NCBI GenBank assembly: GCA_005884925.1
Contig: VAYU01000023.1
Coordinates: forward strand, 1 to 64,000
Direction: 5' to 3'
Length of the DNA: 64,000 nt
DNA from: Actinomycetota bacterium
Lineage (GTDB): Bacteria; Actinomycetota; UBA4738; HRBIN12
In this document: positions 1 through 64,000 of the stretch, piece after piece
Position numbering within the stretch: position 1 is the first letter of the stretch
Layout: each line of letters opens with the position of its first letter
Notes under the pieces: generated by a model
The model's input: the letters and a program-made list of their open reading frames with translations, nothing else
Database searches by the model: none
What the model was told of the DNA's origin: nothing
Program-made: the position numbers and the translations under genes

Positions 1-99
1 CACGTCCTTGCGACCATACGGGTCGATCCTCAGGGCCGGACGTCCTGGTCGGCCTACGTGGCGGGCGCCGCCGTGCCGACGGTCACCGCCACCCCATAG
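1..99 (+). CDS. 3' end of an unidentified gene (partial)
   Basis: Reading from base 1 there are 32 codons, mostly ending in G or C as in the surrounding genes, before a TAG at 97-99. The visible residues include TIRVDPQGRTSW near the start and a small-residue-rich end (VPTVTATP). No family can be named from so little. The gene would be convergent with the GGDEF-EAL gene that ends at 203. The remaining bases to 202 hold only short imperfect inverted repeats that could act as terminators. It may equally be a chance open frame. Confidence 0.33.
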   Translation, partial: HVLATIRVDPQGRTSWSAYVAGAAVPTVTATP

Positions 100-202
100 C
101 GGTGGCCATCACGCGCCCGGCATCGTGATAACGAGTTTGCCGCGCGTGCTCTATCCGTTCCGACGTTCGGGGAGCCGCCGCTCTTCCGGTGGCGGGGAGG
201 TT

Positions 203-3200
203 TCAGTCCCCGCGATCCGCGAGCGCGTCGGCCTCGAGACGCATGGCCACGTGCTCGTTGACCAGATCCTCGAGCTCGTCCGTCGGGAGCGGCTTCGCGA
301 AGAGGAAACCCTGGCCCAGATCGCACTTCATCGCGATGAGCTGCTCCAGCTGGTCGGCCCGCTCGATACCCTCGGCGACCGGCTTGAGGTTCAGGATGGA
401 TGCCAGCTCGATCACCGCCGCGGTGAGCGCGGAGGACTCGCCGCCCTCCGTCACGCCGTCGATGAAGGACTTGTCCACCTTGAGGATGTCGACCGGGAAT
501 CGCCGAACGTAGTTGAGCGACGAGTATCCCGTGCCGAAGTCGTCGATCGCGAGCTGCACCCCGAGCGTCTTCAGCTCCTTGAGACGCCCGATCGCGAGGT
601 CCATGTCGTGGATCATCACCGACTCGGTGATCTCGAGGACGAGTTTGCCGGGTTCCAGCCCGCTGGCCGTGAGCGCCTCCCGCACCTCGTCCACGATCTC
701 CGGACGTGCGATCTGCCGTGCGGAGAGGTTCACCGCCATGTGGAGATCGAGGGCGGCGAAGATATCCGCCAGACGGGCGGCGTACGTACACGCCTCCATC
801 AGGACCCAGCGTCCGATCGGGACGATCAGCCCCGTCTCCTCGGCGAGCGGGATGAAATCAAGCGGTGGGACGATCCCCTTCTCAGGGTCGAACCAGCGGA
901 TCAACGCTTCGACGCCGGTGATCTTGCCGGTCGGGAGCTCGATCACTGGCTGGTAGAAGAGCCGGAACTCGTCGTGATCGATCGCGCGCTGCATCGCGGC
1001 TCGGAGTTCAAGGCGGCGGAGGGCGGTGTCGTGCATCGCGGGTTCGAAGAGCTGATACCGCGCTTTGCCACTCTCCTTGGCCATGTACATGGCCACGTCC
1101 GCGTTCCGCAGGAGCTCGTCGGCGCTCCCCACGGGCGAATCGGGATCCGCGACGGAGATCCCGATGCTCGCGCGGGCGTAGACCTCTGTCCCGTCGAGGT
1201 CGAACGGCTCCTCCAACGTCTCGAGGATCCGGCCCGCCACGTCTGCCGCCGTCAGTCCCTCGTCGCCGTAATCCTCCAGCAGGACCCCGAACTCGTCTCC
1301 GCCGAGGCGCGCCGCCGTGTCGGCCGTCCGGAGGCGACCGATGAGACGTCCCGCGAGCGCCACGAGGAGCTGGTCGCCTGCCGCGTGACCGAGCGAATCG
1401 TTGATCGTCTTGAAGTCGTCGAGGTCCATGAACAGGACCGCCACGGGGTTGCCGTCGCGGGTCTGGCGTTCCAGGGCGTGGCTCACGCGATCCTGGAACA
1501 GCGCGCGATTGGCGAGGCCGGTGATCTGGTCGTGGAACGCCTGATGCGACAGCTGCTCCTCGAACTGCTTCCGTTCGGAGATGTCGCGGGTGTTCAGCAC
1601 GATGCCTTTCACGTTCGGGTCCTTCAACAGGTTCGTCCGGAGCGTCTCGACGTAGATGTCGGTCCCGTTCCGGTGCCGTACGCGGTATTCCGTCAGCCCG
1701 ACGTGACCCTCGCCGTCCGCCATCGCGGTCAGGAAGGACAGCGCCCGGGTGCGATCGTCCGGCGCGATCAGCTCGGAGAAGCGCCGGCCCTCGAGCTCCT
1801 CCGGTTCGAACCCGAGCACCCGATGTGCCGATGGGCTGGCGTAACGGATCGTCGTGTCGGGCTCCGTCACCATGACGACGTCCGACGAGTTCTTCACGAG
1901 GGACGCGAAGCGCATCTGGCTCTGCTGGATCAACAGGTCCTCGGTCAGGGCGGCACTTTCGAGCGCCAGGGCGACCTGCGCGGAGAGTGCTTGGAGCGAG
2001 TCGGCGTCCTGGCGCGATAGCTCCTCCATGGCCGAGACGACCAACAGCCCGCGGAGCTCGTCGCGCATGAACAGGGGCGCAACGAAGAGCGACCGGTGCG
2101 TCTCCGGCAGCTGGAGCATGGCGGCGATGTCGTCCCGGAGCGTGACCTGGTACGCGTGGCGCCCCTGGAGGCGTTCTCGCTTCCACGCCTCGAACTCAGA
2201 CAGAAGGACGGCCGTTCCGATCGCGCGGTCGTCACCACCCGGTGCGGCGACGACCACCAGCTCGCCGGGAACATCCTGCTGTTCGAAGATCCTCACGGAG
2301 ACGTCGTCGCCGGTCAGCGCGAGGACGGCGCGGCCAGCCGCCGCGTGGATGCTGTCCCTGTTCGTGGCCGTGACCAGATCCATCCCGGCCTCGCGTAGCG
2401 CCTGCTCGTGCCGGACGTACTGCTGCTGCCGCTGCATCAGCCCCCACATCCGGATCACGACGAGGATGAACAGCAGGACCGTGGCGGCGATCAGGATCGG
2501 GAGGTCGGTGCTCTCGCCCTTCGAGCCTTCGTACGCGATGAGGACCGGAGCCATGAGGGAGGCGCCCGCCAGCACGAGCAGGCGGCCGCGGGTGAGCTTC
2601 GTTTCGACGTCGGCGACCGGTTCGGACAACTCGCGCATCGATGGGTGAAGCGCCGCCGCGCCGAACAGCACGTAGAAGGCGATCCAACCGGCCTCGAGGT
2701 AGCCACTCCCGGGCTGATAGCCCGCGTCCGTATACAGGTTCATCCACGCGTAGAACGCATCCGTGATGAACAGGGCGACGATCGCGGCGACGATCAGCCG
2801 GAACGCCATGGGTTTGCGACCCGCACCGACGGCCAGTCGGAGGGCGGCGCCCAGGAGCAGCAGGTCCGCGAGCGGGTACGCCATCGAGGTGAGCTTCACG
2901 GACAGCGGGACGTCCTGCTGGTAGGCCTGCGGCGAGATCAGGATCACCCACGAGACCACGCCGATGCCGACCGACAACATCAACGCGTCCACGAAGCTCG
3001 AGCGGTCACGGCTGGGATCGCGCGCGTGGATCAGCATCAGGATGCCCGCGACCATGAAGACGTACACCGCGAGGTAGAACCCGTCGGCCCACCCCGGGAA
3101 GGGAGTGAGACCATCGACATCGAGAGGGAAGAGCGCCGGCGCGATCGAATGGAACTTGTCGTAGTTGTACGAGACGACGTCGCCCAGGATGAACGTGAAC

Positions 3201-3388
3201 ATCCCGAGCGCGAACATGATCCACGGCAGCCGCTTCTCAGGCCTCCAGGTCCGGAGGGCCACCACGATCAACACGGGCGACGAAAGGCCGATGACGTTGA
3301 TCACGTAGCTGGCGTGCCCCGTGGCGAAATAGCCAAGCGTCGCAACCGAAGCGACCGCCACGTAGACGAGCCACAGCTTGTTCTTCAT
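203..3388 (-). CDS. membrane GAF-PAS-GGDEF-EAL cyclic-di-GMP turnover protein
   Basis: A 1061-residue membrane signalling protein that should make and/or break cyclic di-GMP. Residues ~1-310 carry about nine hydrophobic helices (a MASE-like integral membrane sensor). A GAF segment (~330-500), a PAS domain (~505-625), a GGDEF domain (~630-795) and an EAL domain (~805-1050) follow. The cyclase signature is intact (RLGGDEFG). The EAL domain keeps GVEALIRW, NLSARQ, LEITES, IDDFGTGYSS, the lysine of ILKVDKSF and AEGIE, so the phosphodiesterase residues all appear present. ATG at 3388 has the Shine-Dalgarno-like GAGAGGA a few bases upstream. It stands alone, with 114 bp to the next gene. Which activity dominates cannot be told from sequence. 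Confidence 0.95.
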   Translation of the reverse strand: MKNKLWLVYVAVASVATLGYFATGHASYVINVIGLSSPVLIVVALRTWRPEKRLPWIMFALGMFTFILGDVVSYNYDKFHSIAPALFPLDVDGLTPFPGWADGFYLAVYVFMVAGILMLIHARDPSRDRSSFVDALMLSVGIGVVSWVILISPQAYQQDVPLSVKLTSMAYPLADLLLLGAALRLAVGAGRKPMAFRLIVAAIVALFITDAFYAWMNLYTDAGYQPGSGYLEAGWIAFYVLFGAAALHPSMRELSEPVADVETKLTRGRLLVLAGASLMAPVLIAYEGSKGESTDLPILIAATVLLFILVVIRMWGLMQRQQQYVRHEQALREAGMDLVTATNRDSIHAAAGRAVLALTGDDVSVRIFEQQDVPGELVVVAAPGGDDRAIGTAVLLSEFEAWKRERLQGRHAYQVTLRDDIAAMLQLPETHRSLFVAPLFMRDELRGLLVVSAMEELSRQDADSLQALSAQVALALESAALTEDLLIQQSQMRFASLVKNSSDVVMVTEPDTTIRYASPSAHRVLGFEPEELEGRRFSELIAPDDRTRALSFLTAMADGEGHVGLTEYRVRHRNGTDIYVETLRTNLLKDPNVKGIVLNTRDISERKQFEEQLSHQAFHDQITGLANRALFQDRVSHALERQTRDGNPVAVLFMDLDDFKTINDSLGHAAGDQLLVALAGRLIGRLRTADTAARLGGDEFGVLLEDYGDEGLTAADVAGRILETLEEPFDLDGTEVYARASIGISVADPDSPVGSADELLRNADVAMYMAKESGKARYQLFEPAMHDTALRRLELRAAMQRAIDHDEFRLFYQPVIELPTGKITGVEALIRWFDPEKGIVPPLDFIPLAEETGLIVPIGRWVLMEACTYAARLADIFAALDLHMAVNLSARQIARPEIVDEVREALTASGLEPGKLVLEITESVMIHDMDLAIGRLKELKTLGVQLAIDDFGTGYSSLNYVRRFPVDILKVDKSFIDGVTEGGESSALTAAVIELASILNLKPVAEGIERADQLEQLIAMKCDLGQGFLFAKPLPTDELEDLVNEHVAMRLEADALADRGD

Positions 3389-3502
3389 GTCCTCTCATCT
3401 ATCGGCCGCTGCCGACCCGGGATGAGGGACATTTTCCGGCTTTTCGGGCGGGGGACTCGACCTACTCCCTTTCGGGTAGTCCGGGGTCGCCGGCCTGGAG
3501 GA

Positions 3503-4861
3503 TCAGGCCGTGGCCGGGTGGAGCTGCTCGAGCTGGAACCGCTCCTTCAACGAGGTCAAGACCGCGATGAGCTCCTCGATCTCGTCGTCTGCGTTGGCCG
3601 CCGTGACCTGGATACGGAACCCCACCTCGCTCTTGGGCGCCAGGGGATAGGCGGCCATCGTGACGTAGATCCCGTGCTCGAACAGGTACCGGCCGACCTC
3701 GTCGATCTCTGCGTGGTTGGCGAGCGGGATCTCGATGATGGGATGCCCCGATGTGTTGGGGGTGTGGATCCCGAGGTCCCGCATCGCGTCCAGCACCCGC
3801 TCGGTCTTCCGCCACACATCCAGACGAACCAGGTCGCCCCGTCTGCGGTTCACCTCGAGTCCGGCGAGCGTGGTCGCGAGCGACGCGACCGGCGAGGGAC
3901 CTGAGTACAGGTACGGAGGGGCGAGCACCTTCAGTGCGTCCTTCAACGGCGTCGTGAGGGACATGAAGGCGAGCAATGAAGAATAGGACTTCGAGAAGCC
4001 GGCAACGAGCACCGCATCGTCGTAGGACACGCCGAGGTGCCGGAACACGCTGTTCCCCGACGTGCCGTAGTCACAGGCCTCGTCGGGAGCGCGCTCGCCG
4101 ATCAGACCGAAGCCGTGCGCGTCGTCCACGTAGAGCAGGCAATGGTGTTCCGTGGCCAGCCGGGAGAAGGCGGCCAGGTCGGGCGCGTTCCCCGTCATGG
4201 AATTGACCCCGTCCATCGCGATCACGCGCGGGGACGGATACATCGCGTCGTCGAGGAGCTCGGCCAGATGCTCGGGGTCGTTGTGCCGGAACCGCACGAT
4301 CGAAGCACCGTGGCCGGCCGCGTACATCGCACCGTCGTACATCGTCTTGTGCGCACGGCCGTCCAGGAAGATCGTCCCGTCGCCGACGAGCACGGGGATC
4401 ACCGAGGTGTGGATGTGCGTGATCGTCGGAAGCACCAGCACGTCCGGCGCATGCAGGAGCTCCGTCATCTGCTCCTCGATCTCGGGGTACATCCTGGGAT
4501 TGCCCAGGAGTCGCGACCACGACGGGTGCGTTCCCCACTTCGCGAGGTACTCGGGAACCGACGCGATGATCTCTTCATCGAGGTCGAATCCAAGGTAGTT
4601 GCAGCTGGCGAAATCCGCGAGCCACCGGTCGCCGATCCGGATCCTTCGGCCCCGCTGCTCTTCGACGATCGCGTCCATCATCGGGTGGGTGTTCGTGAGT
4701 CGGGTGAGGTCCGAGACCGTGAGCGCCCACCGGTCCAGCCACCCGTCGTCCTGCCGGCGGCGTGGCTTGCCATTCGGCGACGGAAGGGCAGCATCGTTCG
4801 TCGCGTTCAGTCCAGGTGTGACCGGGGCGCGCGGCGGCCGTGCAGGAACGGTTCGTCCCAT
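3503..4861 (-). CDS. PLP-dependent alpha-oxoamine synthase-like aminotransferase
   Basis: A 452-residue fold-type I PLP enzyme resembling 8-amino-7-oxononanoate synthase, 2-amino-3-ketobutyrate CoA ligase and serine palmitoyltransferase, which join an amino acid to an acyl thioester with loss of CO2. Visible landmarks are FASCNYLGFD near residue 90, the aspartate-histidine motif YVDDAHGFG (~245) and the likely PLP-binding lysine in VAGFSKSYSS (~295). The lysine context differs from the usual LGKALG of KBL/BioF, so the substrate is unclear. The first ~55 residues are an unconserved Pro/Arg-rich extension, and a later start is possible. It diverges from the oxidoreductase at 4920 across only 58 bp. 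Confidence 0.85.
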   Translation of the reverse strand: MGRTVPARPPRAPVTPGLNATNDAALPSPNGKPRRRQDDGWLDRWALTVSDLTRLTNTHPMMDAIVEEQRGRRIRIGDRWLADFASCNYLGFDLDEEIIASVPEYLAKWGTHPSWSRLLGNPRMYPEIEEQMTELLHAPDVLVLPTITHIHTSVIPVLVGDGTIFLDGRAHKTMYDGAMYAAGHGASIVRFRHNDPEHLAELLDDAMYPSPRVIAMDGVNSMTGNAPDLAAFSRLATEHHCLLYVDDAHGFGLIGERAPDEACDYGTSGNSVFRHLGVSYDDAVLVAGFSKSYSSLLAFMSLTTPLKDALKVLAPPYLYSGPSPVASLATTLAGLEVNRRRGDLVRLDVWRKTERVLDAMRDLGIHTPNTSGHPIIEIPLANHAEIDEVGRYLFEHGIYVTMAAYPLAPKSEVGFRIQVTAANADDEIEELIAVLTSLKERFQLEQLHPATA

Positions 4862-4919
4862 GGTGCTAGTCCATCGGCGCCGAACCGGGCATCTTGAGAC
4901 ACCGGCGTATGCTGCGCGG

Positions 4920-5816
4920 ATGCCTGGGGGGCCGCGGGTGGGGATCCAGCTTCCAGAAGCCGAGCGGAAGGTCCCCGTCGGCGAGTACCTCGCGATGGCG
5001 CGAGCGGCGGAAACGGTGGGATTCGACTCCGTCTGGGTCGGCGATCACCTGCTGTACCGCGACGAGGGTCCGGAACGGGGGCCACTGGAGGCGTTCACGC
5101 TGCTCGCCGCGATCGCGACCGCGACCACCGGGATCCGTCTCGGACCGCTCGTTGCCTGCACCGCGTTCCGTCACCCGCCGGTCCTCGCGAAGATGGCCTC
5201 CACGTTGGATGAGATCAGCGGGGGCCGGCTGACCCTCGGTCTGGGCGCAGGGTGGAACCGCCCCGAGTTCGAGGCGTTCGGTCTCCCGTTCGAAGGGAGG
5301 GCAGCTCGATCGATCGAAGCGTTCGAGGTCGTGCGCGGGCTGCTCGCGGGAGAACGGGTGACCTTTGACGGCGAGCGGTACCGGACGCGCGATGCCGTCC
5401 TGGTGCCTCCGATGTCGCGTCGGATCCCGCTCATGATCGGCAGCACGGGAGAACGCATCCTGGAGGCGACCCTGCCCACGGTCGATGCGTGGAACGTCTG
5501 GGGGCCGTGGTGCGGGAACGATCCGGCCGGGTTCGCACAGCAGAACGAGCGCGTGACGCGGATCGCGCGCGGCCTCGGGAGGGATCCCGAGGCCGTCGCG
5601 CGAAGCGTCTGCGTGTTCACGGCGATCGCCCTCGAGGCCGGTGAGGAGCCCGTGGACGAGGATGCCCCGCCGCTCACTGGTTCCATGATCGATATCGCTA
5701 GCGGTCTTCGGGCGTTCGCGGAAGCGGGCGCCGACGAGGTCATCCTGGTCCCGAGCCCGAACACCGAACGCGCGGTCCGCGCGTTCGGTGAGGCGCTCAC
5801 GCTGCTGCCCTCCTGA
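4920..5816 (+). CDS. luciferase-like (LLM class) flavin/F420-dependent oxidoreductase
   Basis: A 298-residue TIM-barrel oxidoreductase of the bacterial luciferase superfamily, in actinobacteria most often F420-dependent. Typical features are VGIQLPE at the first strand, FDSVWVGDHLL (~38-48), the GAGWNRPEFEAFG segment (~113-125) and PLMIGSTGE (~180). I chose the ATG at 4920 because it begins directly before the first beta strand; the frame stays open upstream into the divergent neighbour. The hydride donor (FMNH2 or F420H2) and substrate cannot be assigned. Stop TGA ends 5816, and an ECF sigma gene follows 46 bp later with its own promoter-like sequence. Confidence 0.88.
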   Translation: MPGGPRVGIQLPEAERKVPVGEYLAMARAAETVGFDSVWVGDHLLYRDEGPERGPLEAFTLLAAIATATTGIRLGPLVACTAFRHPPVLAKMASTLDEISGGRLTLGLGAGWNRPEFEAFGLPFEGRAARSIEAFEVVRGLLAGERVTFDGERYRTRDAVLVPPMSRRIPLMIGSTGERILEATLPTVDAWNVWGPWCGNDPAGFAQQNERVTRIARGLGRDPEAVARSVCVFTAIALEAGEEPVDEDAPPLTGSMIDIASGLRAFAEAGADEVILVPSPNTERAVRAFGEALTLLPS

Positions 5817-5829
5817 AGAGCCGGAACCG

Positions 5830-5854
5830 CAACCAGCCGTGGCTGGTAGGCGTC
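5830..5854 (+). promoter_or_regulatory. putative ECF-type promoter for the sigma gene at 5863
   Basis: CAACC at 5830-5834 and CGTC at 5851-5854 are separated by 16 bp, the spacing and pattern of many ECF sigma -35/-10 elements. Transcription would begin within a few bases of the ATG at 5863, giving an almost leaderless message. This suggests autoregulation by the downstream ECF sigma factor, an inference from pattern only. The spacer also contains the palindrome ACCAGCC-GT-GGCTGGT. Confidence 0.45.
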
Positions 5855-5862
5855 TACCCTGT

Positions 5863-6396
5863 ATGAGCCGACTCGCAACGCCGGAAGATTCGTACGTGAC
5901 CGATACCGAGGGCGGCCGTCTCGCCGAGCTCTACGTCCGCCACGCTGCCGATGCGACCCGCCTCGCGTACATGCTGACCGGTGATCGCCAGCTCGCCGAG
6001 GATCTGGTCCAAGATGCGTTCGTCAAGCTCGCCGGGCGGCTCGTGCATCTCAGGGACCCCGGCGCCTTCGACGCATACCTGCGCCGGACGGTCGTCAACC
6101 TTGCCAACTCGCATTTCCGCAGGAAGCGGGTCGAGCGGACCTACGTCAGCCGCACGGCGGCAGAGCCGCCGGTGTTCGGCGAGGCGCCGGACACCGGCCG
6201 CCGTGACGAGCTGTGGAACGGCCTGCAGCGGCTCCCGGTCCGCCAGCGGACGGCCATCGTGCTCCGCATCTACGAAGACCTCCCGGAACAGCGGGTTGCC
6301 GACATCCTGGGATGCCGACCTGGAACGGTGCGATCCCTCGTGTCTCGAGGTCTCGCCGAGCTGCGCATCCACGTGAGGAGCGATGGTGATGGATGA
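5863..6396 (+). CDS. SigE-family ECF RNA polymerase sigma factor
   Basis: A 177-residue ECF sigma factor. Region 2 is visible as LAELYVRHAADATRLAYML and LAEDLVQDAFVKL (~45-57), and region 4 as LPVRQRTAIVLRIYEDL followed by a helix-turn-helix (RVADILGCRPGTVRSLVSRG). ATG at 5863 was chosen because it gives a normal N-terminus and fits the ECF-like promoter just upstream. The 3' end overlaps the next gene by 14 bp, so the two are translationally coupled, the usual arrangement for a sigma factor and its membrane regulator. The stimulus is unknown. Confidence 0.92.
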   Translation: MSRLATPEDSYVTDTEGGRLAELYVRHAADATRLAYMLTGDRQLAEDLVQDAFVKLAGRLVHLRDPGAFDAYLRRTVVNLANSHFRRKRVERTYVSRTAAEPPVFGEAPDTGRRDELWNGLQRLPVRQRTAIVLRIYEDLPEQRVADILGCRPGTVRSLVSRGLAELRIHVRSDGDG

Positions 6397-7084
6397 CGAT
6401 CTGACCCAGCTGGAACAGATGCTCAGGGACCGGGCCGCAGAGGTCTCCCACGTCCAGTATGTCCCCACGACGATGCTCGCGAGGGCGCGGCGAAGGGTCG
6501 CGCGGAACGCGCTCGCATCCGTGCTGGCAGCCGTGGTGGTGGTTGCCGGTGCCTCCGCGGGGCTCGCCAACCTCGGGCTGCTCCATGGCTCCGGCGTCCG
6601 AGTCCCGGGCGACTCCGGGAGCATCGCGCCGGCTCCGACCGCGTGCGCCGCGGCAGACCTGCGGGCGAAGGTTTCGCTCGAAGGAGCGGCGGGATCGGTC
6701 GAGGGTTCGATCGAGCTCACCAACGTCGGCGGAGCGACGTGCACCCTCACGGGCCGGCCGACCGTGTCGATCTTCAGCTCGGGGAGCGAGGTGCCCCTGC
6801 AGGTCATGGGCAGTGGGCCGCAGTGGGAGGCGGACGGGGCGTCACAGCCGCAAGGATGGCCGGTCGTCAGCCTGCGGCCTGGATCCGCGGCCTCCGTCCG
6901 CGTTCGGTGGTCGAACGCCTGTCCACAGCTCTCGGGTCCGGCGTCCTGGAAGATCGACCTGGGGAACGGTGCCGGGACCCTGGACGCCTCCGGCGCCGAC
7001 GCGAGCTTCGTGCCTCCCTGCAACGGACCCACCGAGCCGTCAACGCTCGAGGTCGGGCCGTTCGAACCCAGCGCCGGCGCTTGA
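6383..7084 (+). CDS. membrane-anchored DUF4232 protein, probable partner of the ECF sigma factor
   Basis: A 233-residue protein with a short cytoplasmic N-terminus (~1-38), one transmembrane helix (~42-62, ALASVLAAVVVVAGASAGLA) and an exported domain with paired cysteines (CAAAD, GGATCTLTGRP, NACPQL, PPCNG) typical of DUF4232. It overlaps the sigma gene; another ATG lies 6 bp inside. Position and topology suggest it senses conditions outside the membrane and restrains the sigma factor, but no recognisable zinc anti-sigma motif (HxxxCxxC) is present, so that role is inference. Confidence 0.72.
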   Translation: MVMDDDLTQLEQMLRDRAAEVSHVQYVPTTMLARARRRVARNALASVLAAVVVVAGASAGLANLGLLHGSGVRVPGDSGSIAPAPTACAAADLRAKVSLEGAAGSVEGSIELTNVGGATCTLTGRPTVSIFSSGSEVPLQVMGSGPQWEADGASQPQGWPVVSLRPGSAASVRVRWSNACPQLSGPASWKIDLGNGAGTLDASGADASFVPPCNGPTEPSTLEVGPFEPSAGA

Positions 7085-7115
7085 GCCGGGCAGCCTGAAC
7101 GAAGGAGGAACAACG

Positions 7116-7628
7116 ATGGATCGGATCCGTACGTCCCTGATCGGCGCCGCGGTGGCCGCGGTCGTCGTCCTCGCGGCCCTGCCGACGGTCTCTGCCGCGC
7201 TCCAGACGGCCTCGCGGCCGGCGAGTTGCCTGCGGAACCAGCTCGGTGTCCGGGCGAACGGCATCAACGGCGCGGCCGGCACGATCCACGGCGCCTGGGT
7301 GTTCACCAACCTCTCTGCGCAGGCCTGCGATCTGGAGGGGTACCCCGACCTCCAGCTCTACGGTCGCGCCGGGCGTCCGATCCCCACGACCGTGAAGCGG
7401 AACCTGGCGCCGGCGCCCAGCCACGTGAGGCTGCTGCCGGGCGGATCCGCCACCTTCTACTCGAGCTACAGCGACGTATCCTCCGGTCCGCGTGCCTGCC
7501 CGACATCGGCGGTGATCCAGATCACGCCCCCGAACGCCGCTGCCTCGCTGTTCATCCCGGCGCGTTTGCAAGCGTGTCGCGGCATCGTGAACGTCTCCGC
7601 GGTGCTCGGGGGCGTCCATCCCGCGTAG
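7116..7628 (+). CDS. exported DUF4232 domain protein
   Basis: A 170-residue protein with a signal peptide (hydrophobic stretch ~8-29, ending around VSAALQTA) and one DUF4232 domain: four cysteines (SCLRNQ, QACDLEGYP, RACPTS, QACRG) and the GYPDLQLY and LLPGGSATF segments that mark this family. GGAGGA at 7104-7109 supports the ATG at 7116. It lies 31 bp behind the other DUF4232 protein and is probably co-transcribed with it and the sigma factor. The biochemical role of DUF4232 proteins is not established. Confidence 0.82.
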   Translation: MDRIRTSLIGAAVAAVVVLAALPTVSAALQTASRPASCLRNQLGVRANGINGAAGTIHGAWVFTNLSAQACDLEGYPDLQLYGRAGRPIPTTVKRNLAPAPSHVRLLPGGSATFYSSYSDVSSGPRACPTSAVIQITPPNAAASLFIPARLQACRGIVNVSAVLGGVHPA

Positions 7629-7777
7629 CCGTCCGGCCGCTCGGGGCTACGATTGACCCATCCCGGCCACGATGAGAAGGTGACGGCCTCAGGAGTCTTC
7701 GATCCGTCGGCCTGGCTCAGGCCGGATGATTCTTCGCTGAGCTCGACCTCGGTGGGCTCCGGAAGGGGACGCTGCAG

Positions 7778-8074
7778 GTGCCGAGCATCGTCGAGGTCGA
7801 CCCCGGACGCCGCACGATCGTCCTTCACGGCGAGATCGACATGGCCAACGCCGGCGAGCTGCGTGCGGCGATCGCTGAGGCCGACTGGATGGATGGCGAG
7901 CCCGTCGATGTCGACCTCTCGGATCTGCGGTTCATCGATTCGTCGGGGGTCGGTGCACTGTTGCTCGCGACCGAGCGCGGATCCCGACTCATCCTTCGTG
8001 CCCCCACCCCGCCCGTCCGACGGCTGTTGGAGGTACTGAGCCTGGACTCCGCGGCCGGGATCGAGATCGCCTGA
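7778..8074 (+). CDS. STAS-domain anti-sigma factor antagonist
   Basis: A 98-residue single STAS domain of the SpoIIAA/RsbV type. HGEIDMANAGELRAAI forms the first strand-helix unit and LRFIDSSGVGALL (~50-62) holds the serine that such proteins carry for phosphorylation by a partner kinase. It begins with GTG at 7778. In partner switching the unphosphorylated form binds an anti-sigma kinase; a candidate kinase (HATPase at 8619) is encoded 0.5 kb away. The 264 bp downstream show no convincing gene. Confidence 0.88.
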   Translation: MPSIVEVDPGRRTIVLHGEIDMANAGELRAAIAEADWMDGEPVDVDLSDLRFIDSSGVGALLLATERGSRLILRAPTPPVRRLLEVLSLDSAAGIEIA

Positions 8075-8338
8075 CGATCGCGCCACCGGGACGCTCGGCG
8101 ACGTGCCCAGAGCGAAAGGGCCGCGACGACGAGACGCTGTTGATCTACTCGGTGACGAAAGAAACGGGGATCATCGCGATCCAGAAGATCGTCAACCACG
8201 CGTTCGCGCGACGCACGAACACCTTGGCCCGATGCCCAGAGCATCTTCACCATCTCGGTCATCCCCCGCTCGCCCCGCACTCCATCGCCGACCGCGACAG
8301 CGTCCCCGGACCAGGGGTGTCGAAACCCGACGAGGGCG

Positions 8339-8482
8339 TCAACCGGCGAGGACGAGCGCCACGCCGAGGACCACGACGCCGACCGCCAGCAGATGCAAGC
8401 CGCTGATGCCGAACGCGTGACTCGTGAAGACCACGAGGACGCCGAGGACGATGGCGACCACGGCGAGGATCCGTCGGATCAT
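8339..8482 (-). CDS. small two-helix membrane protein (47 aa)
   Basis: A 47-residue protein made almost wholly of two hydrophobic helices (AVVAIVLGVLVVF and LLAVGVVVLGVALVLA) with a basic MIRR start. GGAGG lies about 9 bp before the ATG at 8482, supporting expression. A stress-sigma-like promoter sits upstream at 8517-8541. Function unknown; such tiny membrane proteins are common beside stress genes. Confidence 0.68.
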   Translation of the reverse strand: MIRRILAVVAIVLGVLVVFTSHAFGISGLHLLAVGVVVLGVALVLAG

Positions 8483-8516
8483 GAGGTTCGCTCCTCCCTG
8501 AGGCCTCGGCCACGGT

Positions 8517-8541
8517 ATTCCCCGGATCGGGCGGGTCGAAC
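8517..8541 (-). promoter_or_regulatory. SigB/SigF-type promoter candidate for the 47-aa membrane protein
   Basis: On the minus strand GTTC (8538-8541), 15 bp spacer, GGGAAT (8517-8522). This resembles the GTTT-N14-16-GGGTAT pattern of group 3 stress sigma factors with one -10 change. The start codon is 35 bp downstream. Confidence 0.4.
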
Positions 8542-8563
8542 CCCCCGGACCCTCGGGAAGGTG

Positions 8564-8587
8564 GTTCGGTTCCGCCGCGATGGGTAG
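8564..8587 (+). promoter_or_regulatory. SigB/SigF-type promoter candidate for the RsbW-like gene
   Basis: GTTC at 8564-8567, 14 bp spacer, GGGTAG at 8582-8587, followed 31 bp later by the ATG of the HATPase protein. The pattern fits group 3 stress sigma factors. It is divergent from the candidate at 8517-8541 and overlaps no coding sequence. Confidence 0.45.
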
Positions 8588-8618
8588 GTGAGGGGGAGCG
8601 AGGGGGTGGTGATCGGAG

Positions 8619-9056
8619 ATGGGCCAAGATCGTGCGGCCGCGGCGGACGTGACGACCTGGGGATTGGAGCTGAGCGTCCCGCCAGAGACGAGCGTGGTCG
8701 CGGACGTACGGCGATCGTTCGACGCGCTCGCATTGCCGACGGATGTCCGAGACGACGCTCGGCTGCTGGTCACAGAACTCGTGTCGAACAGCATCCGGCA
8801 TGCGGCCTTGCGATCCGACGAGCGCATCCGGATCTCGGCCACGTGGTCGGGCCACAGTCTCAAGGTGGTCGTTCGCGATCACGAACACGGGCGACCCGTC
8901 AGGATCGCTGGAAGCATCAGGCCCGTCCCCGGAGCGGGATCGGGGTGGGGCCTGTTCATCGTCAACCAGCTGGCGAGCAGGTGGGGAGCCGTCCAAGACG
9001 GAGGAGCCGGCTTCTGGTTCGAACTCGATGCGTCCTCGCTGGGAAGCCGCGCCTAG
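8619..9056 (+). CDS. RsbW/SpoIIAB-like HATPase regulator
   Basis: A 145-residue single GHKL ATPase domain of the anti-sigma-factor kinase type. The N box reads LLVTELVSNSIRHA (~48-61), the G1-like box VRDHEHGRP (~87-95) and the G2-like box GSGWGLFIVNQLASRWG (~107-123). Proteins like this bind a sigma factor or phosphorylate a STAS partner; a STAS protein is at 7778. ATG at 8619 follows a purine-rich stretch. Its 3' end overlaps the convergent gene at 9053 by 4 bp. Whether it holds a SigB-like factor cannot be shown here, as no such sigma gene is in the window. Confidence 0.85.
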   Translation: MGQDRAAAADVTTWGLELSVPPETSVVADVRRSFDALALPTDVRDDARLLVTELVSNSIRHAALRSDERIRISATWSGHSLKVVVRDHEHGRPVRIAGSIRPVPGAGSGWGLFIVNQLASRWGAVQDGGAGFWFELDASSLGSRA

Positions 9057-9379
9057 GACCGCGGATCCTCTTCCTCGACGATGGTTGCGGGCGTTCCCTC
9101 CCGCTTTCGGACGACCACGAAACGATCGGTCGCTCGAACAGGCTCCTCCAGGTCGGGTGAGACGTGAGAGTGGTCCACGGCGAAGGTACGAGGGTCGGCT
9201 CGCACGGCTTCGTACTCTCGGAGGGAGATCGCGATCAGGCTCGAACAATCCGGACGACCGCACTCGCAGACCATCCTGAGGTAGTCCTCGGGGCCAGTTG
9301 GGCGCGCGTCCTCGATCCCCTCGTTGATCTCACGCGACACTGCCTCGTTGCGCGCGATCCGTGCCTCGCGCTCGCTCAT
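9053..9379 (-). CDS. hypothetical protein with CxCGxPDC motif
   Basis: A 108-residue soluble protein. The single notable feature is MVCECGRPDCSSLIAIS (~36-52), a compact cysteine cluster that could bind a metal ion. A hydrophobic-charged block follows (FAVDHSHVSPDLEEPV, then DRFVVVRKREG). Small actinobacterial proteins of this layout exist without a known function. It converges with the RsbW-like gene (4-bp overlap) and lies 22 bp downstream of the CsbD-like gene on the same strand, so the two may share a transcript. Confidence 0.7.
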   Translation of the reverse strand: MSEREARIARNEAVSREINEGIEDARPTGPEDYLRMVCECGRPDCSSLIAISLREYEAVRADPRTFAVDHSHVSPDLEEPVRATDRFVVVRKREGTPATIVEEEDPRS

Positions 9380-9401
9380 CGGCCGCCACCGGGATCGACG
9401 T

Positions 9402-9587
9402 CTACTTCTTCTTCTTCGTCACCTTGCGGGCGGCCTTTCCGGCGACGTCTTGCACCGAGCCCTTGGTCTTCTGCATCGCGCCCTTCGCTTCCAGGCTTCG
9501 GTTCTTGGTCACGCGGCCGACCTCCTTCTTCACGCTGCCAACCGCCTTGTTCTTCTTCCCCTTCGCCTGCGTCTTGCTCCCTGCCAT
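9402..9587 (-). CDS. CsbD-like general stress protein
   Basis: A 61-residue Lys-rich hydrophilic protein with the repeated CsbD pattern of G(K/S)xxxxxG spaced along helices (GKKNKAVGSVKKEVG, then SLEAKGAMQKTKGSVQD). CsbD is a classical SigB-regulon protein in Bacillus; its biochemical role is unknown. ATG at 9587 is preferred over ATG 9602 because AGGTGA lies just upstream. A GTTT-N16-GGGAAC promoter candidate lies at 9619-9644, and an IS481 element begins 20 bp further up. Confidence 0.75.
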   Translation of the reverse strand: MAGSKTQAKGKKNKAVGSVKKEVGRVTKNRSLEAKGAMQKTKGSVQDVAGKAARKVTKKKK

Positions 9588-9618
9588 CGTCGTCACCTCC
9601 ATCGTCGTCGTGGTGAAC

Positions 9619-9644
9619 GTTCCCGCACGTCGCGACCGTCAAAC
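9619..9644 (-). promoter_or_regulatory. SigB/SigF-type promoter candidate for the CsbD-like gene
   Basis: On the minus strand GTTT (9641-9644), 16 bp, GGGAAC (9619-9624). The start codon lies about 32 bp downstream. Finding this pattern ahead of a CsbD homologue, a known SigB-type target in other bacteria, supports the assignment. The insertion sequence stops 20 bp upstream of the -35 element, so the core promoter is intact. Confidence 0.5.
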
Positions 9645-9658
9645 AAGCGAAGCGCTCC

Positions 9659-10596
9659 CTAGATGTAGTTCCTCGGGAGGTTGTTTAAAACTGAGATAGG
9701 TGGACTCCCAGCGTGTGCCATGTGGGGTCGATGGTAGTTGTAGGCGTGGAGCCAGCGCTCGAGCTCTGCGGTCCGTAGGTCGTTCGAATCGTAGGGTCGT
9801 GCGTAGGCCCACTCCCACTTGAGCGTCAGGTTGAACCGCTCCACCTTGCCGTTGGTCTGTGGGCGGTAGGGACGAGTGAATCGGTGGGACACGCCGGCTG
9901 TGTCCAGGGTGTGGGCGAACTCCCGTGATCGGTAGCACGAGCCGTTGTCCGTCAGCACCCGCTCGACGGTGACGCCGCGATCGGCGAAGAACGCGAAGGC
10001 CCGGGTCATGAACGCCGAGGCGGTCTCCTTGCGCTCGTCGGACAGGATCTCGGCGTAGGCCACCCGGGACCGGTCATCAACCGCGGCGTGGGCGAAGTCA
10101 TAGCCTCCCCCCTTCTTGACTCGATTCCCACGTCTGCTGTCGAAGCCGTGGACCCGCCAGCCACCGCCTTCAGGGATCCTGCCTTGCTTCTTGATGTCGA
10201 CGTGCACGAGCTCTCCGGGAGGCTCGCGTTCGTAGCGCACGACGGTGCGGGTCGGCCGGTCCAGGTCTCGTAGACGTGGTGTCCCCAGCCGCCGCAGCAC
10301 CCGGTGCACTGTGGAAGGAACCTCACCGAGCGCCCAGGCGATCCGGTGGGGACCTTCCAGGGTCGTGTGGCGTCGCGAGACGATCGCCCGCTCTCGTTCC
10401 TGGCTCAGGCGTGCCGGGCTGCGGTGTGGTCGCGAGGAGCGATCCCGCTAGCCCTCCACCCCTTCCGCAGCGAACCGGCGGATCCACTTGTAGCCGGTAG
10501 CGGCCGAACACCCCTGGGCCTCCAGCCATCCTCCAAGACCCGTTCCACCAACAGCTGCCGGCCCTGCACGGTGAGCTTCGCCCTAGGATGTGTCAC
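9659..10596 (-). pseudogene. IS481-family DDE transposase, frameshifted and with a nonsense codon
   Basis: Reading starts at GTG 10596 with THPRAKLTVQGRQLLVERV, the usual IS481 N-terminus, then loses frame near 10535 where a run of small residues of the helix-turn-helix region is missing. The second frame carries QGCSAATGYKWIRRFAAEG, meets an in-frame TAG at 10448-10450, then runs on through RDLDRPTRTVVRYE and the catalytic DDE core: VHVDIKK, LTDNGSCYRS, YRPQTNGKVERFNLTL. The catalytic C-terminal 216 residues are intact from 10309. The stop codon TAG (9659-9661) lies outside the inverted repeat, in the CTAG target sequence. The element is probably immobile by itself. Confidence 0.88.
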
Positions 10597-10676
10597 GTAG
10601 AGCCTCCTTGCTCGCGGATTCGACCCTGTCGAGCGGGGAGGCTCTCACTTCTTGAACAACGTGTTGGGGAACTACA
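9664..10676 (-). mobile_element. IS481-family insertion sequence, decayed
   Basis: About 1.01 kb. The ends are imperfect inverted repeats: TGTAGTTCC at 9664-9672 and its complement GGAACTACA at 10668-10676, with further matching a few bases inward (TTGTTTAA against TTGTTCAA). The flanks are CCTAGA (9658-9663) and GCTAGG (10677-10682), both fitting the NCTAGN target known for IS481 of Bordetella; the two 6-mers share only the CTAG core, so the target duplication has mutated or the site was not exactly duplicated. The only gene is a broken transposase on the minus strand. It separates the CsbD-like gene from the CYTH-CHAD gene. Confidence 0.88.
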
Positions 10677-10716
10677 GCTAGGCGGCACCGTTCCGGGTAT
10701 GCCACTCTGGCGGACA

Positions 10717-12213
10717 ATGACCGACCATCCCAGCGAGCGTGAGGCGAAGTTCGAGGTTCCGGATGACTTCGAGATGCCGTTCCTCGGCGATCCGATCGAA
10801 CGATCATCCGTCAAGCTGAGCGCCCGTTACTGGGACACCGCGGACCATCGCTTGCTCCGCTGGGGGCGAACGCTCCGCTATCGGGAGGCGTCCGACGGAT
10901 CTGAGGACGGTTGGACCCTCAAGGTCGGCGCGCCGCCGGGAGCTCCCGCGTCCGGCGCGGTCCTCGATCGCCGGGAGCTCGACGAGCCCGGGTCCTCCGA
11001 CGAACCGCCCGCGCGCCTGGCCGCGCTCGTCCTCGGGACCGTCCGGGGTGCGCCGCTGCGGCCGGTCGCGACGCTCGAGACGGATCGGGAGTTGGTGCGC
11101 CTCGGAGCGGGGAAGGAAGGCGGGTCCGCGACCGTCGAGGTGAGCGACGACCGCGTGTCCTCGGCGGTCGACGGGTCGCCCGGCCCGTCCTTCCGCCAGA
11201 TCGAGGTCGAAGCCAAGGGTCCGGGAGCCGGCCCCTTCCTCGCGCAGCTCTCCGACCGACTGATCCGGGCGGGAGCGAAGGCAACCACCGCCACGAAGCT
11301 GGAGACGGTCCTCGGCGGCAGACCCGAGCCCGAGGTCGTCGTCCCTCGGCTCCGATCCATGTCCCGTGTCGACGTGCTCGTCCGGTACGCGCTCGCGAGG
11401 AGCGTGATCCGGCTGATCGGCGAGGATCCGAAGATCCGGGCGAGCTCTGATGCCGACCCCGTCCATGACGCGCGCGTCGCGACCCGTCGTCTCCGTTCGG
11501 ACCTCAAGTCCCTCGAGCCCTATCTGGCTCCGGTCGAAGGTCTCCGGACGGAGCTCGGTTGGGTCGGCAGGCTCCTCGGCGCGGTGCGTGATCTGGACGT
11601 CTTGATCGGGCGCATGGACGCACGGATCCGCGAACTGGATGGCCCCGATCGCGAGGCGGCGGCTCCGATCCTCGCCAGGCTCGAGGACGATCGTCATCGG
11701 CGGCGAACCGAGCTCCTCGACGGACTCGGTTCCGACCGGTACCTCGATCTCTTGGACGAGCTGATCGAGGCCAGCCGGAGGCCGCCGGTCGCGGACCCCA
11801 CCGACGATCGGCGTGCCCGTCGCGTGCTCCGCACGGTCACGCGGAAGGCGTGGCGTCGGACCGCGCGAGCGGTCGATCGCTTGGACCCGGAGCCACCGGA
11901 TGTCGCGCTCCACGAGATACGCAAACGAGCCAAGCGGGCGCGGTACGTGGCCGAGCTGGGCCGCGAGGTGTTCGGGAAACCCGCCATGCGGCTCGCCGAC
12001 CGGCTCGCCGATGTGCAGGATGGCTTCGGCGAGCTCCAAGACACCGTGGTCGCTGAGGAACGGCTGCGATCGCTGCACCTGCCGAGCGGCTCGGCCTTCG
12101 TCGCCGGCATGCTCGTGTGCAGCGAACGCAGCGCGCGCGCGGAGGCGCGAGTTCGGTGGCGCCGGCTGTGGAAGGCTGCGAGCGCCAAGCGCGTTCGTCG
12201 GTGGCTCGCGTAA
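10717..12213 (+). CDS. CYTH-CHAD domain protein
   Basis: A 498-residue two-domain protein. The N-terminal CYTH domain (~5-210) opens with the EREAKFEV signature (ExExK type) that binds triphosphates with a divalent metal in triphosphate tunnel enzymes. The CHAD domain (~230-495) has the conserved histidines in DPVHDARVATRRLRSDLK and ALHEIRKRAKRARY; CHAD domains bind inorganic polyphosphate. Together they suggest polyphosphate or triphosphate handling in the cytoplasm. Starts at ATG 10717 or 10699 are both possible; neither has a clear ribosome site. The gene starts only ~40 bp after the IS481 end, so its original promoter may have been displaced. Confidence 0.9.
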   Translation: MTDHPSEREAKFEVPDDFEMPFLGDPIERSSVKLSARYWDTADHRLLRWGRTLRYREASDGSEDGWTLKVGAPPGAPASGAVLDRRELDEPGSSDEPPARLAALVLGTVRGAPLRPVATLETDRELVRLGAGKEGGSATVEVSDDRVSSAVDGSPGPSFRQIEVEAKGPGAGPFLAQLSDRLIRAGAKATTATKLETVLGGRPEPEVVVPRLRSMSRVDVLVRYALARSVIRLIGEDPKIRASSDADPVHDARVATRRLRSDLKSLEPYLAPVEGLRTELGWVGRLLGAVRDLDVLIGRMDARIRELDGPDREAAAPILARLEDDRHRRRTELLDGLGSDRYLDLLDELIEASRRPPVADPTDDRRARRVLRTVTRKAWRRTARAVDRLDPEPPDVALHEIRKRAKRARYVAELGREVFGKPAMRLADRLADVQDGFGELQDTVVAEERLRSLHLPSGSAFVAGMLVCSERSARAEARVRWRRLWKAASAKRVRRWLA

Positions 12214-12305
12214 CGGGTACGTCTGGTCCTCCACGCGTCGTTTGGCCTCGCGGCTCGCAGGGAACGAGCGGATCGGAGGCGGTCGTTCGACGAGGGAGGT
12301 TCGAG

Positions 12306-12479
12306 ATGTGTCTTTCCTGCGGGTGCGGTCATCCGGACGAGACCCACGGCAACGACGCGAACATCACGGCCGATGATCTGCGGAGCGCGGCTCAGGCGGC
12401 CGGCATCGCGATGGAACAGGCAGCGGACAACATCCACAACGGTGCCCGTCAGATGCGGGATGAAGGTTCGGGTACCTGA
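12306..12479 (+). CDS. small cysteine-cluster protein (MCLSCGCG family)
   Basis: A 57-residue protein starting MCLSCGCGHPDETHGND, followed by an amphipathic helix (DDLRSAAQAAGIAMEQAADN). The CxxCxC plus histidines near the N-terminus probably binds a metal. Similar tiny proteins opening with MCLxCGCG occur widely in actinobacteria, without a known role. GGGAGG at 12293-12298 gives a good ribosome site for ATG 12306. A strong terminator hairpin follows 18 bp after the stop. Confidence 0.8.
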   Translation: MCLSCGCGHPDETHGNDANITADDLRSAAQAAGIAMEQAADNIHNGARQMRDEGSGT

Positions 12480-12497
12480 ACAGACGCCGACCGTTGC

Positions 12498-12533
12498 GAA
12501 GAGGAGGGAGGCCGGAAGGCCTCCCTCCTCTTC
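12498..12533 (+). terminator. intrinsic terminator hairpin
   Basis: A perfect 16-bp stem (12498-12513 with 12518-12533) and a GGAA loop, just after the MCLSCGCG gene. The right arm ends in a pyrimidine run (CTCCCTCCTCTTC). It can serve this gene and the convergent 57-residue gene ending at 12558. Confidence 0.8.
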
Positions 12534-12557
12534 ATCTGGTCCTCGGCGGTTGCTTAC

Positions 12558-12731
12558 CTAGCGGCGCGGTGCGTCTGCGATCCACCGAAGGAATGGCTCC
12601 CAGCCAGAGCCGGGGACCTCACGCACGTACCGTTCGGCGAGCCGCTCCGCCTGCGAACGTCGGATCCCGAGCACCTGGGATGCCAGGCTGGCGAGGTATC
12701 GCGCGTCGTCGTCGTCCTCGGCGAGCTCCAT
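12558..12731 (-). CDS. small hypothetical protein (57 aa), coupled to upstream gene
   Basis: A 57-residue acidic-then-basic helical protein: it starts MELAEDDDDARYLASLASQ, continues LGIRRSQAERLAERYV and ends WEPFLRWIADAPRR. Its ATG directly follows the TAG stop of the upstream gene (stop 12732-12734, start 12731), a typical coupled arrangement. Codon third positions are GC-rich like its neighbours. No family recognised. It is probably the last gene of a three-gene small-protein operon (13140 to 12558), ending at the terminator at 12498-12533. Confidence 0.6.
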   Translation of the reverse strand: MELAEDDDDARYLASLASQVLGIRRSQAERLAERYVREVPGSGWEPFLRWIADAPRR

Positions 12732-12962
12732 CTACGACCTCCGCTTCCGAGCGGTCGCCTTGCCGCCCTTGCGCCCGGCGGCCTTCTTCTGGGCGGTCGT
12801 CCCGCCCTGCGATGCGTCGCCGCCGGAGCCAGACTTCTTGCCACCGTGCTCGGATGACTTCGGCGCGTTGGCGATCTTGGCCGCGCGCTCCTTGGACATG
12901 CCCTTGTCCTTGAGGGCTTCGTACTTCCGTTCGTTCTTGATGCTCGGTCGCTTCGTGGGCAT
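12732..12962 (-). CDS. small Lys/Gly-rich protein (DUF7218-like)
   Basis: A 76-residue basic protein. The front half, MPTKRPSIKNERKYEALK followed by GMSKERAAKIAN, is a recurrent actinobacterial small-protein motif. The back half is a low-complexity tail (GGKKSGSGGDASQGGT, then KKAAGRKGGKATARKRR) like histone H1-type tails and may bind nucleic acid. AGAGGAA lies before ATG 12962. It overlaps nothing but abuts the 57-residue gene directly, and the 43-residue Pro-rich gene precedes it. Confidence 0.72.
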   Translation of the reverse strand: MPTKRPSIKNERKYEALKDKGMSKERAAKIANAPKSSEHGGKKSGSGGDASQGGTTAQKKAAGRKGGKATARKRRS

Positions 12963-13008
12963 CGCTCTTCCTCTCATCTCGATGCCTCCGGCGTCCCGCG
13001 GAAAACGA

Positions 13009-13140
13009 TCAGGTCTGTGGTTCGCCGGCTGCCTCCGGTCCCGGCAAGGGCTCGGGCATCGGCCCCGGCTCGGGTGTCGGCCCCGGTGTCGGGGGGATCG
13101 GGCTCGGTTGCGGTTCGGGGTTGGGATCGGGTACGCGCAT
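13009..13140 (-). CDS. 43-residue proline/glutamate-rich mini-protein
   Basis: A very short open frame with two strong supports: a near-perfect ribosome site (GGAGGTGA, 4 bp before ATG 13140) and a stress-sigma-type promoter (GTTT-N16-GGGTAG, 13176-13201) about 36 bp upstream. The product is almost entirely P, E, G and polar residues (starts MRVPDPNPEPQPSP, then PTPGPTPEPGP), with no Cys or Trp, and is likely disordered and cytoplasmic since no signal peptide is present. It heads the small-protein operon. No family recognised; low complexity makes homology hard to judge. Confidence 0.55.
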   Translation of the reverse strand: MRVPDPNPEPQPSPIPPTPGPTPEPGPMPEPLPGPEAAGEPQT

Positions 13141-13175
13141 CTCGTCACCTCCCGCCTCGGTTCGCTGCTTCGCAT

Positions 13176-13201
13176 CTACCCGCCGGCGGGACCCGAGAAA
13201 C
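13176..13201 (-). promoter_or_regulatory. SigB/SigF-type promoter candidate for the small-protein operon
   Basis: On the minus strand GTTT (13198-13201), 16 bp, GGGTAG (13176-13181). The first start codon is 36 bp below the -10, with a perfect Shine-Dalgarno between. It lies in the 81 bp after the topoisomerase gene stop. Confidence 0.5.
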
Positions 13202-13221
13202 GGCGGCTCGTCGCCACGCGA

Positions 13222-14250
13222 TCACGCGGCGACGGACGAGCGGCTGTCTCCATGCGATCGGAGGAGGTCCAGCACGACCGCTTCGACCGCCGGGCCGGGC
13301 TCGGCGTCGGGCACGTGGCGGACGTCGATCACCTCGCCGTCGAGGTAGCGGTCGACGACACGCGGGTCGATGTACGAGCTCCTCGCGACCGCCGCCGTGT
13401 TCCCCAGGTGTTCAGAGACGGCGTTGGCCGCCTCGCGGATCGTTCGCTTGCTCGCGCGGCCGCTCGGCGCGATCCCGCGTTCGGCAAGGAACGTGGCCGC
13501 GAGCACGGTCGCGTGCCAGGTGCGGAAGTCCTTCGCCGAGAAGTCCCCGCCGGCGGTGTCTTTGAGATAGGCGTTGATGTCGGAGGCGCGCACGTCATGC
13601 CAGCCTGTTCCGTCCTTCCACGCCAGGAGCTCCTCGGCCTCATTCCGTCGGCGGAGGGTCCTCAGGACGCGCAGCACGTCGGGATCTCGGATCTCCCGGA
13701 CATGCCGCTTCCCGCCCTTCCCGACGTAGTCGAACTCGGCTCGGTCTCCGCGAACGACGACGTGCTCGCGTCGGAGGGTGGCCAGGCCGTAGGAGCCGTT
13801 GTCCGCGTAGTCCTCGCCGCCGACCCGGAAGAGTCCTCGGTCCAGGAGCCGTACCGCGCAGGCGAGCACGCGCTCGCGCGGGTACCCGCGCCGTCTCAGG
13901 TCCACGTCGAGCCGGGCGCGCAAAGACGGCAACGCTTCGGCGAAGGTCTCGATCCGTTCGAACTTCTCGCGGTCCCGTTGGTGGCGCCACTCCGGGTGGT
14001 AGAGGTATTGACGCCGTCCAGCGTCGTCGGTTCCGGTCGCCTGCAGATGACCCCGATCGTCGGAGCAGATCCATACCTCGGTCCATGCCGGAGGGATCGC
14101 GAGGGCTCGCAATCGCTCCAGGCGCTCATCGCGGATCGGAGCGCCGCGTTGGTCGAGGTAGACGAACCCGCGTCCGTGCCGGCGACGTGAGAAGCCTGGA
14201 GAGCTCTGCCGGACGCGACGCAGCCGGGTCATGGACGCTCGGATGCCCAA
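13222..14250 (-). CDS. DNA topoisomerase IB
   Basis: A 342-residue type IB topoisomerase (poxvirus/bacterial type), which relaxes supercoils by a 3'-phosphotyrosine nick. The N-terminal domain has GFVYLDQRGAPIRD (~28-41) and IPPAWTEVWIC. The catalytic domain shows RLLDRGLFRVGG, GSYGLATLRREHV, DFRTWHATV with its conserved histidine (~245) and the active tyrosine in ARSSYIDPRVVDRYL (~292). Length matches bacterial homologues. ATG at 14250 or the internal ATG seven codons later could be used. It is divergent from the nucleotidyltransferase operon. Confidence 0.93.
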   Translation of the reverse strand: MGIRASMTRLRRVRQSSPGFSRRRHGRGFVYLDQRGAPIRDERLERLRALAIPPAWTEVWICSDDRGHLQATGTDDAGRRQYLYHPEWRHQRDREKFERIETFAEALPSLRARLDVDLRRRGYPRERVLACAVRLLDRGLFRVGGEDYADNGSYGLATLRREHVVVRGDRAEFDYVGKGGKRHVREIRDPDVLRVLRTLRRRNEAEELLAWKDGTGWHDVRASDINAYLKDTAGGDFSAKDFRTWHATVLAATFLAERGIAPSGRASKRTIREAANAVSEHLGNTAAVARSSYIDPRVVDRYLDGEVIDVRHVPDAEPGPAVEAVVLDLLRSHGDSRSSVAA

Positions 14251-14271
14251 CCCCGCGGCCGGACAAACGCG

Positions 14272-14296
14272 GTTCGCGTGATCGACCGCGGGGTAT
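14272..14296 (+). promoter_or_regulatory. SigB/SigF-type promoter candidate for the nucleotidyltransferase operon
   Basis: GTTC at 14272-14275, 15 bp, GGGTAT at 14291-14296, a full match to the -10 consensus. The ATG at 14358 is 61 bp downstream with GGGAGGG between. It lies in the 107-bp gap between divergent genes. Confidence 0.55.
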
Positions 14297-14357
14297 GTGT
14301 TCGCCGTGAAGGGATATCGCTGGTCACGCTCGTACGCCGCCCCGGGAGGGCGCTGAT

Positions 14358-15035
14358 ATGGAACGGCTCCTCGGCACGCCGGGCGCCTCGGACCCGATCG
14401 AGAAGGATCTCCTCCTTCAGGTTCTGGATGATGCCGTCGCCGCGTTGAGCGACAGCGACATCACGTTCCTGGTGATGGGGGGGATCGCCTCGGCCATCTT
14501 CGGCCGGGCGCGGGTCACGTCCGACATCGATCTCTTCGTGCGGCAGAGCGATAGCGACCGCGTGCTCGAGGCACTGGCGAAGCGGGGCTTCCGCACCGAG
14601 GTCATCTACGAGCATTGGCTCTCGAAGGCGGCGCTGGACGGCGTGACGGTGGACATCATCAGCCGGTCGACCCCCGACATCCTCCTGGACGACGAGATGG
14701 TGCGGCGGGCCGTGATCGGCCGGTTCGAAGGACGGCGCCTCTGGCTGGTCCCGCCCGAGGACCTCGTCGTGATGAAGGCGCTCGCGGCGTCGGAGGACAC
14801 GCCGCGGTACTGGTACGACGCGCTCGGCATCATCGGACATGCCGATCTGGACTGGGACTACCTGATCCGTCGCGCGCGAGCCAACGGCCCCCGGCGCGTC
14901 CTCGCCCTGCTCCTGTACGCGTGGTCGAACGACCTCGTGGTTCCGGGAGATCCGGTTCGCACGCTGTTCGACCTCGTCACGCAGAACGCTCCGAACCCGG
15001 GCGGTCATCGCGATCCGACGGGAACATCGTCATGA
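14358..15035 (+). CDS. nucleotidyltransferase-fold protein (AbiEii/DUF6036-like)
   Basis: A 225-residue protein of the polymerase-beta nucleotidyltransferase superfamily. The core is FLVMGGIASAIFGRARVTSDIDLFV (~38-62): the glycine pair, the arginine and the DxD (DID) that would hold metal and nucleotide; a third acidic residue may be in DGVTVDII (~93-100). The RKLPPED-like segment here is LWLVPPEDLVVMKALA. Homologues include toxin components of AbiE-type systems and many uncharacterised orphans; no antitoxin-like partner is beside it. It overlaps the BON gene by 4 bp (ATGA). Confidence 0.75.
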   Translation: MERLLGTPGASDPIEKDLLLQVLDDAVAALSDSDITFLVMGGIASAIFGRARVTSDIDLFVRQSDSDRVLEALAKRGFRTEVIYEHWLSKAALDGVTVDIISRSTPDILLDDEMVRRAVIGRFEGRRLWLVPPEDLVVMKALAASEDTPRYWYDALGIIGHADLDWDYLIRRARANGPRRVLALLLYAWSNDLVVPGDPVRTLFDLVTQNAPNPGGHRDPTGTSS

Positions 15036-15286
15036 CCGACGCACCCGGACCGTATCGCGAGGAATCCCTCCGGCAGGCGCTCGCGACCGATCCGCGCGTG
15101 ATGGAACCGGAGCTCGAGGTCAGCATCGCGGGGAACCGCGTCGTGATCTCCGGGACGATCCCGACCGAGGATCGGCGTGCGGCCGTCACCGACGTCGCCC
15201 GGGAACGGTTCCCCGATCTGGAGGTGGACAACCGAACGGTCGTTCCGACCTTGCCCGCAGCCGGCGGAGAGGAGCAGGTGACGTGA
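15032..15286 (+). CDS. BON-domain protein
   Basis: An 84-residue protein with one BON domain: an early helix (ESLRQALATDPRV), strands ELEVSIAGNRVVISGTI and the helix DRRAAVTDVARERFP. BON domains bind phospholipid or act as attachment modules in stress-related proteins such as OsmY; no signal peptide is seen here, so it is probably cytoplasmic. It is locked between the nucleotidyltransferase (4-bp overlap) and the phosphoesterase (4-bp overlap), indicating co-translation. Confidence 0.78.
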   Translation: MTDAPGPYREESLRQALATDPRVMEPELEVSIAGNRVVISGTIPTEDRRAAVTDVARERFPDLEVDNRTVVPTLPAAGGEEQVT

Positions 15287-16029
15287 TCAAGATCGCCGCG
15301 GCCGGCGACCTCCACATCGGCGCGGACTCGAGGGGAACGCTGCGCCCCGCCCTCACGGAGATCGCGCGGGACGTGGATGTGGTCTTGCTGGCGGGCGATC
15401 TCACCAAAGCGGGGCTCGAGGAAGAGGCGGATGTCCTCGCCGACGAGCTGGAGGGGATCGGCGTCCCGGTCGTTGCCGTCCTCGGGAACCACGACCTCCA
15501 CTCCGATCAGCCCGATCGTGTCCGCGCGCGCCTGGAGGATGCCCGCGTCGTCGTCCTGGAGCGCGAGAGTCATGTCCTCCAGCTGTCCGAGGCCAGCCTC
15601 GGGATCGCGGGCATCCGTGGGTTCGGCGGCGGGTTCGCCGGGGCATGTGCGACGGAGTTCGGTGAGCCGGAGATGAAGCGCTTCGTGCGCGTCACCCGAG
15701 ATGCCGCCTCGGCGTTGCGCTCATGCCTCGAGCGACTCGTGACCGACGTCCGCGTCGCCCTCCTCCATTACTCCCCGGTCCGTGACACCTTGCACGGCGA
15801 GCCGTCGGAGATCTATCCCTTCCTCGGCAGCTACCTGCTTGCCGAGGCCGTCGACACGGCGGGCTGCGATCTGGTGCTGCACGGGCACGCCCATCGCGGG
15901 ACGGAGTGGGGGATCACGCCGGGAGGCGTCCCCGTCCGGAACGTCGCGCAGCCGGTGATCCGCCGTGCCTTCGCCGTGTACGCGCTCGACCCCCAAGCCC
16001 GCGTCGCGCGCTCCGGATCGCGCTCCTGA
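15283..16029 (+). CDS. calcineurin-like metallophosphoesterase
   Basis: A 248-residue metal-dependent phosphoesterase with all the family's metal-binding motifs: GDLHIG (~8-13), LLAGDLTK (~36), VLGNHDLHS (~65-73), LLHYSP (~163) and LHGHAHRGTEWG (~198-209). It starts with GTG 15283, overlapping the BON stop. The substrate (phosphoprotein, nucleotide or other) cannot be told. Co-expression with a nucleotidyltransferase suggests the pair may add and remove a nucleotidyl group; this is speculation. Confidence 0.9.
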   Translation: MIKIAAAGDLHIGADSRGTLRPALTEIARDVDVVLLAGDLTKAGLEEEADVLADELEGIGVPVVAVLGNHDLHSDQPDRVRARLEDARVVVLERESHVLQLSEASLGIAGIRGFGGGFAGACATEFGEPEMKRFVRVTRDAASALRSCLERLVTDVRVALLHYSPVRDTLHGEPSEIYPFLGSYLLAEAVDTAGCDLVLHGHAHRGTEWGITPGGVPVRNVAQPVIRRAFAVYALDPQARVARSGSRS

Positions 16030-16042
16030 GGACGCTCCTATC

Positions 16043-16426
16043 TCAGCGAGGAGGCGGCGCGTCGCCCGGCGGCCGCTCGGGTCGGGTCAGGCCCGGCGGT
16101 TCCTGCGTGGGCTCGTCGAACTGGGACGGCTCCATACGCGGGTCCGGCGACTCCAGACCCGACATGCCGCCCACGAGTGCGCCCATGAGGCTCAGGAAGA
16201 TCGCGCTCGCGATGGCGACCGACCACATGGCCATCGATCCCGGCCGGAACGCGATGGCACCCCAGACGGCGCCGCCGACCGCTCCCACACCGGCACCGAC
16301 CAGGGCTCCGATCGAGATCCGCGAGGCCCATCGGCGGATGTGTCGTCGTTCACGTCGCTCCAGGTCCCGGTCCATGGGGCCTGCGTACCCCGGAGCGTCC
16401 TCGACGAACCGACGGCGCGCACGCAT
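16043..16426 (-). CDS. hypothetical membrane protein, two helices
   Basis: A 127-residue protein: an Arg-rich cytoplasmic N-terminus (DRDLERRERRHIRRWASRI), two hydrophobic helices rich in Gly and Ala (ISIGALVGAGVGAVGGAVWG and MWSVAIASAIFLSLMGALVGG) and a Pro/Glu-rich tail. I chose ATG 16426; no good ribosome site precedes it. It converges with the phosphoesterase gene and diverges from the coiled-coil gene at 16482. Unknown function. Confidence 0.6.
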   Translation of the reverse strand: MRARRRFVEDAPGYAGPMDRDLERRERRHIRRWASRISIGALVGAGVGAVGGAVWGAIAFRPGSMAMWSVAIASAIFLSLMGALVGGMSGLESPDPRMEPSQFDEPTQEPPGLTRPERPPGDAPPPR

Positions 16427-16481
16427 GGTCCCGCGGGTGTGGGGTAACCAGGGGGCGACGGAGGAAAGGAGGGTTGTCGTG

Positions 16482-16940
16482 ATGGATCGGATACTCGGTG
16501 ACAAAACGCTTCGCATGCGTGACCGGTTGTTGAGCGCGAGGCTCGGGAACCTCGATCGTCAGAACGAGCGGCTCCGCAACGAGGTATCGGTGTTGCACTC
16601 GCAGCTGGACCACGAGCGTGAGGAACACGAGGAGCTCCGTGACGCGCTGCGTTCCAAGCCCAAGGAGGTTTCGGTCCGCAAGCCCGGCCTCGTTCGCATC
16701 GCGGTGATCGGCGGAGGTGCCTACCTCCTCGGCGCTCATGCGGGACGCGAACGGTACGAGGAGGTCATGCGGTGGGCGCGTTCGATGCGTGATCGCATGC
16801 GCGGGAGCGCAGAGGACGTCGCGACGCAGCTCGACGTCCAGGCCTCGAAGGTGGAAGATCGCGTCGAGAAGAAGATGGCCGACGCCGATCTGGCGTCGTC
16901 GCGTCGGACGTCGCAGGTGCCGAACAGCGTCCGGTCGTAA
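16482..16940 (+). CDS. membrane-linked coiled-coil protein
   Basis: A 152-residue protein. Residues ~15-60 form a coiled coil (LGNLDRQNERLRNEVSVLHS and on through HEREEHEELRDAL). A short hydrophobic helix follows (VRIAVIGGGAYLLGAHAG, ~72-89), then a charged helical region (RYEEVMRWARSMRDRMRG). It may bend onto the inner membrane face. AAAGGAGGG at 16465-16473 supports ATG 16482. The stop lies 7 bp from the convergent radical SAM gene's end, and the likely terminator hairpin (17004-17039) falls inside that gene. Confidence 0.68.
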   Translation: MDRILGDKTLRMRDRLLSARLGNLDRQNERLRNEVSVLHSQLDHEREEHEELRDALRSKPKEVSVRKPGLVRIAVIGGGAYLLGAHAGRERYEEVMRWARSMRDRMRGSAEDVATQLDVQASKVEDRVEKKMADADLASSRRTSQVPNSVRS

Positions 16941-16947
16941 CGGCGGC

Positions 16948-17907
16948 TCAGCAGAGCTTCAACTGTTCGTCCGACGGCGGTTCGGCTCTCACCTGACGGG
17001 AGCCGCTGACCGGGATCGGGCGACCGATCCCGGTCAGCGTTCTTTCCACCCGGCGTGACAGCCGGCCCCGTTCGGTCGGCGGGGCGTATGCCTTCCGATA
17101 GAGCGACCGGTATCGCGCGACGAGGTCCGGTCGGTTGGCTTCGAGCCAGGGGAGGAACTCCTCGCGGACGCCCGGTCGACGGTGCAGGAGGATCGGGGAG
17201 ACGTGCGTGGCACCGGCTGCGACGGCGGCCTCGACGACGCGCTCGACCTGACCCGGACCGTCGGAGATGCCCGGAAGGACCGGTGCGATCAGGACGCCCG
17301 TCGGGATCCCGGCGTCGTTGAGCGTCCTGACGGCGTCCATCCGAGCTCGCGGGCTGGGCGTTCCCGGCTCGGTCTTCCGCCAGACGTCCTCGTCCATCGT
17401 TCCGATGGAGAAGGCGGCAGCGATCGGTGCGGCGGACGCTGCCTGTTCCAAGAGGTCGATGTCACGCAGGATCAGCGTGCCCTTGGTGAGGATGGAGAAC
17501 GGGTTCCGACGCGCGGTCAGGGCGCTCAGGATCCCGCGCATCAAGCGGTACCGGCCCTCGACCCGTTGGTACGGGTCCGTCCCGGTCCCCATCGCGATGT
17601 GCTCGCCCTTCCACCGGCGCGACGCGAGCTCGCGGGCGAGGACCTCCGGGGCGTTGATCTTCACCACGATCTTCGTCTCGAAGTCGCGCCCGGCATCCAT
17701 GTCGAGGTAGGTGTGGGTCGGCCGCGCGAAGCAGTACACGCAGGCGTGGGTGCAGCCGCGGTACGGGTTGATCGTCCAATCGAACGGCATCGTGCGGCCG
17801 GGCACCTTGTTGATCACCGACCGGGCCTCCACCTCGATGCACGTGATCCCGCGGAACTCGGGAGTGTCGAAGGTACGGCGAGCCAGTTCGAACATCTGTT
17901 CGGTCAT
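16948..17907 (-). CDS. Rv2578c-family radical SAM protein
   Basis: A 319-residue radical SAM enzyme. The iron-sulfur motif CTHACVYC (~53-60) lies in NPYRGCTHACVYCFARPTH, the hallmark of the Rv2578c/SplB-like family. Further conserved blocks are GTDPYQRVEGRYRLMR (~108-123), FSILTKGTLILRDIDLL and the LPGISDGPGQVE loop. Its substrate is unknown; DNA photoproduct lyases are remote relatives. The last ~30 residues are basic and contain the DNA segment forming the perfect 16-bp stem at 17004-17039. Confidence 0.9.
   Translation of the reverse strand: MTEQMFELARRTFDTPEFRGITCIEVEARSVINKVPGRTMPFDWTINPYRGCTHACVYCFARPTHTYLDMDAGRDFETKIVVKINAPEVLARELASRRWKGEHIAMGTGTDPYQRVEGRYRLMRGILSALTARRNPFSILTKGTLILRDIDLLEQAASAAPIAAAFSIGTMDEDVWRKTEPGTPSPRARMDAVRTLNDAGIPTGVLIAPVLPGISDGPGQVERVVEAAVAAGATHVSPILLHRRPGVREEFLPWLEANRPDLVARYRSLYRKAYAPPTERGRLSRRVERTLTGIGRPIPVSGSRQVRAEPPSDEQLKLC
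17004..17039 (+). terminator. strong hairpin inside a coding end, likely terminator for the convergent gene
   Basis: A perfect 16-bp stem (17004-17019 with 17024-17039) and GCGA loop. It lies 64 bp past the stop of the plus-strand coiled-coil gene but within the C-terminal coding part of the radical SAM gene, where it encodes GIGRPIP and neighbouring residues. A T-run is lacking, so termination is plausible, not proved. Confidence 0.45.
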
Positions 17908-18012
17908 GCGAGGACCCTAGAACAGACGTTCGGATGCCACAAGTCCGCTGATCACGTGTAGGGGCGGCCGAACCCGGGAACCATCGGAACAGGTCGTTCG
18001 AAGGAGGATGAC

Positions 18013-18627
18013 ATGGCACGGGAGATCTCGATGGGACCGGCCCGCGCGAAGGTCAGGGCCTCGACCCGCCCGGTGATCAGCTGGGGCGCGGTCTTCGGAG
18101 GCGCCGTCGTGGGGCTCGCGTTGTTCGCGTTGCTGGCGTCGTTATGGCTCGCCCTTGCGTTCGAGTCCGGGACCGGCGTCGTCCGAACGAACCTCGCGTG
18201 GTTCCTGGGAGGCTCCGCCCTGGGATGCCTGTTCCTGGGCGGGATCATCACGGGGTACCTCACGGGCATCCGGAGCGCCGGGAGCGGCATCCTGCACGGG
18301 TGGTCGCTCTGGGGTCTGCTCATGATCGCGACGATCGCGATCGGCATCCCCAGCGTGCTCAACATCTTCGGCCTCGACCGGGTGACGACGGGACTCGACA
18401 CCGGGAGCGTCGGGAACGCGAACGCCCTCTGGGCGTCGTTCTGGACGATTCTCGGCGGTTTCGTCGCCGCCGGTCTCGGTGGCGCGATCGGAGGAGCCGT
18501 CGCCCGGGAGCCGGGCGTCGTTGCGACCACTGAGGCGGAGCGAACCATCGTGGACGTTGGCGACCACGATGACGACCACGATGACGACCACGATCACGAC
18601 CGCGACATCCAACACGCCCGAGTGTGA
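18013..18627 (+). CDS. four-helix membrane protein with His/Asp-rich tail
   Basis: A 204-residue inner-membrane protein with about four helices (~25-50, ~63-85, ~98-118, ~140-165) joined by short loops. The C-terminal tail is a run of Asp and His (VGDHDDDHDDDHDHDRD, ~182-198), encoded by repeats of the six bases GACGAC/CACGAT, and could bind divalent metal ions. GGAGG stands 5 bp before ATG 18013. It is monocistronic, ending at a strong hairpin at 18659-18697. No family recognised with certainty. Confidence 0.75.
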   Translation: MAREISMGPARAKVRASTRPVISWGAVFGGAVVGLALFALLASLWLALAFESGTGVVRTNLAWFLGGSALGCLFLGGIITGYLTGIRSAGSGILHGWSLWGLLMIATIAIGIPSVLNIFGLDRVTTGLDTGSVGNANALWASFWTILGGFVAAGLGGAIGGAVAREPGVVATTEAERTIVDVGDHDDDHDDDHDHDRDIQHARV

Positions 18628-18658
18628 GCTGAGGGGTCGATAGCGCCGGGACTTCGCA

Positions 18659-18697
18659 GATGCACCGGCGGTCGCGCGGAGCGACCGCCGGTGCATC
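18659..18697 (+). terminator. intrinsic terminator hairpin
   Basis: A perfect 17-bp stem (18659-18675 with 18681-18697), loop GCGGA, 31 bp after the membrane protein stop and 50 bp before the next gene. No long T-run follows. Confidence 0.7.
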
Positions 18698-18746
18698 GCT
18701 TGTCGGAACGCTCCCCATCGACGGATGATGGGCTCCCCGACCAGTC

Positions 18747-21700
18747 GTGGAGAACATGAGCGCCCCGATCGATCCGGCCAGCCATGCCATACGCGCCGCG
18801 GAGCCCGAACCGCTGCGTGAGCATGCCCCCGAGGCCATCGTCGTGCTCGATCCGCACGACGGGCGATTCGTCATGGTCGACGCGGAGGCTGAGCTGCTGT
18901 TCGGGATCGATCGGGAGCGGCTGACGACCGCCGGACCGACCGAGGTGAGCCCGCCGTCGCAGCCGGACGGCCGGTCTTCCGACGCGGCCGCGACCGCGTA
19001 CATCGAGCAGGCCATGCATGGTGAGATGCCGGTGTTCCGGTGGATCTTCCGGCGCGCCGACGGTGACGAGGTGGCGCGGGAGGTCCGGCTGCGGGCGCTG
19101 CCCGGCCCCGATGGTCGCACGCTCGTCCTCGGCAGCATCACCGGCGCGACGACGCGCGATGCCCCGCAGGAGCGACTCGGGGTGTGGGACGCACGCGAGG
19201 CGAGGGACCCGCACGCAGCGTTCATCGCTTCGCTCCATGACGGCTTCGAGATGATGGGTCGCGACGGCACGATCCTCGATGTGAACGAGCGGTTCGCGGA
19301 GATCGTGGGCATGCCTCGCGATGCGATCATCGGGCTGCGGCCGCCCTTCCCGTGGTGGTTCGCGGAGGGACCCGAGCGGAGCCGCGTCGAGCAAGCCTTG
19401 GCGTCGGTGATCGACGGTGGCTCGGGCGAATTCGACTTCACCTTCCGGCGACCCGACGGCCGGACGGTCGACGTGATCCTGAATGCCAACGAGGTCGTTG
19501 GTTCCGACGGCGAGCGGTTGGGACTGGTTGCGATCGTCAAGGACGTCAGCGAGCGCGTGGCCGCACAGGCGGAACGCGATGAGCTGGTGACCAGCTTGGC
19601 GGAGGAACGCTCGCAGCTCGCGATGGTCCTGCAGCGCCTTTCGCGTCTCCAGGGATTCACGGCGTCCATCGCTGAGCGCCTGACGCAAGCCGAGGTGATC
19701 GATTCCTTGCTGTCGGCCGCGCGAGAGGCGGTTCACGCATCGGGTGCCGCCGTCATCTTGCTCACGGACGACGACGTGCTGGCCGTCGTCGCGACGGACG
19801 GCGAACTCGATCCAGAGATGATCCCCGCGACATCGTCCCCGACGGTTGCGGGCGATATCCAAGAGGCGTTCCGGACGGGGAGGGCACGATGGTTGGAACC
19901 CCGCCCGCGCGGGGAGGGTGCGCCGGATGACCGCTGGGGCTTCATCCCGCTCGTGCGCCGTGGCGGCTCCATGGGCCTGCTCGCGATCCGCTGCCCGGAA
20001 GCCACCTTCACGTCCGAAGATCGCGCCATGCTCGAGACGATGGTATGGCAGGCATCCCAGGCGCTCGAGCGGGCGCGGCTCCTGGAGAGCGAGGCGCGCA
20101 GCCGGCAGACGCTGGCTCGGGTGCTCGCGGTGAGCGATGCGGCGTTGGAGTGGCTCGGCTCCGACGACGCTCTTCACTCGCTCCTGCGACGCATCCGCGA
20201 GGCCCTGGGAACGGACAGCGCATCGCTCCTGGTGCTCCGGGGTGACACCCTGTACGTGCGCGCGACCGATGGGTTGGAACGGATCCCCGAGGAACAGGTC
20301 CCGATCCCGCTCGGGAAAGGCTTCTCGGGGCGCGTCGCAGCAGGGCGAACGCCGCTGATGGTCGAAGATGTCTCCCGCTTCGAGGTCGTGAGCCCATGGC
20401 TCCGCGAACGCCTCCGATCGGTCGTCGGCGTCCCGATCTTCCGTGCGGACGACGTGGTCGGCGTGCTTCACGTGGGCTCGACGTCGCACCGTGGGTTCGG
20501 CCGTGGCGATATCGAGCTCCTGGAACTGGTTGCAGCTCGGGTGGGCGGGGCCCTCGAGCGCGCGCGCCTCTTCGAGTCCGCTCGCGCCGCGCGATCCGAC
20601 GCGGCACGAGCGGCCGATCGTCTCCGGCGACTCCAGACGGCGACGGCTGCGCTGACGGGGGCGATCACCGTGCAGGAGGTCTCCACAGCGATCCTGAACC
20701 AGGCGATGGGCGTCGTTCGGGGCGACGCCGGGGTGCTCGTGCTCCCGTCGGACGACGGCCGCCACTTGGCGATCGTCGCCACGACCGGGGAGCCCGAGAC
20801 CCTGAACGGCGTCGGCCGACACCTCGATCGGTACGGGATCGACGACGACGCCGCCATCTGCGAGGCGTACCGATCCGGAACCCTGGTCTGGGTCCCGAGC
20901 CGGCGTGAGTGGAAGCGTCGGTTCGAGGAGGGCACGGCGACCGCAGACTCCACGGCCCGGTCGATCCTGGCGGTGCCGATGTGTATCGACGAACAGCGCC
21001 TCGGTGCGATCGGTCTGCTGTTCGAGTCCGAGGGTCGTCTGAGCAAGGGGGAGCGACGCCTGGCGACGACGTTCGCCGAGCAGGCGGCGTTGGCCCTCGA
21101 GCGAGCGAGACTCTTCGAGGCCGAGCGTGCCGCACGGGATACGACCGAACGCCTGCAGGCGCTCGCGGCGTCGCTGGCCGTCGTCGTGACCGCGAAGGAG
21201 GTCCTGACGATCCTGGTCGAGGACGGAAGCGCGGTCGTGGGCGCGGCATCCGCGTGGGCCGCGGTGCTTGACCGCGGGGCGCAGGAGCTGCAAGCCGTGG
21301 CCTCGCGTGGTTACGGATCGCCGCTGATCGATCCGTTCCAGACGCTATCCCTCGATCTACGGCTGCCGGCAACGGATGCCGTCCGGGAGCGACGCGAGAT
21401 CTGGTTCGACTCGCTCGAGGCCTTCGACCGGGCGTATCCGGGGTTCGACCGCGCGAGCGAGGAGCACGGTGGCGGGTTCGGATGCCTCCCGATGTTCGAC
21501 ACGGCTCGGCGTCCGATCGGTGTCGTGTCGTTGCAGCTCGCTCCGCGCCGGACGATCGGCGAGCGTGAGCGGTCGGCGTTGCGTGCGATCGTGGCGCTCG
21601 GCGCGCAGGCCCTCGAACGCGCGCAGCTCTACGAGCGGGAGCATGCGGTGGCGGCCACCCTGCAGAAGAGCTTGCTCCCGGGTTCGCTCCCCGAGGACCC

Positions 21701-22736
21701 ACGGGTCTCCGTTGCGACCCGCTACCGACCGGGCACCGAGGAGCTCGATGTCGGCGGCGATTGGTACGACGTGATCCGGGTCGGGGACGATCGGATCGGC
21801 GTCGCGATCGGCGACGTCGTCGGGCATGGGCTCGAGGCGGCGAGCGCGATGGGGCAGCTCCGAAGCGCGCTGCGGGGCCTCGCGTTGACCGGCCGTGGGC
21901 CGGGCACCGTCATCGAGGGGCTCGACCGGTTCGCGCGGACGTCGGCCCCGTCGACGATGGCGACCGTCGCGTACGCGGAGCTCGATCTGGAGGACAACGA
22001 GCTGCGGTACGCGTGCGCCGGCCATCCGCCGCCCGCCGTCCAGATCGCGGGGGAGGTCCGCTTCCTCGAACGGGGCCGCACCACGCCGCTCGCCGCGCTT
22101 CCGGAACCCATCCGGTGCAACGAAGAGACGGAGTCGTTCCCGGCGGGTTCGGTGCTGGTGCTGTACTCGGACGGGCTGATCGAGCGACGAGGCGAGCAGC
22201 TCGATCTAGGGATGGCACGGCTGCGAGACGTCCTGCGGGATGCCCCGTCGGGCCACCCCGAGGCTCTCGCCGATCGCCTCCTCGCCGAGTTGGTGGGTGA
22301 GGTTCCCCAGGACGATGACGTGGCCGTCCTGTGCCTGCGGGCCGCGCCGGAGGCTCCGCCACTGGTCATCTCGATGCCTCCCGAGCCCGCCGCCCTGGCC
22401 GACGTTCGTGCGTCGGTCCGTCGGTGGCTCGATGAGGTTCCGCTTCCGGAAGAGATGCGCGAAGAGGTGGTGCTCGCGTGCAACGAGGCATGTGCGAATG
22501 CGGTCGAGCACGCCTACCTCGACGGTCCGGCTGCTCCGATCCGCGTGAGCCTTCGTCGTAACGCCACGGACATCACGATCGAGATCGTCGATGAAGGCGC
22601 CTGGCGCCGGGATGGTGAGGACGCCGGGCGGGGCCATGGCATGCCCGTCATGCGCGCCCTGATGGACGAGGTCGACCTGCGTCCGACCGATGAGGGCACG
22701 GTCGTCGCCATGAGACGGCGTTTCGCGGAGCGCTAA
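18747..22736 (+). CDS. multi-sensor PAS-PAS-GAF x4 SpoIIE-type phosphatase with HATPase domain
   Basis: A 1329-residue cytoplasmic partner-switch hub. Two PAS units (~25-120 and ~150-275) and about four GAF domains (~315-450, ~465-620, ~630-800, ~810-960) lead to a PP2C/SpoIIE serine phosphatase (~965-1195) and a terminal GHKL ATPase (~1210-1329). Phosphatase metal residues appear in DVGGDWYDVI, IGDVVGHGLEAA, LYSDGLIERR and QDDDVAVLCL. The ATPase N box is LACNEACANAVEHAY, with EIVDEGAWR and GHGMPVMR. Such proteins dephosphorylate a STAS antagonist and hold an anti-sigma-kinase domain in one chain. A STAS gene follows 2 bp later. GTG 18747 or ATG 18756 may start it. Confidence 0.92.
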   Translation: MENMSAPIDPASHAIRAAEPEPLREHAPEAIVVLDPHDGRFVMVDAEAELLFGIDRERLTTAGPTEVSPPSQPDGRSSDAAATAYIEQAMHGEMPVFRWIFRRADGDEVAREVRLRALPGPDGRTLVLGSITGATTRDAPQERLGVWDAREARDPHAAFIASLHDGFEMMGRDGTILDVNERFAEIVGMPRDAIIGLRPPFPWWFAEGPERSRVEQALASVIDGGSGEFDFTFRRPDGRTVDVILNANEVVGSDGERLGLVAIVKDVSERVAAQAERDELVTSLAEERSQLAMVLQRLSRLQGFTASIAERLTQAEVIDSLLSAAREAVHASGAAVILLTDDDVLAVVATDGELDPEMIPATSSPTVAGDIQEAFRTGRARWLEPRPRGEGAPDDRWGFIPLVRRGGSMGLLAIRCPEATFTSEDRAMLETMVWQASQALERARLLESEARSRQTLARVLAVSDAALEWLGSDDALHSLLRRIREALGTDSASLLVLRGDTLYVRATDGLERIPEEQVPIPLGKGFSGRVAAGRTPLMVEDVSRFEVVSPWLRERLRSVVGVPIFRADDVVGVLHVGSTSHRGFGRGDIELLELVAARVGGALERARLFESARAARSDAARAADRLRRLQTATAALTGAITVQEVSTAILNQAMGVVRGDAGVLVLPSDDGRHLAIVATTGEPETLNGVGRHLDRYGIDDDAAICEAYRSGTLVWVPSRREWKRRFEEGTATADSTARSILAVPMCIDEQRLGAIGLLFESEGRLSKGERRLATTFAEQAALALERARLFEAERAARDTTERLQALAASLAVVVTAKEVLTILVEDGSAVVGAASAWAAVLDRGAQELQAVASRGYGSPLIDPFQTLSLDLRLPATDAVRERREIWFDSLEAFDRAYPGFDRASEEHGGGFGCLPMFDTARRPIGVVSLQLAPRRTIGERERSALRAIVALGAQALERAQLYEREHAVAATLQKSLLPGSLPEDPRVSVATRYRPGTEELDVGGDWYDVIRVGDDRIGVAIGDVVGHGLEAASAMGQLRSALRGLALTGRGPGTVIEGLDRFARTSAPSTMATVAYAELDLEDNELRYACAGHPPPAVQIAGEVRFLERGRTTPLAALPEPIRCNEETESFPAGSVLVLYSDGLIERRGEQLDLGMARLRDVLRDAPSGHPEALADRLLAELVGEVPQDDDVAVLCLRAAPEAPPLVISMPPEPAALADVRASVRRWLDEVPLPEEMREEVVLACNEACANAVEHAYLDGPAAPIRVSLRRNATDITIEIVDEGAWRRDGEDAGRGHGMPVMRALMDEVDLRPTDEGTVVAMRRRFAER

Positions 22737-22738
22737 CC

Positions 22739-23173
22739 ATGCCGGCGGGACCCGATGGACGATCCGAGCCTGCGGCCCACGGATATACTCGTGATCCCGC
22801 GCCGAGGACCCACGAAGGGACGTCTGAGATCGATCTCACCGTGCGTTCCCGCGTCGTCGCTGGGTGGACCGTCCTCTCCGTCGAAGGCGAGGTCGACCTG
22901 TATACAGCGCCCGCGGTGCGAGACGCGGCCGTGGCGGCGATGGAGTCCGGCGTCGACCACCTGGTCCTTGACCTGACCGCCGTCCCCTTCATCGATTCCA
23001 GTGGGCTGGGCGTGATCGTAGCGTGCCTGAAGCGGCTCCGCGAGGTAGGCGGCGATCTCGCACTCGTGAGCCCGCCGAGCTCACCGCCGACCAAGCTCCT
23101 TTCCGTGACCGGTCTCGATCATGCGATCCCGACGCACGCGACGGTGGACGCGGCCCTCGCCGACGTGCACTGA
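22739..23173 (+). CDS. STAS-domain anti-sigma factor antagonist
   Basis: A 144-residue protein whose STAS domain spans ~32-142: SVEGEVDLYTAPAVRDAA, then LVLDLTAVPFIDSSGLGVIV with the phosphorylatable serine and LALVSPP. The first ~30 residues are unconserved; a later start such as GTG at VRSRV is possible. It lies directly behind the SpoIIE/HATPase hub and is its most likely substrate. The 3' end meets the convergent gene at 23175. Confidence 0.88.
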   Translation: MPAGPDGRSEPAAHGYTRDPAPRTHEGTSEIDLTVRSRVVAGWTVLSVEGEVDLYTAPAVRDAAVAAMESGVDHLVLDLTAVPFIDSSGLGVIVACLKRLREVGGDLALVSPPSSPPTKLLSVTGLDHAIPTHATVDAALADVH

Positions 23174-23174
23174 G

Positions 23175-23501
23175 CTACCGATCCAAGGCGCGTTCGAGCT
23201 GCGCCTTCGACATCTTCGAACGGCCCTCCAGTCCGCGCTCCTTGGCCTCGTTGTAGAGCTGATCGTACGTGCGGCCTCGCGGTCCCGTATGGGAACGGAG
23301 GCCACCGCGGCGACCCGACGAGATGTCCTGCGTTGACGAACGGCTCTTCGTCTTCGCCTCCCCCGACCGGGCGCGTTCCTTGTTCACCGTCCGCGCGGCG
23401 ATCTCCTCCGCGAGGTCTTCCGATCGGCCCTGCTCCTTGAGTCCTTCCTTGATGTGCGTGTACTGACGCTCGCGTTTGGCATTCCACGCCTTCTGCGGCA
23501 T
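23175..23501 (-). CDS. small stress-type protein ('plasmid stabilization' family)
   Basis: A 108-residue hydrophilic protein of a widespread family usually labelled plasmid stabilization protein, a name with little support. Landmarks are AWNAKRERQYTHIKEGLKEQ, AEEIAARTVNKERARSGE, the SSGRRGGLRSHTGPRGRT loop and an end resembling a Rho-N/SAP-type helix pair (YDQLYNEAKERGLEGRSKMS), which may bind nucleic acid. A promoter of the SigB/SigF type lies at 23543-23568. ATG 23501 is preceded by GGGAGGGA. The gene converges with the STAS gene. Confidence 0.8.
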   Translation of the reverse strand: MPQKAWNAKRERQYTHIKEGLKEQGRSEDLAEEIAARTVNKERARSGEAKTKSRSSTQDISSGRRGGLRSHTGPRGRTYDQLYNEAKERGLEGRSKMSKAQLERALDR

Positions 23502-23542
23502 GTCGCTCCCTCCCTTGCTCGTCGTTCGGGCTCGCCCGTCCT

Positions 23543-23568
23543 ATACCCGCTCGGGCACGGCGATGAAC
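23543..23568 (-). promoter_or_regulatory. SigB/SigF-type promoter candidate
   Basis: On the minus strand GTTC (23565-23568), 16 bp, GGGTAT (23543-23548). The start codon of the small stress-type protein is 42 bp downstream. The -10 is a full match to the stress-sigma consensus. Confidence 0.52.
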
Positions 23569-23587
23569 GCGGTCTCCGCGGAGCGCG

Positions 23588-24352
23588 TCAGCTCGGAGGA
23601 GCGGCCGACGTCGGAAGCGTGGGCGTCGGTGCGGTGGGCGAAGGAACGGACGAGGTTGAGGCGCTCGGACTGGGCGTCACCGAGGTCGCCGTCGGGCTCG
23701 GAGATCCGGTCGGCGACATCGGGGTCGTCGTCGGCGCCGCCGCCGAGGGGGTCGGGTGGAGCAGCTTGCCGATCGGGCTGACCGGGCCACCCGAGCTGTG
23801 GGCGAGCGAGAACACCTGCTGCGAGCGGGTGGTCGATGACGAAGCGCCGAGCACGATCGCGAGCGCAACGATGCTCGTCACGAGCAGACCGCTGGCCGCC
23901 GCGGCTGCCACGGCGGGCGCAGCCCGAGACACGCGCTCACGCATCCACTCCGAGCGCCTGCGCCGTTCCAGCTGGGCGGACAACTCGGTGTGCTGGTTCA
24001 ACCAGGCCATGTACGGCGCGCAGGCGTAGACGGCACCCTGCCAGAGGAACAGGGCGGCCAGGATCGGCCCGGCGCGGTGCGTCACGAGCAGCCAGACGCC
24101 CGTAGCCCACAGGACGCATGCCACGAGCGTCTCCGTGCGTGTCGTCCAGAGCGCCGTCAGCACGTTCGCCCGGTCGCGCTCCTTCGGCGTTCGCAGGAAC
24201 ACACCCTCGCGGCGGAACAGGCCTTGGCCACACGCGAGTGCGACGGTCCAGGAGAGCGAAAGCCAATTCGCGAAGGCCCGGCTCAGGCCGAGGAGCCGCC
24301 GGCTGCGATAGCCGAGCACCCTTCGTAGGCGATCCCCAACGTGAGCTTCCAC
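23588..24352 (-). pseudogene. C-terminal remnant resembling a family-2 glycosyltransferase membrane tail
   Basis: The frame encodes a helix-rich stretch, GLSRAFANWLSLSWTVALAC then GLFRREGVFLRTPKERD, that resembles the membrane end of large processive glycosyltransferases, two more hydrophobic helices, a cytoplasmic basic patch, another helix and a long Ser/Pro/Thr tail. The catalytic N-terminal domain is absent: the frame runs into the oppositely-framed exported gene at 24283. GTG 24352 is one of several possible starts and has no clear ribosome site. It could be a functional membrane protein of ~254 residues, but a 5'-truncated relic is more likely. Confidence 0.45.
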
Positions 24353-24768
24353 GAACCTCGGTCGCGGCGATACCTGAGCTGACCACCACCGAAGCAGCCG
24401 CCGGCACCCGCATCGTCCCAGGTATAGCGGAGCGATGCCGTCTTCGGCGTCCACCTGACGGGAGCCAGGACCCAGAGGGTTCCCGCGTGCGGGAGACGGT
24501 GGTGCACCCACGACACGGGACGATCGACGGCGCCCGAGATCGCCCGGCGGAGCGCCGCGCTCGCCAGCGTGCAACCTTGACGGGTCGCGGGGTTCAGGCA
24601 GAGCCGGTCAAGGATCTGGATCGGCCGGCCGCCGGTATCGAGGACACGTGCGTCGAGCGCCGCTTCTGCCCGGATACCCCGGCCGTGGATGTCGCCGCCT
24701 CCCGTGGCGGCGGATGCCGCGGCGGCGCCGATCAGGACGAAACAGACGGCGATGGCGGTGATGCGCAC
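24283..24768 (-). CDS. exported hypothetical protein
   Basis: A 161-residue protein with a clear signal peptide (ITAIAVCFVLIGAAAASAA, cleaved near residue 21). The mature part has two cysteine pairs (LCLNPATRQGCT and GGCFGGG...YEGCSA) and a Gly/Ser-rich end. No family recognised. It starts at GTG 24768. The 3' end overlaps the glycosyltransferase-like frame by up to 70 bp, and the degraded TMEM175-like stretch lies just upstream, so this patch has been rearranged. Confidence 0.58.
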   Translation of the reverse strand: MRITAIAVCFVLIGAAAASAATGGGDIHGRGIRAEAALDARVLDTGGRPIQILDRLCLNPATRQGCTLASAALRRAISGAVDRPVSWVHHRLPHAGTLWVLAPVRWTPKTASLRYTWDDAGAGGCFGGGQLRYRRDRGSWKLTLGIAYEGCSAIAAGGSSA

Positions 24769-24817
24769 GGGCGAACCATGTCAGGCCCGGGCGTCCCGCG
24801 CAACCGCCGAAAGGCGG

Positions 24818-25127
24818 TCACGACCGCCGCCGCGCTCGCCGTCGCATCCAGAGCGAACCCAACGCCTGCGCGATGAAGCTCAGCAACCAGAGCTTCTGCG
24901 CGAAGGTCGGAAGGTGAGCCAGCGCCACCGGGATCGATCCCAGGAAGACCGTCGGAACGATCACGACCCGCAGCACGTACAGACGGGCGACCGATGGCGG
25001 GGCCGAGGGATCGCGAGGACGAGGAGCGTCATCGCGATCGCGAACACCGCGACCGCGAACGCGTCCGCGAAGAAGATCAGGCGATCGAGCGCATCCGTGC
25101 CATCGGTGTGCGATCCGGCCTTCCCCT
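24818..25127 (-). pseudogene. TMEM175/DUF1211-like potassium channel remnant
   Basis: The minus strand first encodes DALDRLIFFADAFAVAVFAI followed by AMTLLVLAIPRP, which matches the first helix of TMEM175-type channels (an FSD-like segment then FAIAMTLLVL). After about 35 more bases the frame ends; shifting frame gives RLYVLRVVIVPTVFLGSIPV followed by FAQKLWLLSF, which matches the last membrane helices and a stop at 24818. The middle four helices, ~100 residues, are missing and there is a frameshift, and no start codon is evident. I read it as an internally deleted relic. Confidence 0.55.
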
Positions 25128-25205
25128 AGACGTCGGAACCACCCGCGGCACCGTGGCCAGCGTCCACGTCGAGGGAAACCTACCCCGGGTCGCGATCATG
25201 AGGAC

Positions 25206-26087
25206 TCAACCGTTCGTGTCGAGACGGCGGATCGAAGGCGGGTTGGCGACGAGGTCGATCGCCACGATGCGATCGTTCGACACGGTGAACGCCACGACGG
25301 CGATCGGGTGCTCGGGGTCACCGACGATCGCTCCGACGCTCCCGTTCACCGTGGCGAGTCGTGCGAGCGGCGCGAGCGGGGAGCCGCGCGACATGATGCG
25401 TTCCGCGACCGGCCGGGCGCCCGTCACGGTCACGCTCGGCGTCCCACGCCTCCCGGATCCGACGTGGAAGATCACGTCCGGATCCAACACCTCGAGGAGC
25501 GCCTCGAAGTCGCCGGAGCGCGACGCCGCGAGGAACGCGTCGACCACGCGTCGTTGCACGCGGATGTCGGTCTCGGCCGGAAGCGTGCCCCCTCGGACCG
25601 ACCGACGAGCACGGCTCGCAAGCTGGCGGGTCGCGACCGCGGACCGACCGACGATGCGTCCGATGTCGTCGAACGGCATGTCGAAGACGTCGTGGAGGAC
25701 GAACGCGACCCGCTCGGCCGGCCGCAACCGCTCCAAGACCACGAGGAGCGCAAGGCTGACCGAGTCCGCCGCCATGGCCTGTTCCTCGGGGTCATCTGAG
25801 GGGTCATCGCTCACGATCGGCTCCGGGACCCATGGTCGGATGTCGTCGGGACGGGCCCGCCGAGCGCGAAGCACGTCGAGGCAGATCCGACCGACGACGG
25901 TCGTCAGCCACGCCCGGAAGTCATCGATCGTGTCCTCGCTCCGGTCGAGCCGCAGCCAGGATTCCTGCACGGCGTCGTCGGCCTCCGTGAGCGAGCCGAG
26001 CATGCGGTACGCGACGGCACGGAGGTGCGGTCGTTGCTCCTCGAACGCCCTGGCGAGCCACTCTCGCCGCTCCATCAGGTCCTCCAC
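25206..26087 (-). CDS. SigJ-type (ECF41-like) sigma factor with SnoaL-like C-terminal domain
   Basis: A 293-residue ECF sigma factor. Region 2 reads LRAVAYRMLGSLTEADDAVQESWLRL (~22-47) and region 4 has ERVAFVLHDVFDMPFDDIG and the helix-turn-helix GRSAVATRQLASRARR (~147-162). Residues ~180-290 form an NTF2/SnoaL-like domain (RRVVDAFLAASRSGDFEALL, VLDPDVIFH), the hallmark of SigJ/ECF41 factors, in which this tail tunes activity. Such factors usually sit beside a carboxymuconolactone or oxidoreductase gene; here the divergent neighbour is an ABC exporter 117 bp away. Starts at ATG 26087, or four codons later. Confidence 0.92.
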   Translation of the reverse strand: MEDLMERREWLARAFEEQRPHLRAVAYRMLGSLTEADDAVQESWLRLDRSEDTIDDFRAWLTTVVGRICLDVLRARRARPDDIRPWVPEPIVSDDPSDDPEEQAMAADSVSLALLVVLERLRPAERVAFVLHDVFDMPFDDIGRIVGRSAVATRQLASRARRSVRGGTLPAETDIRVQRRVVDAFLAASRSGDFEALLEVLDPDVIFHVGSGRRGTPSVTVTGARPVAERIMSRGSPLAPLARLATVNGSVGAIVGDPEHPIAVVAFTVSNDRIVAIDLVANPPSIRRLDTNG

Positions 26088-26117
26088 ATCTCATCAGACG
26101 AACGAGACCCATCGAGT

Positions 26118-26138
26118 GTGACGGCTCTCTTTCGTCAC
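26118..26138. promoter_or_regulatory. inverted repeat in the SigJ/ABC divergent region, possible operator
   Basis: GTGACG (26118-26123), 9 bp, CGTCAC (26133-26138), in the 117-bp gap between the sigma factor and the ABC exporter genes. It may be an operator or a weak hairpin; no regulator can be named. Confidence 0.25.
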
Positions 26139-26204
26139 GGTTCGTCCGTCCGCTCCGTCCTCATGGTGTCCGGGTTTCTTGGCCCACCGATGCGAGGAGG
26201 AACG

Positions 26205-27155
26205 ATGACGAACGGACCCGCGATCGAGGTGCAGGGGTTGCGCAAGGTGTTCCCCAGCGGTGTCGAGGCCGTCTCCGGAGTGGACTTCGCTGTCCAGCCG
26301 GGTGAGGTGTTCAGTCTCTTGGGGCCCAACGGCGCGGGAAAGTCGACCACGATCGGCATGCTCACAGGAACGGTTGCGCCGACGGAAGGAAGCGCCCGGC
26401 TCGCCGGGTTCGACGTCGCGACCGAGCCGCTCGCCGCGCGGCGAACCAGCAGCGTGTTGTTCCAGGAGCCGGTGGTGGACCGGCAGTTGACCGGTCGACG
26501 GAACCTGGAGATCCACGCCCGTCTGTGGGGCGTGCCCTCTCGGGAGATCGCGGGGCGGCTGGAGGAGATCGTGGAGGCGTTCACGCTCTCCGACCTGATC
26601 GAGCGGCCCGTCGCAACGTACAGCGGAGGAGAGCGGCGCCGGCTGGAGATCGCCCGCACGCTCGTCTCGGAGCCCACCGTGCTCTTCCTCGACGAACCCA
26701 CGGTCGGGCTGGACCCCCGGATCCGGCTGGAGCTGCTGGACGTGATGGCTCGGCTCCGGGAGCGGAACGAGATGACCCTCCTGCTCACGACGCACTACCT
26801 GGACGAGGCCGAGCGGTTGTCCGACCGGATCGCGATTATGCGAGCCGGTCGGATCGTGGCCTCGGGTTCGGCTCGGGAGCTGATCGCCGGTCTCGGCGAG
26901 CAGCTCCTGGAGCTCAGGGTGCACGGCGATCCCGGCGCGTCGCTCGCCTCGCTCGCCCGCGCCGGGATCGCCGGCCGCGACGCGTTCGCGGTGGGCTCGA
27001 CGCTGATCGTGCCGGCGCGCGGCCGCGGCGCGGACGAAGCCCGCGCCGCGGCCGCCTCCACCGGCGCCGAGGTCCTGTCCGCCGTGCAACGGCGGACGAC
27101 CCTCGACGACGTCTACCTGTGGCTGACCGGCGACGACCTCGCCGACGCCGCCTAA
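26205..27155 (+). CDS. ABC transporter ATP-binding protein (DrrA-like)
   Basis: A 316-residue ABC ATPase of the daunorubicin-resistance exporter type. Walker A is GPNGAGKST (~43-51), the Q-loop region FQEPVVDRQ, the signature YSGGERRRLEIARTL (~143-157) and Walker B VLFLDEPTVGLD (~162-173), with the H-loop TTHYLDEAERLSDRI. The C-terminal ~90 residues form the extra domain seen in DrrA homologues (TTLDDVYLWLTGDD). GAGGAGG at 26194-26200 supports ATG 26205. It is followed 24 bp later by its permease. Substrate unknown. Confidence 0.93.
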   Translation: MTNGPAIEVQGLRKVFPSGVEAVSGVDFAVQPGEVFSLLGPNGAGKSTTIGMLTGTVAPTEGSARLAGFDVATEPLAARRTSSVLFQEPVVDRQLTGRRNLEIHARLWGVPSREIAGRLEEIVEAFTLSDLIERPVATYSGGERRRLEIARTLVSEPTVLFLDEPTVGLDPRIRLELLDVMARLRERNEMTLLLTTHYLDEAERLSDRIAIMRAGRIVASGSARELIAGLGEQLLELRVHGDPGASLASLARAGIAGRDAFAVGSTLIVPARGRGADEARAAAASTGAEVLSAVQRRTTLDDVYLWLTGDDLADAA

Positions 27156-27179
27156 CGAGGAAAAGAGGAGTGATCCAAC

Positions 27180-28016
27180 ATGGCCACCATCGCCAACCCC
27201 GCCGCCGACCGCCCGCACCCTCGGCGGTCGATCCTCTCGCCGGTCGCGACGCTCGCGCGGCGTCGGTCGCAGCTCACGGTTCGGACGCCGCGCGAGTTGT
27301 TCGTTCCGTTGTTGACCCCCATCCTGTTCGCGCTCGTGATCGCGCCCGCCCTGAAACAGGCGCTGCATACGAGCGCGGCGTACGAGTCGTTCATCGCCGT
27401 GGGGACGATCGGGCTCCTCGTTCCGCTCAACACGATGTTCGCGGGACTGAGCGTGATCGTTGACCGAGAGGCCGGCGCGCAACGCGAGCTGCTCGCCGCG
27501 CCGGTCCCTCGCCCCACGCTCGTGCTGGGCAACCTCGCCGTCGCCTTCGCGGTGACGGCGTTCCAGATCACCGCCCTCATCGTGGCCGCCGTGGCGCGCG
27601 GGATCCCCTTCGATGCCACGGGCAGCGGGATCGCGTGGTTCCTCGCCGCGAGCGCGATGTTCACGGTCGGGATGTACGGGGCCGCGGAGACCCTCGCGAG
27701 CCGCGTCCCTGAGCCGGCGGAATACATCGCCCGCGTCCCTGCGATCGCGATCGTCCCCTGGTTCCTCGGCGGATCGCTGTTCCCCATCGCGGCGCTCCCG
27801 ATCGGGTTGGCCTGGTTCGCGCGGTTCCTGCCGATCACGCATGCGCTCGCCCTGATGCGGTACGGACTCCTCGGTGAGGCTGGCGGGCTCCGCGATATCT
27901 GGGGGATGGCGAGCGCTCAGACGATGGCTCGGCTCAGCCTCCTCGTCGTCGCGGCGTTCGCCGCTCTGCTCACCGCCGTCTCGGTGCGGACCTTCGCTCG
28001 CTCGGCGCTCCGCTGA
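27180..28016 (+). CDS. ABC-2 type permease (DrrB-like)
   Basis: A 278-residue integral membrane protein with six hydrophobic helices in the ABC-2 pattern, including LFVPLLTPILFALVIAPALK, GLLVPLNTMFAGLSVIVDREAG and the last VVAAFAALLTAVSVRTFARS. The REAGAQRELLAAPVPRPTL loop is the family's conserved cytoplasmic signature. It is the membrane partner of the ATPase just upstream; the two share one transcript. Likely substrates are a lipid, drug-like or natural-product molecule. Confidence 0.9.
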   Translation: MATIANPAADRPHPRRSILSPVATLARRRSQLTVRTPRELFVPLLTPILFALVIAPALKQALHTSAAYESFIAVGTIGLLVPLNTMFAGLSVIVDREAGAQRELLAAPVPRPTLVLGNLAVAFAVTAFQITALIVAAVARGIPFDATGSGIAWFLAASAMFTVGMYGAAETLASRVPEPAEYIARVPAIAIVPWFLGGSLFPIAALPIGLAWFARFLPITHALALMRYGLLGEAGGLRDIWGMASAQTMARLSLLVVAAFAALLTAVSVRTFARSALR

Positions 28017-28073
28017 GACGAACGGCGGCTCTTCGAACGGCAGGCGTCGGATGTCATCGAGACGCAGCATCTC

Positions 28074-28958
28074 GTGGTTCCCAGCGGCACGACGCAGCGG
28101 CATACTCGTTGGGTGCGAAGGAGCCGGCGCGACCCCGCCACCCGAGCCGTGCTTGACGCGGCCAACGCGACCTTCGCTGCGGTGATCTGCTTCGGACTCC
28201 TCACCGGGATCAGCACCCAACTGCAGAGCGTTCGTCCGCAAGCACCGTGGGAGGTCGATCCGTACGACGCGGTCGCCTCGTTCGCGACGATGCTCGTTCC
28301 GATCGTTGCCGCGCTCACATGGGTGCGATGCGCGCGGTGGAGGCACGAGGCGGCGTATCCGCCGTTCGCGCTCGTCGAGATCGTCCGCGGCTGCGTGGTC
28401 GCCCTGGTCGCGGTCGCCGCGACGGACGCGGCGTACCTGGTTGCCGCCTTCCAGCGCGGCTTCCCGAGGCCAGCACCGCTCCGCCCCGAGCTCCTGGGGT
28501 TGCTCGGGCTGTCGGCGATCACGCTCGTGATCGCATCCATGATGTCCGCGACGGCATCGTCGTTGCATCGGCGTCCACGTGCGGAGCGCAACGAGGTCGC
28601 GCTGAGCGGCGAACCGGATGCGATGGATGACGTGGCGGAGCTGTTGCGGAGCGCGCCGGCGAACCTCGCCCCGCTCCACGGGTCATGCGTTCGGACCGCT
28701 GATCTCCTTCTCGCCTGGGCAGGATCGAGCGCGGCGAGTCCTCGACGCCACCCATGGCTGTTCGTCGCGGCGATCTCCTGCGCGGCCGGTATCGCGGCTG
28801 CGGCATCTGAGTTCGTTCACGAAGGCCCGCCCCCGAACATCGGGGTCGGCGCCCTCGTCGTTGCGGTGTTCAGCACGATCGTCGCGATCGGCGGGCTTCT
28901 CGGCTACGCGCTGACGGGTCGCTACCTGCATCTCGTGCGATCGCCCCGTCGCGTCTGA
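28074..28958 (+). CDS. hypothetical membrane protein
   Basis: A 294-residue protein with about six hydrophobic helices: ATFAAVICFGLLTGIS (~33), ASFATMLVPIVAALTWV, GCVVALVAVAATDAAYLVAA, LLGLSAITLVIASMMSAT, WLFVAAISCAAGIAAAAS and VVAVFSTIVAIGGLLGYALT. Arg-rich loops lie between. No motif tells its function. GTG 28074 was taken as the start; a GTG 13 codons later would give a shorter N-terminus. It follows the ABC exporter by 57 bp and may be co-transcribed. Confidence 0.62.
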   Translation: MVPSGTTQRHTRWVRRSRRDPATRAVLDAANATFAAVICFGLLTGISTQLQSVRPQAPWEVDPYDAVASFATMLVPIVAALTWVRCARWRHEAAYPPFALVEIVRGCVVALVAVAATDAAYLVAAFQRGFPRPAPLRPELLGLLGLSAITLVIASMMSATASSLHRRPRAERNEVALSGEPDAMDDVAELLRSAPANLAPLHGSCVRTADLLLAWAGSSAASPRRHPWLFVAAISCAAGIAAAASEFVHEGPPPNIGVGALVVAVFSTIVAIGGLLGYALTGRYLHLVRSPRRV

Positions 28959-29141
28959 CGTCGCTGGCTCGGGTCGTCGGCGTTCGAGCACATCTCCAGC
29001 GCCAAGGCATGGGCACTACCGGGCTCTGTTCGAGGAGCTGCTCTCGGTGGACGAAGGGTCGCACGTGGGGGTCGCGAGCCCTGGTGCGGATGGGATGGAT
29101 CCGAGCGATCGGTCGGACGCTCCCCGACGCCTGGCGGAACG

Positions 29142-29627
29142 TTAGGCGCCTGATCGGCGGCGCGGCCCGCTCCGGAACCCGATGCGGCGGTGCGTTCCGT
29201 CACAGAACGGCTTGTTCTCAGAGCCTCCGCACCGGCACAGCGCGACGCGGGTGTCCTCCCGGATCATGTGCCCGCTGGCGTCCTCGATCCGGATCTTCCC
29301 CCGAACGAACAAGGGGCCGTTGGGGCGGAGCTGGATGGTCTGATCCGGAGGCTGCGGCTCTTGGTCGCCACCGTCCAGACGACGGAAATGGAGGGCGCCG
29401 GTCGGGCAGCGCATGACGACGTCGGCTATCTCGTCGGCGGACGCCGCGTCGACGGCGATCCATGGATGGCGCCAGGGGTCGAAGACCGCCGGGAGCCCAT
29501 CCAGGCAGTCGGCTGCGTGGATGCAGTACGCGGGCTCCCACGTCACGACGATCTGGTCGTTGGCGTACTCCTTCTTGACCCCGGTCTCATACCGAGTCTC
29601 GTCGCGCGATTCGATCGAGTCTTCCAT
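29142..29627 (-). CDS. iron-sulfur protein: mono-cluster ferredoxin-like plus CDGSH domain
   Basis: A 161-residue small redox protein. Residues ~30-82 are a divergent (4Fe-4S) mono-cluster domain with cysteines in YCIHAADCLDGLP and VMRCPTGALHF. Residues ~110-150 carry a CDGSH-type 2Fe-2S site: LCRCGGSENKPFCDGTHRRIGF, with three Cys and one His. This two-part layout is known in bacterial electron-transfer proteins of unknown partner. I preferred ATG 29627, four bases from the FtsH stop, which makes it the second gene of an ftsH transcript. Confidence 0.85.
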   Translation of the reverse strand: MEDSIESRDETRYETGVKKEYANDQIVVTWEPAYCIHAADCLDGLPAVFDPWRHPWIAVDAASADEIADVVMRCPTGALHFRRLDGGDQEPQPPDQTIQLRPNGPLFVRGKIRIEDASGHMIREDTRVALCRCGGSENKPFCDGTHRRIGFRSGPRRRSGA

Positions 29628-29631
29628 CAGC

Positions 29632-31563
29632 TCACGCTTGTCCGTCGGCCCGGTGGGCAAGCGCCTCACCCAACGGCTCGGGCGCGCGTTGGTTGTCCGT
29701 GCGCGTTCCCGCCGCAGCCATCACGTCGCTGCCGTCGATCGTCTCGCGCTCGAGGAGCAACGTTGTGACCCGATCGAGCGCGTCCCGGTGGTCCGAGAGC
29801 AGCGTGGTCGCTCGCTCGTTCGCTTCCTTGAGGAGCCGCTCGACCTCCTCGTCGACCACCCGCTGCGTGGCCTCCGCGTATTGGCGGCTGCGGATCTCTT
29901 GCTGACCCAGGTAGGCGGGACCGTCGCTCGAGAATCCGACCGGTCCCAGCTTGGGGCTCATCCCGAACTCCACGACCATACGGATGGCAAGCTGGGTCGC
30001 CCCGGCGAGGTCATTGGAGGCGCCGGTCGAAACCTCCCCGACGACCAATTGCTCGGCGGCGCGTCCGCCCATCCGGATGGCGAGGGAATCCTGCAGGTAG
30101 CTCTCCGGATACAGATGTCGCTCATCCACGGGAAGCTGCTGGGTCACGCCGAGTGCCTGGCCGGCAGGTAGGATCGTCACCTTCGACACCGGGTCCGCGT
30201 GCTCGGAGAGGACCGCGACCAGGGCATGCCCGGCTTCGTGCACCGCGACGGCTCGCTTCTCCTCCGGCAGCAGCGCGTTCGAAGCATCCCGGCGTCCAAG
30301 CAGGATCCGGTCCCGGGCCTCGTCGAAATCGTCGGCCGTGACGGTGTCCCGGTTCGCGCGGACGGCGACGATCGCGGCCTCGTTCAACAGGTTCGCCAGG
30401 TCCGCGCCGGAGAACCCCGGGGTACCGCGGGCAACCACTAGCCGATCCACGTCGGGCCCGAGCTTCTTGCCCTTCGCATGGACGGCCAGGATCGCCGCGC
30501 GCTCCTTCAGGTTCGGCAACGGGATCTCCACCTGCCGGTCGAACCTGCCCGGGCGAAGCAACGCCGGGTCCAGGGTCTCGGGCCGGTTGGTGGCCGCGAT
30601 CACGACGACACCGGCCGAGGAGTCGAACCCGTCCATCTCCGCCAGCAACTGGTTGAGCGTCTGTTCCCGTTCGTCGTTGGACACGATCGCGCCACCCCTG
30701 CGCGCGCCGATCGCGTCGATCTCGTCGATGAACACGATCGCAGGGGCCCGCTTCCGGGCCTCGGCGAACAGATCGCGCACGCGCGACGCGCCCACACCGA
30801 CGAAGATCTCGACGAACGACGACCCGGTGACCGAGAAGAAGGGGACCCCTGCCTCGCCGGCGACCGCCCGCGCCATGAGCGTCTTGCCCGTGCCCGGGGG
30901 CCCGACCATCAACACGCCCTTAGGCCCGATCGCTCCCACCTTCGCGTAGCGGTTCGGGTGCTTCAGGAAATCCACGACCTCGGCGACCTCCTGCTTGGCT
31001 CCCTCGTAGCCGGCCACGTCGGAGAACCGCGTCGTGGGCTTCTCCGCGTCGTACAGCTTGGCCCGCGAACCGGTCAGCGCACCGAGGCCGCCTGCCAGCT
31101 GTCGCCCGGCTCGCCGTCCCAGGAAGATGAACAGCCCGATGAACAGCAGCAGGGGCAGCAGACTCAGGATCACCGACAGGACCGTCGCCGACGCCGGCCC
31201 CTGCCCCGTCACCTGGACGTGATGCTGTTCGAGCAAGGGCGCGACGGTGGTGTCCTGCAGGGCGACCGGGATCTGAGAGCGGTAGGCCGTGCCGTCCGTC
31301 AGCTGGCCCGACACGCCACCGTTGGCGTCGATCGTGGCCGTCTGGACCTTGTCCGATCGAACGTCGTCGAGGAACTGCGAGTAGGCGAGCGTGGTGGGTT
31401 CGGTCCCGCCCATCGAGGGGCGCAGCAGGAGCACGACGGTGAGGGCGATCCCCAGCAGGACCAGCCAGTTCCGCCAGGACGGCGGCGGCGGCGGCGCAGG
31501 GCCCTTGGTCCGGCGTTCGTGTCCGGGATCCGGCTGGCGGGCCGGACTCGTTCGGTGCTCCAC
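29632..31563 (-). CDS. ftsH: ATP-dependent zinc metalloprotease FtsH
   Basis: A 643-residue inner-membrane AAA+ protease that extracts and degrades membrane and regulatory proteins. After a Pro-rich cytoplasmic N-terminus come two helices ([15 protein letters not shown] ~32-46; [21 protein letters not shown] ~128-148), between which a short extracytoplasmic domain lies. Walker A is GPPGTGKT (~215), Walker [11 protein letters not shown] (~270), the arginine-finger region [14 protein letters not shown] (~330) and the zinc motif HEAGH (~437). Length and order are those of standard FtsH. It is followed by the iron-sulfur protein on the same strand and preceded by a terminator hairpin. Confidence 0.97.
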
Positions 31564-31685
31564 GCGCCCTCACCCCCCCGTCCACCCAGTGGACCGGTCT
31601 GGAGACGGCCCCTCGAAGCGACGCCCCAGGCTATCAGTCGTGCTTCCATGAACTCGCGGGAGGCGTCGCCGGACGGTGGTGATGA

Positions 31686-31726
31686 CGAGGGCCGTCGCGT
31701 GGTGTTCCACCACGCGACGGCCCTCG
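31686..31726 (-). terminator. intrinsic terminator hairpin
   Basis: A perfect 17-bp stem (31686-31702 with 31710-31726), 7-base loop TGTTCCA, 18 bp after the stop of the exported gene at 31745 on the minus strand. It isolates that gene from ftsH. Confidence 0.72.
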
Positions 31727-31744
31727 GCGCCGGAAGCGTCCGCC

Positions 31745-32203
31745 TCAGTCGAGCTCGACGGGAGCGCACGCCGTCGCGTACGCGGGCGAACCTCCGTCCA
31801 CCAGGAACCACATCCCGCCCACCGTCAGGCCACGGAGCCCCCCGGCGTCCTCAGGCGTGAACACGTGGTACGCCGTCCCGTTCCCCGCGGCATTCGTCCG
31901 AAGGCTCGCGGTCGGGATCACGATCGCGGTGCCCGAGCACGTCGGGTCGCCGGGGAAGATCATCAGCACCACCTGGTAGGTCGTGCCGGGATCCCCTCCG
32001 TTGAGGACGTACTGCTCGTGGGCGTAGACGTTCGGTCCGTCCGCGTGGATGTTCTCGACGAACCCGCTCCGGATCGACGCTCCGTTCACGGCGGCGAATG
32101 CGTACTGGCTCGTGTGGTACGTGCCATCCGCGAGCGCCGGTCCAGCTCCCAACCACACGACGAGGACGGCCATCGCTACCGCGGAAGCCAACCTTCCACT
32201 CAT
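31745..32203 (-). CDS. exported hypothetical protein
   Basis: A 152-residue secreted protein. The signal peptide is LASAVAMAVLVVWLGAGPALA (~4-24, cleavage after ALA). The mature part starts DGTYHTSQYAFAAVNGAS and is beta-rich with one disulfide candidate (DPTCSGTA and ATACAPV). GGGAGGAG lies before ATG 32203, which I prefer to the ATG six codons upstream. A degenerate GGGAC-N4-GTCCC-like element lies upstream at 32250-32263. It ends at a hairpin at 31686-31726. No family recognised. Confidence 0.72.
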   Translation of the reverse strand: MSGRLASAVAMAVLVVWLGAGPALADGTYHTSQYAFAAVNGASIRSGFVENIHADGPNVYAHEQYVLNGGDPGTTYQVVLMIFPGDPTCSGTAIVIPTASLRTNAAGNGTAYHVFTPEDAGGLRGLTVGGMWFLVDGGSPAYATACAPVELD

Positions 32204-32249
32204 GACTCCTCCCTTCCTCAACTCGGCACGCTAGGAGGGGAGTGAGGAC

Positions 32250-32263
32250 GGAACATCCGTACC
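32250..32263 (-). promoter_or_regulatory. degenerate GGGAC-N4-GTCCC-like element
   Basis: On the minus strand GGTACGGATGTTCC, 12 of 14 matches to the GGGACGGATGTCCC element repeated elsewhere in the window; the two changes fall at symmetrical positions 3 and 12. It lies ~47 bp above the start of the exported gene at 32203. May be a weak site or chance. Confidence 0.28.
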
Positions 32264-32300
32264 AGTACGGAACCTCGGGAACGCTGGAACGGGTGACGAC

Positions 32301-33350
32301 TCAGATACCGAGCTCTTGTGCGCGACTGGCAAGCTCGACCTTGGAGCTGACGCCGAGCTTCGTGTACGCGTTCGCGAGGTGTGTCTCCACGGTCCGTTCG
32401 GAGAGGAAGAGCCGTTTCGCGATCGCGGCTGCCGTTTCCCCCCGTGACGCGAGGAGGGCCACCTCGCGTTCGCGCTGGCTGAGCGCGTCGGTCCCGAGGG
32501 TCGCGCGTCGCTTGGGTCGATGCTTCCGACCGGAGACGAAGACTTCGACGTGGGTCAAGATCGACTCGACGTCCCCGAGCCACGGCCGGTGGTCCTCGCC
32601 GGGCAACTCGACGTACGTGGCGCCGGGGATGTGCTCCGCCATGTACCTGGCGTGGCCGACCTCGATCCATCGGTCACCCGCGCGATGAAGGATCAGCGTC
32701 GGAACGGTGATCTCAGAGAGCAGGTTCCGCAGATCCATCTGCGTGTTCATGCGGATCACGGCTTGCGCCATGGCCGGGCTCGCCGCCATGCGCAGGTACC
32801 GCGCCCACCACTTCCGGTGCCGTTCGTCGTCGAACGGGCTCGGATGACCTTCGTCCCACCACTCGCCGGTGGCCCACGCCCGACCCATGCCTCCGAGGAA
32901 CCCCTCGAGCTCGTCAGCCTGCAGACCCCATGGATAGTCGGGTCCCACCAAGCGGCGGGCCCAGGAGCCGTAGAGGACCAACGCTTGCGCCCGTTCCGGG
33001 TATCGGTGAGCGAAGAGGAGGCTGAGCGTCCCTCCTTCCGAGACACCGAACATGGCCGCCCGAGATGAGCCTGCGGAGTCCATGACCGCACGGATGTCAT
33101 CCATCCGCTCTTCGATCGTCGGGACGCTAGTGGTGGGGTCGGACATGCCCGTGCCCCGCTTGTCGAAGACGATCAATCGCGAGAAGGACGCCAGGCGCGT
33201 CAGGAAGTGGGCGAGGTTCGGCTCCTCCCAGGCGACCTCGACGTGCGAGACGAAACCGGGCACGAGCACCAGGTCGAGGGGACCTTCGCCCACGACCTGG
33301 TAGGCGATGTTCGCGTCGCCGCTCCTCGCGTATCTCGTCTCGGGGCGCAC
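32301..33350 (-). CDS. alpha/beta hydrolase fused to a LuxR-type DNA-binding domain
   Basis: A 349-residue fusion. The front ~270 residues are an alpha/beta hydrolase: LVPGFVSHVEVAWEEP, FDKRGTGMSD (~62-71), nucleophile elbow MFGVSEGGTLSLL (~98) with serine, the acid in LILHRAGDRWIEV and the histidine in GEDHRPWLGD (~255). The tail (~283-345) is a LuxR helix-turn-helix: LSQREREVALLASRGETAAA, KRLFLSERTVETHLANAYTK. A ligand or substrate bound by the hydrolase part may control DNA binding; whether the enzyme is active is not known. The target is unknown. Confidence 0.92.
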   Translation of the reverse strand: MRPETRYARSGDANIAYQVVGEGPLDLVLVPGFVSHVEVAWEEPNLAHFLTRLASFSRLIVFDKRGTGMSDPTTSVPTIEERMDDIRAVMDSAGSSRAAMFGVSEGGTLSLLFAHRYPERAQALVLYGSWARRLVGPDYPWGLQADELEGFLGGMGRAWATGEWWDEGHPSPFDDERHRKWWARYLRMAASPAMAQAVIRMNTQMDLRNLLSEITVPTLILHRAGDRWIEVGHARYMAEHIPGATYVELPGEDHRPWLGDVESILTHVEVFVSGRKHRPKRRATLGTDALSQREREVALLASRGETAAAIAKRLFLSERTVETHLANAYTKLGVSSKVELASRAQELGI

Positions 33351-33450
33351 CGAGCCACTCTAGCGACGCGTCATGCCCCGATGGTGATCGTAGCCCTTGG
33401 GAGAACCCAAGACGGCAGCGTCCGAGCCCCGAACGGAGGTCTCGAACCGT

Positions 33451-33639
33451 TCAGGCAGACCGGAAGCGGTAGTCGTGCTTCGAGAACCGCGATGCATGAC
33501 CGCACGCCGAGCAACGTTCCAGCATGCTCTCGAGCCGGATCGTCGCGAAGGTGGGCGGGTCCATCGGGATCGCGGAGGGGAACGTCTCGCCGCAGTGAGG
33601 GCATTCCAGCGACAACACGTCGGCGTCCTCGGGTGCCAT
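33451..33639 (-). CDS. small zinc-ribbon protein
   Basis: A 62-residue protein with two cysteine pairs, LECPHCGETFP and ERCSACGHASRF, forming a rubredoxin-like zinc ribbon. The spacer MDPPTFATIRLESMLE is conserved in type. Such mini-proteins may bind nucleic acid or protein. A short hairpin (CTTGGG-AGAA-CCCAAG, 33396-33411) follows its stop. It stands alone between the hydrolase-LuxR gene and the hairpin of the sigma factor operon. Confidence 0.75.
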   Translation of the reverse strand: MAPEDADVLSLECPHCGETFPSAIPMDPPTFATIRLESMLERCSACGHASRFSKHDYRFRSA

Positions 33640-33691
33640 GGTTCCGTTGTCGGGTGAACGGAGGTCGCCCTAAAGGCCGAGATCACGAAGA

Positions 33692-33735
33692 GGCGAGCCT
33701 CCGATGAACCCGGGAGGGTTCATCGGAGGCTCGCC
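33692..33735 (-). terminator. strong terminator hairpin of the sigma factor operon
   Basis: A perfect 20-bp stem (33692-33711 with 33716-33735), 4-base loop GGGA, 44 bp after the stop of the sigma partner gene. Among the longest perfect stems in the window. Confidence 0.75.
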
Positions 33736-33778
33736 GATCCCGTACGTTTTCCCCGATCCGCGGAGCTGTGATTCTGTC

Positions 33779-34139
33779 TCAGCCTTGCGAGTTGTCGCCC
33801 TGCGAGTCTCCGCTCTGTGTGTCGCCGCTCGGCGTGTCGCCCTGAGAGTCGCCGCTCTGGGGATCGCCGCTCGTGTCGCCTTGCGAGTCTCCGCTCTGCG
33901 TGACGCCGCTCTGCGTGTCGCCGCTCGTGTCACCGCTCTGCGCGTCCTCGCCCTGGTTGTTGTTGTCGCCCTGGCTGTCATCGTTCTCGCCCTGGTCGTC
34001 GGCAGAGCTCTGTGTGTCCGAGCTCTCGCCCTGGTCACCTTGGTCGGTCGTCGGGACGACCGTGTCCGTCGTGGAGTCCTCGCCCTGGTTGTTGTTGTCG
34101 CCCTGGCTGTCGTCGTTCTCGCCTTGGGCTTCATCGTCA
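33779..34139. repeat. in-frame short tandem/interspersed repeats
   Basis: The 3' half of the sigma partner gene consists of degenerate repeats of about 9-15 bp encoding GDTQSG, GDSQGD and the duplicated GENDDSQGDNNNQGED block (33946-33993 and 34078-34128 approximately). Such repeats are prone to copy-number change that would alter tail length in steps of whole codons. Confidence 0.7.
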
Positions 34140-34603
34140 CCGGGGAGGTTGATCCCCACCGTGCCCGCGGCGTGGGACACGGCCTTCTGGACGGTGTGGG
34201 GCAGCGCGCCCGCGTAGGCCATGCTTCCCATCACGGCGAAGACGGCAGCGACGGGCGCGAGCACCCTGACCAGGATCCTCGTCGATCTCTTCATGGGCTT
34301 CCTCCTGAGCTTCGGCAGCCGTGACACCTGCGGCGCAGGCGCGTCGGCGTTGCTGACCGGCCTCGCGACCGGGTCGCCATCGTCGGCTATGAGGTGGGAA
34401 GTCTCGACCATCGCTGCCACGTGGAGATCCTCGGAGGCGAGGGGGCGTGCCGGCACCGCCTCGTTCAGATCCTCGACGAGCCCCACGACCTCACGCCACT
34501 CGTCGCTCGTCGGCGCTTGACCGGACAGCATCCGCTCGAGCGCATCGTCGGTCGCCTTCGGATCCCAACCCATCTCATCAGGAGGAACGTCGAACGTGCT
34601 CAT
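33779..34603 (-). CDS. membrane protein with repeat-rich outside tail, probable sigma partner
   Basis: A 274-residue protein. Residues ~1-105 are cytoplasmic and include an anti-sigma-like helical segment (DDALERMLSGQAPTSDEWREV). One helix (ILVRVLAPVAAVFAVMGSMAY, ~109-129) crosses the membrane. The outside ~130 residues are low complexity: two near-identical blocks GENDDSQGDNNNQGED and many SGDTQSGDSQGD units, giving a very acidic disordered tail. It overlaps the sigma gene by 4 bp (ATGA). Topology and coupling suggest an anti-sigma factor, but no zinc motif is visible. Confidence 0.72.
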   Translation of the reverse strand: MSTFDVPPDEMGWDPKATDDALERMLSGQAPTSDEWREVVGLVEDLNEAVPARPLASEDLHVAAMVETSHLIADDGDPVARPVSNADAPAPQVSRLPKLRRKPMKRSTRILVRVLAPVAAVFAVMGSMAYAGALPHTVQKAVSHAAGTVGINLPGDDEAQGENDDSQGDNNNQGEDSTTDTVVPTTDQGDQGESSDTQSSADDQGENDDSQGDNNNQGEDAQSGDTSGDTQSGVTQSGDSQGDTSGDPQSGDSQGDTPSGDTQSGDSQGDNSQG

Positions 34604-35256
34604 AAAGTCACGGCTCCCCGCTGGATCTCTCGACGGATCGCCGCCAGCCCTCGGGCCTGCAACATCTTCACGGCTCCCGGTTTGCGTCCCACCGCGGCCG
34701 CGACCTGATCGATCGTCAGGCCACCGACGATCCGCAGGAGCAGCACGTCACGCTGGTCCGCGGTCAGCGCGTCCAGGAGGCGACCGATGCGGTCGGTCAC
34801 GAGCCCGTCGATCGCCTCGGCTTCGACGTCTCCGCGGGGACCCTGCTCCTCCAGCTCCTCGATGAGCATCGGTGCGCTCGGATGGCGGATCACGCGACGC
34901 AGCTCGTCGGTCGCCCGGTTCCGAGCGATCGCGAACACCCAGGCGCGGAACGCGGTCTCGTCCCCCGCGAACCCATCGATGGAGCGCACCACGTTGACGA
35001 AGGTGTCGCCGACCACGTCGTCGGCGTCCCGCACACCGCGCGCTCGCAGGTAGCGGTCCACGGCCGGGGCCGTCTCCCGGTAGAGCTCGCGCCAGGCCCA
35101 CTCCGCGCCGACCCGGGCCGCGGCGAGAACGGTGTCGAAGGCTTCACCGAGCGCGATGGGAGGCTCCCTTCCGATGGATCTGCGTGACGGGGCGCATCTT
35201 CGGAGGTCATCGGCAAACCACAGCGGTCGGTTGACGTGCCGGGTACGGTTTGCCAC
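34600..35256 (-). CDS. ECF-type sigma factor (sigma-70 family)
   Basis: An ECF sigma factor of up to 218 residues. Region 2 is visible as AARVGAEWAWRELYRETAPA and RGVRDADDVVGDTFVNVVR, with the FRAWVFAIARNRATDELRR segment; region 4 is LTADQRDVLLLRIVGGLTIDQ then GRKPGAVKMLQARG. GTG 35256 is the first usual start codon, but homologues typically have a shorter N-terminus, and an ATC at 35157 preceded by GGAAGGGAG would give 185 residues; no ATG/GTG/TTG lies between. It forms an operon with the membrane partner (4-bp overlap) and diverges from the P-type ATPase. Confidence 0.82.
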   Translation of the reverse strand: MANRTRHVNRPLWFADDLRRCAPSRRSIGREPPIALGEAFDTVLAAARVGAEWAWRELYRETAPAVDRYLRARGVRDADDVVGDTFVNVVRSIDGFAGDETAFRAWVFAIARNRATDELRRVIRHPSAPMLIEELEEQGPRGDVEAEAIDGLVTDRIGRLLDALTADQRDVLLLRIVGGLTIDQVAAAVGRKPGAVKMLQARGLAAIRREIQRGAVTL

Positions 35257-37608
35257 GTGATCGATGCGGCTCGAGGACTGAGCGCATCCGAGGTCGCGGA
35301 GCGGGTCGCGCGCGGTGCGGTCAACCGGCTCCCACCCTCGCACACGCGGACGTACGGCCAGATCGTCTGGGCGAACGTCCTCACACGTTTCAACGCGCTC
35401 CTCGGCGCCATGCTCGCGATCATCCTGGTCGTCGGCCCCTTCCAGGACGCCCTGTTCGGCTTCGTTCTGGTCGCGAACGCGGCCGTCGGGATCGTGCAGG
35501 AGATACGTGCGAAACGAACGCTGGAACGTCTCACGGTGCTCACGGCGCCGAGGGCACACGTGATCCGCGACGGCGAGGTACGCGTCATCCCGGTCGAAGA
35601 GGTCGTCTCCGACGAAGTGCTCGAGGTCTCGCTCGGCGGGCAGGTCGTGGTCGATGGCGAGGTGCTCGCCGCCGAAGGCCTGGAGATCGATGAGTCGATG
35701 CTCACGGGTGAATCGGACCCCGTCCAGAAGACGCCGGGGGATGCTGTCCGGTCCGGCTCGTTCGGGGTCGCTGGGACGGGACGGTACCGAGCCACCGCGA
35801 TCGGATCGGAAGCCTATGCCGTGAAGCTCGCCGAGCAGGCGCGACGTTTCGCGTTGACCCGCTCCGAGCTCCGCGCCGGGGTCGACCGCATCCTGGTCTG
35901 GGTGACGTGGGCGATCGTGCCGACGGGAGCCCTCCTGTTCATCAGCCAGCTCCGGAGCGATCAGGGCTTGCACCGGTCGATCTCCGGCGCCGTCGCGGGA
36001 ACCGTGGCGATGGTGCCCGAAGGGCTCGTCCTCCTGATGAGCATCGCGTTCGCCGCGGCGGTCGTTCGCCTTGCGCGGCAGCGGGTCCTCGTGCAGGAAC
36101 TGTCGGCGGTCGAGGGACTCGCGCGCGTGGACGTGCTCTGCATCGACAAGACGGGGACGCTCACCGAAGGGAAGCTGGTGGTCGCCTCGGTCTCATCGAT
36201 CGATGGCGGCTCGGTGGAGGAGGCACTCGCCGCGATCGCGAACACGGACGAGCATCCGAACGCAACGTTGCGCGCCATCGCCGCACGGTTCCCGCAGGCA
36301 CCCGAGGGCTGGACCCCTACCGGTACGGTCGCGTTCTCGTCGGGGCGGAAGTGGAGCGGGGCGGCGTTCGGCGACCGCGGGTCGTGGGTGCTCGGCGGGG
36401 CCGACGTGCTGCTGGGCTCCGCGTCGCCGTCGGATCCGGTCCGTGCTCAGGTGGCGCGGGAAGCCGAGGCCGGCAACCGCGTGGTGCTCCTAGCGAAGGC
36501 CACTCACGGGCTCGACGGGGAGCGACTCCCGGCGGGCCTCCGCCCCGCGGCCGTCGTCCTACTCGGCGATGTGCTTCGCTCCGACGTCGCCGATACCCTC
36601 CGCTACTTCGAGGAGCAAGACGTCGCCGTGAAGGTGATCTCGGGGGACGATCCTCTGACCGTTGGGGCGATCGCCGGCCGGCTCGGGTTGCGGGGAGCGG
36701 ATCGACCGGTGGACGCCCGGACGCTTCCCGAGGACGTCGCCGCCCTGGGCGCGGCGCTCGAGGACTCATCGGTGATCGGTCGCGTGTCGCCCGCCCAGAA
36801 GCGAGCGATGGTCCTGGCGCTCAAGCACCGCGGCCACACCGTCGCGATGGTCGGTGACGGCGTGAACGACGCGCTCGCGCTGAAGGACGCCGACATCGGC
36901 GTGGCGATGGGCTCTGGGAGCGACGCGTCACGTGCCGTGGCGCAGGTCGTCCTGCTGGACTCGGACTTCGGCGCGATGCCGCAGGTCGTTGCCGAGGGAC
37001 GGCGCGTCCTCGGCAACATCGAGCGCACATCGGGCTTGTATCTCACGAAGACGGTCTATGCCATGCTGCTCTCGCTCGCGGTCGGCGTAGCGGGGTATAC
37101 GTTCCCGTTCCTGCCCCGGCATCTCACGTTGATCGGCGCCGTGACGATCGGGATCCCGTCGTTCTTCCTCGCGCTCGCGCCGAACACGGATCGGTTCCGC
37201 CCCGGGTTCGTGGGACGGGTCGCGCGGTTCGCGATCCCCGCCGGCACGCTCGCGGCGATCGCGACCCTCCTCGCGTATCAGCTCGCGCTCCGCGCGCCGG
37301 GCGTGACGCTCGGCGAGGCCCGCACGACCGCGGTCATGGCGCTGACGTGGATCGGCCTGCTCGTGCTCTCGATCATCGCGGCGCCGCTCACGCCGCGGCG
37401 GCTCGTCTTGATCTGGTCGATGGCAGGGTTGTTCCTCGTCGTGCTCCTCGTTCCCGCGACGCAGCGGTTCTTCGCGCTGGATCCGCCGGACGACCTGGTG
37501 TGGTTGGCCGCGCTAGGGATCGCGGCGATCGTCTGGTCGTTCGCGCGGCTCTTCGTCCCGGGCGACCGACCGATCGGGCAGCGTGCCCGCGAGGATCCGG
37601 ATCGTTAG
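35257..37608 (+). CDS. P-type cation-transporting ATPase (CtpE-like)
   Basis: A 783-residue P-type ATPase in the inner membrane. It starts with the cytoplasmic motif GLSASEVAERVARGAVNRLP, two N-terminal helices, the actuator-domain motif TGESDPVQKT (~150), helices 3-4, the phosphorylation site CIDKTGTLTEGK (~295), the hinge MVGDGVNDALALKDADIG (~525) and about six C-terminal helices. The order resembles mycobacterial CtpE, linked to calcium uptake; the ion here is unproved. GTG 35257 or GTG 35236 starts it. The stop TAG overlaps the TAA of the convergent BNR gene, and the end is part of a 201-bp tandem duplication. Confidence 0.92.
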   Translation: MIDAARGLSASEVAERVARGAVNRLPPSHTRTYGQIVWANVLTRFNALLGAMLAIILVVGPFQDALFGFVLVANAAVGIVQEIRAKRTLERLTVLTAPRAHVIRDGEVRVIPVEEVVSDEVLEVSLGGQVVVDGEVLAAEGLEIDESMLTGESDPVQKTPGDAVRSGSFGVAGTGRYRATAIGSEAYAVKLAEQARRFALTRSELRAGVDRILVWVTWAIVPTGALLFISQLRSDQGLHRSISGAVAGTVAMVPEGLVLLMSIAFAAAVVRLARQRVLVQELSAVEGLARVDVLCIDKTGTLTEGKLVVASVSSIDGGSVEEALAAIANTDEHPNATLRAIAARFPQAPEGWTPTGTVAFSSGRKWSGAAFGDRGSWVLGGADVLLGSASPSDPVRAQVAREAEAGNRVVLLAKATHGLDGERLPAGLRPAAVVLLGDVLRSDVADTLRYFEEQDVAVKVISGDDPLTVGAIAGRLGLRGADRPVDARTLPEDVAALGAALEDSSVIGRVSPAQKRAMVLALKHRGHTVAMVGDGVNDALALKDADIGVAMGSGSDASRAVAQVVLLDSDFGAMPQVVAEGRRVLGNIERTSGLYLTKTVYAMLLSLAVGVAGYTFPFLPRHLTLIGAVTIGIPSFFLALAPNTDRFRPGFVGRVARFAIPAGTLAAIATLLAYQLALRAPGVTLGEARTTAVMALTWIGLLVLSIIAAPLTPRRLVLIWSMAGLFLVVLLVPATQRFFALDPPDDLVWLAALGIAAIVWSFARLFVPGDRPIGQRAREDPDR

Positions 37609-37969
37609 TGCCCTCCGGCTCCCACCTTCGTCCCAGCGGTCTGGTTGGCCATCACCAATGCACCGGCGGCGTAGTTCCGGTCGTCGGTATACGCCACGTG
37701 GAACGCACCGGCTGCGTCGATCTGGACGTCGATGAAGTCCAGGAGGTTCCGGTTCGTCCCGGGCACGGGACCGATCGGGCAGCGTGCCCGCGAGGATCCG
37801 GATCGTTAGTGCCCTCCGGCTCCCACCTTCGTCCCAGCGGTCTGGTTGGCCATCACCAATGCACCGGCGGCGTAGTTCCGGTCGTCGGTATACGCCACGT
37901 GGAACGCACCGGCTGCGTCGATCTGGACGTCGATGAAGTCCAGGAGGTTCCGGTTCGTCCCGGGCACGG
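37568..37969. repeat. exact 201-bp tandem duplication
   Basis: Unit 1 is 37568-37768 and unit 2 is 37769-37969; I find no mismatch over 201 bp. Each unit carries the last ~13 codons of the P-type ATPase, the overlapping TTAG stop codons of the convergent genes and the last 53 or so codons of the BNR-repeat gene. The length is exactly 67 codons. Thus one extra copy of the junction lies between the genes and both full genes stay intact. Perfect identity means a recent event or an assembly artefact. Confidence 0.95.
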
Positions 37970-39263
37970 CCGCGCAGAACAGCCCGAGTGTGCAGATGTC
38001 ACCGTGATGCATCGGCGACGGCGTCAGCTTCACGTTGGTGAACGTCGGCGAGCCCGAGAGCAGGTTCGTCGATTGCCCGACGAACACGTTCCAGTTGGCG
38101 TTGGCGTCACCGGTCGGCTCGTTCGGTTTGCCGTACGGCGTGCTCCCGACGAGCGTCGGCGTGTCCAGGTACGCGACGTCCACCTGGCCCGGGTTCCCGG
38201 CGGCGATCGCCGCGAAGAAGTGGGTTCCCTGATCGTTGTTGACGAGGTACGGCGCGCCGGTGCCGTCCGCGCTCCCGTTCCAGGTCGCGCCCCCATCGAA
38301 GGACGCCTCGACCCAGATGTCGTACTCCGTCCGAAGGTTCATCACGAACCCGACGTAGGGGTTCCCACGGTTGTCGAGCGTGAGGTCGGCGAAGATCTCC
38401 GATCCGTCGTGCAACGGTCCGGCGTCGTACACCACGCGGTCGGTCCAGGATCGCCCGCCGTCGTCGGAATAGGCCGACCAGATCGAGTGGAACGCCGCGA
38501 GCTGAGTGATGTTGCAGCCGCTGACGGGGTTGAGCGGGTCCGCCGCCAACCAGGCGACGTAGATCCGTCCCGCGTGCGGCCCGGACGGCACGATCTTCAG
38601 CCCACCCGGGATCGTGTTGCAGTAGGAGTCCGCCTGAGCGAGCGCCGATGTGATGGCATCCACCGGCAGGTCGAACGTCCTGCCTCCGTCGAACGAGCAG
38701 CTGACCCATATCTGGCTCGGACCGAAGTCGTGATACGTGAGACACACCGTCGCCGTGTTCGTCGTATGCCCCGGCGGGATCCACGCGTCGACCCACTGCC
38801 GATCGACCAGGGCCGGCTGACCGCTGGCGTTGGAGTCCACGAGCGCAGACGAACCCTTCTGGGGCCAGGTCGTGCCGCGGTCGAAGGACTTGAACAGATC
38901 GACCTGTAGCGTGTTCTGGTCCCCGGTGATGACGTTGAGGTTGCTCTCGTAGACCGCTCCCGACTGATCGACGTTGACCGAGGTGTCACCCGACGGAGAT
39001 TCGGGCGAGGCGCCTTGCGTCCAGGTCTTCCCCCCGTCGGTGGAGCGCCAGAACTCCATCGCGTCGCCCGGCGCCGAGACGTAGATCGTGTGGTCGGGGC
39101 TGATCGCCACCGATGGCTCGCCACCACCGTTCTGGGGACCGATCACGTTGAGCGAGGATCGGATCTTGGCTCCCGTCCCGGCGGCGACGGCGTGGTCGGG
39201 GATCGCGAGCGCCAGGCTGATCAGCGCCGCAACCACGAGGGTAGGAACGGTTCTCGCACGCAC
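37806..39263 (-). CDS. exported BNR/Asp-box repeat (sialidase-fold) protein
   Basis: A 485-residue secreted protein with signal peptide (VPTLVVAALISLALAI...AVA, ~6-28). The mature chain is a beta-propeller of the sialidase type, with Asp boxes STDGGKTW, SFDRGTTW, SFDGGRTF, SDDGGRSW and SFDGGATW, each between propeller strands. No typical sialidase catalytic arginine triad is obvious, so enzyme activity is uncertain. The end block (GDICTLGLFCAAVPGTNRNL, LLDFIDVQID) resembles that of the larger protein at 53582. A SigB/SigF-type promoter lies at 39304-39328. The end is shared with the 201-bp duplication. Confidence 0.85.
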   Translation of the reverse strand: MRARTVPTLVVAALISLALAIPDHAVAAGTGAKIRSSLNVIGPQNGGGEPSVAISPDHTIYVSAPGDAMEFWRSTDGGKTWTQGASPESPSGDTSVNVDQSGAVYESNLNVITGDQNTLQVDLFKSFDRGTTWPQKGSSALVDSNASGQPALVDRQWVDAWIPPGHTTNTATVCLTYHDFGPSQIWVSCSFDGGRTFDLPVDAITSALAQADSYCNTIPGGLKIVPSGPHAGRIYVAWLAADPLNPVSGCNITQLAAFHSIWSAYSDDGGRSWTDRVVYDAGPLHDGSEIFADLTLDNRGNPYVGFVMNLRTEYDIWVEASFDGGATWNGSADGTGAPYLVNNDQGTHFFAAIAAGNPGQVDVAYLDTPTLVGSTPYGKPNEPTGDANANWNVFVGQSTNLLSGSPTFTNVKLTPSPMHHGDICTLGLFCAAVPGTNRNLLDFIDVQIDAAGAFHVAYTDDRNYAAGALVMANQTAGTKVGAGGH

Positions 39264-39303
39264 GGGTCTCCTCCTCGCTCAGATGCTGACGGTCGAGCTT
39301 GCG

Positions 39304-39328
39304 ATACCCGCTGCAACGCGACCCAAAC
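39304..39328 (-). promoter_or_regulatory. SigB/SigF-type promoter candidate for the BNR protein
   Basis: On the minus strand GTTT (39325-39328), 15 bp, GGGTAT (39304-39309), then 40 bp to the start codon with GGAGGAG between. It shares GCGGGTATCGCAAGC with the promoter candidate of the other BNR-type gene (56226-56251). Confidence 0.6.
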
Positions 39329-39363
39329 CAGCCGGCCGCCGGCTGGGTCGATAGCGGTCGCAG

Positions 39364-39717
39364 CTAGGTCAGCGGGGGTGCCGGCTGGTACATCTCCGGA
39401 AGCGCTTGCCCGGTCTCCGAGGACTCGATCTCCACGATGTCGCCTCGCATGGGTGCGAGGAGGCCGAGGAGCTCCCCTTGGTCGTCTCTCGGCACATCGA
39501 AATGATCGAGGGACGCGACGAGATCCTCCACGAGCGCGTCGAACTGTCCGGCCTTCACACCCATCCCGGCGTGCGTCTCCTTCATGTCGCGACCGGAATA
39601 CGTGGCCGGGCCTCCCGTTGCCTCAGAAACCTGGTCGACGAGCATCTTCGTCAGACGGGGGATGTCGGTGCGGGCGAACTTCCGCTTGATCCGCTCGTCC
39701 GCGGCGCATCGCGCGAA
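39364..39717 (-). pseudogene. truncated haemoglobin (group I-like), 5'-deleted
   Basis: The frame encodes most of a truncated haemoglobin: AADERIKRKFARTDIPRLTK, LVDQVSEATGGPATYSGRDM and the proximal-histidine helix KETHAGMGVKAGQFDALVED, then APMRGDIVEIES. About 40 N-terminal residues, including helix B and the E-helix start, are missing. Homology stops exactly at the 14-bp inverted repeat (39718), beyond which an in-frame TAG lies. The remaining ATG at 39645 would give a 93-residue fragment unlikely to bind haem well. It was probably truncated by the rearrangement next to it. Confidence 0.8.
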
Positions 39718-39910
39718 GGGAACGACCTACGTCGGTTCGGACCAGATCAGGTCGTTCTGGCAAGGATCAGGCTCGTTCACGCATCACCGGTTCTCGCTGG
39801 TCCCCTCGTACAAGGCGACGATCGAGGTGCTGGGCGACCGAGCCTTCCTCTACTTCGAGTGCCACGATGTCGGCGACTTCGCGACCGGAGGCTTCGATGA
39901 CGCCTCGTAG
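39716..39910 (+). pseudogene. inverted middle fragment of a SnoaL-like gene
   Basis: On the plus strand this stretch encodes GTTYVGSDQIRSFWQGSG, FTHHRFSLVPSYKATIEVLG and DRAFLYFECHDVGDFATGG to a TAG. This is the middle of an NTF2/SnoaL-type domain, but it points opposite to the N-terminal part of the same domain (39850-40158, minus strand). Joining the two parts at the shared GTTY codons gives one continuous domain. It has no start codon of its own. Confidence 0.75.
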
Positions 39911-39919
39911 GTCGTTCCC
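39718..39919. repeat. 14-bp inverted repeats bracketing a 174-bp inverted segment
   Basis: GGGAACGACCTACG occurs at 39718-39731 and its exact complement at 39906-39919. The 174 bp between are in the wrong orientation relative to the flanking SnoaL-like coding sequence. Reversing them joins the N-terminal and middle parts of that gene in frame and ends the frame at a TAG inside the second arm. This is what recombination across the two repeats would produce. Confidence 0.85.
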
Positions 39920-40158
39920 GTGCCGTTGTTGGTGAAGACGCCATCGTCCGCCCAGAGGGACATCATCAGATCGAGGTCCTGGGTCGTCTTGGCACGATGG
40001 AAGTCGGCCTGCAGTTGGTAGATCTCAGCGACCTGGACGCTCTCCGGCCCCTCCGCGTACGCGGGTCGGGGAAGCGCGATACTCGCCCCGCCGAGAGCGG
40101 CTCCTGCGGCTCCGAGGCGGAGCAGTCCCCGTCGGCTCATCTCCATCTGCTCGTGCAT
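39850..40158 (-). pseudogene. Tat-exported SnoaL-like protein, disrupted by inversion
   Basis: The N-terminal part of an exported SnoaL/NTF2-like protein. MSRRGLLRLGAAGAALGG is a twin-arginine signal (SRRGLL) with a hydrophobic stretch, cleaved near PAYAEGP. VAEIYQLQADFHRAKTTQDL then LMMSLWADDGVFTNNGTGTT is the first half of the domain. After GTTY the chain switches to the complement of the inverted piece (EASSKPPVAKS) and stops. GGAGG lies ahead of ATG 40158. The present 102-residue product lacks the second half of the domain; in the other orientation it would be about 150 residues. Confidence 0.75.
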
Positions 40159-40216
40159 GGCCCCTGCCTCCTTCGCGTGCACGCCGAGGATCGATCCCCC
40201 TTTACCGACACCTCCC

Positions 40217-41110
40217 TCAGGGGACGATCTTGAGTTCGAACACGCGACCATCGTTCTCGGCCGGGTTGACGTTGTTGTCCACGCCGCTATCCGTGACATA
40301 CAGACGGCTCGGCGATCCGTCGGTGCCGGGCGCGAACGTGATGCCGGAAGCCGCCTTGATCCCCAGACCCGTGAGATCGATCTTGCGGATCAGCGCGCCC
40401 TTCAGCGTCGTCTCGAGGATGAAGCGCTGCCGGCTGCTCACGATCAGGAGGTGGTGGGTGAACCTGGTGACGACGACGTCTTCGGCGGTGGTGAAGCCGT
40501 ACCGGTGGGTCCCGAAGCTCCCGATGACGTCATCCCGCGTGCCGAACCGATGGTCCTTGCCCTGCCGGATCTTGTAGATCCGGCGGGAGGTCGAATCGGA
40601 GACGATCAGCATCTTCTTCCGCGGGAACCACGTCAGACCCTCCGGATCGAAGGATCCGAAACGATGCGTCCGCAGGATCGTGACCGCGACATCGTCCCGG
40701 GTCCCGAAGAGGCCGTCTTTGCCCGGCTTGTCCCGGAATACGCGATCGAGATCATCGTCGGTGACGTACAGAACGCGAGCCCGATTGTTCAGCGCCATGT
40801 CCTCGGGTTCCACCGTGAACTTCTTGAACGTCCGACGAGCGAAGAGGGTCCCCTTCCGCCGCGCGATGAAGAAGTTGCTCCCTCTCCAGAGGGCGGGCAT
40901 CTCGTCCACTTCGGAATCGCAGATGAAGAGGCGGCCGCTCCGCGGGTCGTAGGTGATCCCCATGGGATCGGGGCTCGGCGTCGACCACACCGAGGTGAGG
41001 GTGACGCGGACGCGCACCGCGTGAGCTGCATGGGCCGGCGGCGCGTTGAGCAGCGACGCGACGAGGGGGACGCTGAGGCCAAGGCATGCGACACGCTGCA
41101 GGTGCTTCAT
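40217..41110 (-). CDS. exported beta-propeller-like protein
   Basis: A 297-residue secreted protein. The signal peptide runs ~7-28 (ACLGLSVPLVASLLNAPPAHA). The mature chain consists of beta-propeller-like blades (GITYDPRSGRLFICDSEVDE, YVTDDDLDRVFRD, GLTWFPRKKMLIVSDSTSRR, RLYVTDSGVDNN) as in esterase-like/SdiA-regulated or SMP-30-like families. Two copies of a calcium-loop-like block (GKDGLFGTRDDV, GKDHRFGTRDDV) are seen. No catalytic residues can be assigned. It precedes the broken SnoaL gene on the same strand by 58 bp. Confidence 0.75.
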   Translation of the reverse strand: MKHLQRVACLGLSVPLVASLLNAPPAHAAHAVRVRVTLTSVWSTPSPDPMGITYDPRSGRLFICDSEVDEMPALWRGSNFFIARRKGTLFARRTFKKFTVEPEDMALNNRARVLYVTDDDLDRVFRDKPGKDGLFGTRDDVAVTILRTHRFGSFDPEGLTWFPRKKMLIVSDSTSRRIYKIRQGKDHRFGTRDDVIGSFGTHRYGFTTAEDVVVTRFTHHLLIVSSRQRFILETTLKGALIRKIDLTGLGIKAASGITFAPGTDGSPSRLYVTDSGVDNNVNPAENDGRVFELKIVP

Positions 41111-41410
41111 CTGCTCTTCCTCCCGGGGGGCAAAGCAACAGGTTGGCGGAGGGATCCCCCGACGCTCGTCCCTTCAATCCGGCCGATGGCGATGGCGCCA
41201 CGACGGCATCCGCGTCGACCCGCTACCTGGTCACACGTTGAGGAACCGGACCAGCCGTATGCCATCCGGCGTCACGCTGATGACGTCGGCTTTTCGTGTG
41301 GCGAGGCACTGTCGAACCTCGCGCTCCGGACGCCCCCAGATCTCCATCCGCAGGCCCGCCCCAGCCCAGCCAGCTCTCGTCGTACGCGCCGGTACGGGAC
41401 GAGGACGGGG
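41111..41410. other. intergenic region without a clear gene
   Basis: These 300 bp between the beta-propeller gene and the OmpR regulator hold no confidently coding frame. One 38-residue minus-strand frame (41231-41347; it starts MEIWGRPEREVRQC and ends GIRLVRFLNV) has usable composition but no clear ribosome site, and could be a relic of a gene that once followed the response regulator. No terminator-like stem was found. Confidence 0.5.
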
Positions 41411-42067
41411 TCACCCGCGGAACCGATATCCAGCGCCGCGGACGGTCTCGACGACATCTGGACCCAGTTTCTTGCGCAGGTAGCCGACGTACACCTCGAC
41501 GACGTTGGACCTCGTGTCGTGCTCGTAGCCCCAGACCTGATCGATGAGCTGGGGCTGGGACAGAACCTGGCCAGGATGGTGCATCATCGTCTCCAGGAGG
41601 GCGAACTCCCGCGAGGTCAACTCGACGGATCTCCCCTCGATCAGCGCTTCCCGCGCAAGAACGTCGACGGTGACTCGTCCGTGCGTGATCTTCGTCGAAA
41701 CCGGCTGGTCGGCGGCGCGGAGACGCGCTCGGACGCGCGCCAGCAGTTCCGCGAGGCTGAACGGCTTCGTCACGTAGTCGTCAGCCCCTGCGTCCAGGTT
41801 GGCCACGCGATCGGAGATCGCGTCCTTCGCGGTGAGGACGATCACCGGCACGACGCATCCCGTCTCGCGCAGTCGAGTGAGAACCTCCTCCCCCGTCACG
41901 GTCGGCAGGACGAGATCCAGGATGATCAGGTCGAAGTCGGACGACTCGGTCAACCGCAAGCCCTCCGCTCCGTCGGAGGCGGTTCGGACCGCGAAGCCCT
42001 CCGCCTCCAACCCCCGTCTGATGAATGAGGCGATCCGCGCGTCGTCCTGAACGACCAGCACGTTCAC
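41411..42067 (-). CDS. OmpR/PhoB-family response regulator (orphan)
   Basis: A 218-residue transcription factor. The receiver (~1-117) has the acidic pocket VVQDDAR, phospho-aspartate in LIILDLVLP (~51), threonine in VIVLTAKD (~79) and lysine in YVTKPFS (~101). The first acidic pair is QDD rather than EDD/DDE. The winged-helix domain (~125-215) has LTSREFALLETMMHHPGQVL, then RSNVVEVYVGYLRKKLG and the final GAGYRF. No histidine kinase follows in the usual place, so its partner is elsewhere. Confidence 0.93.
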   Translation of the reverse strand: MNVLVVQDDARIASFIRRGLEAEGFAVRTASDGAEGLRLTESSDFDLIILDLVLPTVTGEEVLTRLRETGCVVPVIVLTAKDAISDRVANLDAGADDYVTKPFSLAELLARVRARLRAADQPVSTKITHGRVTVDVLAREALIEGRSVELTSREFALLETMMHHPGQVLSQPQLIDQVWGYEHDTRSNVVEVYVGYLRKKLGPDVVETVRGAGYRFRG

Positions 42068-42285
42068 GGTTATCCTCCAGCCCAGGCTGCTCGAGGGTGC
42101 CAGACGCCCTCATGCTGCCCGTCGTTCGCATGCGTATGTTGGACCTTCGGATCATCCAGCGACAAAGGACCTCTCTCGCACCGCCTTCAACCGGCTGAAC
42201 GATCTCTCACGCTGGTCTCATGGGGGTCTCAGGTACGGCGGGCAATCTTCGAAGTGATGGGGAAGTGATGGGAAGGAGGTACCAG

Positions 42286-42525
42286 ATGCAGAAGATCCCA
42301 TGGGTCGTCGTCGAAGCCGACGACAAGCAGAGCATCCAAAGGGAGTTCACGAAGGGCGAGATCGTGGATCAGTTCCCGTCCAAGGAGCACTCCGTGTTCC
42401 TCGTCCAAGGCGCGAACGTGCCGCCTCTTCCGAACACCGTCCTCGAGGGCCCGATCTACGGCGTAGGCGTCTTCCGGGACGAGCGCAGGGCGCGGACGCT
42501 CGCGAAGCGCCTCGCGGAGGCTTAA
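42286..42525 (+). CDS. hypothetical protein (79 aa)
   Basis: A 79-residue protein starting MQKIPWVVVEADDKQSIQRE, with the segments FPSKEHSVFLVQGANVPPLP and EGPIYGVGVFRDERRARTL. No cysteine or membrane stretch; no family recognised. AAGGAGGT is placed 7 bp ahead of ATG 42286, an excellent ribosome site that favours this start over ATG 42268. It is monocistronic with a strong hairpin after it, divergent from the OmpR regulator. Confidence 0.72.
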   Translation: MQKIPWVVVEADDKQSIQREFTKGEIVDQFPSKEHSVFLVQGANVPPLPNTVLEGPIYGVGVFRDERRARTLAKRLAEA

Positions 42526-42553
42526 GTCTCCAGCGGGACGGCTTTCTCAGTAT

Positions 42554-42594
42554 GAAGGTCGGGTGCGGCGGCGAAGCCGCCGCACCCGACCTTC
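42554..42594. terminator. bidirectional terminator hairpin
   Basis: A perfect 19-bp stem (42554-42572 with 42576-42594), 3-base loop GAA, followed by GTTCGTTCTTT. It separates the plus-strand 79-residue gene from the convergent kinase gene ending at 42656. Confidence 0.8.
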
Positions 42595-42655
42595 GTTCGT
42601 TCTTTCGACCCGCGGTAACGCCATACGGGCGCGACGGGCAGAGGGGCAGAGCTCG

Positions 42656-44566
42656 TTAGGCGATCCGATCCGTTCGCATCGAGGAGACCGCCACCGCGTC
42701 GTCTTCGTCCATCGTCGGGTCGTTGCGGTCGTCCGTGTCGTCTGGAGGCAGCCACACCTGCAAGGTGGTCCCGGCGCCCGGCAGGCTCCGTAGCGTGCAC
42801 CACCCGGCGGCCATCTCCGCCCGCTCCCGCATCGCGGCCATACCGAGGTGACCGGCCGCGGCGACCGCTGCTCCTTCAGGCGTGAAGCCGACCCCGTCGT
42901 CGGAGACCTCCATCGACACGCCGCCGTCTCGCTCCTCCAGCTTCACGACGATGTTGTCCGCGTGTGCATGCTTGCGCGCATTGGTGATCGCTTCCTGCGC
43001 GATGCGGTAGAGGATCACGCGTGTCTGAGTCGAGGGCTCGGTGCCGAGCTCGTCCTCGACGGACCACTGGCTCTCGATCTCCGAGTTCTCTAAGAAGGAG
43101 CGGATCGCGGGTCCGAGGCCGTCCTCGTCGAGGATCGGCGGGCGCAGATCGAACAGCATGTGTCGCATGCTCTGGATCGTCCCGAGGACCGCTGCGCGTG
43201 CGTCGTCGAGTTCCGGCAGTTCCGGGTTCGCCTTCGCGAGCAGTTCGAGGCGCATCTTGAGGACCACCATCTTCTGCACCGGATCATCGTGGATGTCGTT
43301 CGCGATGCGGCGTCGCTCCTCCTCGGCGGCCTGGACCACGTGTGCGAGCAGCCGCCGCCGCTGCTCGTCGATCTCTTCCAGGCTCTTGATGGTTTCGCGG
43401 AGCTCCTCGGTACGCTCGGCGACCTTGACCTCGAGCTCCAGGTTATGCGCGCGGAGCCTCCGCTCGAGCCCCCGGATCGTTTCGAGTTGGGCCTCTCGGT
43501 CCTCCGTCAGCCACGCGTTGTGCAGTGCGAGCGCCGCGTGAGCCACGAACTGACCGACCATCGACACCACCCACCGGCGCATGCCCGTGGTCACCCCTCC
43601 ACGCTCCAGGGCCACGGTCCCCAGTGCGTGGCCCCCTTCGCGGAACAGCGGCACCACGACGACGTTCCGCGCCCCCGGGAGGAGGGCTCCCAGGCGCGGA
43701 TCCGTCGAGGGGTCGATCTGGCGGACCAATCGAGGCGCCCGTTCGGTCCACACGACCTCGACGAGGGGGTCGAGCCCCGGAGGGAGGTCGTCGGGCGTCA
43801 CGTCTTCGGTCGCGGCCAGCACGCGAAGGTCGCCTCCCGGCGAGGCGAGCACGACGCCTCGTTCGAACCCGAACGTGGCGCGGAGCGCTTCCAGCAGGAT
43901 GCGCGGGATCTCTTCGGCCCGGCGACTGGCGTCGATCCGGGCCACCATCGTCGAGAGCGACCCGAGGTCGGCCTTCTGGCGTCTGAGTTGCCGCTCGCTC
44001 GCGGCGGCAGCGGTGGCGGTGCCAAGCGCGAGGAGCCACAACCCTGTGACCTCGAGCGCGGTCGCGATCCCCGAGCCCGAGCCTGCGGCGCGCGACGAAG
44101 ATCCCTCGATGATGCCCGCGTCGATCGAGCCCACGACCAGGAGGAACAGCGTCGTGTGCCACAACGCGATCTTGAGTCCGGTCCGATACGAGCAGAGCAG
44201 CGTGACCGCCACCACGTGGACGTAGATGAGGAACAGGAGCGGGCTCGTGGTCTCGCCCGTGAAGGCGACGACGGCGGCCAGGTAGATCCCGTCGAGCAGC
44301 AAGGCGCCCTGCATCAGGGGAAGGGCCAGCCTGGGGTCTCGACGGAGCGCGACCGGTGCGACGGATACCGCGAGGTAGCCGACGGTCGCGAGGACGATGC
44401 GGCCGATCGGTCCGATGGCGATCGCGGGGGCGAGCGCCACCGATCCGAGGGCGATGAACCCGAGTCCACCCCGCAGCACCGCGAGATACGCGTGGCGCTC
44501 CTCGATGGACAGCAGCTCCGACGGATCGGGCCTCGCCCGCTCACGCCAGGAGCGAGGCACGATCAC
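42656..44566 (-). CDS. membrane GAF-HisKA_3 sensor histidine kinase
   Basis: A 636-residue kinase. Residues ~30-190 hold about six membrane helices, followed by a GAF domain (~205-365; LLEALRATFGFERGVVLAS...NVVVVPLFREGGHALGTVAL), a coiled coil (LERRLRAHNLELEVKVAERT) and a HisKA_3 dimerisation helix with the phosphorylated histidine in RRIANDIHDDPVQKM (~437). The ATPase domain has the N box IAQEAITNARKHAHA and VSDDGVGFTPEG. HisKA_3 kinases usually pair with NarL-type regulators, and a DosR-like one is encoded 2 kb upstream on the same strand. It overlaps the exported gene before it by 4 bp. Confidence 0.93.
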   Translation of the reverse strand: MIVPRSWRERARPDPSELLSIEERHAYLAVLRGGLGFIALGSVALAPAIAIGPIGRIVLATVGYLAVSVAPVALRRDPRLALPLMQGALLLDGIYLAAVVAFTGETTSPLLFLIYVHVVAVTLLCSYRTGLKIALWHTTLFLLVVGSIDAGIIEGSSSRAAGSGSGIATALEVTGLWLLALGTATAAAASERQLRRQKADLGSLSTMVARIDASRRAEEIPRILLEALRATFGFERGVVLASPGGDLRVLAATEDVTPDDLPPGLDPLVEVVWTERAPRLVRQIDPSTDPRLGALLPGARNVVVVPLFREGGHALGTVALERGGVTTGMRRWVVSMVGQFVAHAALALHNAWLTEDREAQLETIRGLERRLRAHNLELEVKVAERTEELRETIKSLEEIDEQRRRLLAHVVQAAEEERRRIANDIHDDPVQKMVVLKMRLELLAKANPELPELDDARAAVLGTIQSMRHMLFDLRPPILDEDGLGPAIRSFLENSEIESQWSVEDELGTEPSTQTRVILYRIAQEAITNARKHAHADNIVVKLEERDGGVSMEVSDDGVGFTPEGAAVAAAGHLGMAAMRERAEMAAGWCTLRSLPGAGTTLQVWLPPDDTDDRNDPTMDEDDAVAVSSMRTDRIA

Positions 44567-45180
44567 GAGAACCCCATCATCTCGGTCTGCACAGGCGCGA
44601 GCGCGAGCTTCGGGTCCCTGCGGTCAAGGCGGTTCTGGACGACGACGAACCCGACGGCGACCCCCAGCAGGGCGAGCACCACGCCGAGGCTGCGAGCGAC
44701 CACGTGGACCGCGCCCGCGACCTGGTCCGCGAAGACCGGATCCTTCGACGGCGGGACCACGCTCGTCGACGGATCGATCGATGAGCCTCTCGAACGCGAG
44801 CCGGCCGATCGTGGGCCGGTCGAACGCGGGATCAGCGGTCCGTGGGCCACGTGCGAGTCCCTCACGACCGGATGACCGGCAGGGCGTTGGCCGCTGTGCT
44901 GGCCGCCACCGCCACCACTTCCGCCCCCGGGCGGAACCGTGATTCCCGGGTTGAGGACCCGGTCGACGGTCCCCTGGGGGTCGTCGGCGATGGACTCGGC
45001 CGTGCCCGTGACGGTGTCGACCGTCTTCGCGACCGTCTCTTGCCCGGATGCTGTGAGATCGGGCACGCTGCATGTCACGTGCAGCGGGTCACAGACCTCG
45101 TCCGCGAAGGCGGGATTCGCCAGAGCGAGCGAGAGTGCTGCGAGCGGAACTGCCGCCAGACGTCGCATCGATCGGGTCAT
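44563..45180 (-). CDS. exported/membrane-anchored hypothetical protein
   Basis: A 205-residue protein. A signal peptide (LAAVPLAALSLALANPAFA) leads to a mature part with one cysteine pair (EVCDPLHVTC), a Gly-rich linker and, near the end, a membrane helix (VARSLGVVLALLGVAVGFVVV) followed by a short basic tail. GGAGG precedes ATG 45180. Overlap of its end with the kinase start (ATGA) suggests that it helps the kinase sense something outside; that is inference. No family recognised. Confidence 0.72.
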   Translation of the reverse strand: MTRSMRRLAAVPLAALSLALANPAFADEVCDPLHVTCSVPDLTASGQETVAKTVDTVTGTAESIADDPQGTVDRVLNPGITVPPGGGSGGGGGQHSGQRPAGHPVVRDSHVAHGPLIPRSTGPRSAGSRSRGSSIDPSTSVVPPSKDPVFADQVAGAVHVVARSLGVVLALLGVAVGFVVVQNRLDRRDPKLALAPVQTEMMGFS

Positions 45181-45220
45181 GGTCTCCACCTCCAGCGGAG
45201 CAGTGCTCCATGGAGAAACC

Positions 45221-46471
45221 TCACTCTCTGGATTCGGTATCCGGGTCGTGTGGCTTGAACCTCGTCGGCATCCAAGTTGGCGGCTTTCCACCCAATTCCG
45301 TGACGGTGAGCGGGTCGCTCACGATGGGACCCTGGATCATCCCGACGCCGAGCCCGAGAAGCTCCTCGAGTTGATCGTCCGAGGCGACGTCGGCAGCGAT
45401 CACCTTCGCCCCAACCTCCGCGGCGCACGCCGTCGCTGAGGCGACGATCGCGTGGTTCGAGAAGCTGTCGCTCACCGACCGAGTGAGGGTGTGGTCGAGC
45501 CGCGCGAACTCCGGAGAGATGGAGAGGAGTTGGCGAAGGCTCGGAAGTCCCGGCCCGATGTCCCGTGCCGAGACGCGGACCCCTCGTTCGCGGAGGGTCG
45601 CGAGCGTCTCACCGAGGTTCACTTCGGCCGGGGTGAGGTCGTCCGCCAGGACGAGGGGGCTGAACCCGAGCACGATGCGGTCGGCGATCGAACGGTTGAT
45701 CGCCCGGCGAAACCTCGCCGTGCGGACCGTCGCGGGGCTCACCTCGAACTCGAGGAACAGCTCGGGGGGGATCTCCCGGAGCGCGCGGGTCGCCGCTCGG
45801 AAGGCGCCAAGCTCGAAGTCGAGCAGCAGGTCTGTCGCCTCGGCGTCCGCGAGCCAGGAGTCGTACGAGCGATGGGGGAGGGTCGCGACCCTCGGTCGGA
45901 CGTCGAATCCGATCGTGCGGCCGGTTCCGAGGTCGACGATGGGATCGAACTCCGCGGTGATCTCGCCGTCCAGGATCGCGCGCGCGACCCGTGGCGCTCG
46001 CTCGTCGCTCACCGAGAGGGGCGGAGAGATGAGGGTGAGATGTGGCGCGGGGGGCGCCGACCATGGCTCGTCGACCGCCCGATGGATCGTGCGGAGGATC
46101 TTCTCGGTGGACTCCGCCTTGCGAACGTAGGCTCGCGCGCCCGCGCTGATCATCCTGATCACGGTGTTCGAGTCCTCGTGCGCGGAGAGCGCGACGACCT
46201 TCGTGGGAGGACACCGCTTGGTGATCTCCCGAACGGCGCGCAGGCCACCTCCGCCCGGCATCCGGACGTCCACCAGCATCACGTCCGGTCGCTCCCGCAC
46301 GGCAACGTCGATGGCTCCTTCGGCGTCGTTCGCCGCTCCCACGAACCGCAGGGTCGGATCGGATCCGATCAACGACCGGAGGACGTCGACGACGGTCTCC
46401 TCGTCGTCGGCGACCGCCACTCGTATCCCAACGGACCCATCGGCACGCTCGGTCGGTAGCACGATGCTCAC
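45221..46471 (-). CDS. receiver-EAL protein with degenerate EAL domain
   Basis: A 416-residue protein: receiver (~12-130) with VADDEETVVD, aspartate in VMLVDVRMPGGGG, lysine in ARAYVRKAES; then an EAL-type domain (~155-405) in which the catalytic motifs are lost: the EVL position reads FDVRP, the asparagine block is FEVSPAT and the DDFGTGYS position reads DIGPGLPS. It probably binds c-di-GMP or a protein instead of cutting c-di-GMP. GGAGG lies just before GTG 46471. A GGGAC-N4-GTCCC element and hairpin stand ~100 bp upstream. Confidence 0.88.
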   Translation of the reverse strand: MSIVLPTERADGSVGIRVAVADDEETVVDVLRSLIGSDPTLRFVGAANDAEGAIDVAVRERPDVMLVDVRMPGGGGLRAVREITKRCPPTKVVALSAHEDSNTVIRMISAGARAYVRKAESTEKILRTIHRAVDEPWSAPPAPHLTLISPPLSVSDERAPRVARAILDGEITAEFDPIVDLGTGRTIGFDVRPRVATLPHRSYDSWLADAEATDLLLDFELGAFRAATRALREIPPELFLEFEVSPATVRTARFRRAINRSIADRIVLGFSPLVLADDLTPAEVNLGETLATLRERGVRVSARDIGPGLPSLRQLLSISPEFARLDHTLTRSVSDSFSNHAIVASATACAAEVGAKVIAADVASDDQLEELLGLGVGMIQGPIVSDPLTVTELGGKPPTWMPTRFKPHDPDTESRE

Positions 46472-46561
46472 GCCTTGCCTCCTTCGCCGTTTCGGAACGG
46501 GAACTGCGCTCACCCAAGACGTTCGGGCACGGGTGCATCCGGCTGGATGGGGCGCTGGGCC

Positions 46562-46593
46562 CGACACCCCGGGACATCCGTCCCGGGGTGTCG
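46562..46593. terminator. hairpin between the DosR-like and REC-EAL genes
   Basis: A perfect 13-bp stem (46562-46574 with 46581-46593), loop CATCCG, starting right after the stop of the DosR-like gene at 46594. It should terminate that transcript. The loop and inner stem contain the GGGACATCCGTCCC element (46571-46584), so terminator and putative operator coincide. Confidence 0.6.
46571..46584. promoter_or_regulatory. GGGAC-N4-GTCCC element (DosR-box-like), copy 1
   Basis: GGGACATCCGTCCC, 100 bp above the start of the REC-EAL gene at 46471. Identical 14-mers lie at 48627 and 52905. The core spacing is the same as in mycobacterial DosR sites (GGGAC, four bases, GTCCC). Confidence 0.5.
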
Positions 46594-47244
46594 TTACTCG
46601 TCGGGGAGCAGCTCGCTCCGAAGCGGCGCTGCGAACAGAGCCGCTTCGGTCCGATGGCGCAGGTGCAGCTTCCTGAGGAGGCCGGAGACGTGGTTCCGCA
46701 CGGTCTTCTCCGAGATGAACAGGCGAGTGCCGATCTCACGGTTCGTCAGCCCCTCGGATAGCAATCCCAAGATCTCCCGTTCCCGGCCCGACAGCTGCGC
46801 GAGCCGGGGGGCGTCAGCTCGATGCGAGCGGAGATACCGGAACATGGTCTGGGCAGATCCCTCGCCGACCACCGAGGCGCCGCCGGCGACCCGCCGGACG
46901 GCATCGACGATCTCGGCGTTCGAGGCCTCCTTGGAGACGAACCCTTCCGCGCCGGCCTTCGCCGCCTCGACGAGCGCGGATCCGTCGGCGAGACCCGAAC
47001 AGACGAGGACCCTCGTGGCGGGAGAGAGGTCGTGGATCTCGGCGCAGATCTCGATGCCGTTGCGATCGGGCAGCCGCACGTCGAGCACGACCATGTCGGG
47101 ACGCAGGTGCCTAGTGAGCGCGAGCGCCTCGCCCCCCGTTCGCGCCTCTCCCACGACGCGCAGGTCGTCCTCTGCCTCGAGGAGCGCTCGGAGACCTTCT
47201 CGGACGAGTCCGTGATCGTCCACGATCAGGATCTCGATCTCCAT
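46594..47244 (-). CDS. DosR/NarL-like response regulator
   Basis: A 216-residue regulator. The receiver (~1-120) has ILIVDDHGLVREGL, aspartate in MVVLDVRLPDRNGIEIC (~55) and lysine in GFVSKEAS (~105). The DNA-binding tail, ILGLLSEGLTNREIGTRLF then ISEKTVRNHVSGLLRKL, closely resembles that of mycobacterial DosR; the DosR base-contacting Lys-Lys-Asn set is K-R-N here, so one Lys is Arg. Sensors of the HisKA_3 type are encoded nearby. ATG 47244 starts directly before the first strand. It sits between two REC-EAL genes. Confidence 0.9.
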   Translation of the reverse strand: MEIEILIVDDHGLVREGLRALLEAEDDLRVVGEARTGGEALALTRHLRPDMVVLDVRLPDRNGIEICAEIHDLSPATRVLVCSGLADGSALVEAAKAGAEGFVSKEASNAEIVDAVRRVAGGASVVGEGSAQTMFRYLRSHRADAPRLAQLSGREREILGLLSEGLTNREIGTRLFISEKTVRNHVSGLLRKLHLRHRTEAALFAAPLRSELLPDE

Positions 47245-47320
47245 AGGGCCCCGCCGGCGAGTGTAGCCGCCACGCGGGAGAAGGAATTCGGGTTCGGGTC
47301 GCGCGGCTCCTCGGCGTGAT

Positions 47321-48502
47321 CTAGCCGGCTTCGATGAAGGCGCTCGCGTCACCCCAGGCGGGCCACGTGCCTGAGCGCGGCAGCGGACCCGGCCGACCGA
47401 GGTAGTAGCCCTGGCCTAGGTGGACGCCGGCGTCCATCAAGGTGCGGAGCTGCTCCGCGTTCTCGACGCCCTCGGCGAGCACCTCGGCGCCGACGCTCGG
47501 AGCGAATCCCACGAGCGCTTCGACGAGGAGGCGGCGGGCCGTGTCCGTCTCGACCCCGCGTGTGAGGGTGAGATCGAGCTTGATCGTGTCCGGTCGGAGA
47601 TGAAGGACATGACGGAGGCTCGCGAATCCCGAGCAGGTGTCGTCGATCGCGAGTCGCACGCCGCGTGCACGCATGGGGGCGAGCGCGTTCGCGAGCCGCT
47701 CGTAGTCGTTCACGGGGGCGTTCTCCGTGATCTCCAGCACGAGCCGGTCGGCCGGTAGGGTCTCGAGCAGGTCCGAAAGCTCAGACGAGCAGCACGTCTC
47801 CGGGGAGACGTTGACACCGAGGAGGATCGACGGGTCGAGCCACTCGAGGCTTCGCACCGCTCGACGAACCGCCGTGATCTCGAGTTCGATGCCGAGCCCC
47901 ACCTCGGCGGCCTCCGCGAACCAGACGTCTGGAGAGCGGAGCGGGTCGGCGCGGAAGCGACAGAGCGCTTCCGCGCCGACCGCCCTCCCGTCCGTGAGGT
48001 CGAAGATGGGCTGATAGACGACATCAACGCCTTCACCGCGGACGACGGCTTCGATCCGTCGCGATCGCTCTCGGCTGCCGAACGGGCGCGTGCCGAACGC
48101 GCGAGGCAGCAGCGCCGCCCACCGTGTGCGCCCGTCGGATCCCTCGATGCACCGGTGGATCGCGTCGACGATCTCGGTCGTTCCCTCGCCCTTCACGAGA
48201 TAGGCCCCTGCGCCGGCTCGAAGCATCGCGCGGATGTCGTTCAAGTCGTCATTGGCCGAGAGCGCGATGAGCGCCGTGCCCGGGCTCACCTGCGCGATCT
48301 CGCGAGCGGCTCTCGGTCCGCCGCCCCGGGGCATGCGGACGTCCAGCAGAGCGACGTCCGGCCGCTCCTGCGCGGCGATCGCGATGGCCTGGTCGGCGTC
48401 GCGTCCCGCGCCGACGAGCGAGATCTGTTCGTCGTCGGCAAGCACCGAGGACAGCGCGTCCCGGATGCCCTCCTCGTCGTCGGCGATCATCACGCGGATC
48501 AT
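47321..48502 (-). CDS. receiver-EAL cyclic-di-GMP phosphodiesterase
   Basis: A 393-residue response-regulator enzyme. The receiver (~1-118) has MIADDEEGIRD, aspartate in VALLDVRMPRGGG and lysine in AYLVKGEG. The EAL domain (~145-385) keeps the catalytic residues: GAEALCRF, GVNVSPE, VLEITENAP, LAIDDTCSGFASL, the lysine in DTIKLDLTL and AEGVENAEQL. It should hydrolyse cyclic di-GMP when phosphorylated or otherwise switched. It is paralogous to the degenerate REC-EAL at 45221. A GGGAC-N4-GTCCC element lies ~125 bp upstream. Confidence 0.92.
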   Translation of the reverse strand: MIRVMIADDEEGIRDALSSVLADDEQISLVGAGRDADQAIAIAAQERPDVALLDVRMPRGGGPRAAREIAQVSPGTALIALSANDDLNDIRAMLRAGAGAYLVKGEGTTEIVDAIHRCIEGSDGRTRWAALLPRAFGTRPFGSRERSRRIEAVVRGEGVDVVYQPIFDLTDGRAVGAEALCRFRADPLRSPDVWFAEAAEVGLGIELEITAVRRAVRSLEWLDPSILLGVNVSPETCCSSELSDLLETLPADRLVLEITENAPVNDYERLANALAPMRARGVRLAIDDTCSGFASLRHVLHLRPDTIKLDLTLTRGVETDTARRLLVEALVGFAPSVGAEVLAEGVENAEQLRTLMDAGVHLGQGYYLGRPGPLPRSGTWPAWGDASAFIEAG

Positions 48503-48526
48503 GTGCTCATCCTCATCTCCCGGTCC

Positions 48527-48549
48527 GGCGGCGGGCTCAACCCGCCGCC
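48527..48549. other. hairpin ahead of the REC-EAL phosphodiesterase gene
   Basis: A 9-bp GC-only stem (48527-48535 with 48541-48549) and loop CTCAA, 25 bp upstream of the start at 48502 on the minus strand, so probably in the message leader. It has no T-run and may affect translation. Confidence 0.3.
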
Positions 48550-48626
48550 GGCGCCGGACTTCGGCGCCACGGACGTTCTCGGCCGGCGCCGTTGGCCGGG
48601 TGATGGGTCGGAAGCATCAACCGTTC

Positions 48627-48640
48627 GGGACATCCGTCCC
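48627..48640. promoter_or_regulatory. GGGAC-N4-GTCCC element (DosR-box-like), copy 2
   Basis: GGGACATCCGTCCC in the 161-bp gap between the REC-EAL phosphodiesterase and the TetR gene, ~125 bp above the former's start. TTC precedes it, as in the TTC-GGGAC outer bases of DosR sites. The TetR gene ends at 48664, so the element can only serve the phosphodiesterase. Confidence 0.5.
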
Positions 48641-48663
48641 AGGTCGCTGATCCGGAGCCGCGC

Positions 48664-49311
48664 TCAGGTGTCGGATGTCGGCGCGGCGACGAAGGCTTCC
48701 ATCTCGGACCTCGTCATCCCCTGCCACGACGCGAGCAAGTGGACCGTGACATCTCGCGCGCGATCCAGAGGCTCGCGAGATCGCTCCACGACGATCGCCG
48801 TCAGAGCGCCCATCGTCAGGAGCCGCAGCCGGAGCCCGATCTCCCGGGGACTCCGGAGGCCGCAGGCGGCCGCGGTTCGAGCGAAGTAGTCATCGACCTC
48901 GTGGATGAAGGCATCGACTTCGAGACGAGCGACGTGGGAGGGTTCCTCGATCTCGGCGAGGGCCTTCAGGTACGGGCAGCCGAGGTATCCCTCCCGCTCC
49001 GCCCAATCGCCCAACCGATCCCAGAACTCCACGAGCGCGCGCGCCGGAGGGATGCGGTCCTCCTCGAGTTCCGCGGTGACCACGTCGATCCAGCGAGCTT
49101 GCGAGCTCCGCAGCCACGCCACGATCAGCTCGTCCTTGGATCGGAACTGCCGGTAGAAGGTGGACTTCGCCACGCCCGCGTGCTCGATCAGGGTATCGAC
49201 GCCCGTCGCTCGGATGCCCTTGCTGAAGAAGAGATCCGCTGCCGCGCCGACGATCCGGTCGCGCGCCTGGGGGGCCGGCCCCTCCTCGTCCGATAACGAT
49301 GAACGGTCCAT
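48664..49311 (-). CDS. TetR-family transcriptional regulator
   Basis: A 215-residue repressor. The N-terminal helix-turn-helix (~18-62) is typical: DRIVGAAADLFFSKGIRATG, DTLIEHAGVAKSTFYRQFRS. The C-terminal ligand/dimer domain (~75-205) has YLGCPYLKALAEIEE as in the TetR_C_6-type branch. ATG 49311 was preferred over the GTG one codon upstream. It diverges from a LysR gene with a palindromic operator candidate (49363-49376) between them. Ligand unknown. Confidence 0.92.
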   Translation of the reverse strand: MDRSSLSDEEGPAPQARDRIVGAAADLFFSKGIRATGVDTLIEHAGVAKSTFYRQFRSKDELIVAWLRSSQARWIDVVTAELEEDRIPPARALVEFWDRLGDWAEREGYLGCPYLKALAEIEEPSHVARLEVDAFIHEVDDYFARTAAACGLRSPREIGLRLRLLTMGALTAIVVERSREPLDRARDVTVHLLASWQGMTRSEMEAFVAAPTSDT

Positions 49312-49362
49312 CACTGGATCCTATCGGTCAGACCCTTCCGTCTCATCCTATCCTCATTTCGT

Positions 49363-49376
49363 ACAGACAGGTCTGT
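49363..49376. promoter_or_regulatory. palindromic operator candidate between TetR and LysR genes
   Basis: ACAGAC-AG-GTCTGT is a perfect 6-2-6 inverted repeat, 52-65 bp above the TetR start and 15-28 bp above the LysR start; a TATACT-like sequence follows it at 49379. Size and place fit a TetR-type operator controlling both genes. Confidence 0.5.
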
Positions 49377-49390
49377 CCTATACTGCGGCT

Positions 49391-50308
49391 GTGGAGCTTC
49401 GACAACTCCGATACGCGGTGGCGGTGGCGGATGCGGGCCACTTCGGGCGAGCGGCGCAGCGGCTGCGGATCGCTCAATCCGGCCTTTCCCAACAGATCAA
49501 GGCACTCGAACGGCTGCTGGGGACCGCGTTGTTCGTTCGCGACACGCGGCACGTCGCGCTGACGCCTGCCGGTCGCCTCTTCATCGAGCACGCCCGTGTG
49601 GTACTCGAGCTCGCCGATCGAGCGGAGCAGAGCGTCAGGCTGGGCGAGCGGGGAAAGACAGGGTGGATCAAGGTCGCGACGAATGCGGCGGGCCTCTCCC
49701 CGGCGATGGCCGAGCTGCTCAACCGGTATCGAGAGCGGTACCCGCACGTCGAGGTCGAACTCCACCCGGGCTTCGGCCCCCAGAACCTGGAGGCGCTGGA
49801 GCTCCGCCGCGTCGACCTGGCCGTGGTCACCCTGCCGACCGAGTCAACCGAGCCGTTCAACTACCTGCGTCTCGGATGGATCGAGATCCTCGCGATCGTG
49901 CCGCAGGTCCACCCGTTGGCATCGCTCGATCGGATCCCGCGGGACGAGTTGGTCCACCACCCGATCCTCACGCTCCCGAGGAGCGTCAATCCACGGGTGA
50001 TCGACCACATGCACGATGTCCTGTTCGAGGGCCGCGAACCGCTGTCGCTCGTCGAAGCGATCGATATGGCCGCGACGGCCCACATCTCGATGGTCGCCGA
50101 AGACGCGAAGTTGATCGGTGTCGGGTTCGGGTCCGAGGCGGAGCTGGAGGCGCCGGGCGTCGTGTTCCGCTCGTTCGAAGAACCCGTGCCACGCATCGAG
50201 CACGGGATCGCCTGGTTCGATACGCACGCCTCGTCCTTCGTCGATACCTTCGTCGGCGTCGCCCGCGAACTGGTCGGTTCGAGCTCGGACGCGGGCGCAG
50301 CTCGATAG
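49391..50308 (+). CDS. LysR-family transcriptional regulator
   Basis: A 305-residue regulator. The winged helix-turn-helix at the N-terminus is clear (ELRQLRYAVAVADAGHFGRA, AQSGLSQQIKALERLLGTAL), followed by the coupling helix and a periplasmic-binding-like effector domain (~90-295; FGPQNLEALELRRVDLAVVT). GTG 49391 was chosen because the helix-turn-helix begins at once. It diverges from a TetR gene. The pathway controlled is not evident from the neighbours. Confidence 0.93.
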   Translation: MELRQLRYAVAVADAGHFGRAAQRLRIAQSGLSQQIKALERLLGTALFVRDTRHVALTPAGRLFIEHARVVLELADRAEQSVRLGERGKTGWIKVATNAAGLSPAMAELLNRYRERYPHVEVELHPGFGPQNLEALELRRVDLAVVTLPTESTEPFNYLRLGWIEILAIVPQVHPLASLDRIPRDELVHHPILTLPRSVNPRVIDHMHDVLFEGREPLSLVEAIDMAATAHISMVAEDAKLIGVGFGSEAELEAPGVVFRSFEEPVPRIEHGIAWFDTHASSFVDTFVGVARELVGSSSDAGAAR

Positions 50309-50377
50309 CTGCAGCTTCTCGACCGATCAGGAACAGGTATTGAGCCATCGATCATCCCGCCCGTAGGTTGCCGAGCA

Positions 50378-51847
50378 TTGCATCCATCGCGCGCGAGAGA
50401 GGCCTCGCACACCATCGATACGAATGCGTCTGACCGCGAGGACCGCGAACGCGGGGAACTGGAGACGAGGTTCAAGACCCTCGTCGAGCAGATCCCCGCC
50501 ATCGTGTACGTCTGGAGCGTCAAGGGCAGCCTTGACGAAGTCGTCGAGGAGTTCGTGAGCCCCCAGATCGAAGAGGTGCTCGGCTTCCGGTCCGAGGAGT
50601 GGATGGCGAACCCGTCGCTGTGGATCGATGCCGTGCACCCCGATGATCGGGAGGAAGTGATCGGCGAAACGACCCGATCGGTCGAGGCGGGCGAGCCGTT
50701 CAAGATGGAGTATCGGATGCTCGCCAAGGATGGTCGGATCGTGTGGCTCCACGACGTGGCATCGGTGGTCTCACGGGACGAGCAGGGCAGGGCCACCCGG
50801 TACCAGGGTGTTCAGCTCGACATCACGGCGCGGAAGGAGGCGGAACACGCCCAGCGCCGGATGTTCGAGCGACTCCGCGGTCTGGACGGGCAACGTAGAC
50901 AGCTGCTGATCGGATCGACGAGGACGGAGGAAGAGGAGCGCCGACGGATCGCCGACGACATCCATGACGACACGATGCAGAGGCTGCTGGCGATCCCGAT
51001 GTGGCTGGAAGCTGCGGCGAAGGATCACCCCGAGATCCGGGCCGAGGAGCGGTTCATCAAGCTCCAGGGGGTGGTCTCCGACGCGATCGCGCGACTTCGA
51101 CACCTGGTGTTCGAGCTCCACCCCCGCATCCTGGACGACGAGGGTCTCGTGGCGGCGATCCGTGCGTATCTGGAGGGATGGACCGATCTGGGCGCTTCCT
51201 CCACGTTCGAGATCACGAACGGACTGTCGAAGGAACCTCCCAAGGCGACACGGTTGATCCTGTTCCGCATCGTCCAGGAAGCGCTCAACAACGCTCGCCG
51301 ACATGGCGAGGCGTCGCTCGTCACCGTATCGCTCAACCCTCACGCCGGCGGCTTCGACGTCGTCGTCGAGGACGACGGCATCGGGTTCGACGTCCAGGCC
51401 GCGCAGGCATCCACGCATGGTCATAGCGGGCTCGCATCGATGGCGGAGCGGGCCGAAGTTGCGGGAGGCTGGTGCCGGGTCGAGAGCCGCCCGGGCCGCA
51501 CCACGGTCGAGGTCTGGACACCCGAACGCGTGCCTGAAGATACCCCACCCGGGCCCGAGCGATGGCCTGGTCCCGTGGACGCCGGCGTTGAAGGAGCCGA
51601 GGGGAGCGTCGACCAGATGCTGACGTCTCGTGGCCTTTCGCCCCGGGAGATCGAGGTCGCGCGGCTGCTCGCGCTCGGTCATACGAATGCCGAGATCGCG
51701 GCCAACCTGTACCTGTCGGTGCGCACGATCGAGCACCACCGCGCGAACGTGTTCCGCAAGTTGCGGGTTCACTCACGAGCGGCCCTCGTATCCAAGATGC
51801 GCGAACGTCTTACCCCGGAAGCGGATCGATCCGGTCCGGACGCTTGA
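50378..51847 (+). CDS. PAS-HisKA_3-HATPase-LuxR hybrid: kinase fused to its own DNA-binding domain
   Basis: A 489-residue cytoplasmic protein. PAS (~25-155; IPAIVYVWSVKGSLDEVVEE, RYQGVQLDITARK), HisKA_3 helix with histidine in RRIADDIHDDTMQRL (~193), ATPase domain with N box LFRIVQEALNNARRHGEASL and EDDGIGFDVQ, then a LuxR/GerE helix-turn-helix (~415-475; LTSRGLSPREIEVARLLALG, YLSVRTIEHHRANVFRKLRV). No receiver domain separates kinase and DNA-binding part. TTG 50378 is the first start codon of the frame; ATG starts are lacking upstream of the PAS domain. Confidence 0.88.
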   Translation: MHPSRAREASHTIDTNASDREDRERGELETRFKTLVEQIPAIVYVWSVKGSLDEVVEEFVSPQIEEVLGFRSEEWMANPSLWIDAVHPDDREEVIGETTRSVEAGEPFKMEYRMLAKDGRIVWLHDVASVVSRDEQGRATRYQGVQLDITARKEAEHAQRRMFERLRGLDGQRRQLLIGSTRTEEEERRRIADDIHDDTMQRLLAIPMWLEAAAKDHPEIRAEERFIKLQGVVSDAIARLRHLVFELHPRILDDEGLVAAIRAYLEGWTDLGASSTFEITNGLSKEPPKATRLILFRIVQEALNNARRHGEASLVTVSLNPHAGGFDVVVEDDGIGFDVQAAQASTHGHSGLASMAERAEVAGGWCRVESRPGRTTVEVWTPERVPEDTPPGPERWPGPVDAGVEGAEGSVDQMLTSRGLSPREIEVARLLALGHTNAEIAANLYLSVRTIEHHRANVFRKLRVHSRAALVSKMRERLTPEADRSGPDA

Positions 51848-51977
51848 GCGCACCTCTCAGGTCGCGGGGTTTTCCCCCATGAACCGCGGGTGCCTCACGC
51901 CGATACCCCGTCCGAAGAAGGATCGACACTCGCCGATCAGGGGCGAACGACGCTTCAGGGGAACGAGGTGAACCGGG

Positions 51978-52874
51978 GTGCGCAACTCACGGCGGCGTGC
52001 AGGGACGTTCGGCGCAACGCTCGCACTCGCGCTGACGGTCGCGGAGATGGCGGGTGTCCCTGCGGCCCGCGCGGCCGCGCCGCTGGTCGTCGCGTTCCTG
52101 CCCGCAAGTGGCGTGGCCGGGACGTCCGTCACGATCACCGGAACGGGCTTCGATGACTCGAGCGGTGCGACCGGTGTGGCCTTCAACGACACGGCAGCGC
52201 CGTCGTTCAGCGTCGACGCCGACACGCAGATCACGGCGATCGTCCCCGTGGGAGCGACGACCGGCCCCGTCTCGGTCACCGACGCGGAAGGAGCGGGAGC
52301 GAGTGCGATCGATCTCGTCGTCACCCCGTCCCCGCCGCCGACGATCGCGCTGTTCGCGCCCTCCAGCGGACCTGCCGGCACCACCGTCACGATCACCGGC
52401 ACGGGGTATACCGGTACGTCGGTCGTGAAGTTCCACGGCAGGAACGCCTCGTTCGACGTCAACTCGGATACCGAGATCGTCGCGACGGTCCCCATGCGCG
52501 CCACGACCGGTCCGATATCCGTGATCACGCCCGGCGGAACGGGGACAAGCGTCGTCGACTTCAGGGTGCTCCCTCCGACGCCGCACGCTCGCTCGGTGAG
52601 CCTGCGGCTCCGCTGGCGTCTCGTTGCCATCGGCCGAGTCGTCGCGGCCGGTGGGTTCGACGCGTGCGGAGTGAACGTCCCCGTCATCGTCCAGCGCCGA
52701 GGTCATCAGGGATGGCACGGTATCGAACGTGACGTGACGGGTGCACGGGCCAGGTACCGCACGCATGTCTCGTATCGCGCCGGTCGGTATCGCACCGTGC
52801 TTCCGCGATGGGTCGTGAACGGGGGCCATGACCTCTGTCGGCGAGCCGTCTCCCCGGTGCGAATGCGCCCGTAG
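51978..52874 (+). CDS. exported IPT/TIG repeat protein
   Basis: A 298-residue secreted protein with a signal peptide (FGATLALALTVAEMAGVPAARA, ~11-33) and two IPT/TIG Ig-like domains (~35-118 and ~122-202): LPASGVAGTSVTITGTGF and APSSGPAGTTVTITGTGYTG open them. The last ~90 residues are Arg-rich with two cysteines (FDACGVNVP, HDLCRRAV). Such domains bind carbohydrate or protein at the cell surface. GTG 51978 starts it; GAGGTGA lies 10 bp before. Confidence 0.82.
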   Translation: MRNSRRRAGTFGATLALALTVAEMAGVPAARAAAPLVVAFLPASGVAGTSVTITGTGFDDSSGATGVAFNDTAAPSFSVDADTQITAIVPVGATTGPVSVTDAEGAGASAIDLVVTPSPPPTIALFAPSSGPAGTTVTITGTGYTGTSVVKFHGRNASFDVNSDTEIVATVPMRATTGPISVITPGGTGTSVVDFRVLPPTPHARSVSLRLRWRLVAIGRVVAAGGFDACGVNVPVIVQRRGHQGWHGIERDVTGARARYRTHVSYRAGRYRTVLPRWVVNGGHDLCRRAVSPVRMRP

Positions 52875-52904
52875 CGGGGCTGGCCTCGTCTCACGTACTT
52901 CATC

Positions 52905-52918
52905 GGGACATCCGTCCC
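52905..52918. promoter_or_regulatory. GGGAC-N4-GTCCC element (DosR-box-like), copy 3
   Basis: GGGACATCCGTCCC, 97 bp above ATG 53015 and 31 bp after the IPT/TIG gene stop. Identical to copies at 46571 and 48627. TCG-GGGAC precedes; CTCG follows. Confidence 0.5.
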
Positions 52919-53014
52919 TCGTTCGGATGACGGACGTCATCTGGGCGCCAGCCGTCGGGCGGTCGAAACTTGAAGCTGATACCCGCCCGCGCACGCCCAC
53001 AGAGAGGGACCGAC

Positions 53015-53449
53015 ATGAAGAAGGTCATGATCGTCGTCGCACTGGTGTCGGCCTTGGCGATCCCGACCGCGGCCGTCGCGGCCGGCCACCGGTCGAGTCA
53101 CAGGGCAAAGTCGGGGGCGTCCGCAACCGCACCCAAGGCCCGAGCGAGTGGCTCGGCCTCTCGATCGGGGGTGACCGTCACCACGAAGCCGTCGAAGAAC
53201 GTTCCCGTGTCATCCAGAACGAAGTCGAAGACCAAGCCCAAGGCGGGGACCCGCCCGGGCGGCAAGCCCAGGGCGAGCGCATCCGGAGGCAACTCCAGCT
53301 CGTCGGTGAAGGTGAAGCCGAACCGCACGGCGGGCACCCCCGACGCGGCCGTGACCGTGACGCAGCACGGTGGCTCGGCGGCGTCCGGGAACCCGGGGCG
53401 CGCCGAGGGCATCGCTCTCCCGGTCTCCATCAACGGGTTCAGTTTCTGA
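53015..53449 (+). CDS. small exported low-complexity protein
   Basis: A 144-residue protein. The signal peptide is VMIVVALVSALAIPTAAVAA (~4-23). The mature chain is Ser/Lys/Pro/Gly-rich, basic and without cysteine (SKNVPVSSRTKSKTKPKAG, GGKPRASASGGNSSSSVKVK), probably disordered in the cell envelope, ending in ALPVSINGFSF. GAGAGGGA lies ahead of ATG 53015. A DosR-box-like element precedes it. A large hairpin follows at 53468-53511. No family recognised. Confidence 0.68.
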   Translation: MKKVMIVVALVSALAIPTAAVAAGHRSSHRAKSGASATAPKARASGSASRSGVTVTTKPSKNVPVSSRTKSKTKPKAGTRPGGKPRASASGGNSSSSVKVKPNRTAGTPDAAVTVTQHGGSAASGNPGRAEGIALPVSINGFSF

Positions 53450-53467
53450 CCGTCGCGACCCCGAACC

Positions 53468-53511
53468 GGACCCCGGTCCGGGCCCTGCATCCAGCGCCCG
53501 AACCGGGGTCC
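53468..53511. terminator. bidirectional hairpin between convergent genes
   Basis: A 10-bp perfect outer stem (GGACCCCGGT, 53468-53477, with ACCGGGGTCC, 53502-53511) that continues inward with a few mismatches. It lies between the plus-strand exported protein and the minus-strand BNR protein. Confidence 0.5.
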
Positions 53512-53581
53512 GACCCCCTGGTCCGAGTGGCGTCAGCGCGCCACCCGATCACCCGATGAACCGCGCCGGATCATCCGCGGA

Positions 53582-56131
53582 TCATGGGGAGACCTTGGTC
53601 GTGACGCTGCTGGTGTTGTTGTTCGGATCCGGGTCGTTGGGCGACGTCGCGGAGACGGTCGCCGTGTCGGTGAAGTTCCCCTTCTGTGTGGGCTTGACGA
53701 CGATGGTCACGACGGCGGTGACGCCGTTCGCCATGGTCCCGAGGTTGCAGACGACGAGCAGCTGCTTCGGTTTCGGAGCACAACTACCTTGGCTCGAGCT
53801 CGCCGATCCGAACCCGGCGTTCTTGGGCAGGCTGTCCGTGACCGACACGCCGGTGGCGGGGTCGCTGCCTCCGTTGTGCACCGTGATCGTGTACGTGATG
53901 ATCTGGCCGATGTGGCCGGTTGCGGGGCCGGTCTTGGTGATCGACAGATCCGCCGCGCAGGTCTGAGCCACGTGGTAGTCCGCCCCGTAGTCGGAGTCGG
54001 GCGCTCGGTCGGCGCGGGCGATGAAGCGCAGGCCCGTCCCGGCGACGAGGAACGCCCCCGCCGTGTCGGCGAACGGGTTCGTCAGCGTCGCCCCGTCCGC
54101 GGGGCTGCCCACGTCGACGCGCGGTACGTGCATGACGAACGTCCCGTTCGTTCCGGGGGTGAACGAACCGGTGATCGCATGCCGGCCGCTGTAGGCGTCC
54201 GCGCTCACGTCGAACGTCCCGTCGCTGAACTGCGCGACGGCCCGCCGACCGGTACCCGTCGTGGTAGCCTGCGCGAACCACCACGTGCTCCCGCCGGGCG
54301 CGTTGGCGGTGCCGGCCTGCTGCCAGTACACGGTCCAGAGGCCCGATAGGACGTTCGAGTTGTCGGTCGTGGGCGGCGCCTGCAGGTCCTTGATCGTGAG
54401 CGTCGCGTCGATGTTCGCGCTGCCGGAGCTGGATGCGAAGGACGCGTTCTCGATGTCGAGGTTGTCCATGTTCTGCCCCGAGCCCCCCGGGTAGTTGTTG
54501 GGGGCGTCGTTGACGAAGTCGAGGATCTGCGGGCCGGGGCACGTCGTCCCTTGCGGAGGACTGACCGGTGGCGGCGGCGGGACGCAGTCGTTGACGAGCG
54601 CAGCCCCGGTGGTCGCGCTCGCACCGGTGCATTGCCTCGTGAAGTACAGGGCCGCGCTCCCGGGCGCCGCGTGGTCGTCCGCGTAGGAGATGTCCGCCGC
54701 GCCGTTGGTCGGGTCGATCGAGACCTGGAAGAAGTCGAGCAGCGTGCGGTCGCGGGTAGGAGTGCTCAGATCGCAGCCGAGGCCGTCGATGCAGATCGGC
54801 CCCCGATGGATGGCGTGGTCGCTCGCCTTGAAGGTGCCCCACGTCGAGCCGCCGTCGAGGGTCTGGGCCAGGTACACGTTCCACACGTTGTTCGGATCGT
54901 CCTGTGGGTTGGGCTGTGCGCCGCTCCCTCCGGAGGCCCCGTAGAACACCAGGTCGGCGGCGCCCGACGCGCCGGCGGCGGCCCAGGGCATGATCGCCGT
55001 GTTCACGCCGGCCGGGTTGGGGATCTGTGAGGGGGCGACGGCCGGATCCCAACCGGCGCCCGTGGCGTCGGTCTTTGCGAAGATGTGGTTGCCGTCGGTC
55101 CAGAACGCGTACACCTTGCCGGCGCCGTCCACGGCCGTGATCGGGAAGATCCGGTCGTACCGCGCGCCCAGCGGCCCGTGATAGATCTCGTAGTTCCGCC
55201 ACGTGATGATGGGGGGACTCGGGGCGGGGACGTCCGTGACGGTTCCGACGGCTTCGTACACGCGGTTGAAGTTGCCGGTCCCGGCGAGTCCCTGGTTGAC
55301 GTTGTCCTGGGGGCTGTCGGGGGTGACGAATATCGAATACAGGGTGAGCGAGCCTCCGGCGGGCCGCCGAGCCACGATGTTGCCGATCCCGTTCCCGGCG
55401 GGGCCGGGCGGCGAATTGAGGCCGGCCTGCCATTGCGGCAGGGGCACGTCCGTGGGGTTGATGATCGGTCCGCTCTGGATGTAGGTCTGCCCGCCGTCTC
55501 TCGATACACCGAGTTGGATGTCGCCCACGCTCACGTCGTGGTAGGTCATGTAGACGTCATCGAAGCCAAGGCTGTTGAGACTCGGGTCGGAGGCCATCCA
55601 CATCCGATCGTCCCCGGCGACCTGCTGCGAGTAGGGGTTCGGGGGACCGAAGGTCGTGCCCCCGTCGTCGGACTTGCCCGTCGTGATGTTGGCGAGGGTC
55701 AAGCTCGAATAGGCGAGGTCGTTGTCCGTCGGCGGCGGAGAGATGGTCGCGGAGGTCTCCTGGGGCCCGATGGCCCAGTCACAATCACCGCCACCGGCGG
55801 TGTGGTCGGGGAACCCGAGGAAAGTCGAGGCGGATCCGTCGTGCGTGACCCGGAAGGCCTTGCACCCGGCCGGGACGCCGGTCGGGGCGATCACGAACGA
55901 CCGGCCGAACTGGTCGGTCCTGATGCTGGGCTCCGCGGCGCTGCTGCTGCCCTTGAGCAGCAGACTCGGGTTGAACGTGGCGGTTGGCGGCGCAGCCGCC
56001 GAGGCCGAGGTCGGGGCCACCAGCGACAGGGCGCCGATCAAAGCGACGACGGCCGCGAGCGCGGTCGGCCGATGAGCGAGGCGTCCCATGTGATGAAGAC
56101 ACGATCCGTCGCCAACTCCGGCAACTGCCAT
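53582..56131 (-). CDS. large exported propeller protein with DUF11 repeat
   Basis: An 849-residue secreted protein. ATG 56131 has GGCGGAGG before it; ATG 56089 is an alternative. The signal peptide includes LAAVVALIGALSLVAPTSASA. Residues ~50-480 form a sialidase-like propeller (SDDGGTTFGPPN, SRDGGQTYIQSGP, TLDGGSTWGTF); ~490-720 is a beta-rich region; ~730-840 is a DUF11 domain (DLSITKTGPATGHIGQIITY, DSLPKNAGFGSASSS), typical of cell-surface adhesins. The block GPICIDGLGCDLSTPTRDRT with LLDFFQVSID resembles that of the BNR gene at 37806. A matching stress-type promoter lies at 56226-56251. Confidence 0.85.
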   Translation of the reverse strand: MAVAGVGDGSCLHHMGRLAHRPTALAAVVALIGALSLVAPTSASAAAPPTATFNPSLLLKGSSSAAEPSIRTDQFGRSFVIAPTGVPAGCKAFRVTHDGSASTFLGFPDHTAGGGDCDWAIGPQETSATISPPPTDNDLAYSSLTLANITTGKSDDGGTTFGPPNPYSQQVAGDDRMWMASDPSLNSLGFDDVYMTYHDVSVGDIQLGVSRDGGQTYIQSGPIINPTDVPLPQWQAGLNSPPGPAGNGIGNIVARRPAGGSLTLYSIFVTPDSPQDNVNQGLAGTGNFNRVYEAVGTVTDVPAPSPPIITWRNYEIYHGPLGARYDRIFPITAVDGAGKVYAFWTDGNHIFAKTDATGAGWDPAVAPSQIPNPAGVNTAIMPWAAAGASGAADLVFYGASGGSGAQPNPQDDPNNVWNVYLAQTLDGGSTWGTFKASDHAIHRGPICIDGLGCDLSTPTRDRTLLDFFQVSIDPTNGAADISYADDHAAPGSAALYFTRQCTGASATTGAALVNDCVPPPPPVSPPQGTTCPGPQILDFVNDAPNNYPGGSGQNMDNLDIENASFASSSGSANIDATLTIKDLQAPPTTDNSNVLSGLWTVYWQQAGTANAPGGSTWWFAQATTTGTGRRAVAQFSDGTFDVSADAYSGRHAITGSFTPGTNGTFVMHVPRVDVGSPADGATLTNPFADTAGAFLVAGTGLRFIARADRAPDSDYGADYHVAQTCAADLSITKTGPATGHIGQIITYTITVHNGGSDPATGVSVTDSLPKNAGFGSASSSQGSCAPKPKQLLVVCNLGTMANGVTAVVTIVVKPTQKGNFTDTATVSATSPNDPDPNNNTSSVTTKVSP

Positions 56132-56225
56132 CCCTCCGCCCCCCTTCCGGGTCCCAAGGTGGTCGCCGAAACCCTGCCGACGGCGCGGACTCCGCCTCGG
56201 AGACGGCAAACCAAGCAGGCTTGCG

Positions 56226-56251
56226 ATACCCGCGCCGGGTGGGGGTCAAAC
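56226..56251 (-). promoter_or_regulatory. SigB/SigF-type promoter candidate for the large propeller protein
   Basis: On the minus strand GTTT (56248-56251), 16 bp, GGGTAT (56226-56231). The -10 and the bases after it (GCGGGTATCGCAAGC) are identical to those ahead of the paralogous BNR gene (39304-39328). About 95 bp to ATG 56131. Confidence 0.58.
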
Positions 56252-56397
56252 GTTTGCTGGATGAGCGCAGACCGATCTCCCTCGGGGCGCCGGCACTCGT
56301 GGCTCCTTCCAGGGCTGCGACCAAGGCCGACGTGCCGGCTCTCCCTGGATGAGTTGCCCGGTTTGCCCTTCCTGTGGTGCGACCGTAACGTCGGCCC

Positions 56398-56826
56398 GTG
56401 GCTCAAGCCCGCGCGCAGCGGAACCTGATCCTGATCCTTGCTCGCGACCTGGCGTCTCGACTCGCCACCCCGGTGTTCGTGGTTGATCACGAGGGGACGC
56501 TCGTGTACTTCAACGAGGCGGCCGAGCCGGTCTTGGGCCGCACATACGCCGAGACAGGAGAGCTCCGGGCCGGCGAATGGGCAACGGAGTGGTCGCCCAC
56601 CGATGACGAGGGTCGACCCATCCCGCTCGAGGATCTCCCGCTCGGCGTCGCGTTCCGCGAGGGACGGGCTTCGCACCTCCCCTTCCGGATCGTCGGCGGC
56701 GATCGGGTGGCTCGCGCGATCGAGGCGACCGCCTTCCCCTTGCTCATCCGCGAGGATGAGATCGTCGGAGCGATCGCGGTGTTCTGGGAACGTCCTGCGG
56801 AGCGGACGGCTGACCGGTGGAGGTGA
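56398..56826 (+). CDS. stand-alone PAS domain protein
   Basis: A 142-residue single PAS domain: PVFVVDHEGTLVYFNEAAEP (~25-44), then the scaffold IPLEDLPLGVAFREGRASHL and the final strand DEIVGAIAVFWERP. It lacks an output domain. GTG 56398 starts it. Its end overlaps the metallo-beta-lactamase-fold gene by 10 bp, so the two are made together, and the PAS protein may sense for that enzyme. Confidence 0.82.
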   Translation: MAQARAQRNLILILARDLASRLATPVFVVDHEGTLVYFNEAAEPVLGRTYAETGELRAGEWATEWSPTDDEGRPIPLEDLPLGVAFREGRASHLPFRIVGGDRVARAIEATAFPLLIREDEIVGAIAVFWERPAERTADRWR

Positions 56827-57659
56827 CCGTCTGGGGATGCCGCGGCTCGCTCGCATCGCCCGGTCCCGAGACGGTTCGGTTCGGCGGGCAGACCTCCTGC
56901 GTGGCGGTCCAACTCTCGGATGGCTCGCTGCTGATCCTCGACGCCGGCACGGGCATCCGCCCGCTCGGCATGGCTATGGGACGCGATCATCCCAAGCGGA
57001 TCGACATCTTCATCACGCATCTGCACGCCGATCACATCGAGGGCCTCCGGTTCTTCGATCCGATCTGGGATCCTGCCGTCGAGCTCAACGTGTGGGGACC
57101 GCCCTCGCCGATCCGCGGGCTGCGGAGCCGGATCGCCCCCTTCTTCGCTCCGCCGTTCTTCCCGGTCCATCTGCGCAACATCCCGTCTCACCCCGAGTTC
57201 CGGGACACGCCGACCACGGCGTGGCGGATCGGCTCGGCGGACGTCACCGCGCACCTCGTCAAGCATCCCGGCCCGACCGTCGGGTACCGCGTCGAGGAGA
57301 ACGGCCAGGCGCTCGCGTATCTCCCCGATCACGAACCCGCGCTCGGCTCGGATCTCTCCGAGGTAGAGCCCGAGTGGATCTCCGGGTTCGCCCTGGCTCA
57401 GGGAGCGGCGGTGCTCCTGCATGACGCCCAGTACACGGAGGCGGAGTACGACGACCGGGTCGGCTGGGGGCATTCGAGCACCGAGGATGCCGTGACGTTC
57501 GCGCGGAGAGCTGGCTCCCGGCGGCTCGTGCTCTTCCACCACGATCCGCTCCACACGGACGAGCAGTTGGAAGGTGTGCTCGCCCGAGCGAACGAGCTCA
57601 GCGCCTCCGGGCCCGGCGAGGTCGAGCTGGCTCGCGAGGGGATGACGTTCGAGCTCTGA
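56817..57659 (+). CDS. metallo-beta-lactamase-fold hydrolase
   Basis: A 280-residue MBL-fold protein related to the RNase Z/PhnP type. The start VTVWGCRGSLASPGPETVRF is typical of this branch. Metal residues appear as THLHADHIEGL (~67-77), histidine in LVKHPGPTVGY (~150), aspartate in ALAYLPDHEP (~165), LLHDAQYTEAEY (~198) and the final FHHDPLHTD (~242). Bacterial relatives act on cyclic nucleotides or phosphodiesters; the substrate here is unknown. It starts with GTG 56817, inside the end of the PAS gene. Confidence 0.87.
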   Translation: MEVTVWGCRGSLASPGPETVRFGGQTSCVAVQLSDGSLLILDAGTGIRPLGMAMGRDHPKRIDIFITHLHADHIEGLRFFDPIWDPAVELNVWGPPSPIRGLRSRIAPFFAPPFFPVHLRNIPSHPEFRDTPTTAWRIGSADVTAHLVKHPGPTVGYRVEENGQALAYLPDHEPALGSDLSEVEPEWISGFALAQGAAVLLHDAQYTEAEYDDRVGWGHSSTEDAVTFARRAGSRRLVLFHHDPLHTDEQLEGVLARANELSASGPGEVELAREGMTFEL

Positions 57660-57660
57660 G

Positions 57661-58590
57661 CTACGTGCCAGCTCCGACCGGAGCCGGCGGGGGCATCGGC
57701 GGGGCCACGTCCTGGGCCGGCGCCCGCCTCGAGGCGACCCACAGTACGCCGAGCCCGAAGATCGAGATCACGGTCCACGCGGCCCCACCCAGGACCGGGA
57801 CCAACCCGAGCACACGTACGATCCCCCATCCGAGGAGGAATGCGAGGAAGCGAGAGGTCGGCTGCTTCACCAGCATCCGGCCGATCGCGTGTGCGCCCGC
57901 GACGTACCCGACCGTGTACAGGAGCGCGAGCGCGAGCAACAGGAACAGCCCTAACGGGATCGCGATCACGACGATGAGGAACAAGACGGCGATGAGCGGG
58001 AGGAGGAAGAACGCGGCGACCCCGAGTCCGATCGACGCCCCGGTTCGCTGGCGGAACGCCCGGACGATCGCGCCATCGAGCGCCGGGGCGATGAGCAGGA
58101 GGAGCAGTCCGAGAACAAGCGTGGAGACCGAGTAGCCGATCCACCACGCGATCCGACTCGCGAACCCGATGTCGCCCGCGTTGAACCGGGTCGCCACGCG
58201 CTGTTGTTGGCCGGTGACCGTGGCGCCCGGCTCGGCGGTCGGCGCGTCGGTCGTGACGAGATCACCCCCGATCAGGGCGCCCGAACGAACCGTCACCGCC
58301 CCGTTGAAGACGACGACATCACCCGCGACGTGTCCGGAGATATCGGTCCTGCCGTCGAACACGACGACGGAACCGGTGACCGTCCCGGCGATCGTGGCCG
58401 GTCCGTGGAAGATCAGCGCGGTATCCACGGTTTCGCCCTGCGGGACGATGAGTTGACCACTCAGCACGACCTGGTCGCGAGACGTGTCGTCCGTCGAAGA
58501 GCCCTGCGCGAAGGCCGGCACGGTAAGAACCCCCACGATCACGAACGCAGCGAGGAACGCGCGCACGAACCGACGGATCCAGATGTGCAT
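57661..58590 (-). CDS. bactofilin-like (polymer-forming) membrane protein
   Basis: A 309-residue protein. A signal/first helix (FVRAFLAAFVIVGVLTVPAFA) is followed by an extracytoplasmic right-handed beta-helix of bactofilin type (~45-135; repeating turns such as IAGTVTGSVVVFDGRTDISG, HVAGDVVVFNGAVTVRSG). About four membrane helices follow (~150-270). A Pro-rich tail closes it. GGAGGGG precedes ATG 58590. Such proteins shape or organise the envelope; the specific role is unknown. Confidence 0.82.
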   Translation of the reverse strand: MHIWIRRFVRAFLAAFVIVGVLTVPAFAQGSSTDDTSRDQVVLSGQLIVPQGETVDTALIFHGPATIAGTVTGSVVVFDGRTDISGHVAGDVVVFNGAVTVRSGALIGGDLVTTDAPTAEPGATVTGQQQRVATRFNAGDIGFASRIAWWIGYSVSTLVLGLLLLLIAPALDGAIVRAFRQRTGASIGLGVAAFFLLPLIAVLFLIVVIAIPLGLFLLLALALLYTVGYVAGAHAIGRMLVKQPTSRFLAFLLGWGIVRVLGLVPVLGGAAWTVISIFGLGVLWVASRRAPAQDVAPPMPPPAPVGAGT

Positions 58591-58677
58591 CGTTCCCCTC
58601 CTCCGCGATGCCCCGGCCAGCCTATGCCGCCCGCCTTCCGTGCGCAAAAGCGAGGATCGGGCCGAACGGTGGGTGCT

Positions 58678-59013
58678 TCAAACCGCCACAGCTCGGACGG
58701 GAACCGTGCAGGGGATGATGTGAAGGTTGGTCGACGCTTGATCGACGCCCATGATCTCCAAGACCCTCTTGGGGGCGTTGCGGACACCGTGGAGCAGGAT
58801 GCAGCCCGAAGGCAGCGCGTTGAGGCTTCGAACGATCGATCCAACGCCACTTGAATCGATGAACACCAGTTCCGACAGATCGAGGGTCACGGGTCCACCC
58901 TTCGCGATCGCCGGGGCGATGGCGGTCTCCATCAGCGGCGCGGTCGACATGTCGAGCTCACCGCTCAGGAAGAACATCCTCGGTCCATCAGAGTTGATAG
59001 CGAAGTCCGTCAT
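58678..59013 (-). CDS. STAS-domain protein
   Basis: A 111-residue single STAS domain: FFLSGELDMSTAPLMETAIA and LSELVFIDSSGVGSIV (~48-63, with the phosphorylatable serine), then the helix RNAPKRVLEIMGVD and a hydrophobic end. It is the third such antagonist in the window. No kinase or phosphatase is adjacent, so its partner may be the hub at 18747 or the RsbW-like protein at 8619. Confidence 0.88.
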   Translation of the reverse strand: MTDFAINSDGPRMFFLSGELDMSTAPLMETAIAPAIAKGGPVTLDLSELVFIDSSGVGSIVRSLNALPSGCILLHGVRNAPKRVLEIMGVDQASTNLHIIPCTVPVRAVAV

Positions 59014-59192
59014 CGAGGCGCCCTTCGTTCAGGGTCGGGAGGGCAGCCAGTCAGGCGTGCGCGGACGGTCCAGGCGACCGGGATTCGTTCTTCTTGCACG
59101 ATACACCCTCGGCCGGATGGTGGCGAAGTCGCCGGTTGCGCGGGTCCGCCGTCCGGGCGGACGATGACCGAACCACTCGGGGGAGGGATCTC

Positions 59193-60044
59193 ATGCGTAG
59201 GAGAAGCACCATCACGGTCGTCATCGCGCTCGTGCTCACGGCATCCGTCGGATACCTCGCGGGGTCGGCCGCCGGATCCGGCGTTTCCGCCGGATCCGGC
59301 GCCCACCAGATCTCGACGCCCGCGTTCTCACGCGTCGTGTTCCTGAGCCACCCGAACAACCCCGCGCAGATCCCGGTGTTCCCGGGCGACCCCGCGTTCC
59401 GGCTGTCGACCGTCTTCACGGTGCCCAACGACGGCTTCTACCTCCAATACGTCCAGGAGGGCGAGCACACCGGCACGCATTACAGCGCGCCGTGCCACTT
59501 CCACGTCCAGGGGCTCTGCGCGGAGCAGCTCGACCCCGGAGACTTCATCTTGCCGGCGGTCGTCGTGGACGTCCGGGACAAGGTCGCACAGAACGTCGAT
59601 TACCACGTCACGGTCGCCGACCTGACGGCGTGGGAGAACGCCTACGGCCCGTTGCCCAAGGAAGCCGCGATCTTGCTGTGGACGGGGTGCGACCGTTTCT
59701 GGGGACCGGAGATCGGCGACAGCATCCCCACCTACTACAACTGTGGCAGCGCCGATGGACGGTTCCGCCAGCCAGGCTTCTCGGAGCGTGCGGTGAGATG
59801 GCTGATCGAGCAAGGCGTCCTGGGGGCGCGCGGTGCGCTGGGCACCGACACCTTCGGACCGGACCCAGGAGACGATCCGAACTTCGTGGAGACGTGGCTC
59901 ACGCTCCACCGACACCGCTTCACGATCGAGAACATGACCAACCTCGATGCGATGCCGACCACGGGCGGGTGGATCGTGATCGGCGGTCCGCGGAACCGGC
60001 ACGGCTCGGGCGCGCCGAGCACGATCTTCGGCCTGACGTCGTGA
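59193..60044 (+). CDS. exported cyclase-family (kynurenine formamidase-like) protein
   Basis: A 283-residue protein with a signal/anchor (TVVIALVLTASVGYLAGSAA, ~8-27) and a cyclase domain. The metal motif of the family, HxGTHxDxPxHF, reads HTGTHYSAPCHF here (~92-103): both early histidines and the later one remain but the aspartate is serine. DRFWGPEIG and NMTNLDAMP are further family-like spots. Exported cyclases of this type are uncommon. GGGAGGGA at 59180-59187 supports ATG 59193. Activity may be altered or lost. Confidence 0.83.
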   Translation: MRRRSTITVVIALVLTASVGYLAGSAAGSGVSAGSGAHQISTPAFSRVVFLSHPNNPAQIPVFPGDPAFRLSTVFTVPNDGFYLQYVQEGEHTGTHYSAPCHFHVQGLCAEQLDPGDFILPAVVVDVRDKVAQNVDYHVTVADLTAWENAYGPLPKEAAILLWTGCDRFWGPEIGDSIPTYYNCGSADGRFRQPGFSERAVRWLIEQGVLGARGALGTDTFGPDPGDDPNFVETWLTLHRHRFTIENMTNLDAMPTTGGWIVIGGPRNRHGSGAPSTIFGLTS

Positions 60045-60064
60045 TCGCGTGCCGCGGCCCGTCC

Positions 60065-60958
60065 CTACGCGGTCCGCTTCCGCGTCGAGCGTCTGGTCCG
60101 CTTCTTCTTGGCTTCCTCGACGCTCGCCTTGAGAGCGTCCATCAGCGCTTCGACCTGCGAGCCGGAGGGGATGCCGGGTCGTTCCTCGGGGAGCGATGCC
60201 GGCTCCTTCTGGGCGATCCGCTCCAGGAGCTCCTCGCGGTACGTGTCGGAGTACGCCGCGGGGTTCCAGGTGGTCTTCAGGGTGTCGATGAGCTTCCCGG
60301 CCAGCTCGAGCTCGGGCTCGGAGACCTCGACCACGCCGACTTCGCCGGCCAACCGTCGAGCGTCCCGAACCTCGTCGCCGAAGAAGAGCGTCTCGAGGCC
60401 GAGGGCTCCTTCGGCGGGGCGGATCGCGACCAGATGCGGCTTCGTCCGTAGCACGAACCGCCCGATCCCGGCGCGCTCCGACCGCTCCATCGCCAACAAC
60501 AGCAGGGCGTACGGCTTCTCGGCACCGTGCTGCGGAGCGACGACGTAGCTCTTCTCGAAGTAGACCGGATCGATGTCGCGCAGATCGACGAAGTCCTCGA
60601 TCTCGATGGTTCGGCTCCGCTCGGGCTGGAGGGACCGGATCTCGTCACCGGCGAGGAGAACGACGGACCCGTCATCCCGTTCGACACCCCGCATGAGGTC
60701 TTCGTAGGCGATCTCTCCTTCGACCTCGTCGGGCTGGCGTGCCGTACCCTCTGGCGGCGATCCGGCCTCGGGCAGCACCTCGGCCGGCTCGTCCTGCTCC
60801 GGCGCCTCTGCCTCGACGAAGCGTCGGTAGTGGACACGCCGGCCCTGCGCGTCCATCAGATGGAACCTAACGTCCTTCGGTTCGGTCGCGGGATAGAGCC
60901 GGACCGGGATCGTCACCAGCCCGAACGTCAAGGACCCGGTCCATACCGCCTTCGGCAT
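60065..60958 (-). CDS. ku: Ku protein, DNA-end binding
   Basis: A 297-residue bacterial Ku, a homodimeric ring that holds DNA ends for non-homologous end joining. The N-terminal strand AVWTGSLTFGLVTIPVRLYPA, the YRRFVEAE loop, YEDLMRGVERDDG and the ELAGKLIDTLKTTWNPAAY block are diagnostic. The basic tail (KASVEEAKKKRTRRSTRKRT) is typical of actinobacterial Ku and binds DNA. The LigD ligase gene that usually accompanies it is not in this window. It converges with the cyclase gene by 20 bp. Confidence 0.96.
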   Translation of the reverse strand: MPKAVWTGSLTFGLVTIPVRLYPATEPKDVRFHLMDAQGRRVHYRRFVEAEAPEQDEPAEVLPEAGSPPEGTARQPDEVEGEIAYEDLMRGVERDDGSVVLLAGDEIRSLQPERSRTIEIEDFVDLRDIDPVYFEKSYVVAPQHGAEKPYALLLLAMERSERAGIGRFVLRTKPHLVAIRPAEGALGLETLFFGDEVRDARRLAGEVGVVEVSEPELELAGKLIDTLKTTWNPAAYSDTYREELLERIAQKEPASLPEERPGIPSGSQVEALMDALKASVEEAKKKRTRRSTRKRTA

Positions 60959-61009
60959 GGATCCAGCCTAGCGTTGCGGATGGATGAGTCATGCTGCGGA
61001 GTGTCCGAA

Positions 61010-62140
61010 CTACGCCTTGACGCGTTCCCCTGATGCCGCGGACCTCTCGATGGTCGCGATGACCTCGTGGCGGCGGACGGCATCGGCGAAGTCCGGCACC
61101 GTGTGAGTCCCGTCGTCGATGTCTGTTGCGAACGCCGCGTACGCACGGCCGACGTTGTAGGCGGGCGCTCCTTCGAGGCTGGTGAGCGCGGGCCATCTCT
61201 GTATCAGAGCCGCCGGGAGAGGGAGTTCAGCGGGCTCATTCCCCCCCTGTGCTCCTGCGACGGTCAAGGGAAAGATCTGGGGTTGTGCTTCAGCGGCGGT
61301 GATCCGAAGCGTTCCGTCGGTTCCGTTGATCTCCCACTGGAACCCGGTACCGCCGGCAACGGCCTCGCGGACGTGGACGCTGGCGGTGGCCCCGGACGTC
61401 AGAGTGCCGATCACCGCGATCTGGTCGGCCGCCGTCTTCACGACCTGCTCCCCGGTCTCTTCGATGGTGATCAGCGGCCTGCGAAGATCCGACACGGCCG
61501 ACAGGTCGGCGAACTCGCCGAGGACGTGGTTGAGGATGTCCAGGCTGTGGCCGACGGCGATCGTGAGCACGCTGGCCCCGTTCGCCTTGTCGAGCATGTA
61601 GGCGTTCGGCTGGCCCACGACGTCGCCCGGGACCGACAACCCGACCATGGTCGTCGACAGGACCTCGCCGACGTATCCCTCGCCGAGCAGCTCTTGGACG
61701 AACTCGATCGCCGGGGCCTGGCGCGCCTGCAACCCGACCACCGTGCGCACCCCCTGCTCCGCGGCGAGCGCGGCCATCGCTCGCGCGTCGTCGAGGTCGC
61801 GGCCAAGCGGCCACTCGCAGTAGACGGCCTTGCCGGCGGCGATTGCGGCGGAGACGAGCTCTCGATGGTTCGGGACCTTGACCGTAACGGCGACCACGTC
61901 GACGTCTGGTTGGGTCACCAGCTGCTCGTGGTCTGAGAACACCGCACCGACTCCGAACACTTCGCCCGCCGCGCGCGCTGATCCCTCGCTGTGAGCGCTG
62001 AGCGCCCGGATCTCGTAGTTCGGCAGGGCGAGCAAGGCCGGGATGTGGGCGGTGGCGGCCCAGCCACGGATGGGGCTCACTCCGATGATCCCAACACCCA
62101 GCGTCGATCCAGGCATCTTCATCGGCGATCGAAGCGCCAT
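61010..62140 (-). CDS. Gfo/Idh/MocA-family oxidoreductase
   Basis: A 376-residue NAD(P)-dependent oxidoreductase. The Rossmann part starts VGIIGVSPIRGWAATAHIPA, with GVGAVFSDHEQLV, VAVTVKVPNHRELV, the conserved EWPLGRDLDDARAMA (EKP position; E, W, P) and VGLQARQAP. The C-terminal alpha/beta domain holds ASVLTIAVGHSLDILNHVLG. The Lys of the usual EKP motif is replaced by Trp, seen in several subfamilies. Starts at 62140, 62122 or 62116 are all possible. It lies 41 bp behind the next gene and is likely co-transcribed with it. Confidence 0.9.
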   Translation of the reverse strand: MALRSPMKMPGSTLGVGIIGVSPIRGWAATAHIPALLALPNYEIRALSAHSEGSARAAGEVFGVGAVFSDHEQLVTQPDVDVVAVTVKVPNHRELVSAAIAAGKAVYCEWPLGRDLDDARAMAALAAEQGVRTVVGLQARQAPAIEFVQELLGEGYVGEVLSTTMVGLSVPGDVVGQPNAYMLDKANGASVLTIAVGHSLDILNHVLGEFADLSAVSDLRRPLITIEETGEQVVKTAADQIAVIGTLTSGATASVHVREAVAGGTGFQWEINGTDGTLRITAAEAQPQIFPLTVAGAQGGNEPAELPLPAALIQRWPALTSLEGAPAYNVGRAYAAFATDIDDGTHTVPDFADAVRRHEVIATIERSAASGERVKA

Positions 62141-62181
62141 AAGCGTCGCCCCGCGATCTCGCCTGGAGGCCGGACGGACGA

Positions 62182-62832
62182 TCATGCGGCTGCCGCGAGA
62201 GCCGTGCGTGCCTCGCTGGTGTCGACGACCTTCCCGTTCAGTCCTCCGAACTGATGCAGAGGGCCGGACGTCTCGATGCGCAGAGTGGCGTCCGATCCGC
62301 CCGCCTTCATCGCGTCGAACCCGGCCACCCGGATCAGCCGCTCGATCGCTTCGGCAGCCTGGTCGTCGTCGGTCGCGTAGAAGAGCACCGCGCGCGGCGT
62401 TCGGTTGGCCTCCGCGGCCAGTGACTCGGCGCCGAGGGTGCCGAACGCCTTCACGAAGTGAGCCTCGGCGGGGAGGAGTCCGGCGACGACAGAGCCGGAG
62501 GACTGATCGTCGGGAAGCGTCCGAACGACCTCGCCGTTGGCGTCCTGTCCCACCGGGTTCGAAGGATCGACGACGACCTTGCCCCTGAGCAGATCTGCGT
62601 GTTGGGCGATCAGATCCTTGAGCGTCTCGAGCCACACCGCGAACACAACGACATCGCCGCTCGCGATCGCCTCCTCGACCGAGGCGGCACTCGCCAGCTC
62701 GCCCAACTCGTTCGCCAGCGCCGTCGCGTTCGAAACGTCACGCGAGGCCAAGACGACGCGTTCCCCGCCGCCGACGAGATCCCGCGCCACGGGCGTGCCG
62801 AGATTGCCAACTCCGATGATCGCGGTGGTCAT
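62182..62832 (-). CDS. NADPH/F420-dependent reductase-like NAD(P)-binding protein
   Basis: A 216-residue single-Rossmann protein of the NAD(P)-binding F420 reductase-like (Npd/FNO) type: AIIGVGNLGTPVARDLVGGG (~4-23) is the dinucleotide-binding loop, VVFAVWLETLKDLI the second strand, VVVDPSNPVGQDANG the third, and HFVKAFGTLGAESLA the family's closing motif. AGGAGGA precedes ATG 62832. Such enzymes move hydride between NADPH and F420 or simple substrates; the exact electron carrier is not decided. Confidence 0.87.
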   Translation of the reverse strand: MTTAIIGVGNLGTPVARDLVGGGERVVLASRDVSNATALANELGELASAASVEEAIASGDVVVFAVWLETLKDLIAQHADLLRGKVVVDPSNPVGQDANGEVVRTLPDDQSSGSVVAGLLPAEAHFVKAFGTLGAESLAAEANRTPRAVLFYATDDDQAAEAIERLIRVAGFDAMKAGGSDATLRIETSGPLHQFGGLNGKVVDTSEARTALAAAA

Positions 62833-62858
62833 CTGCTTCCTCCTTGCTCTCTTCCGGC

Positions 62859-63443
62859 TCAGCGCACCCGATGGGCCTCGACCTCGATCTCGAGGTCGAC
62901 CTTCTTGCCCACCAGGAAGCCACCGGTCTCGACCGCCATGTTCCAGGTCATGTCCCAGTCCTCGCGATCGATCGTGGTCTTGGCCGACGCGGCGAACATC
63001 GCCTCGCCTTCCATATCCGGCCCCCACCCGAGGAACTCTCCCGAAAGGGTGACGGACCTCGTGATGTCCTTGATCGTGAGGTCGCCGTCCAGCTCGAACA
63101 ACGTCCCGCCGGTCGGCCGCACCGCGGTGCTCTTGAACGTAAGCACCGGATGCTTCTCGATCTCCAGGAAGTCCCCGCTCGTCAGGTGTTCGTCTCGCTT
63201 CTCTGTGTGGGTCGTGATGCTCCCCGCTTCGATCTTCACGTCGACGCGCGAGTCCTCCGGCGACTCGGCGACCTCGATCGATCCGGTGAACTCCGTGAAC
63301 TGACCCCGGACCTTCGACAGCATGTGTCGCGCTACGAAGCCGACGACCGTGTGAACGACGTCGAGCTCGTACGTTCCGGCTGGCGGGATCGACACCCCGT
63401 GGTATCCCCGGCCTTCGGCCACCGGCTCCTTCGTCTCCGTCAT
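62859..63443 (-). CDS. YceI-family lipid-binding protein
   Basis: A 194-residue YceI-fold protein: a single-domain beta-barrel of the lipocalin type with an isoprenoid-binding pocket. Landmarks are YELDVVHTVVGFVARHMLSK (~24-43), VKIEAGSITTHTEKRDEHLT, DFLEIEKHPVLTFKST and the end DWDMTWNMAVETGGFLVGK. No signal peptide is present, so it is cytoplasmic, as is common in actinobacteria. Its start overlaps the MFS gene by 4 bp (ATGA), so it is in one operon with the transporter. Confidence 0.92.
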   Translation of the reverse strand: MTETKEPVAEGRGYHGVSIPPAGTYELDVVHTVVGFVARHMLSKVRGQFTEFTGSIEVAESPEDSRVDVKIEAGSITTHTEKRDEHLTSGDFLEIEKHPVLTFKSTAVRPTGGTLFELDGDLTIKDITRSVTLSGEFLGWGPDMEGEAMFAASAKTTIDREDWDMTWNMAVETGGFLVGKKVDLEIEVEAHRVR

Positions 63444-64000
63444 CCTTGCCCCCTTCGCTCCACGGCCCCCGCCTGTTGCGAGAGCCCTACGTGCGCTTGC
63501 ACGGCCGGCCGCAGGACCGTCCCCGCCACCGCGAACGCCGCGAGCACGAGTCCGGCTCCGATGGCGAACGACCGTTGGTAGCCGTTGGTCAGGGCTGCCG
63601 GCTCGGCGACCGACCTGGCGAGCAGCCCGTTCGTCTGCGACGCCGAGAGCGAGGCGAGGACCGCCAAGCCCAACGCTCCTCCGACCTGCTGGGTCGTGTT
63701 GACCAGCCCGGAGGCGAGGCCGGGATCGTGCTCGGTCGCGCCCGACATCGCGAGGGCCATCAGCGAGGGGAAGGCGAGGCCGAAGCCCATGCCGAGCAGG
63801 AGCATCGACGGCAGTACATCGATGAGGTAGTCGGCCTCCACGGGCACCCGCGCGAAGAAGACCAGCCCCGCGCCGATCAGCACGACACTCGGCAGGAGCA
63901 CCGCGCGGGCGCCGAAGCGGCTGATGAGCGGCCCCGAGAACGCGAACGACATCGTTCCGATAGCGACACTGAAGGGAAGGAACGCGAGCCCGATGCCGAG
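63440..64000 (-). CDS. MFS transporter (DHA2-like), C-terminal part, cut by the window edge
   Basis: The last ~187 residues of a major facilitator transporter. About five membrane helices are visible: LGIGLAFLPFSVAIGTMSFA at the edge, then RAVLLPSVVLIGAGLVFFA, SMLLLGMGFGLAFPSLMALA, GLVNTTQQVGGALGLAVLA and SFAIGAGLVLAAFAVAGTVL. GLVNTTQQVGGALG is typical of the 14-helix drug/H+ antiporter branch. It reaches the window end without a start, and overlaps the YceI gene by 4 bp. Substrate unknown. Confidence 0.88.
   Translation of the reverse strand, partial: LGIGLAFLPFSVAIGTMSFAFSGPLISRFGARAVLLPSVVLIGAGLVFFARVPVEADYLIDVLPSMLLLGMGFGLAFPSLMALAMSGATEHDPGLASGLVNTTQQVGGALGLAVLASLSASQTNGLLARSVAEPAALTNGYQRSFAIGAGLVLAAFAVAGTVLRPAVQAHVGLSQQAGAVERRGQG

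Follow-up and report, generated by a model that had tools for sequence, protein, structure and literature searches.

The gene pair at positions 18,747 to 23,173 of the window (the 64,000 nucleotides of an Actinomycetota contig analysed here) encodes a 1329-residue sensor protein, called hub1 below, and a small STAS protein. With a probability that we put at roughly 0.6, the two would serve as the sensory input to a partner-switching pathway controlling a sigma factor of the SigB/F/G type, whose gene lies on another contig of the same genome, C94. Signals reaching the PAS and GAF domains of hub1 would alter a helical linker and the dimer of its SpoIIE phosphatase, by analogy with RsbU and its relatives, for which signalling through such a linker to the phosphatase dimer is argued in an excerpt of PMC12143880. 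When no signal is present, the HATPase domain of hub1 would phosphorylate the STAS serine, a step suggested by its kept ATP motifs and by homology; upon signal, the SpoIIE domain would strip this phosphate, as its kept metal-binding residues and homology suggest. The dephosphorylated STAS protein would then bind an anti-sigma HATPase, one whose gene neighbours the sigma gene, and so release the sigma factor, which is how we read the STAS tree and the gene neighbourhoods. Taken together, the kept motifs of the hubs, their linkage to STAS genes, the placing of the hub1 STAS protein and the loss of an Asn in the sigma-locus HATPases argue that the hub probably supplies both kinase and phosphatase, and that a separate, probably non-kinase anti-sigma factor holds the sigma factor.

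The hub1 ORF (18747-22736, + strand) starts with GTG, contains no internal stop, and has an alternative ATG start 9 bp inside, at 18756. Pfam was run on the entire protein and on eight consecutive pieces of it, and gave the order PAS-PAS-GAF-GAF-GAF-GAF-SpoIIE-HATPase. PAS 1 occupies 18819-19133 (residues 25-129; PAS_4, E 4e-9) and PAS 2 19218-19559 (residues about 158-271; PAS_9, 2.3e-13; PAS_4, 8.1e-13). The GAF domains, all GAF_2 matches, are at 19683-20069 (1.4e-11), 20163-20558 (5.2e-16), 20667-21101 (4e-13) and 21192-21617 (1.3e-10). A helical linker into the phosphatase (21603-21674, helix 2-25 of the AlphaFold2 model described below) is a candidate coiled coil transmitting the signal, by analogy with RsbU, RsbP and RssB as treated in part of PMC12143880. 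It leads to the SpoIIE-type PPM phosphatase (21786-22340, residues 1014-1198; Pfam SpoIIE, 6.3e-45), followed by an RsbW/SpoIIAB-type HATPase (22377-22715, residues 1211-1323; HATPase_c_2, 6.3e-28). The initial annotation had announced a protein of 1329 residues with two PAS, about four GAF, a SpoIIE and a HATPase domain; ORF and Pfam bear this out, and the GAF count is exactly four. The domain arrangement and the downstream STAS gene are correct, far above chance.

The STAS gene follows on the same strand (22739-23173, 144 aa; domain 22844-23155, Pfam STAS, 2.6e-21). The gap of 2 bp that had been described between the two genes was read directly, from the hub1 TAA at 22734-22736 to the STAS ATG at 22739. 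The protein scores above the cut-off of NCBIfam TIGR00377, the anti-sigma factor antagonist superfamily (83 bits versus 53.45), and is of the phosphorylatable type, with Asp-Ser-Ser-Gly (DSSG) from 22994. The predicted phospho-Ser codon is 22997-22999 (Ser87), within FIDSSGLG, that is, the first Ser of the motif, which we take to be the acceptor after SpoIIAA and RsbV.

The closest orthologue of hub1 is found in a same-genus relative (genome G002; locus L072, G002:C68, VAXZ01000064.1), and is 85% identical over residues 149-1328. PAS 1 is missing there: on a contig that extends further upstream, no tblastn match of residues 1-155 was better than E 0.27. The earliest possible in-frame STAS ATG of this locus is 35 bp past the hub stop. 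The hub-then-STAS order is thus conserved between the two, and the six sensors and the 2-bp gap are local details, particular to the window's genome. Comparison of the STAS ORF starts (window 22760-22850) revealed about 30 first codons that are poorly conserved and changed in length, then about 39 bases without difference; GGATATACT is likewise common to both. This interval may contain the true STAS start or an internal promoter.

The SpoIIE domain of hub1 scores 153.9 bits against a curated cut-off of 25, and its phosphatase motifs GGDWYD, GDVxGHG, DG and DD are intact. The corresponding positions G52, G53, D54, W55, G71, D72, D191, G192, D239 and D240 do not vary among the 20 aligned sequences. 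With its metal-binding Asp residues kept, the domain is a putative phospho-Ser STAS phosphatase. The HATPase domain scores 97.8 bits (HATPase_c_2, cut-off 27.4) and presents the N-box Glu (22485-22487) and Asn (22497-22499), both invariant in the 20 sequences, as well as the Asp (22590-22592) and Gly of G1. For Ser kinases of the RsbW/SpoIIAB type, the full G1 motif reads DxGxG; that of hub1, at 22590, is DEGAW, with Trp in place of the final Gly. The Trp is shared by related hubs (W335, invariant in 20/20), and Rv1364c of Mycobacterium tuberculosis has DRGQW. Kept ATP motifs and homology make this domain a predicted STAS kinase.

An AlphaFold2 model of 21600-22733, built from 20 aligned sequences, reached a mean pLDDT of 87.6 and a pTM of 0.74. 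Its best fold match was Rv1364c (3ke6; Z 32.2, rmsd 7.2 over 338 aligned residues; Foldseek 8.0e-28), so that both Rv1364c domains, phosphatase and kinase, are matched side by side, and their relative placing differs. The next matches of the phosphatase were SiaA, SpoIIE and RssB phosphatases (Z 21-26; SpoIIE 5ucg, 24.0), and those of the ATPase were B. subtilis RsbW and Bacillus SpoIIAB, at Z about 18 (RsbW 6m37, 18.5).

Hubs and STAS genes were then counted in the best 80 of 522 relatives, a choice biased towards hub1, and in further loci. For loci beyond the window, domain calls used purpose-built profiles, and frames were measured stop-to-stop. The motif tally and the STAS and hub trees took in the window, L037, L045, L046, L049, L073-L151 and L162-L177. 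They left out L042-L044, L047, L048, L050-L071 and L152-L161, some of which are shorter duplicates of used stretches; L072 was omitted because L177 is the same record. In this set (best 80 of 522 plus further loci), where near-identical orthologues count separately for motifs and linkage alike, 72 SpoIIE frames had a C-terminal HATPase: a STAS gene was directly downstream in 18, fused in 3 and absent in 50, and one left no room for it. SpoIIE frames lacking the HATPase had a directly downstream STAS gene in 0 of 41 cases; outside the tallied set one exception was seen, L048, with STAS at +24. The coupling of the hub to a STAS partner, proposed from the window, is therefore a recurrent linkage. 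The size of hub1, called giant, is not special and was dropped as a novelty, since longer hubs, measured stop-to-stop, were found: that of L080 has 1433 aa, four GAF-like domains and an adjacent STAS gene, and that of L083 reaches 1596 aa with STAS fused.

The same tally bears on whether hub1 acts as a phosphatase only. Its HATPase would then be a docking or regulatory domain, binding the STAS protein or nucleotide, and the kinase would be another protein. Among the best 80 of 522 relatives and further loci, Ser replaces the G1 Gly in 40 of the 50 hubs without a neighbouring STAS gene (many of those among L073-L151 are Streptomyces). The domain can thus lose its canonical motifs, and those HATPases may be altered or non-kinase; the Trp of DEGAW points the same way for hub1. 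The window also holds a separate STAS/HATPase pair, namely a second STAS protein, not part of hub1 (7778-8074, +; domain search), and a stand-alone HATPase (8619-9056, +) found by domain search, whose N-box Glu and Asn are kept by motif reading (LLVTELVSNSIRHA). The two are possibly a separate partner switch, and the HATPase is a candidate rival source of STAS kinase. However, all 21 STAS-linked hubs of the same sample (best 80 of 522 plus further loci) keep the five checked positions, N-box Glu and Asn, G1 Asp and Gly, and G2 Gly. For Rv1364c, a paper of 2008 bears the title 'Loss of kinase activity', which speaks for the phosphatase-only reading, and later work on that protein is reported to show kinase activity in a section of PMC7693655, which speaks against it. 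We consider the phosphatase-only reading unlikely, and retain hub1 as predicted kinase and phosphatase. Counted against this preference are the other kinase candidates of the genome (a second hub, hub2, and the HATPase at 8619-9056), DEGAW itself, and the 50 of 72 SpoIIE-HATPase frames without adjacent STAS (best 80 of 522 plus further loci), to which the kept Asn of L079, L080 and L091, described below, is added. Two other features of the window were recorded: at 58681-59028 (-) another STAS protein, the third, which also carries DSSG, and at 25206-26087 (-), 2 kb away from the hub operon, an ECF-type sigma factor whose C-terminal part gives a weak SnoaL-like match.

The genome of the window (G000; 2.70 Mb, 91.8% complete) contains three SpoIIE matches, of which hub1 and hub2 are strong. 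Hub2 lies on the window's own contig (C102:78818-81598) and has a MASE1-PAS-SpoIIE-HATPase order and an overlapping STAS gene. Its STAS protein groups with other hub-adjacent STAS proteins. That of hub1 shares 51% identity with the STAS protein of C94 and 53% with a sigma-locus STAS protein of genome G003, versus at most 36% with other hub-adjacent STAS proteins of the sample (best 80 of 522 plus further loci), its orthologue apart. The tree nests hub1 STAS, together with its orthologue, within a sigma-linked clade (98/89 with 41 rows; 94/90 with 11 rows dropped), the bootstrap for placing hub1 STAS with sigma-adjacent antagonists being 94-98%. A single clade of all 18 hub-adjacent STAS proteins (best 80 of 522 plus further loci) was rejected, with p-AU 0.00207 for the full and 0.00203 for the reduced set. 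A sigma-linked clade excluding hub1 STAS was not rejected (p-AU 0.27), which allows an origin within or beside the sigma-linked group. One sigma-locus STAS protein, L167_5876, falls elsewhere in the tree and was excluded from the sigma-linked group in these tests. Given these identities and tree positions, hub1 carries, as judged by sequence, an antagonist of the SigF type, an unusual choice of partner. Besides the hub, a switch with such a partner requires two further components, a sigma factor and its anti-sigma factor, which the initial annotation did not include and which would be encoded on C94; the initial idea that one protein could set the switch is therefore incomplete.

The sigma gene at C94:10859-11749 is of the SigB/F/G type (TIGR02980, 269.5 bits versus a cut-off of 234.35), and is the sole such match at E <= 1e-40 in the genome. 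A small HATPase-like ORF lies ahead of it, and a STAS-HATPase pair is divergent. Hub1 (C102) and the sigma gene are on different contigs and no linkage between them was found in this genome, so that their link there rests on homology. Elsewhere the genes are neighbours: L080 has the order hub, STAS, second STAS, sigma, HATPase, and Pseudonocardia dioxanivorans (L091) the order HATPase, sigma, hub, STAS. A strong SpoIIE match was present in 8 of 9 genomes with the sigma factor versus 2 of 8 without it (Fisher p 0.015, for all 17 family genomes found, which are incomplete, and ignoring shared ancestry).

Each of the 10 family sigma loci read has one or two small HATPase-like frames beside the sigma gene. 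Small HATPases encoded no more than 3 kb from a sigma gene numbered 22. The N-box Asn is lost in 17 of the 19 that belong to the family of the window's genome; it is kept in two (G015 and G004), which are also near the sigma gene, and in all three from other lineages (L079, L080 and L091, among the best 80 of 522 relatives). The loss of Asn is thus a tendency, not a rule. By analogy with the M. smegmatis switch discussed below, the C94 HATPases would bind the sigma factor and the hubs would phosphorylate the antagonist. The HATPase of hub1 could instead be the anti-sigma factor itself, binding sigma directly like Bacillus RsbW, the C94 HATPases doing something else. Its fold matches SpoIIAB, including its structure in complex with sigma F (1l0o, Z 17.9), and binding of Rv1364c to SigF in vitro is reported in a section of PMC7693655, but the small frames found at every family sigma locus read fit dedicated anti-sigma factors, and we hold this reading for quite improbable. 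That hub1 and its STAS protein act on a non-sigma target, as do SypE and SypA (whose target is given as unknown, and not an anti-sigma factor, in an excerpt of PMC10120452), seems just as improbable, since the tree puts hub1 STAS among SigF-locus antagonists and hub, STAS and sigma are neighbours in L080 and L091.

If the hub does act as kinase and phosphatase upstream of a separate anti-sigma factor, a history of the family can be tentatively proposed, which we hold to be somewhat less than an even bet. The sigma-side HATPases would have given up kinase activity, phosphorylation of the antagonist would have been taken over by sensor hubs, which also remove the phosphate, and hub1 would have acquired a duplicated SigF-type antagonist downstream. 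In genome G002 the sigma locus has a further hub next to it, hub3 (L162 5788-9388), with four GAF-like domains, SpoIIE and HATPase. The corresponding position in the window's genome (L163 8468-8531) lacks it, and the flanks align almost directly there. Hub3, with four GAF-like domains too, is at 45% the best match to hub1 beyond the orthologue. The hub tree, which kept 19 of 51 STAS-free hub frames (the remaining 32, most of them Streptomyces, had been removed in a prior thinning of the best 80 of 522 relatives and further loci), leaves the fork open, and we do not claim hub1 as a duplicate of hub3.

Promoter patterns were also considered. GTTT-N12-17-GGGWA matched 5 times in L163 (0.20 expected) and 4 times in L162 (0.17 expected), and a scan for it found no SigF-type pattern near hub1 or its STAS gene, which counts against the proposed pathway. 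A stricter SigF-type pattern was not limited to sigma-bearing genomes among the 17 (G013 had 8 matches and G016 had 6). One recurrent match resembles 16S rRNA, presumably at a primer site. SigF-type promoters were therefore rejected as proof of a shared regulon, being absent near hub1 and STAS and present in genomes without the sigma factor. A divergent pair of SigB/F-like patterns is conserved near the sigma locus, at 8315-8339 (-) and 8371-8394 (+) of L163 (G000:C94), with a counterpart in L162 (G002:C103) at 9507-9531 (+) and 9460-9483 (-), one of which is at the upstream end of the hub3 frame.

Should the proposed history be true, a duplicated SigF-type antagonist would wire a six-domain sensor array straight to a stress sigma factor, and many signals could reach that factor via one protein in an uncultured soil lineage. 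The sequences also yield a clear prediction of which ATPases of the pathway are kinases and which are sigma binders only, and this would aid the annotation of the many actinobacterial SpoIIE-HATPase proteins. Rv1364c, SypE and the SigF switch of M. smegmatis already embody the principle. The opposed activities proposed for one chain are accordingly plausible as far as kept catalytic residues tell, but they lose their novelty, having reported precedents in Rv1364c and SypE. What the analysis adds is the proposed link to the sigma locus of SigF type and, at that locus, a predicted loss of kinase function.

Hub1 belongs, well preserved, to the partner-switching family. It stands close to Rv1364c, its best sequence match over phosphatase and kinase (phmmer 1.7e-46), but is split and richer in sensors. 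Both have the order sensor, SpoIIE/RsbU phosphatase, RsbW kinase, STAS, the structure 3ke6 covering the RsbU and RsbW domains. According to parts of PMC9138534, Rv1364c has one PAS and a fused STAS domain, whereas hub1 has two PAS and four GAF domains and its SigF-antagonist-type STAS protein is a separate gene product, encoded 2 bp downstream. Rv1364c reportedly adds phosphate to its own STAS domain and also removes it (section 8.5 of PMC9138534, and a section of PMC7693655). In the open-access literature searched with limited terms, we found no description of the exact split hub/STAS arrangement. To our knowledge, phosphatases of the RsbP, RsbU and RsbZ type have no C-terminal HATPase in the same chain, unlike hub1. 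They share with it the sensor, the helical linker and a PPM phosphatase for a STAS antagonist, and RsbZ also has tandem GAF domains (excerpt of PMC12143880). In Vibrio fischeri, SypE unites kinase and phosphatase for one STAS protein, SypA, as proposed for hub1, but in a kinase-REC-phosphatase order and with a STAS output that is not an anti-sigma factor, according to an excerpt of PMC10120452. In M. smegmatis, the anti-SigF factor RsbW1 does not phosphorylate RsfB, whereas RsbW2, with conserved motifs, does (section of PMC7693655). As in our proposal, sigma binding and STAS phosphorylation are there split between two HATPases; the kinase RsbW2, however, is a small separate protein outside any sensor phosphatase.

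Follow-up and report, generated by a model that had tools for sequence, protein, structure and literature searches.

A DosR-like response regulator between two REC-EAL genes: tandem candidate operator sites suggest a local circuit directed at c-di-GMP

The locus described here lies in a window (the whole stretch of DNA analysed) of 64,000 nucleotides from an Actinomycetota genome. A DosR-like response regulator gene stands there between two genes that each encode a receiver fused to an EAL domain, as the first-pass annotation of this DNA had proposed. The genes concerned are the following:

42656..44566, minus strand: HK1, a kinase with an N-terminal membrane domain, a GAF-like middle, HisKA_3 and HATPase_c
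44563..45189, minus strand: small protein, secreted or tail-anchored; several relatives have it in the same place, with the EAL gene on one side and HK1 on the other
45221..46471, minus strand: REC-EAL1, receiver and degenerate EAL domain with most catalytic residues lost
46594..47244, minus strand: DosR-like response regulator of the NarL family, REC and GerE, 216 aa, open reading frame
47321..48502, minus strand: REC-EAL2, receiver and EAL domain, all catalytic residues present
48664-49314: TetR protein, which lies among the boxes described below, as do LysR and HK2
50378-51847, plus strand: HK2, PAS-HisKA_3-HATPase_c with its own C-terminal GerE domain and without a receiver
53015..53449, plus strand: secreted protein of 144 aa, small and rich in Ser and Lys, without a Pfam family, the third predicted target

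The regulator displays the NarL-family REC and GerE architecture, and the conserved phospho-acceptor Asp is present (Asp55, from the alignment). Its top phmmer match in the PDB is DosR (3c3w, E 2.1e-48, 168 bits), followed by NarL and LiaR/VraR, both at 131 bits, and its identity to DosR amounts to 44%. Its helix EKTVRNHV pairs with EKTVKNYV of DosR, where Lys179, Lys182 and Asn183 make the base contacts in DNA (PMC4082495). The equivalent positions are K180, R183 and N184: the Lys182 to Arg change is conservative and the other two residues are kept, which bears out the earlier view of a DosR-like DNA-binding end with one contact Lys turned into Arg. Residues E179, K180, T181 and N184 are invariant across 28 aligned DosR-like proteins. 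Since the K..K/R-N pattern is general in the DosR clade, it marks, taken alone, the clade and not a special identity. Structural modelling on DosR had also been suggested. The model obtained has an ordinary NarL/FixJ fold (mean pLDDT 84); Foldseek puts LiaR/VraR above DosR, and structure thus does not discriminate between them.

In the phylogenetic tree, the regulator and its orthologue in a sister species (G002) form a long branch just outside the DosR-containing clade. The AU test does not reject joining them to this clade (p-AU 0.25), and likewise does not reject grouping them with the regulators of G024 or G026, which both belong to another family within the order. Most members of the DosR clade are 54-67% identical to DosR, versus the 44% given above. 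On these sequence comparisons, the regulator is best described as a long-branched DosR relative beside the DosR clade, not an established orthologue. No closer DosR relative was found elsewhere in the genus at the thresholds used, and most other genera of the order have a separate DosR-like protein (46-50%).

Gene linkage makes HK1 the probable cognate kinase of the regulator. It had been read as a GAF-HisKA_3 kinase: HisKA_3 and HATPase_c are indeed recognized, but Pfam detects no GAF domain up to E = 1, and the middle region is GAF-like by eye. The best solved relatives of HK1 are DesK kinases, with DosS/DosT matching only its ATPase domain. A DosS/DosT-type partner has two cytosolic GAF domains, with heme in GAF-A; by Pfam, HK1, itself a predicted partner, has no such two-GAF heme sensor, and it carries a membrane domain. 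These features of HK1, together with the place of the regulator in the tree, do not support a DosR-DosS-type pair.

The two REC-EAL proteins differ in their catalytic residues. REC-EAL2 has the EAL motif, Asn, Glu, Asp-Asp, Lys, Glu and Gln, as judged from an alignment with 8arv and relatives, and looks catalytically intact, a predicted c-di-GMP phosphodiesterase. In REC-EAL1, the EAL motif, Asn, Glu, first Asp, Lys and base Glu are all changed. These losses are shared by G002, and nearly all of them by another genome of the order, G008, where the Lys stays. REC-EAL1 is under purifying selection (dN 0.10, dS 0.44), and is thus conserved yet, by its residues, catalytically dead. The earlier description of one c-di-GMP phosphodiesterase and one degenerate EAL protein agrees with this. 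The end of REC-EAL2 lies 77 bp upstream of the regulator start and the two genes are probably co-transcribed, while REC-EAL1 is likely the first gene of an operon that also takes in the secreted-protein gene at 44563 and HK1.

Candidate operators of the form GGGAC-N4-GTCCC are found before these genes, each with a secondary site nearby; the distances to the starts of REC-EAL1, REC-EAL2 and the gene at 53015 are taken from the box centres, and the sites are given without strand:

46571..46584: box 1, GGGACATCCGTCCC, ~10 bp past the regulator stop and ~107 bp before the REC-EAL1 start
46549..46562: second site of box 1, weaker, GGGCC-CAGC-GCCCC, 22 bp downstream of box 1
48627..48640: box 2, GGGACATCCGTCCC, ~131 bp before the REC-EAL2 start
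48605..48618: second site of box 2, weak, GATGC-TTCC-GACCC, 22 bp downstream, 6/10 matches
52905..52918: box 3, GGGACATCCGTCCC, ~103 bp before the secreted-protein gene 53015
52926..52941: second site of box 3, GATGAC-GGAC-GTCATC, 22 bp downstream of box 3

Boxes with a GGGAC core had already been pointed out on either side of the regulator, and they are exact at 46571 and 48627; the third one, at 52905, was absent from that account. The 2.70 Mb assembly contains three exact copies of GGGACATCCGTCCC, all inside about 6.3 kb (6.35 kb), and seven further GGGAC-N4-GTCCC sites, all inside long open frames. From the background rate of the assembly, the Poisson probability of at least three boxes in 6.35 kb is ~7e-7. 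Chance occurrence is ruled out by these genome-wide counts together with the conservation described below. The boxes were also considered as copies of a larger repeat, which is rejected since the flanks of the three boxes differ. The spacer of the boxes is ATCC. The DosR consensus has a TWWA spacer, and this central TWWA is absent from the boxes here.

The second sites share a fixed position. When 100 offsets were scanned for five boxes, taken from this genome and from G002, +22 bp toward the gene came out as the best offset for consensus match (34/50) and also for palindromy (20/25). DevR promoters have primary and secondary sites, and cooperative binding to them leads to full induction (PMC3029386, PMC7018068). 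By analogy, the strong/weak site pairs observed here resemble this primary/secondary layout.

Further information comes from the same genus. The sister species G002, whose regulator is 88% identical to that of the present genome (G000), has GGGACAGATGTCCC between the regulator and REC-EAL1, and GGGACATCCGTCCC, same as box 3, before the secreted-protein gene. Over the tandem sites of boxes 1 and 3, two of the three, all 40 half-site bases are the same in the two genomes, against 7 changes among the 32 bases of spacers and linkers (Fisher p 0.002). The half-sites of the second site of box 1 are the same in G002; in the second site of box 3, the arms are kept and the spacer has become CAAC. The G002 locus is without REC-EAL2, TetR, LysR, HK2 and most of a TIG-domain gene, and it keeps the regulator and boxes 1 and 3. 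A 29-residue TIG remnant suggests that this block was lost by G002. Since only the dead REC-EAL1 is retained there, an active phosphodiesterase is no constant output of the locus. The regulator, the boxes and HK1 were not found in G001, a genome of the same genus that is 84% complete. Among 397 genomes of the phylum, the box-3-type tandem pattern occurs only in G000 and G002.

Related loci were compared in 27 genomes of the order, most of them incomplete. The gene order that the first-pass annotation had proposed to look for was encountered, as a related arrangement, in G024 and G026. In G024, a DosR-clade regulator (57% identical to M. tuberculosis DosR) is followed by a canonical DosR box, TTCGGGACTTTAGTCCCGAG, and then by a REC-EAL gene. 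In G026, a DosR-like regulator is followed by the palindrome CGGTACTTCCGTACCG (GGTAC-TTCC-GTACC, ~27 bp past the regulator stop), an EAL gene labelled GAF-EAL from a reading of the sequence by eye, a secreted protein and an HK1 homologue. The G026 regulator (locus L230), which accompanies this GGTAC-N4-GTACC box, is without ~20 receiver residues, the phospho-acceptor Asp among them.

Of the other 26 genomes in the order, six contain an HK1 homologue (45-81% identical), and in five of these (G002, G004, G008, G011 and G026) it adjoins an EAL gene. In G004, G008 and G011, the kinase-secreted protein-EAL module has no adjacent DosR-like regulator, which implies that the regulator is either a later addition or one that is repeatedly gained and lost; on this gene-order comparison, the module is probably older, with the regulator joining in some lineages. 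No EAL gene was found near the separate 46-50% DosR-like genes of the order in the nine loci examined, and in 80 DosR-clade loci across Actinomycetota, covering at most 8 kb on each side, EAL matches were seen only in L110, near the edges and not adjacent. Near-boxes (9/10 matches) lie ~150-185 bp upstream of REC-EAL genes in L246 (5608), L247 (3576) and L229 (2995). In the genomes concerned (G004, G008 and G011), they are above background; since they are single, without a +22 partner, and were spotted post hoc, they are excluded as evidence. In L246, L247, L229 and L248, motifs like CCGATACC precede those genes of the HK1 module that encode REC-EAL or secreted proteins; we take them to resemble the sigma-28/WhiG -10 element.

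The genes, the boxes, their tandem architecture, the conservation and the EAL residues are all read from the sequence, and they can be assembled into a self-contained two-component circuit made of HK1, the DosR-like regulator, tandem sites, three activated promoters and a REC-EAL2 that lowers c-di-GMP. We give this circuit a probability of about 0.65; its predicted parts are binding, activation over repression, phosphotransfer, enzyme activity and operon structure. HK1 would phosphorylate the regulator and, probably, the receiver domain of each REC-EAL protein. The phosphorylated regulator would bind the strong GGGAC-N4-GTCCC box and the weak site 22 bp nearer the gene. Box 2 would serve REC-EAL2 and the regulator (autoregulation), box 1 would serve REC-EAL1, the secreted protein and HK1, and box 3 the small secreted protein at 53015. 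One signal could thus both make REC-EAL2 and switch it on via its receiver, bringing c-di-GMP down, with REC-EAL1 as a catalytically dead partner.

Several other readings of the same features have to be weighed. The regulator might act as a repressor, keeping both REC-EAL genes and the secreted-protein gene silent as long as the signal is absent. NarL-family regulators can activate or repress, and the geometry of the sites alone does not decide; the strong and weak sites 22 bp apart are nevertheless like those of DevR-activated promoters, DevR being an activator, and repression appears unlikely. The boxes might instead serve TetR, LysR, the GerE domain of HK2 or a DosR-clade regulator encoded elsewhere, the DosR-like protein having other targets. 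TetR, LysR and HK2 do sit among the boxes, and the near-boxes of G004, G008 and G011 precede REC-EAL without a DosR-like neighbour. In G002, however, the locus has none of these three genes and still retains the regulator along with boxes 1 and 3, all half-sites unchanged; the genus has no closer DosR relative at the thresholds used, and the GGGAC half-site suits the K/R/N helix of the regulator and of the DosR clade. An assignment of the boxes to another protein is thus rated as quite improbable.

The regulator could also be a true DosR orthologue, concerned with hypoxia or dormancy and served by a DosS-type heme kinase, that lies by chance near c-di-GMP genes. DosR being its best solved match and the non-rejected grouping in the AU test speak for this, but the long branch outside the clade, the lower identity to DosR, the membrane domain of HK1 without DosS architecture by Pfam and the confinement of the only three exact boxes of the genome to this locus all speak against it, and we consider it decidedly improbable. 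Box 1 is also the centre of a perfect inverted repeat with a 14-bp stem and a 4-nt loop (about -32 kcal/mol), just past the stop codon of the regulator, where it could form an RNA hairpin acting as a terminator or attenuator, the other boxes being chance look-alikes. However, no T run follows box 1, and an extended stem is lacking at boxes 2 and 3, which precede other genes; a hairpin also leaves unexplained the three identical, genome-unique 14-mers, their +22 partners and the half-site conservation, so that its likelihood looks very remote.

The proposed circuit shares features with several known systems. Like DosR/DevR of Mycobacterium tuberculosis, which works with DosS/DosT, the regulator is of the NarL type (REC and GerE) with K..K/R-N contacts, and the locus has GGGAC-N4-GTCCC palindromes, tandem strong and weak sites and predicted autoregulation. 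It differs from M. tuberculosis DosR in the identity of only 44%, the position outside the clade, the ATCC spacer in place of TWWA, the tiny local site set, the N-terminal membrane domain of the partner kinase, and c-di-GMP genes as predicted targets. OsdR of Streptomyces coelicolor is another DosR-type regulator; its operator is the palindrome AGGGCCGATCGGCCCT, and the surroundings of the osdR gene itself contain such sites. Unlike the present regulator, it runs a large stress and development regulon, and no REC-EAL targets are met in the consulted passages of its description (PMC5069765). RocR of Pseudomonas aeruginosa (3sy8), which is among the solved matches of the REC-EAL proteins, also has a receiver fused to EAL, and REC-EAL2 keeps the EAL catalytic set; unlike RocR, the genes here lie beside a DosR-like regulator and candidate operator boxes, and one of the pair appears catalytically dead.

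In M. smegmatis, c-di-GMP has been reported to be a co-activator of DevR that binds it and enhances its phosphorylation (Hu et al. 2019, as related in PMC12564702, PMC9514802 and PMC12282275). According to these secondary accounts, c-di-GMP acts there on DevR, whereas the action predicted for the present locus runs from the regulator to c-di-GMP enzymes, and the reported binding to DevR makes a feedback loop conceivable by analogy. The gene arrangement, with partly conserved DosR-type boxes before both EAL genes, points to a possible direct control of c-di-GMP levels by a DosR-type switch. It is a tentative and rather doubtful proposal that a DosR-family regulator directly controls c-di-GMP turnover at this locus, with tandem boxes leading to an active and a dead REC-EAL protein and one kinase activating both the transcription factor and the enzymes, and that a DevR-like boost by c-di-GMP would turn this into a closed negative feedback loop. 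The first-pass annotation knew of no such combination, and nothing similar turned up: in the literature searched (titles, abstracts and passages, few of them from subscription papers), no DosR-type regulator was seen to target c-di-GMP enzymes directly, which does not prove absence.

DosR-type regulators are familiar as switches for hypoxia and dormancy. If true, the proposed control would be the reverse of the M. smegmatis link, with a dormancy-type switch acting on c-di-GMP, and the two links together would close a loop. The compact circuit, with one kinase, one regulator, three promoters and two EAL proteins, offers a way to test how dormancy-type and c-di-GMP signalling may be connected in Actinomycetota. 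The persistence of a conserved but dead EAL protein at a locus without the active one also lends itself to testing.

Two minor features lie elsewhere in the window. A GGDEF motif in a cyclase-like context is seen around 1303 on the minus strand, so that another c-di-GMP gene may sit at the window edge. A 201-bp tandem duplication at 37552-37953, with 98% identity, overlaps the 3' end of the BNR-like gene at 37806.
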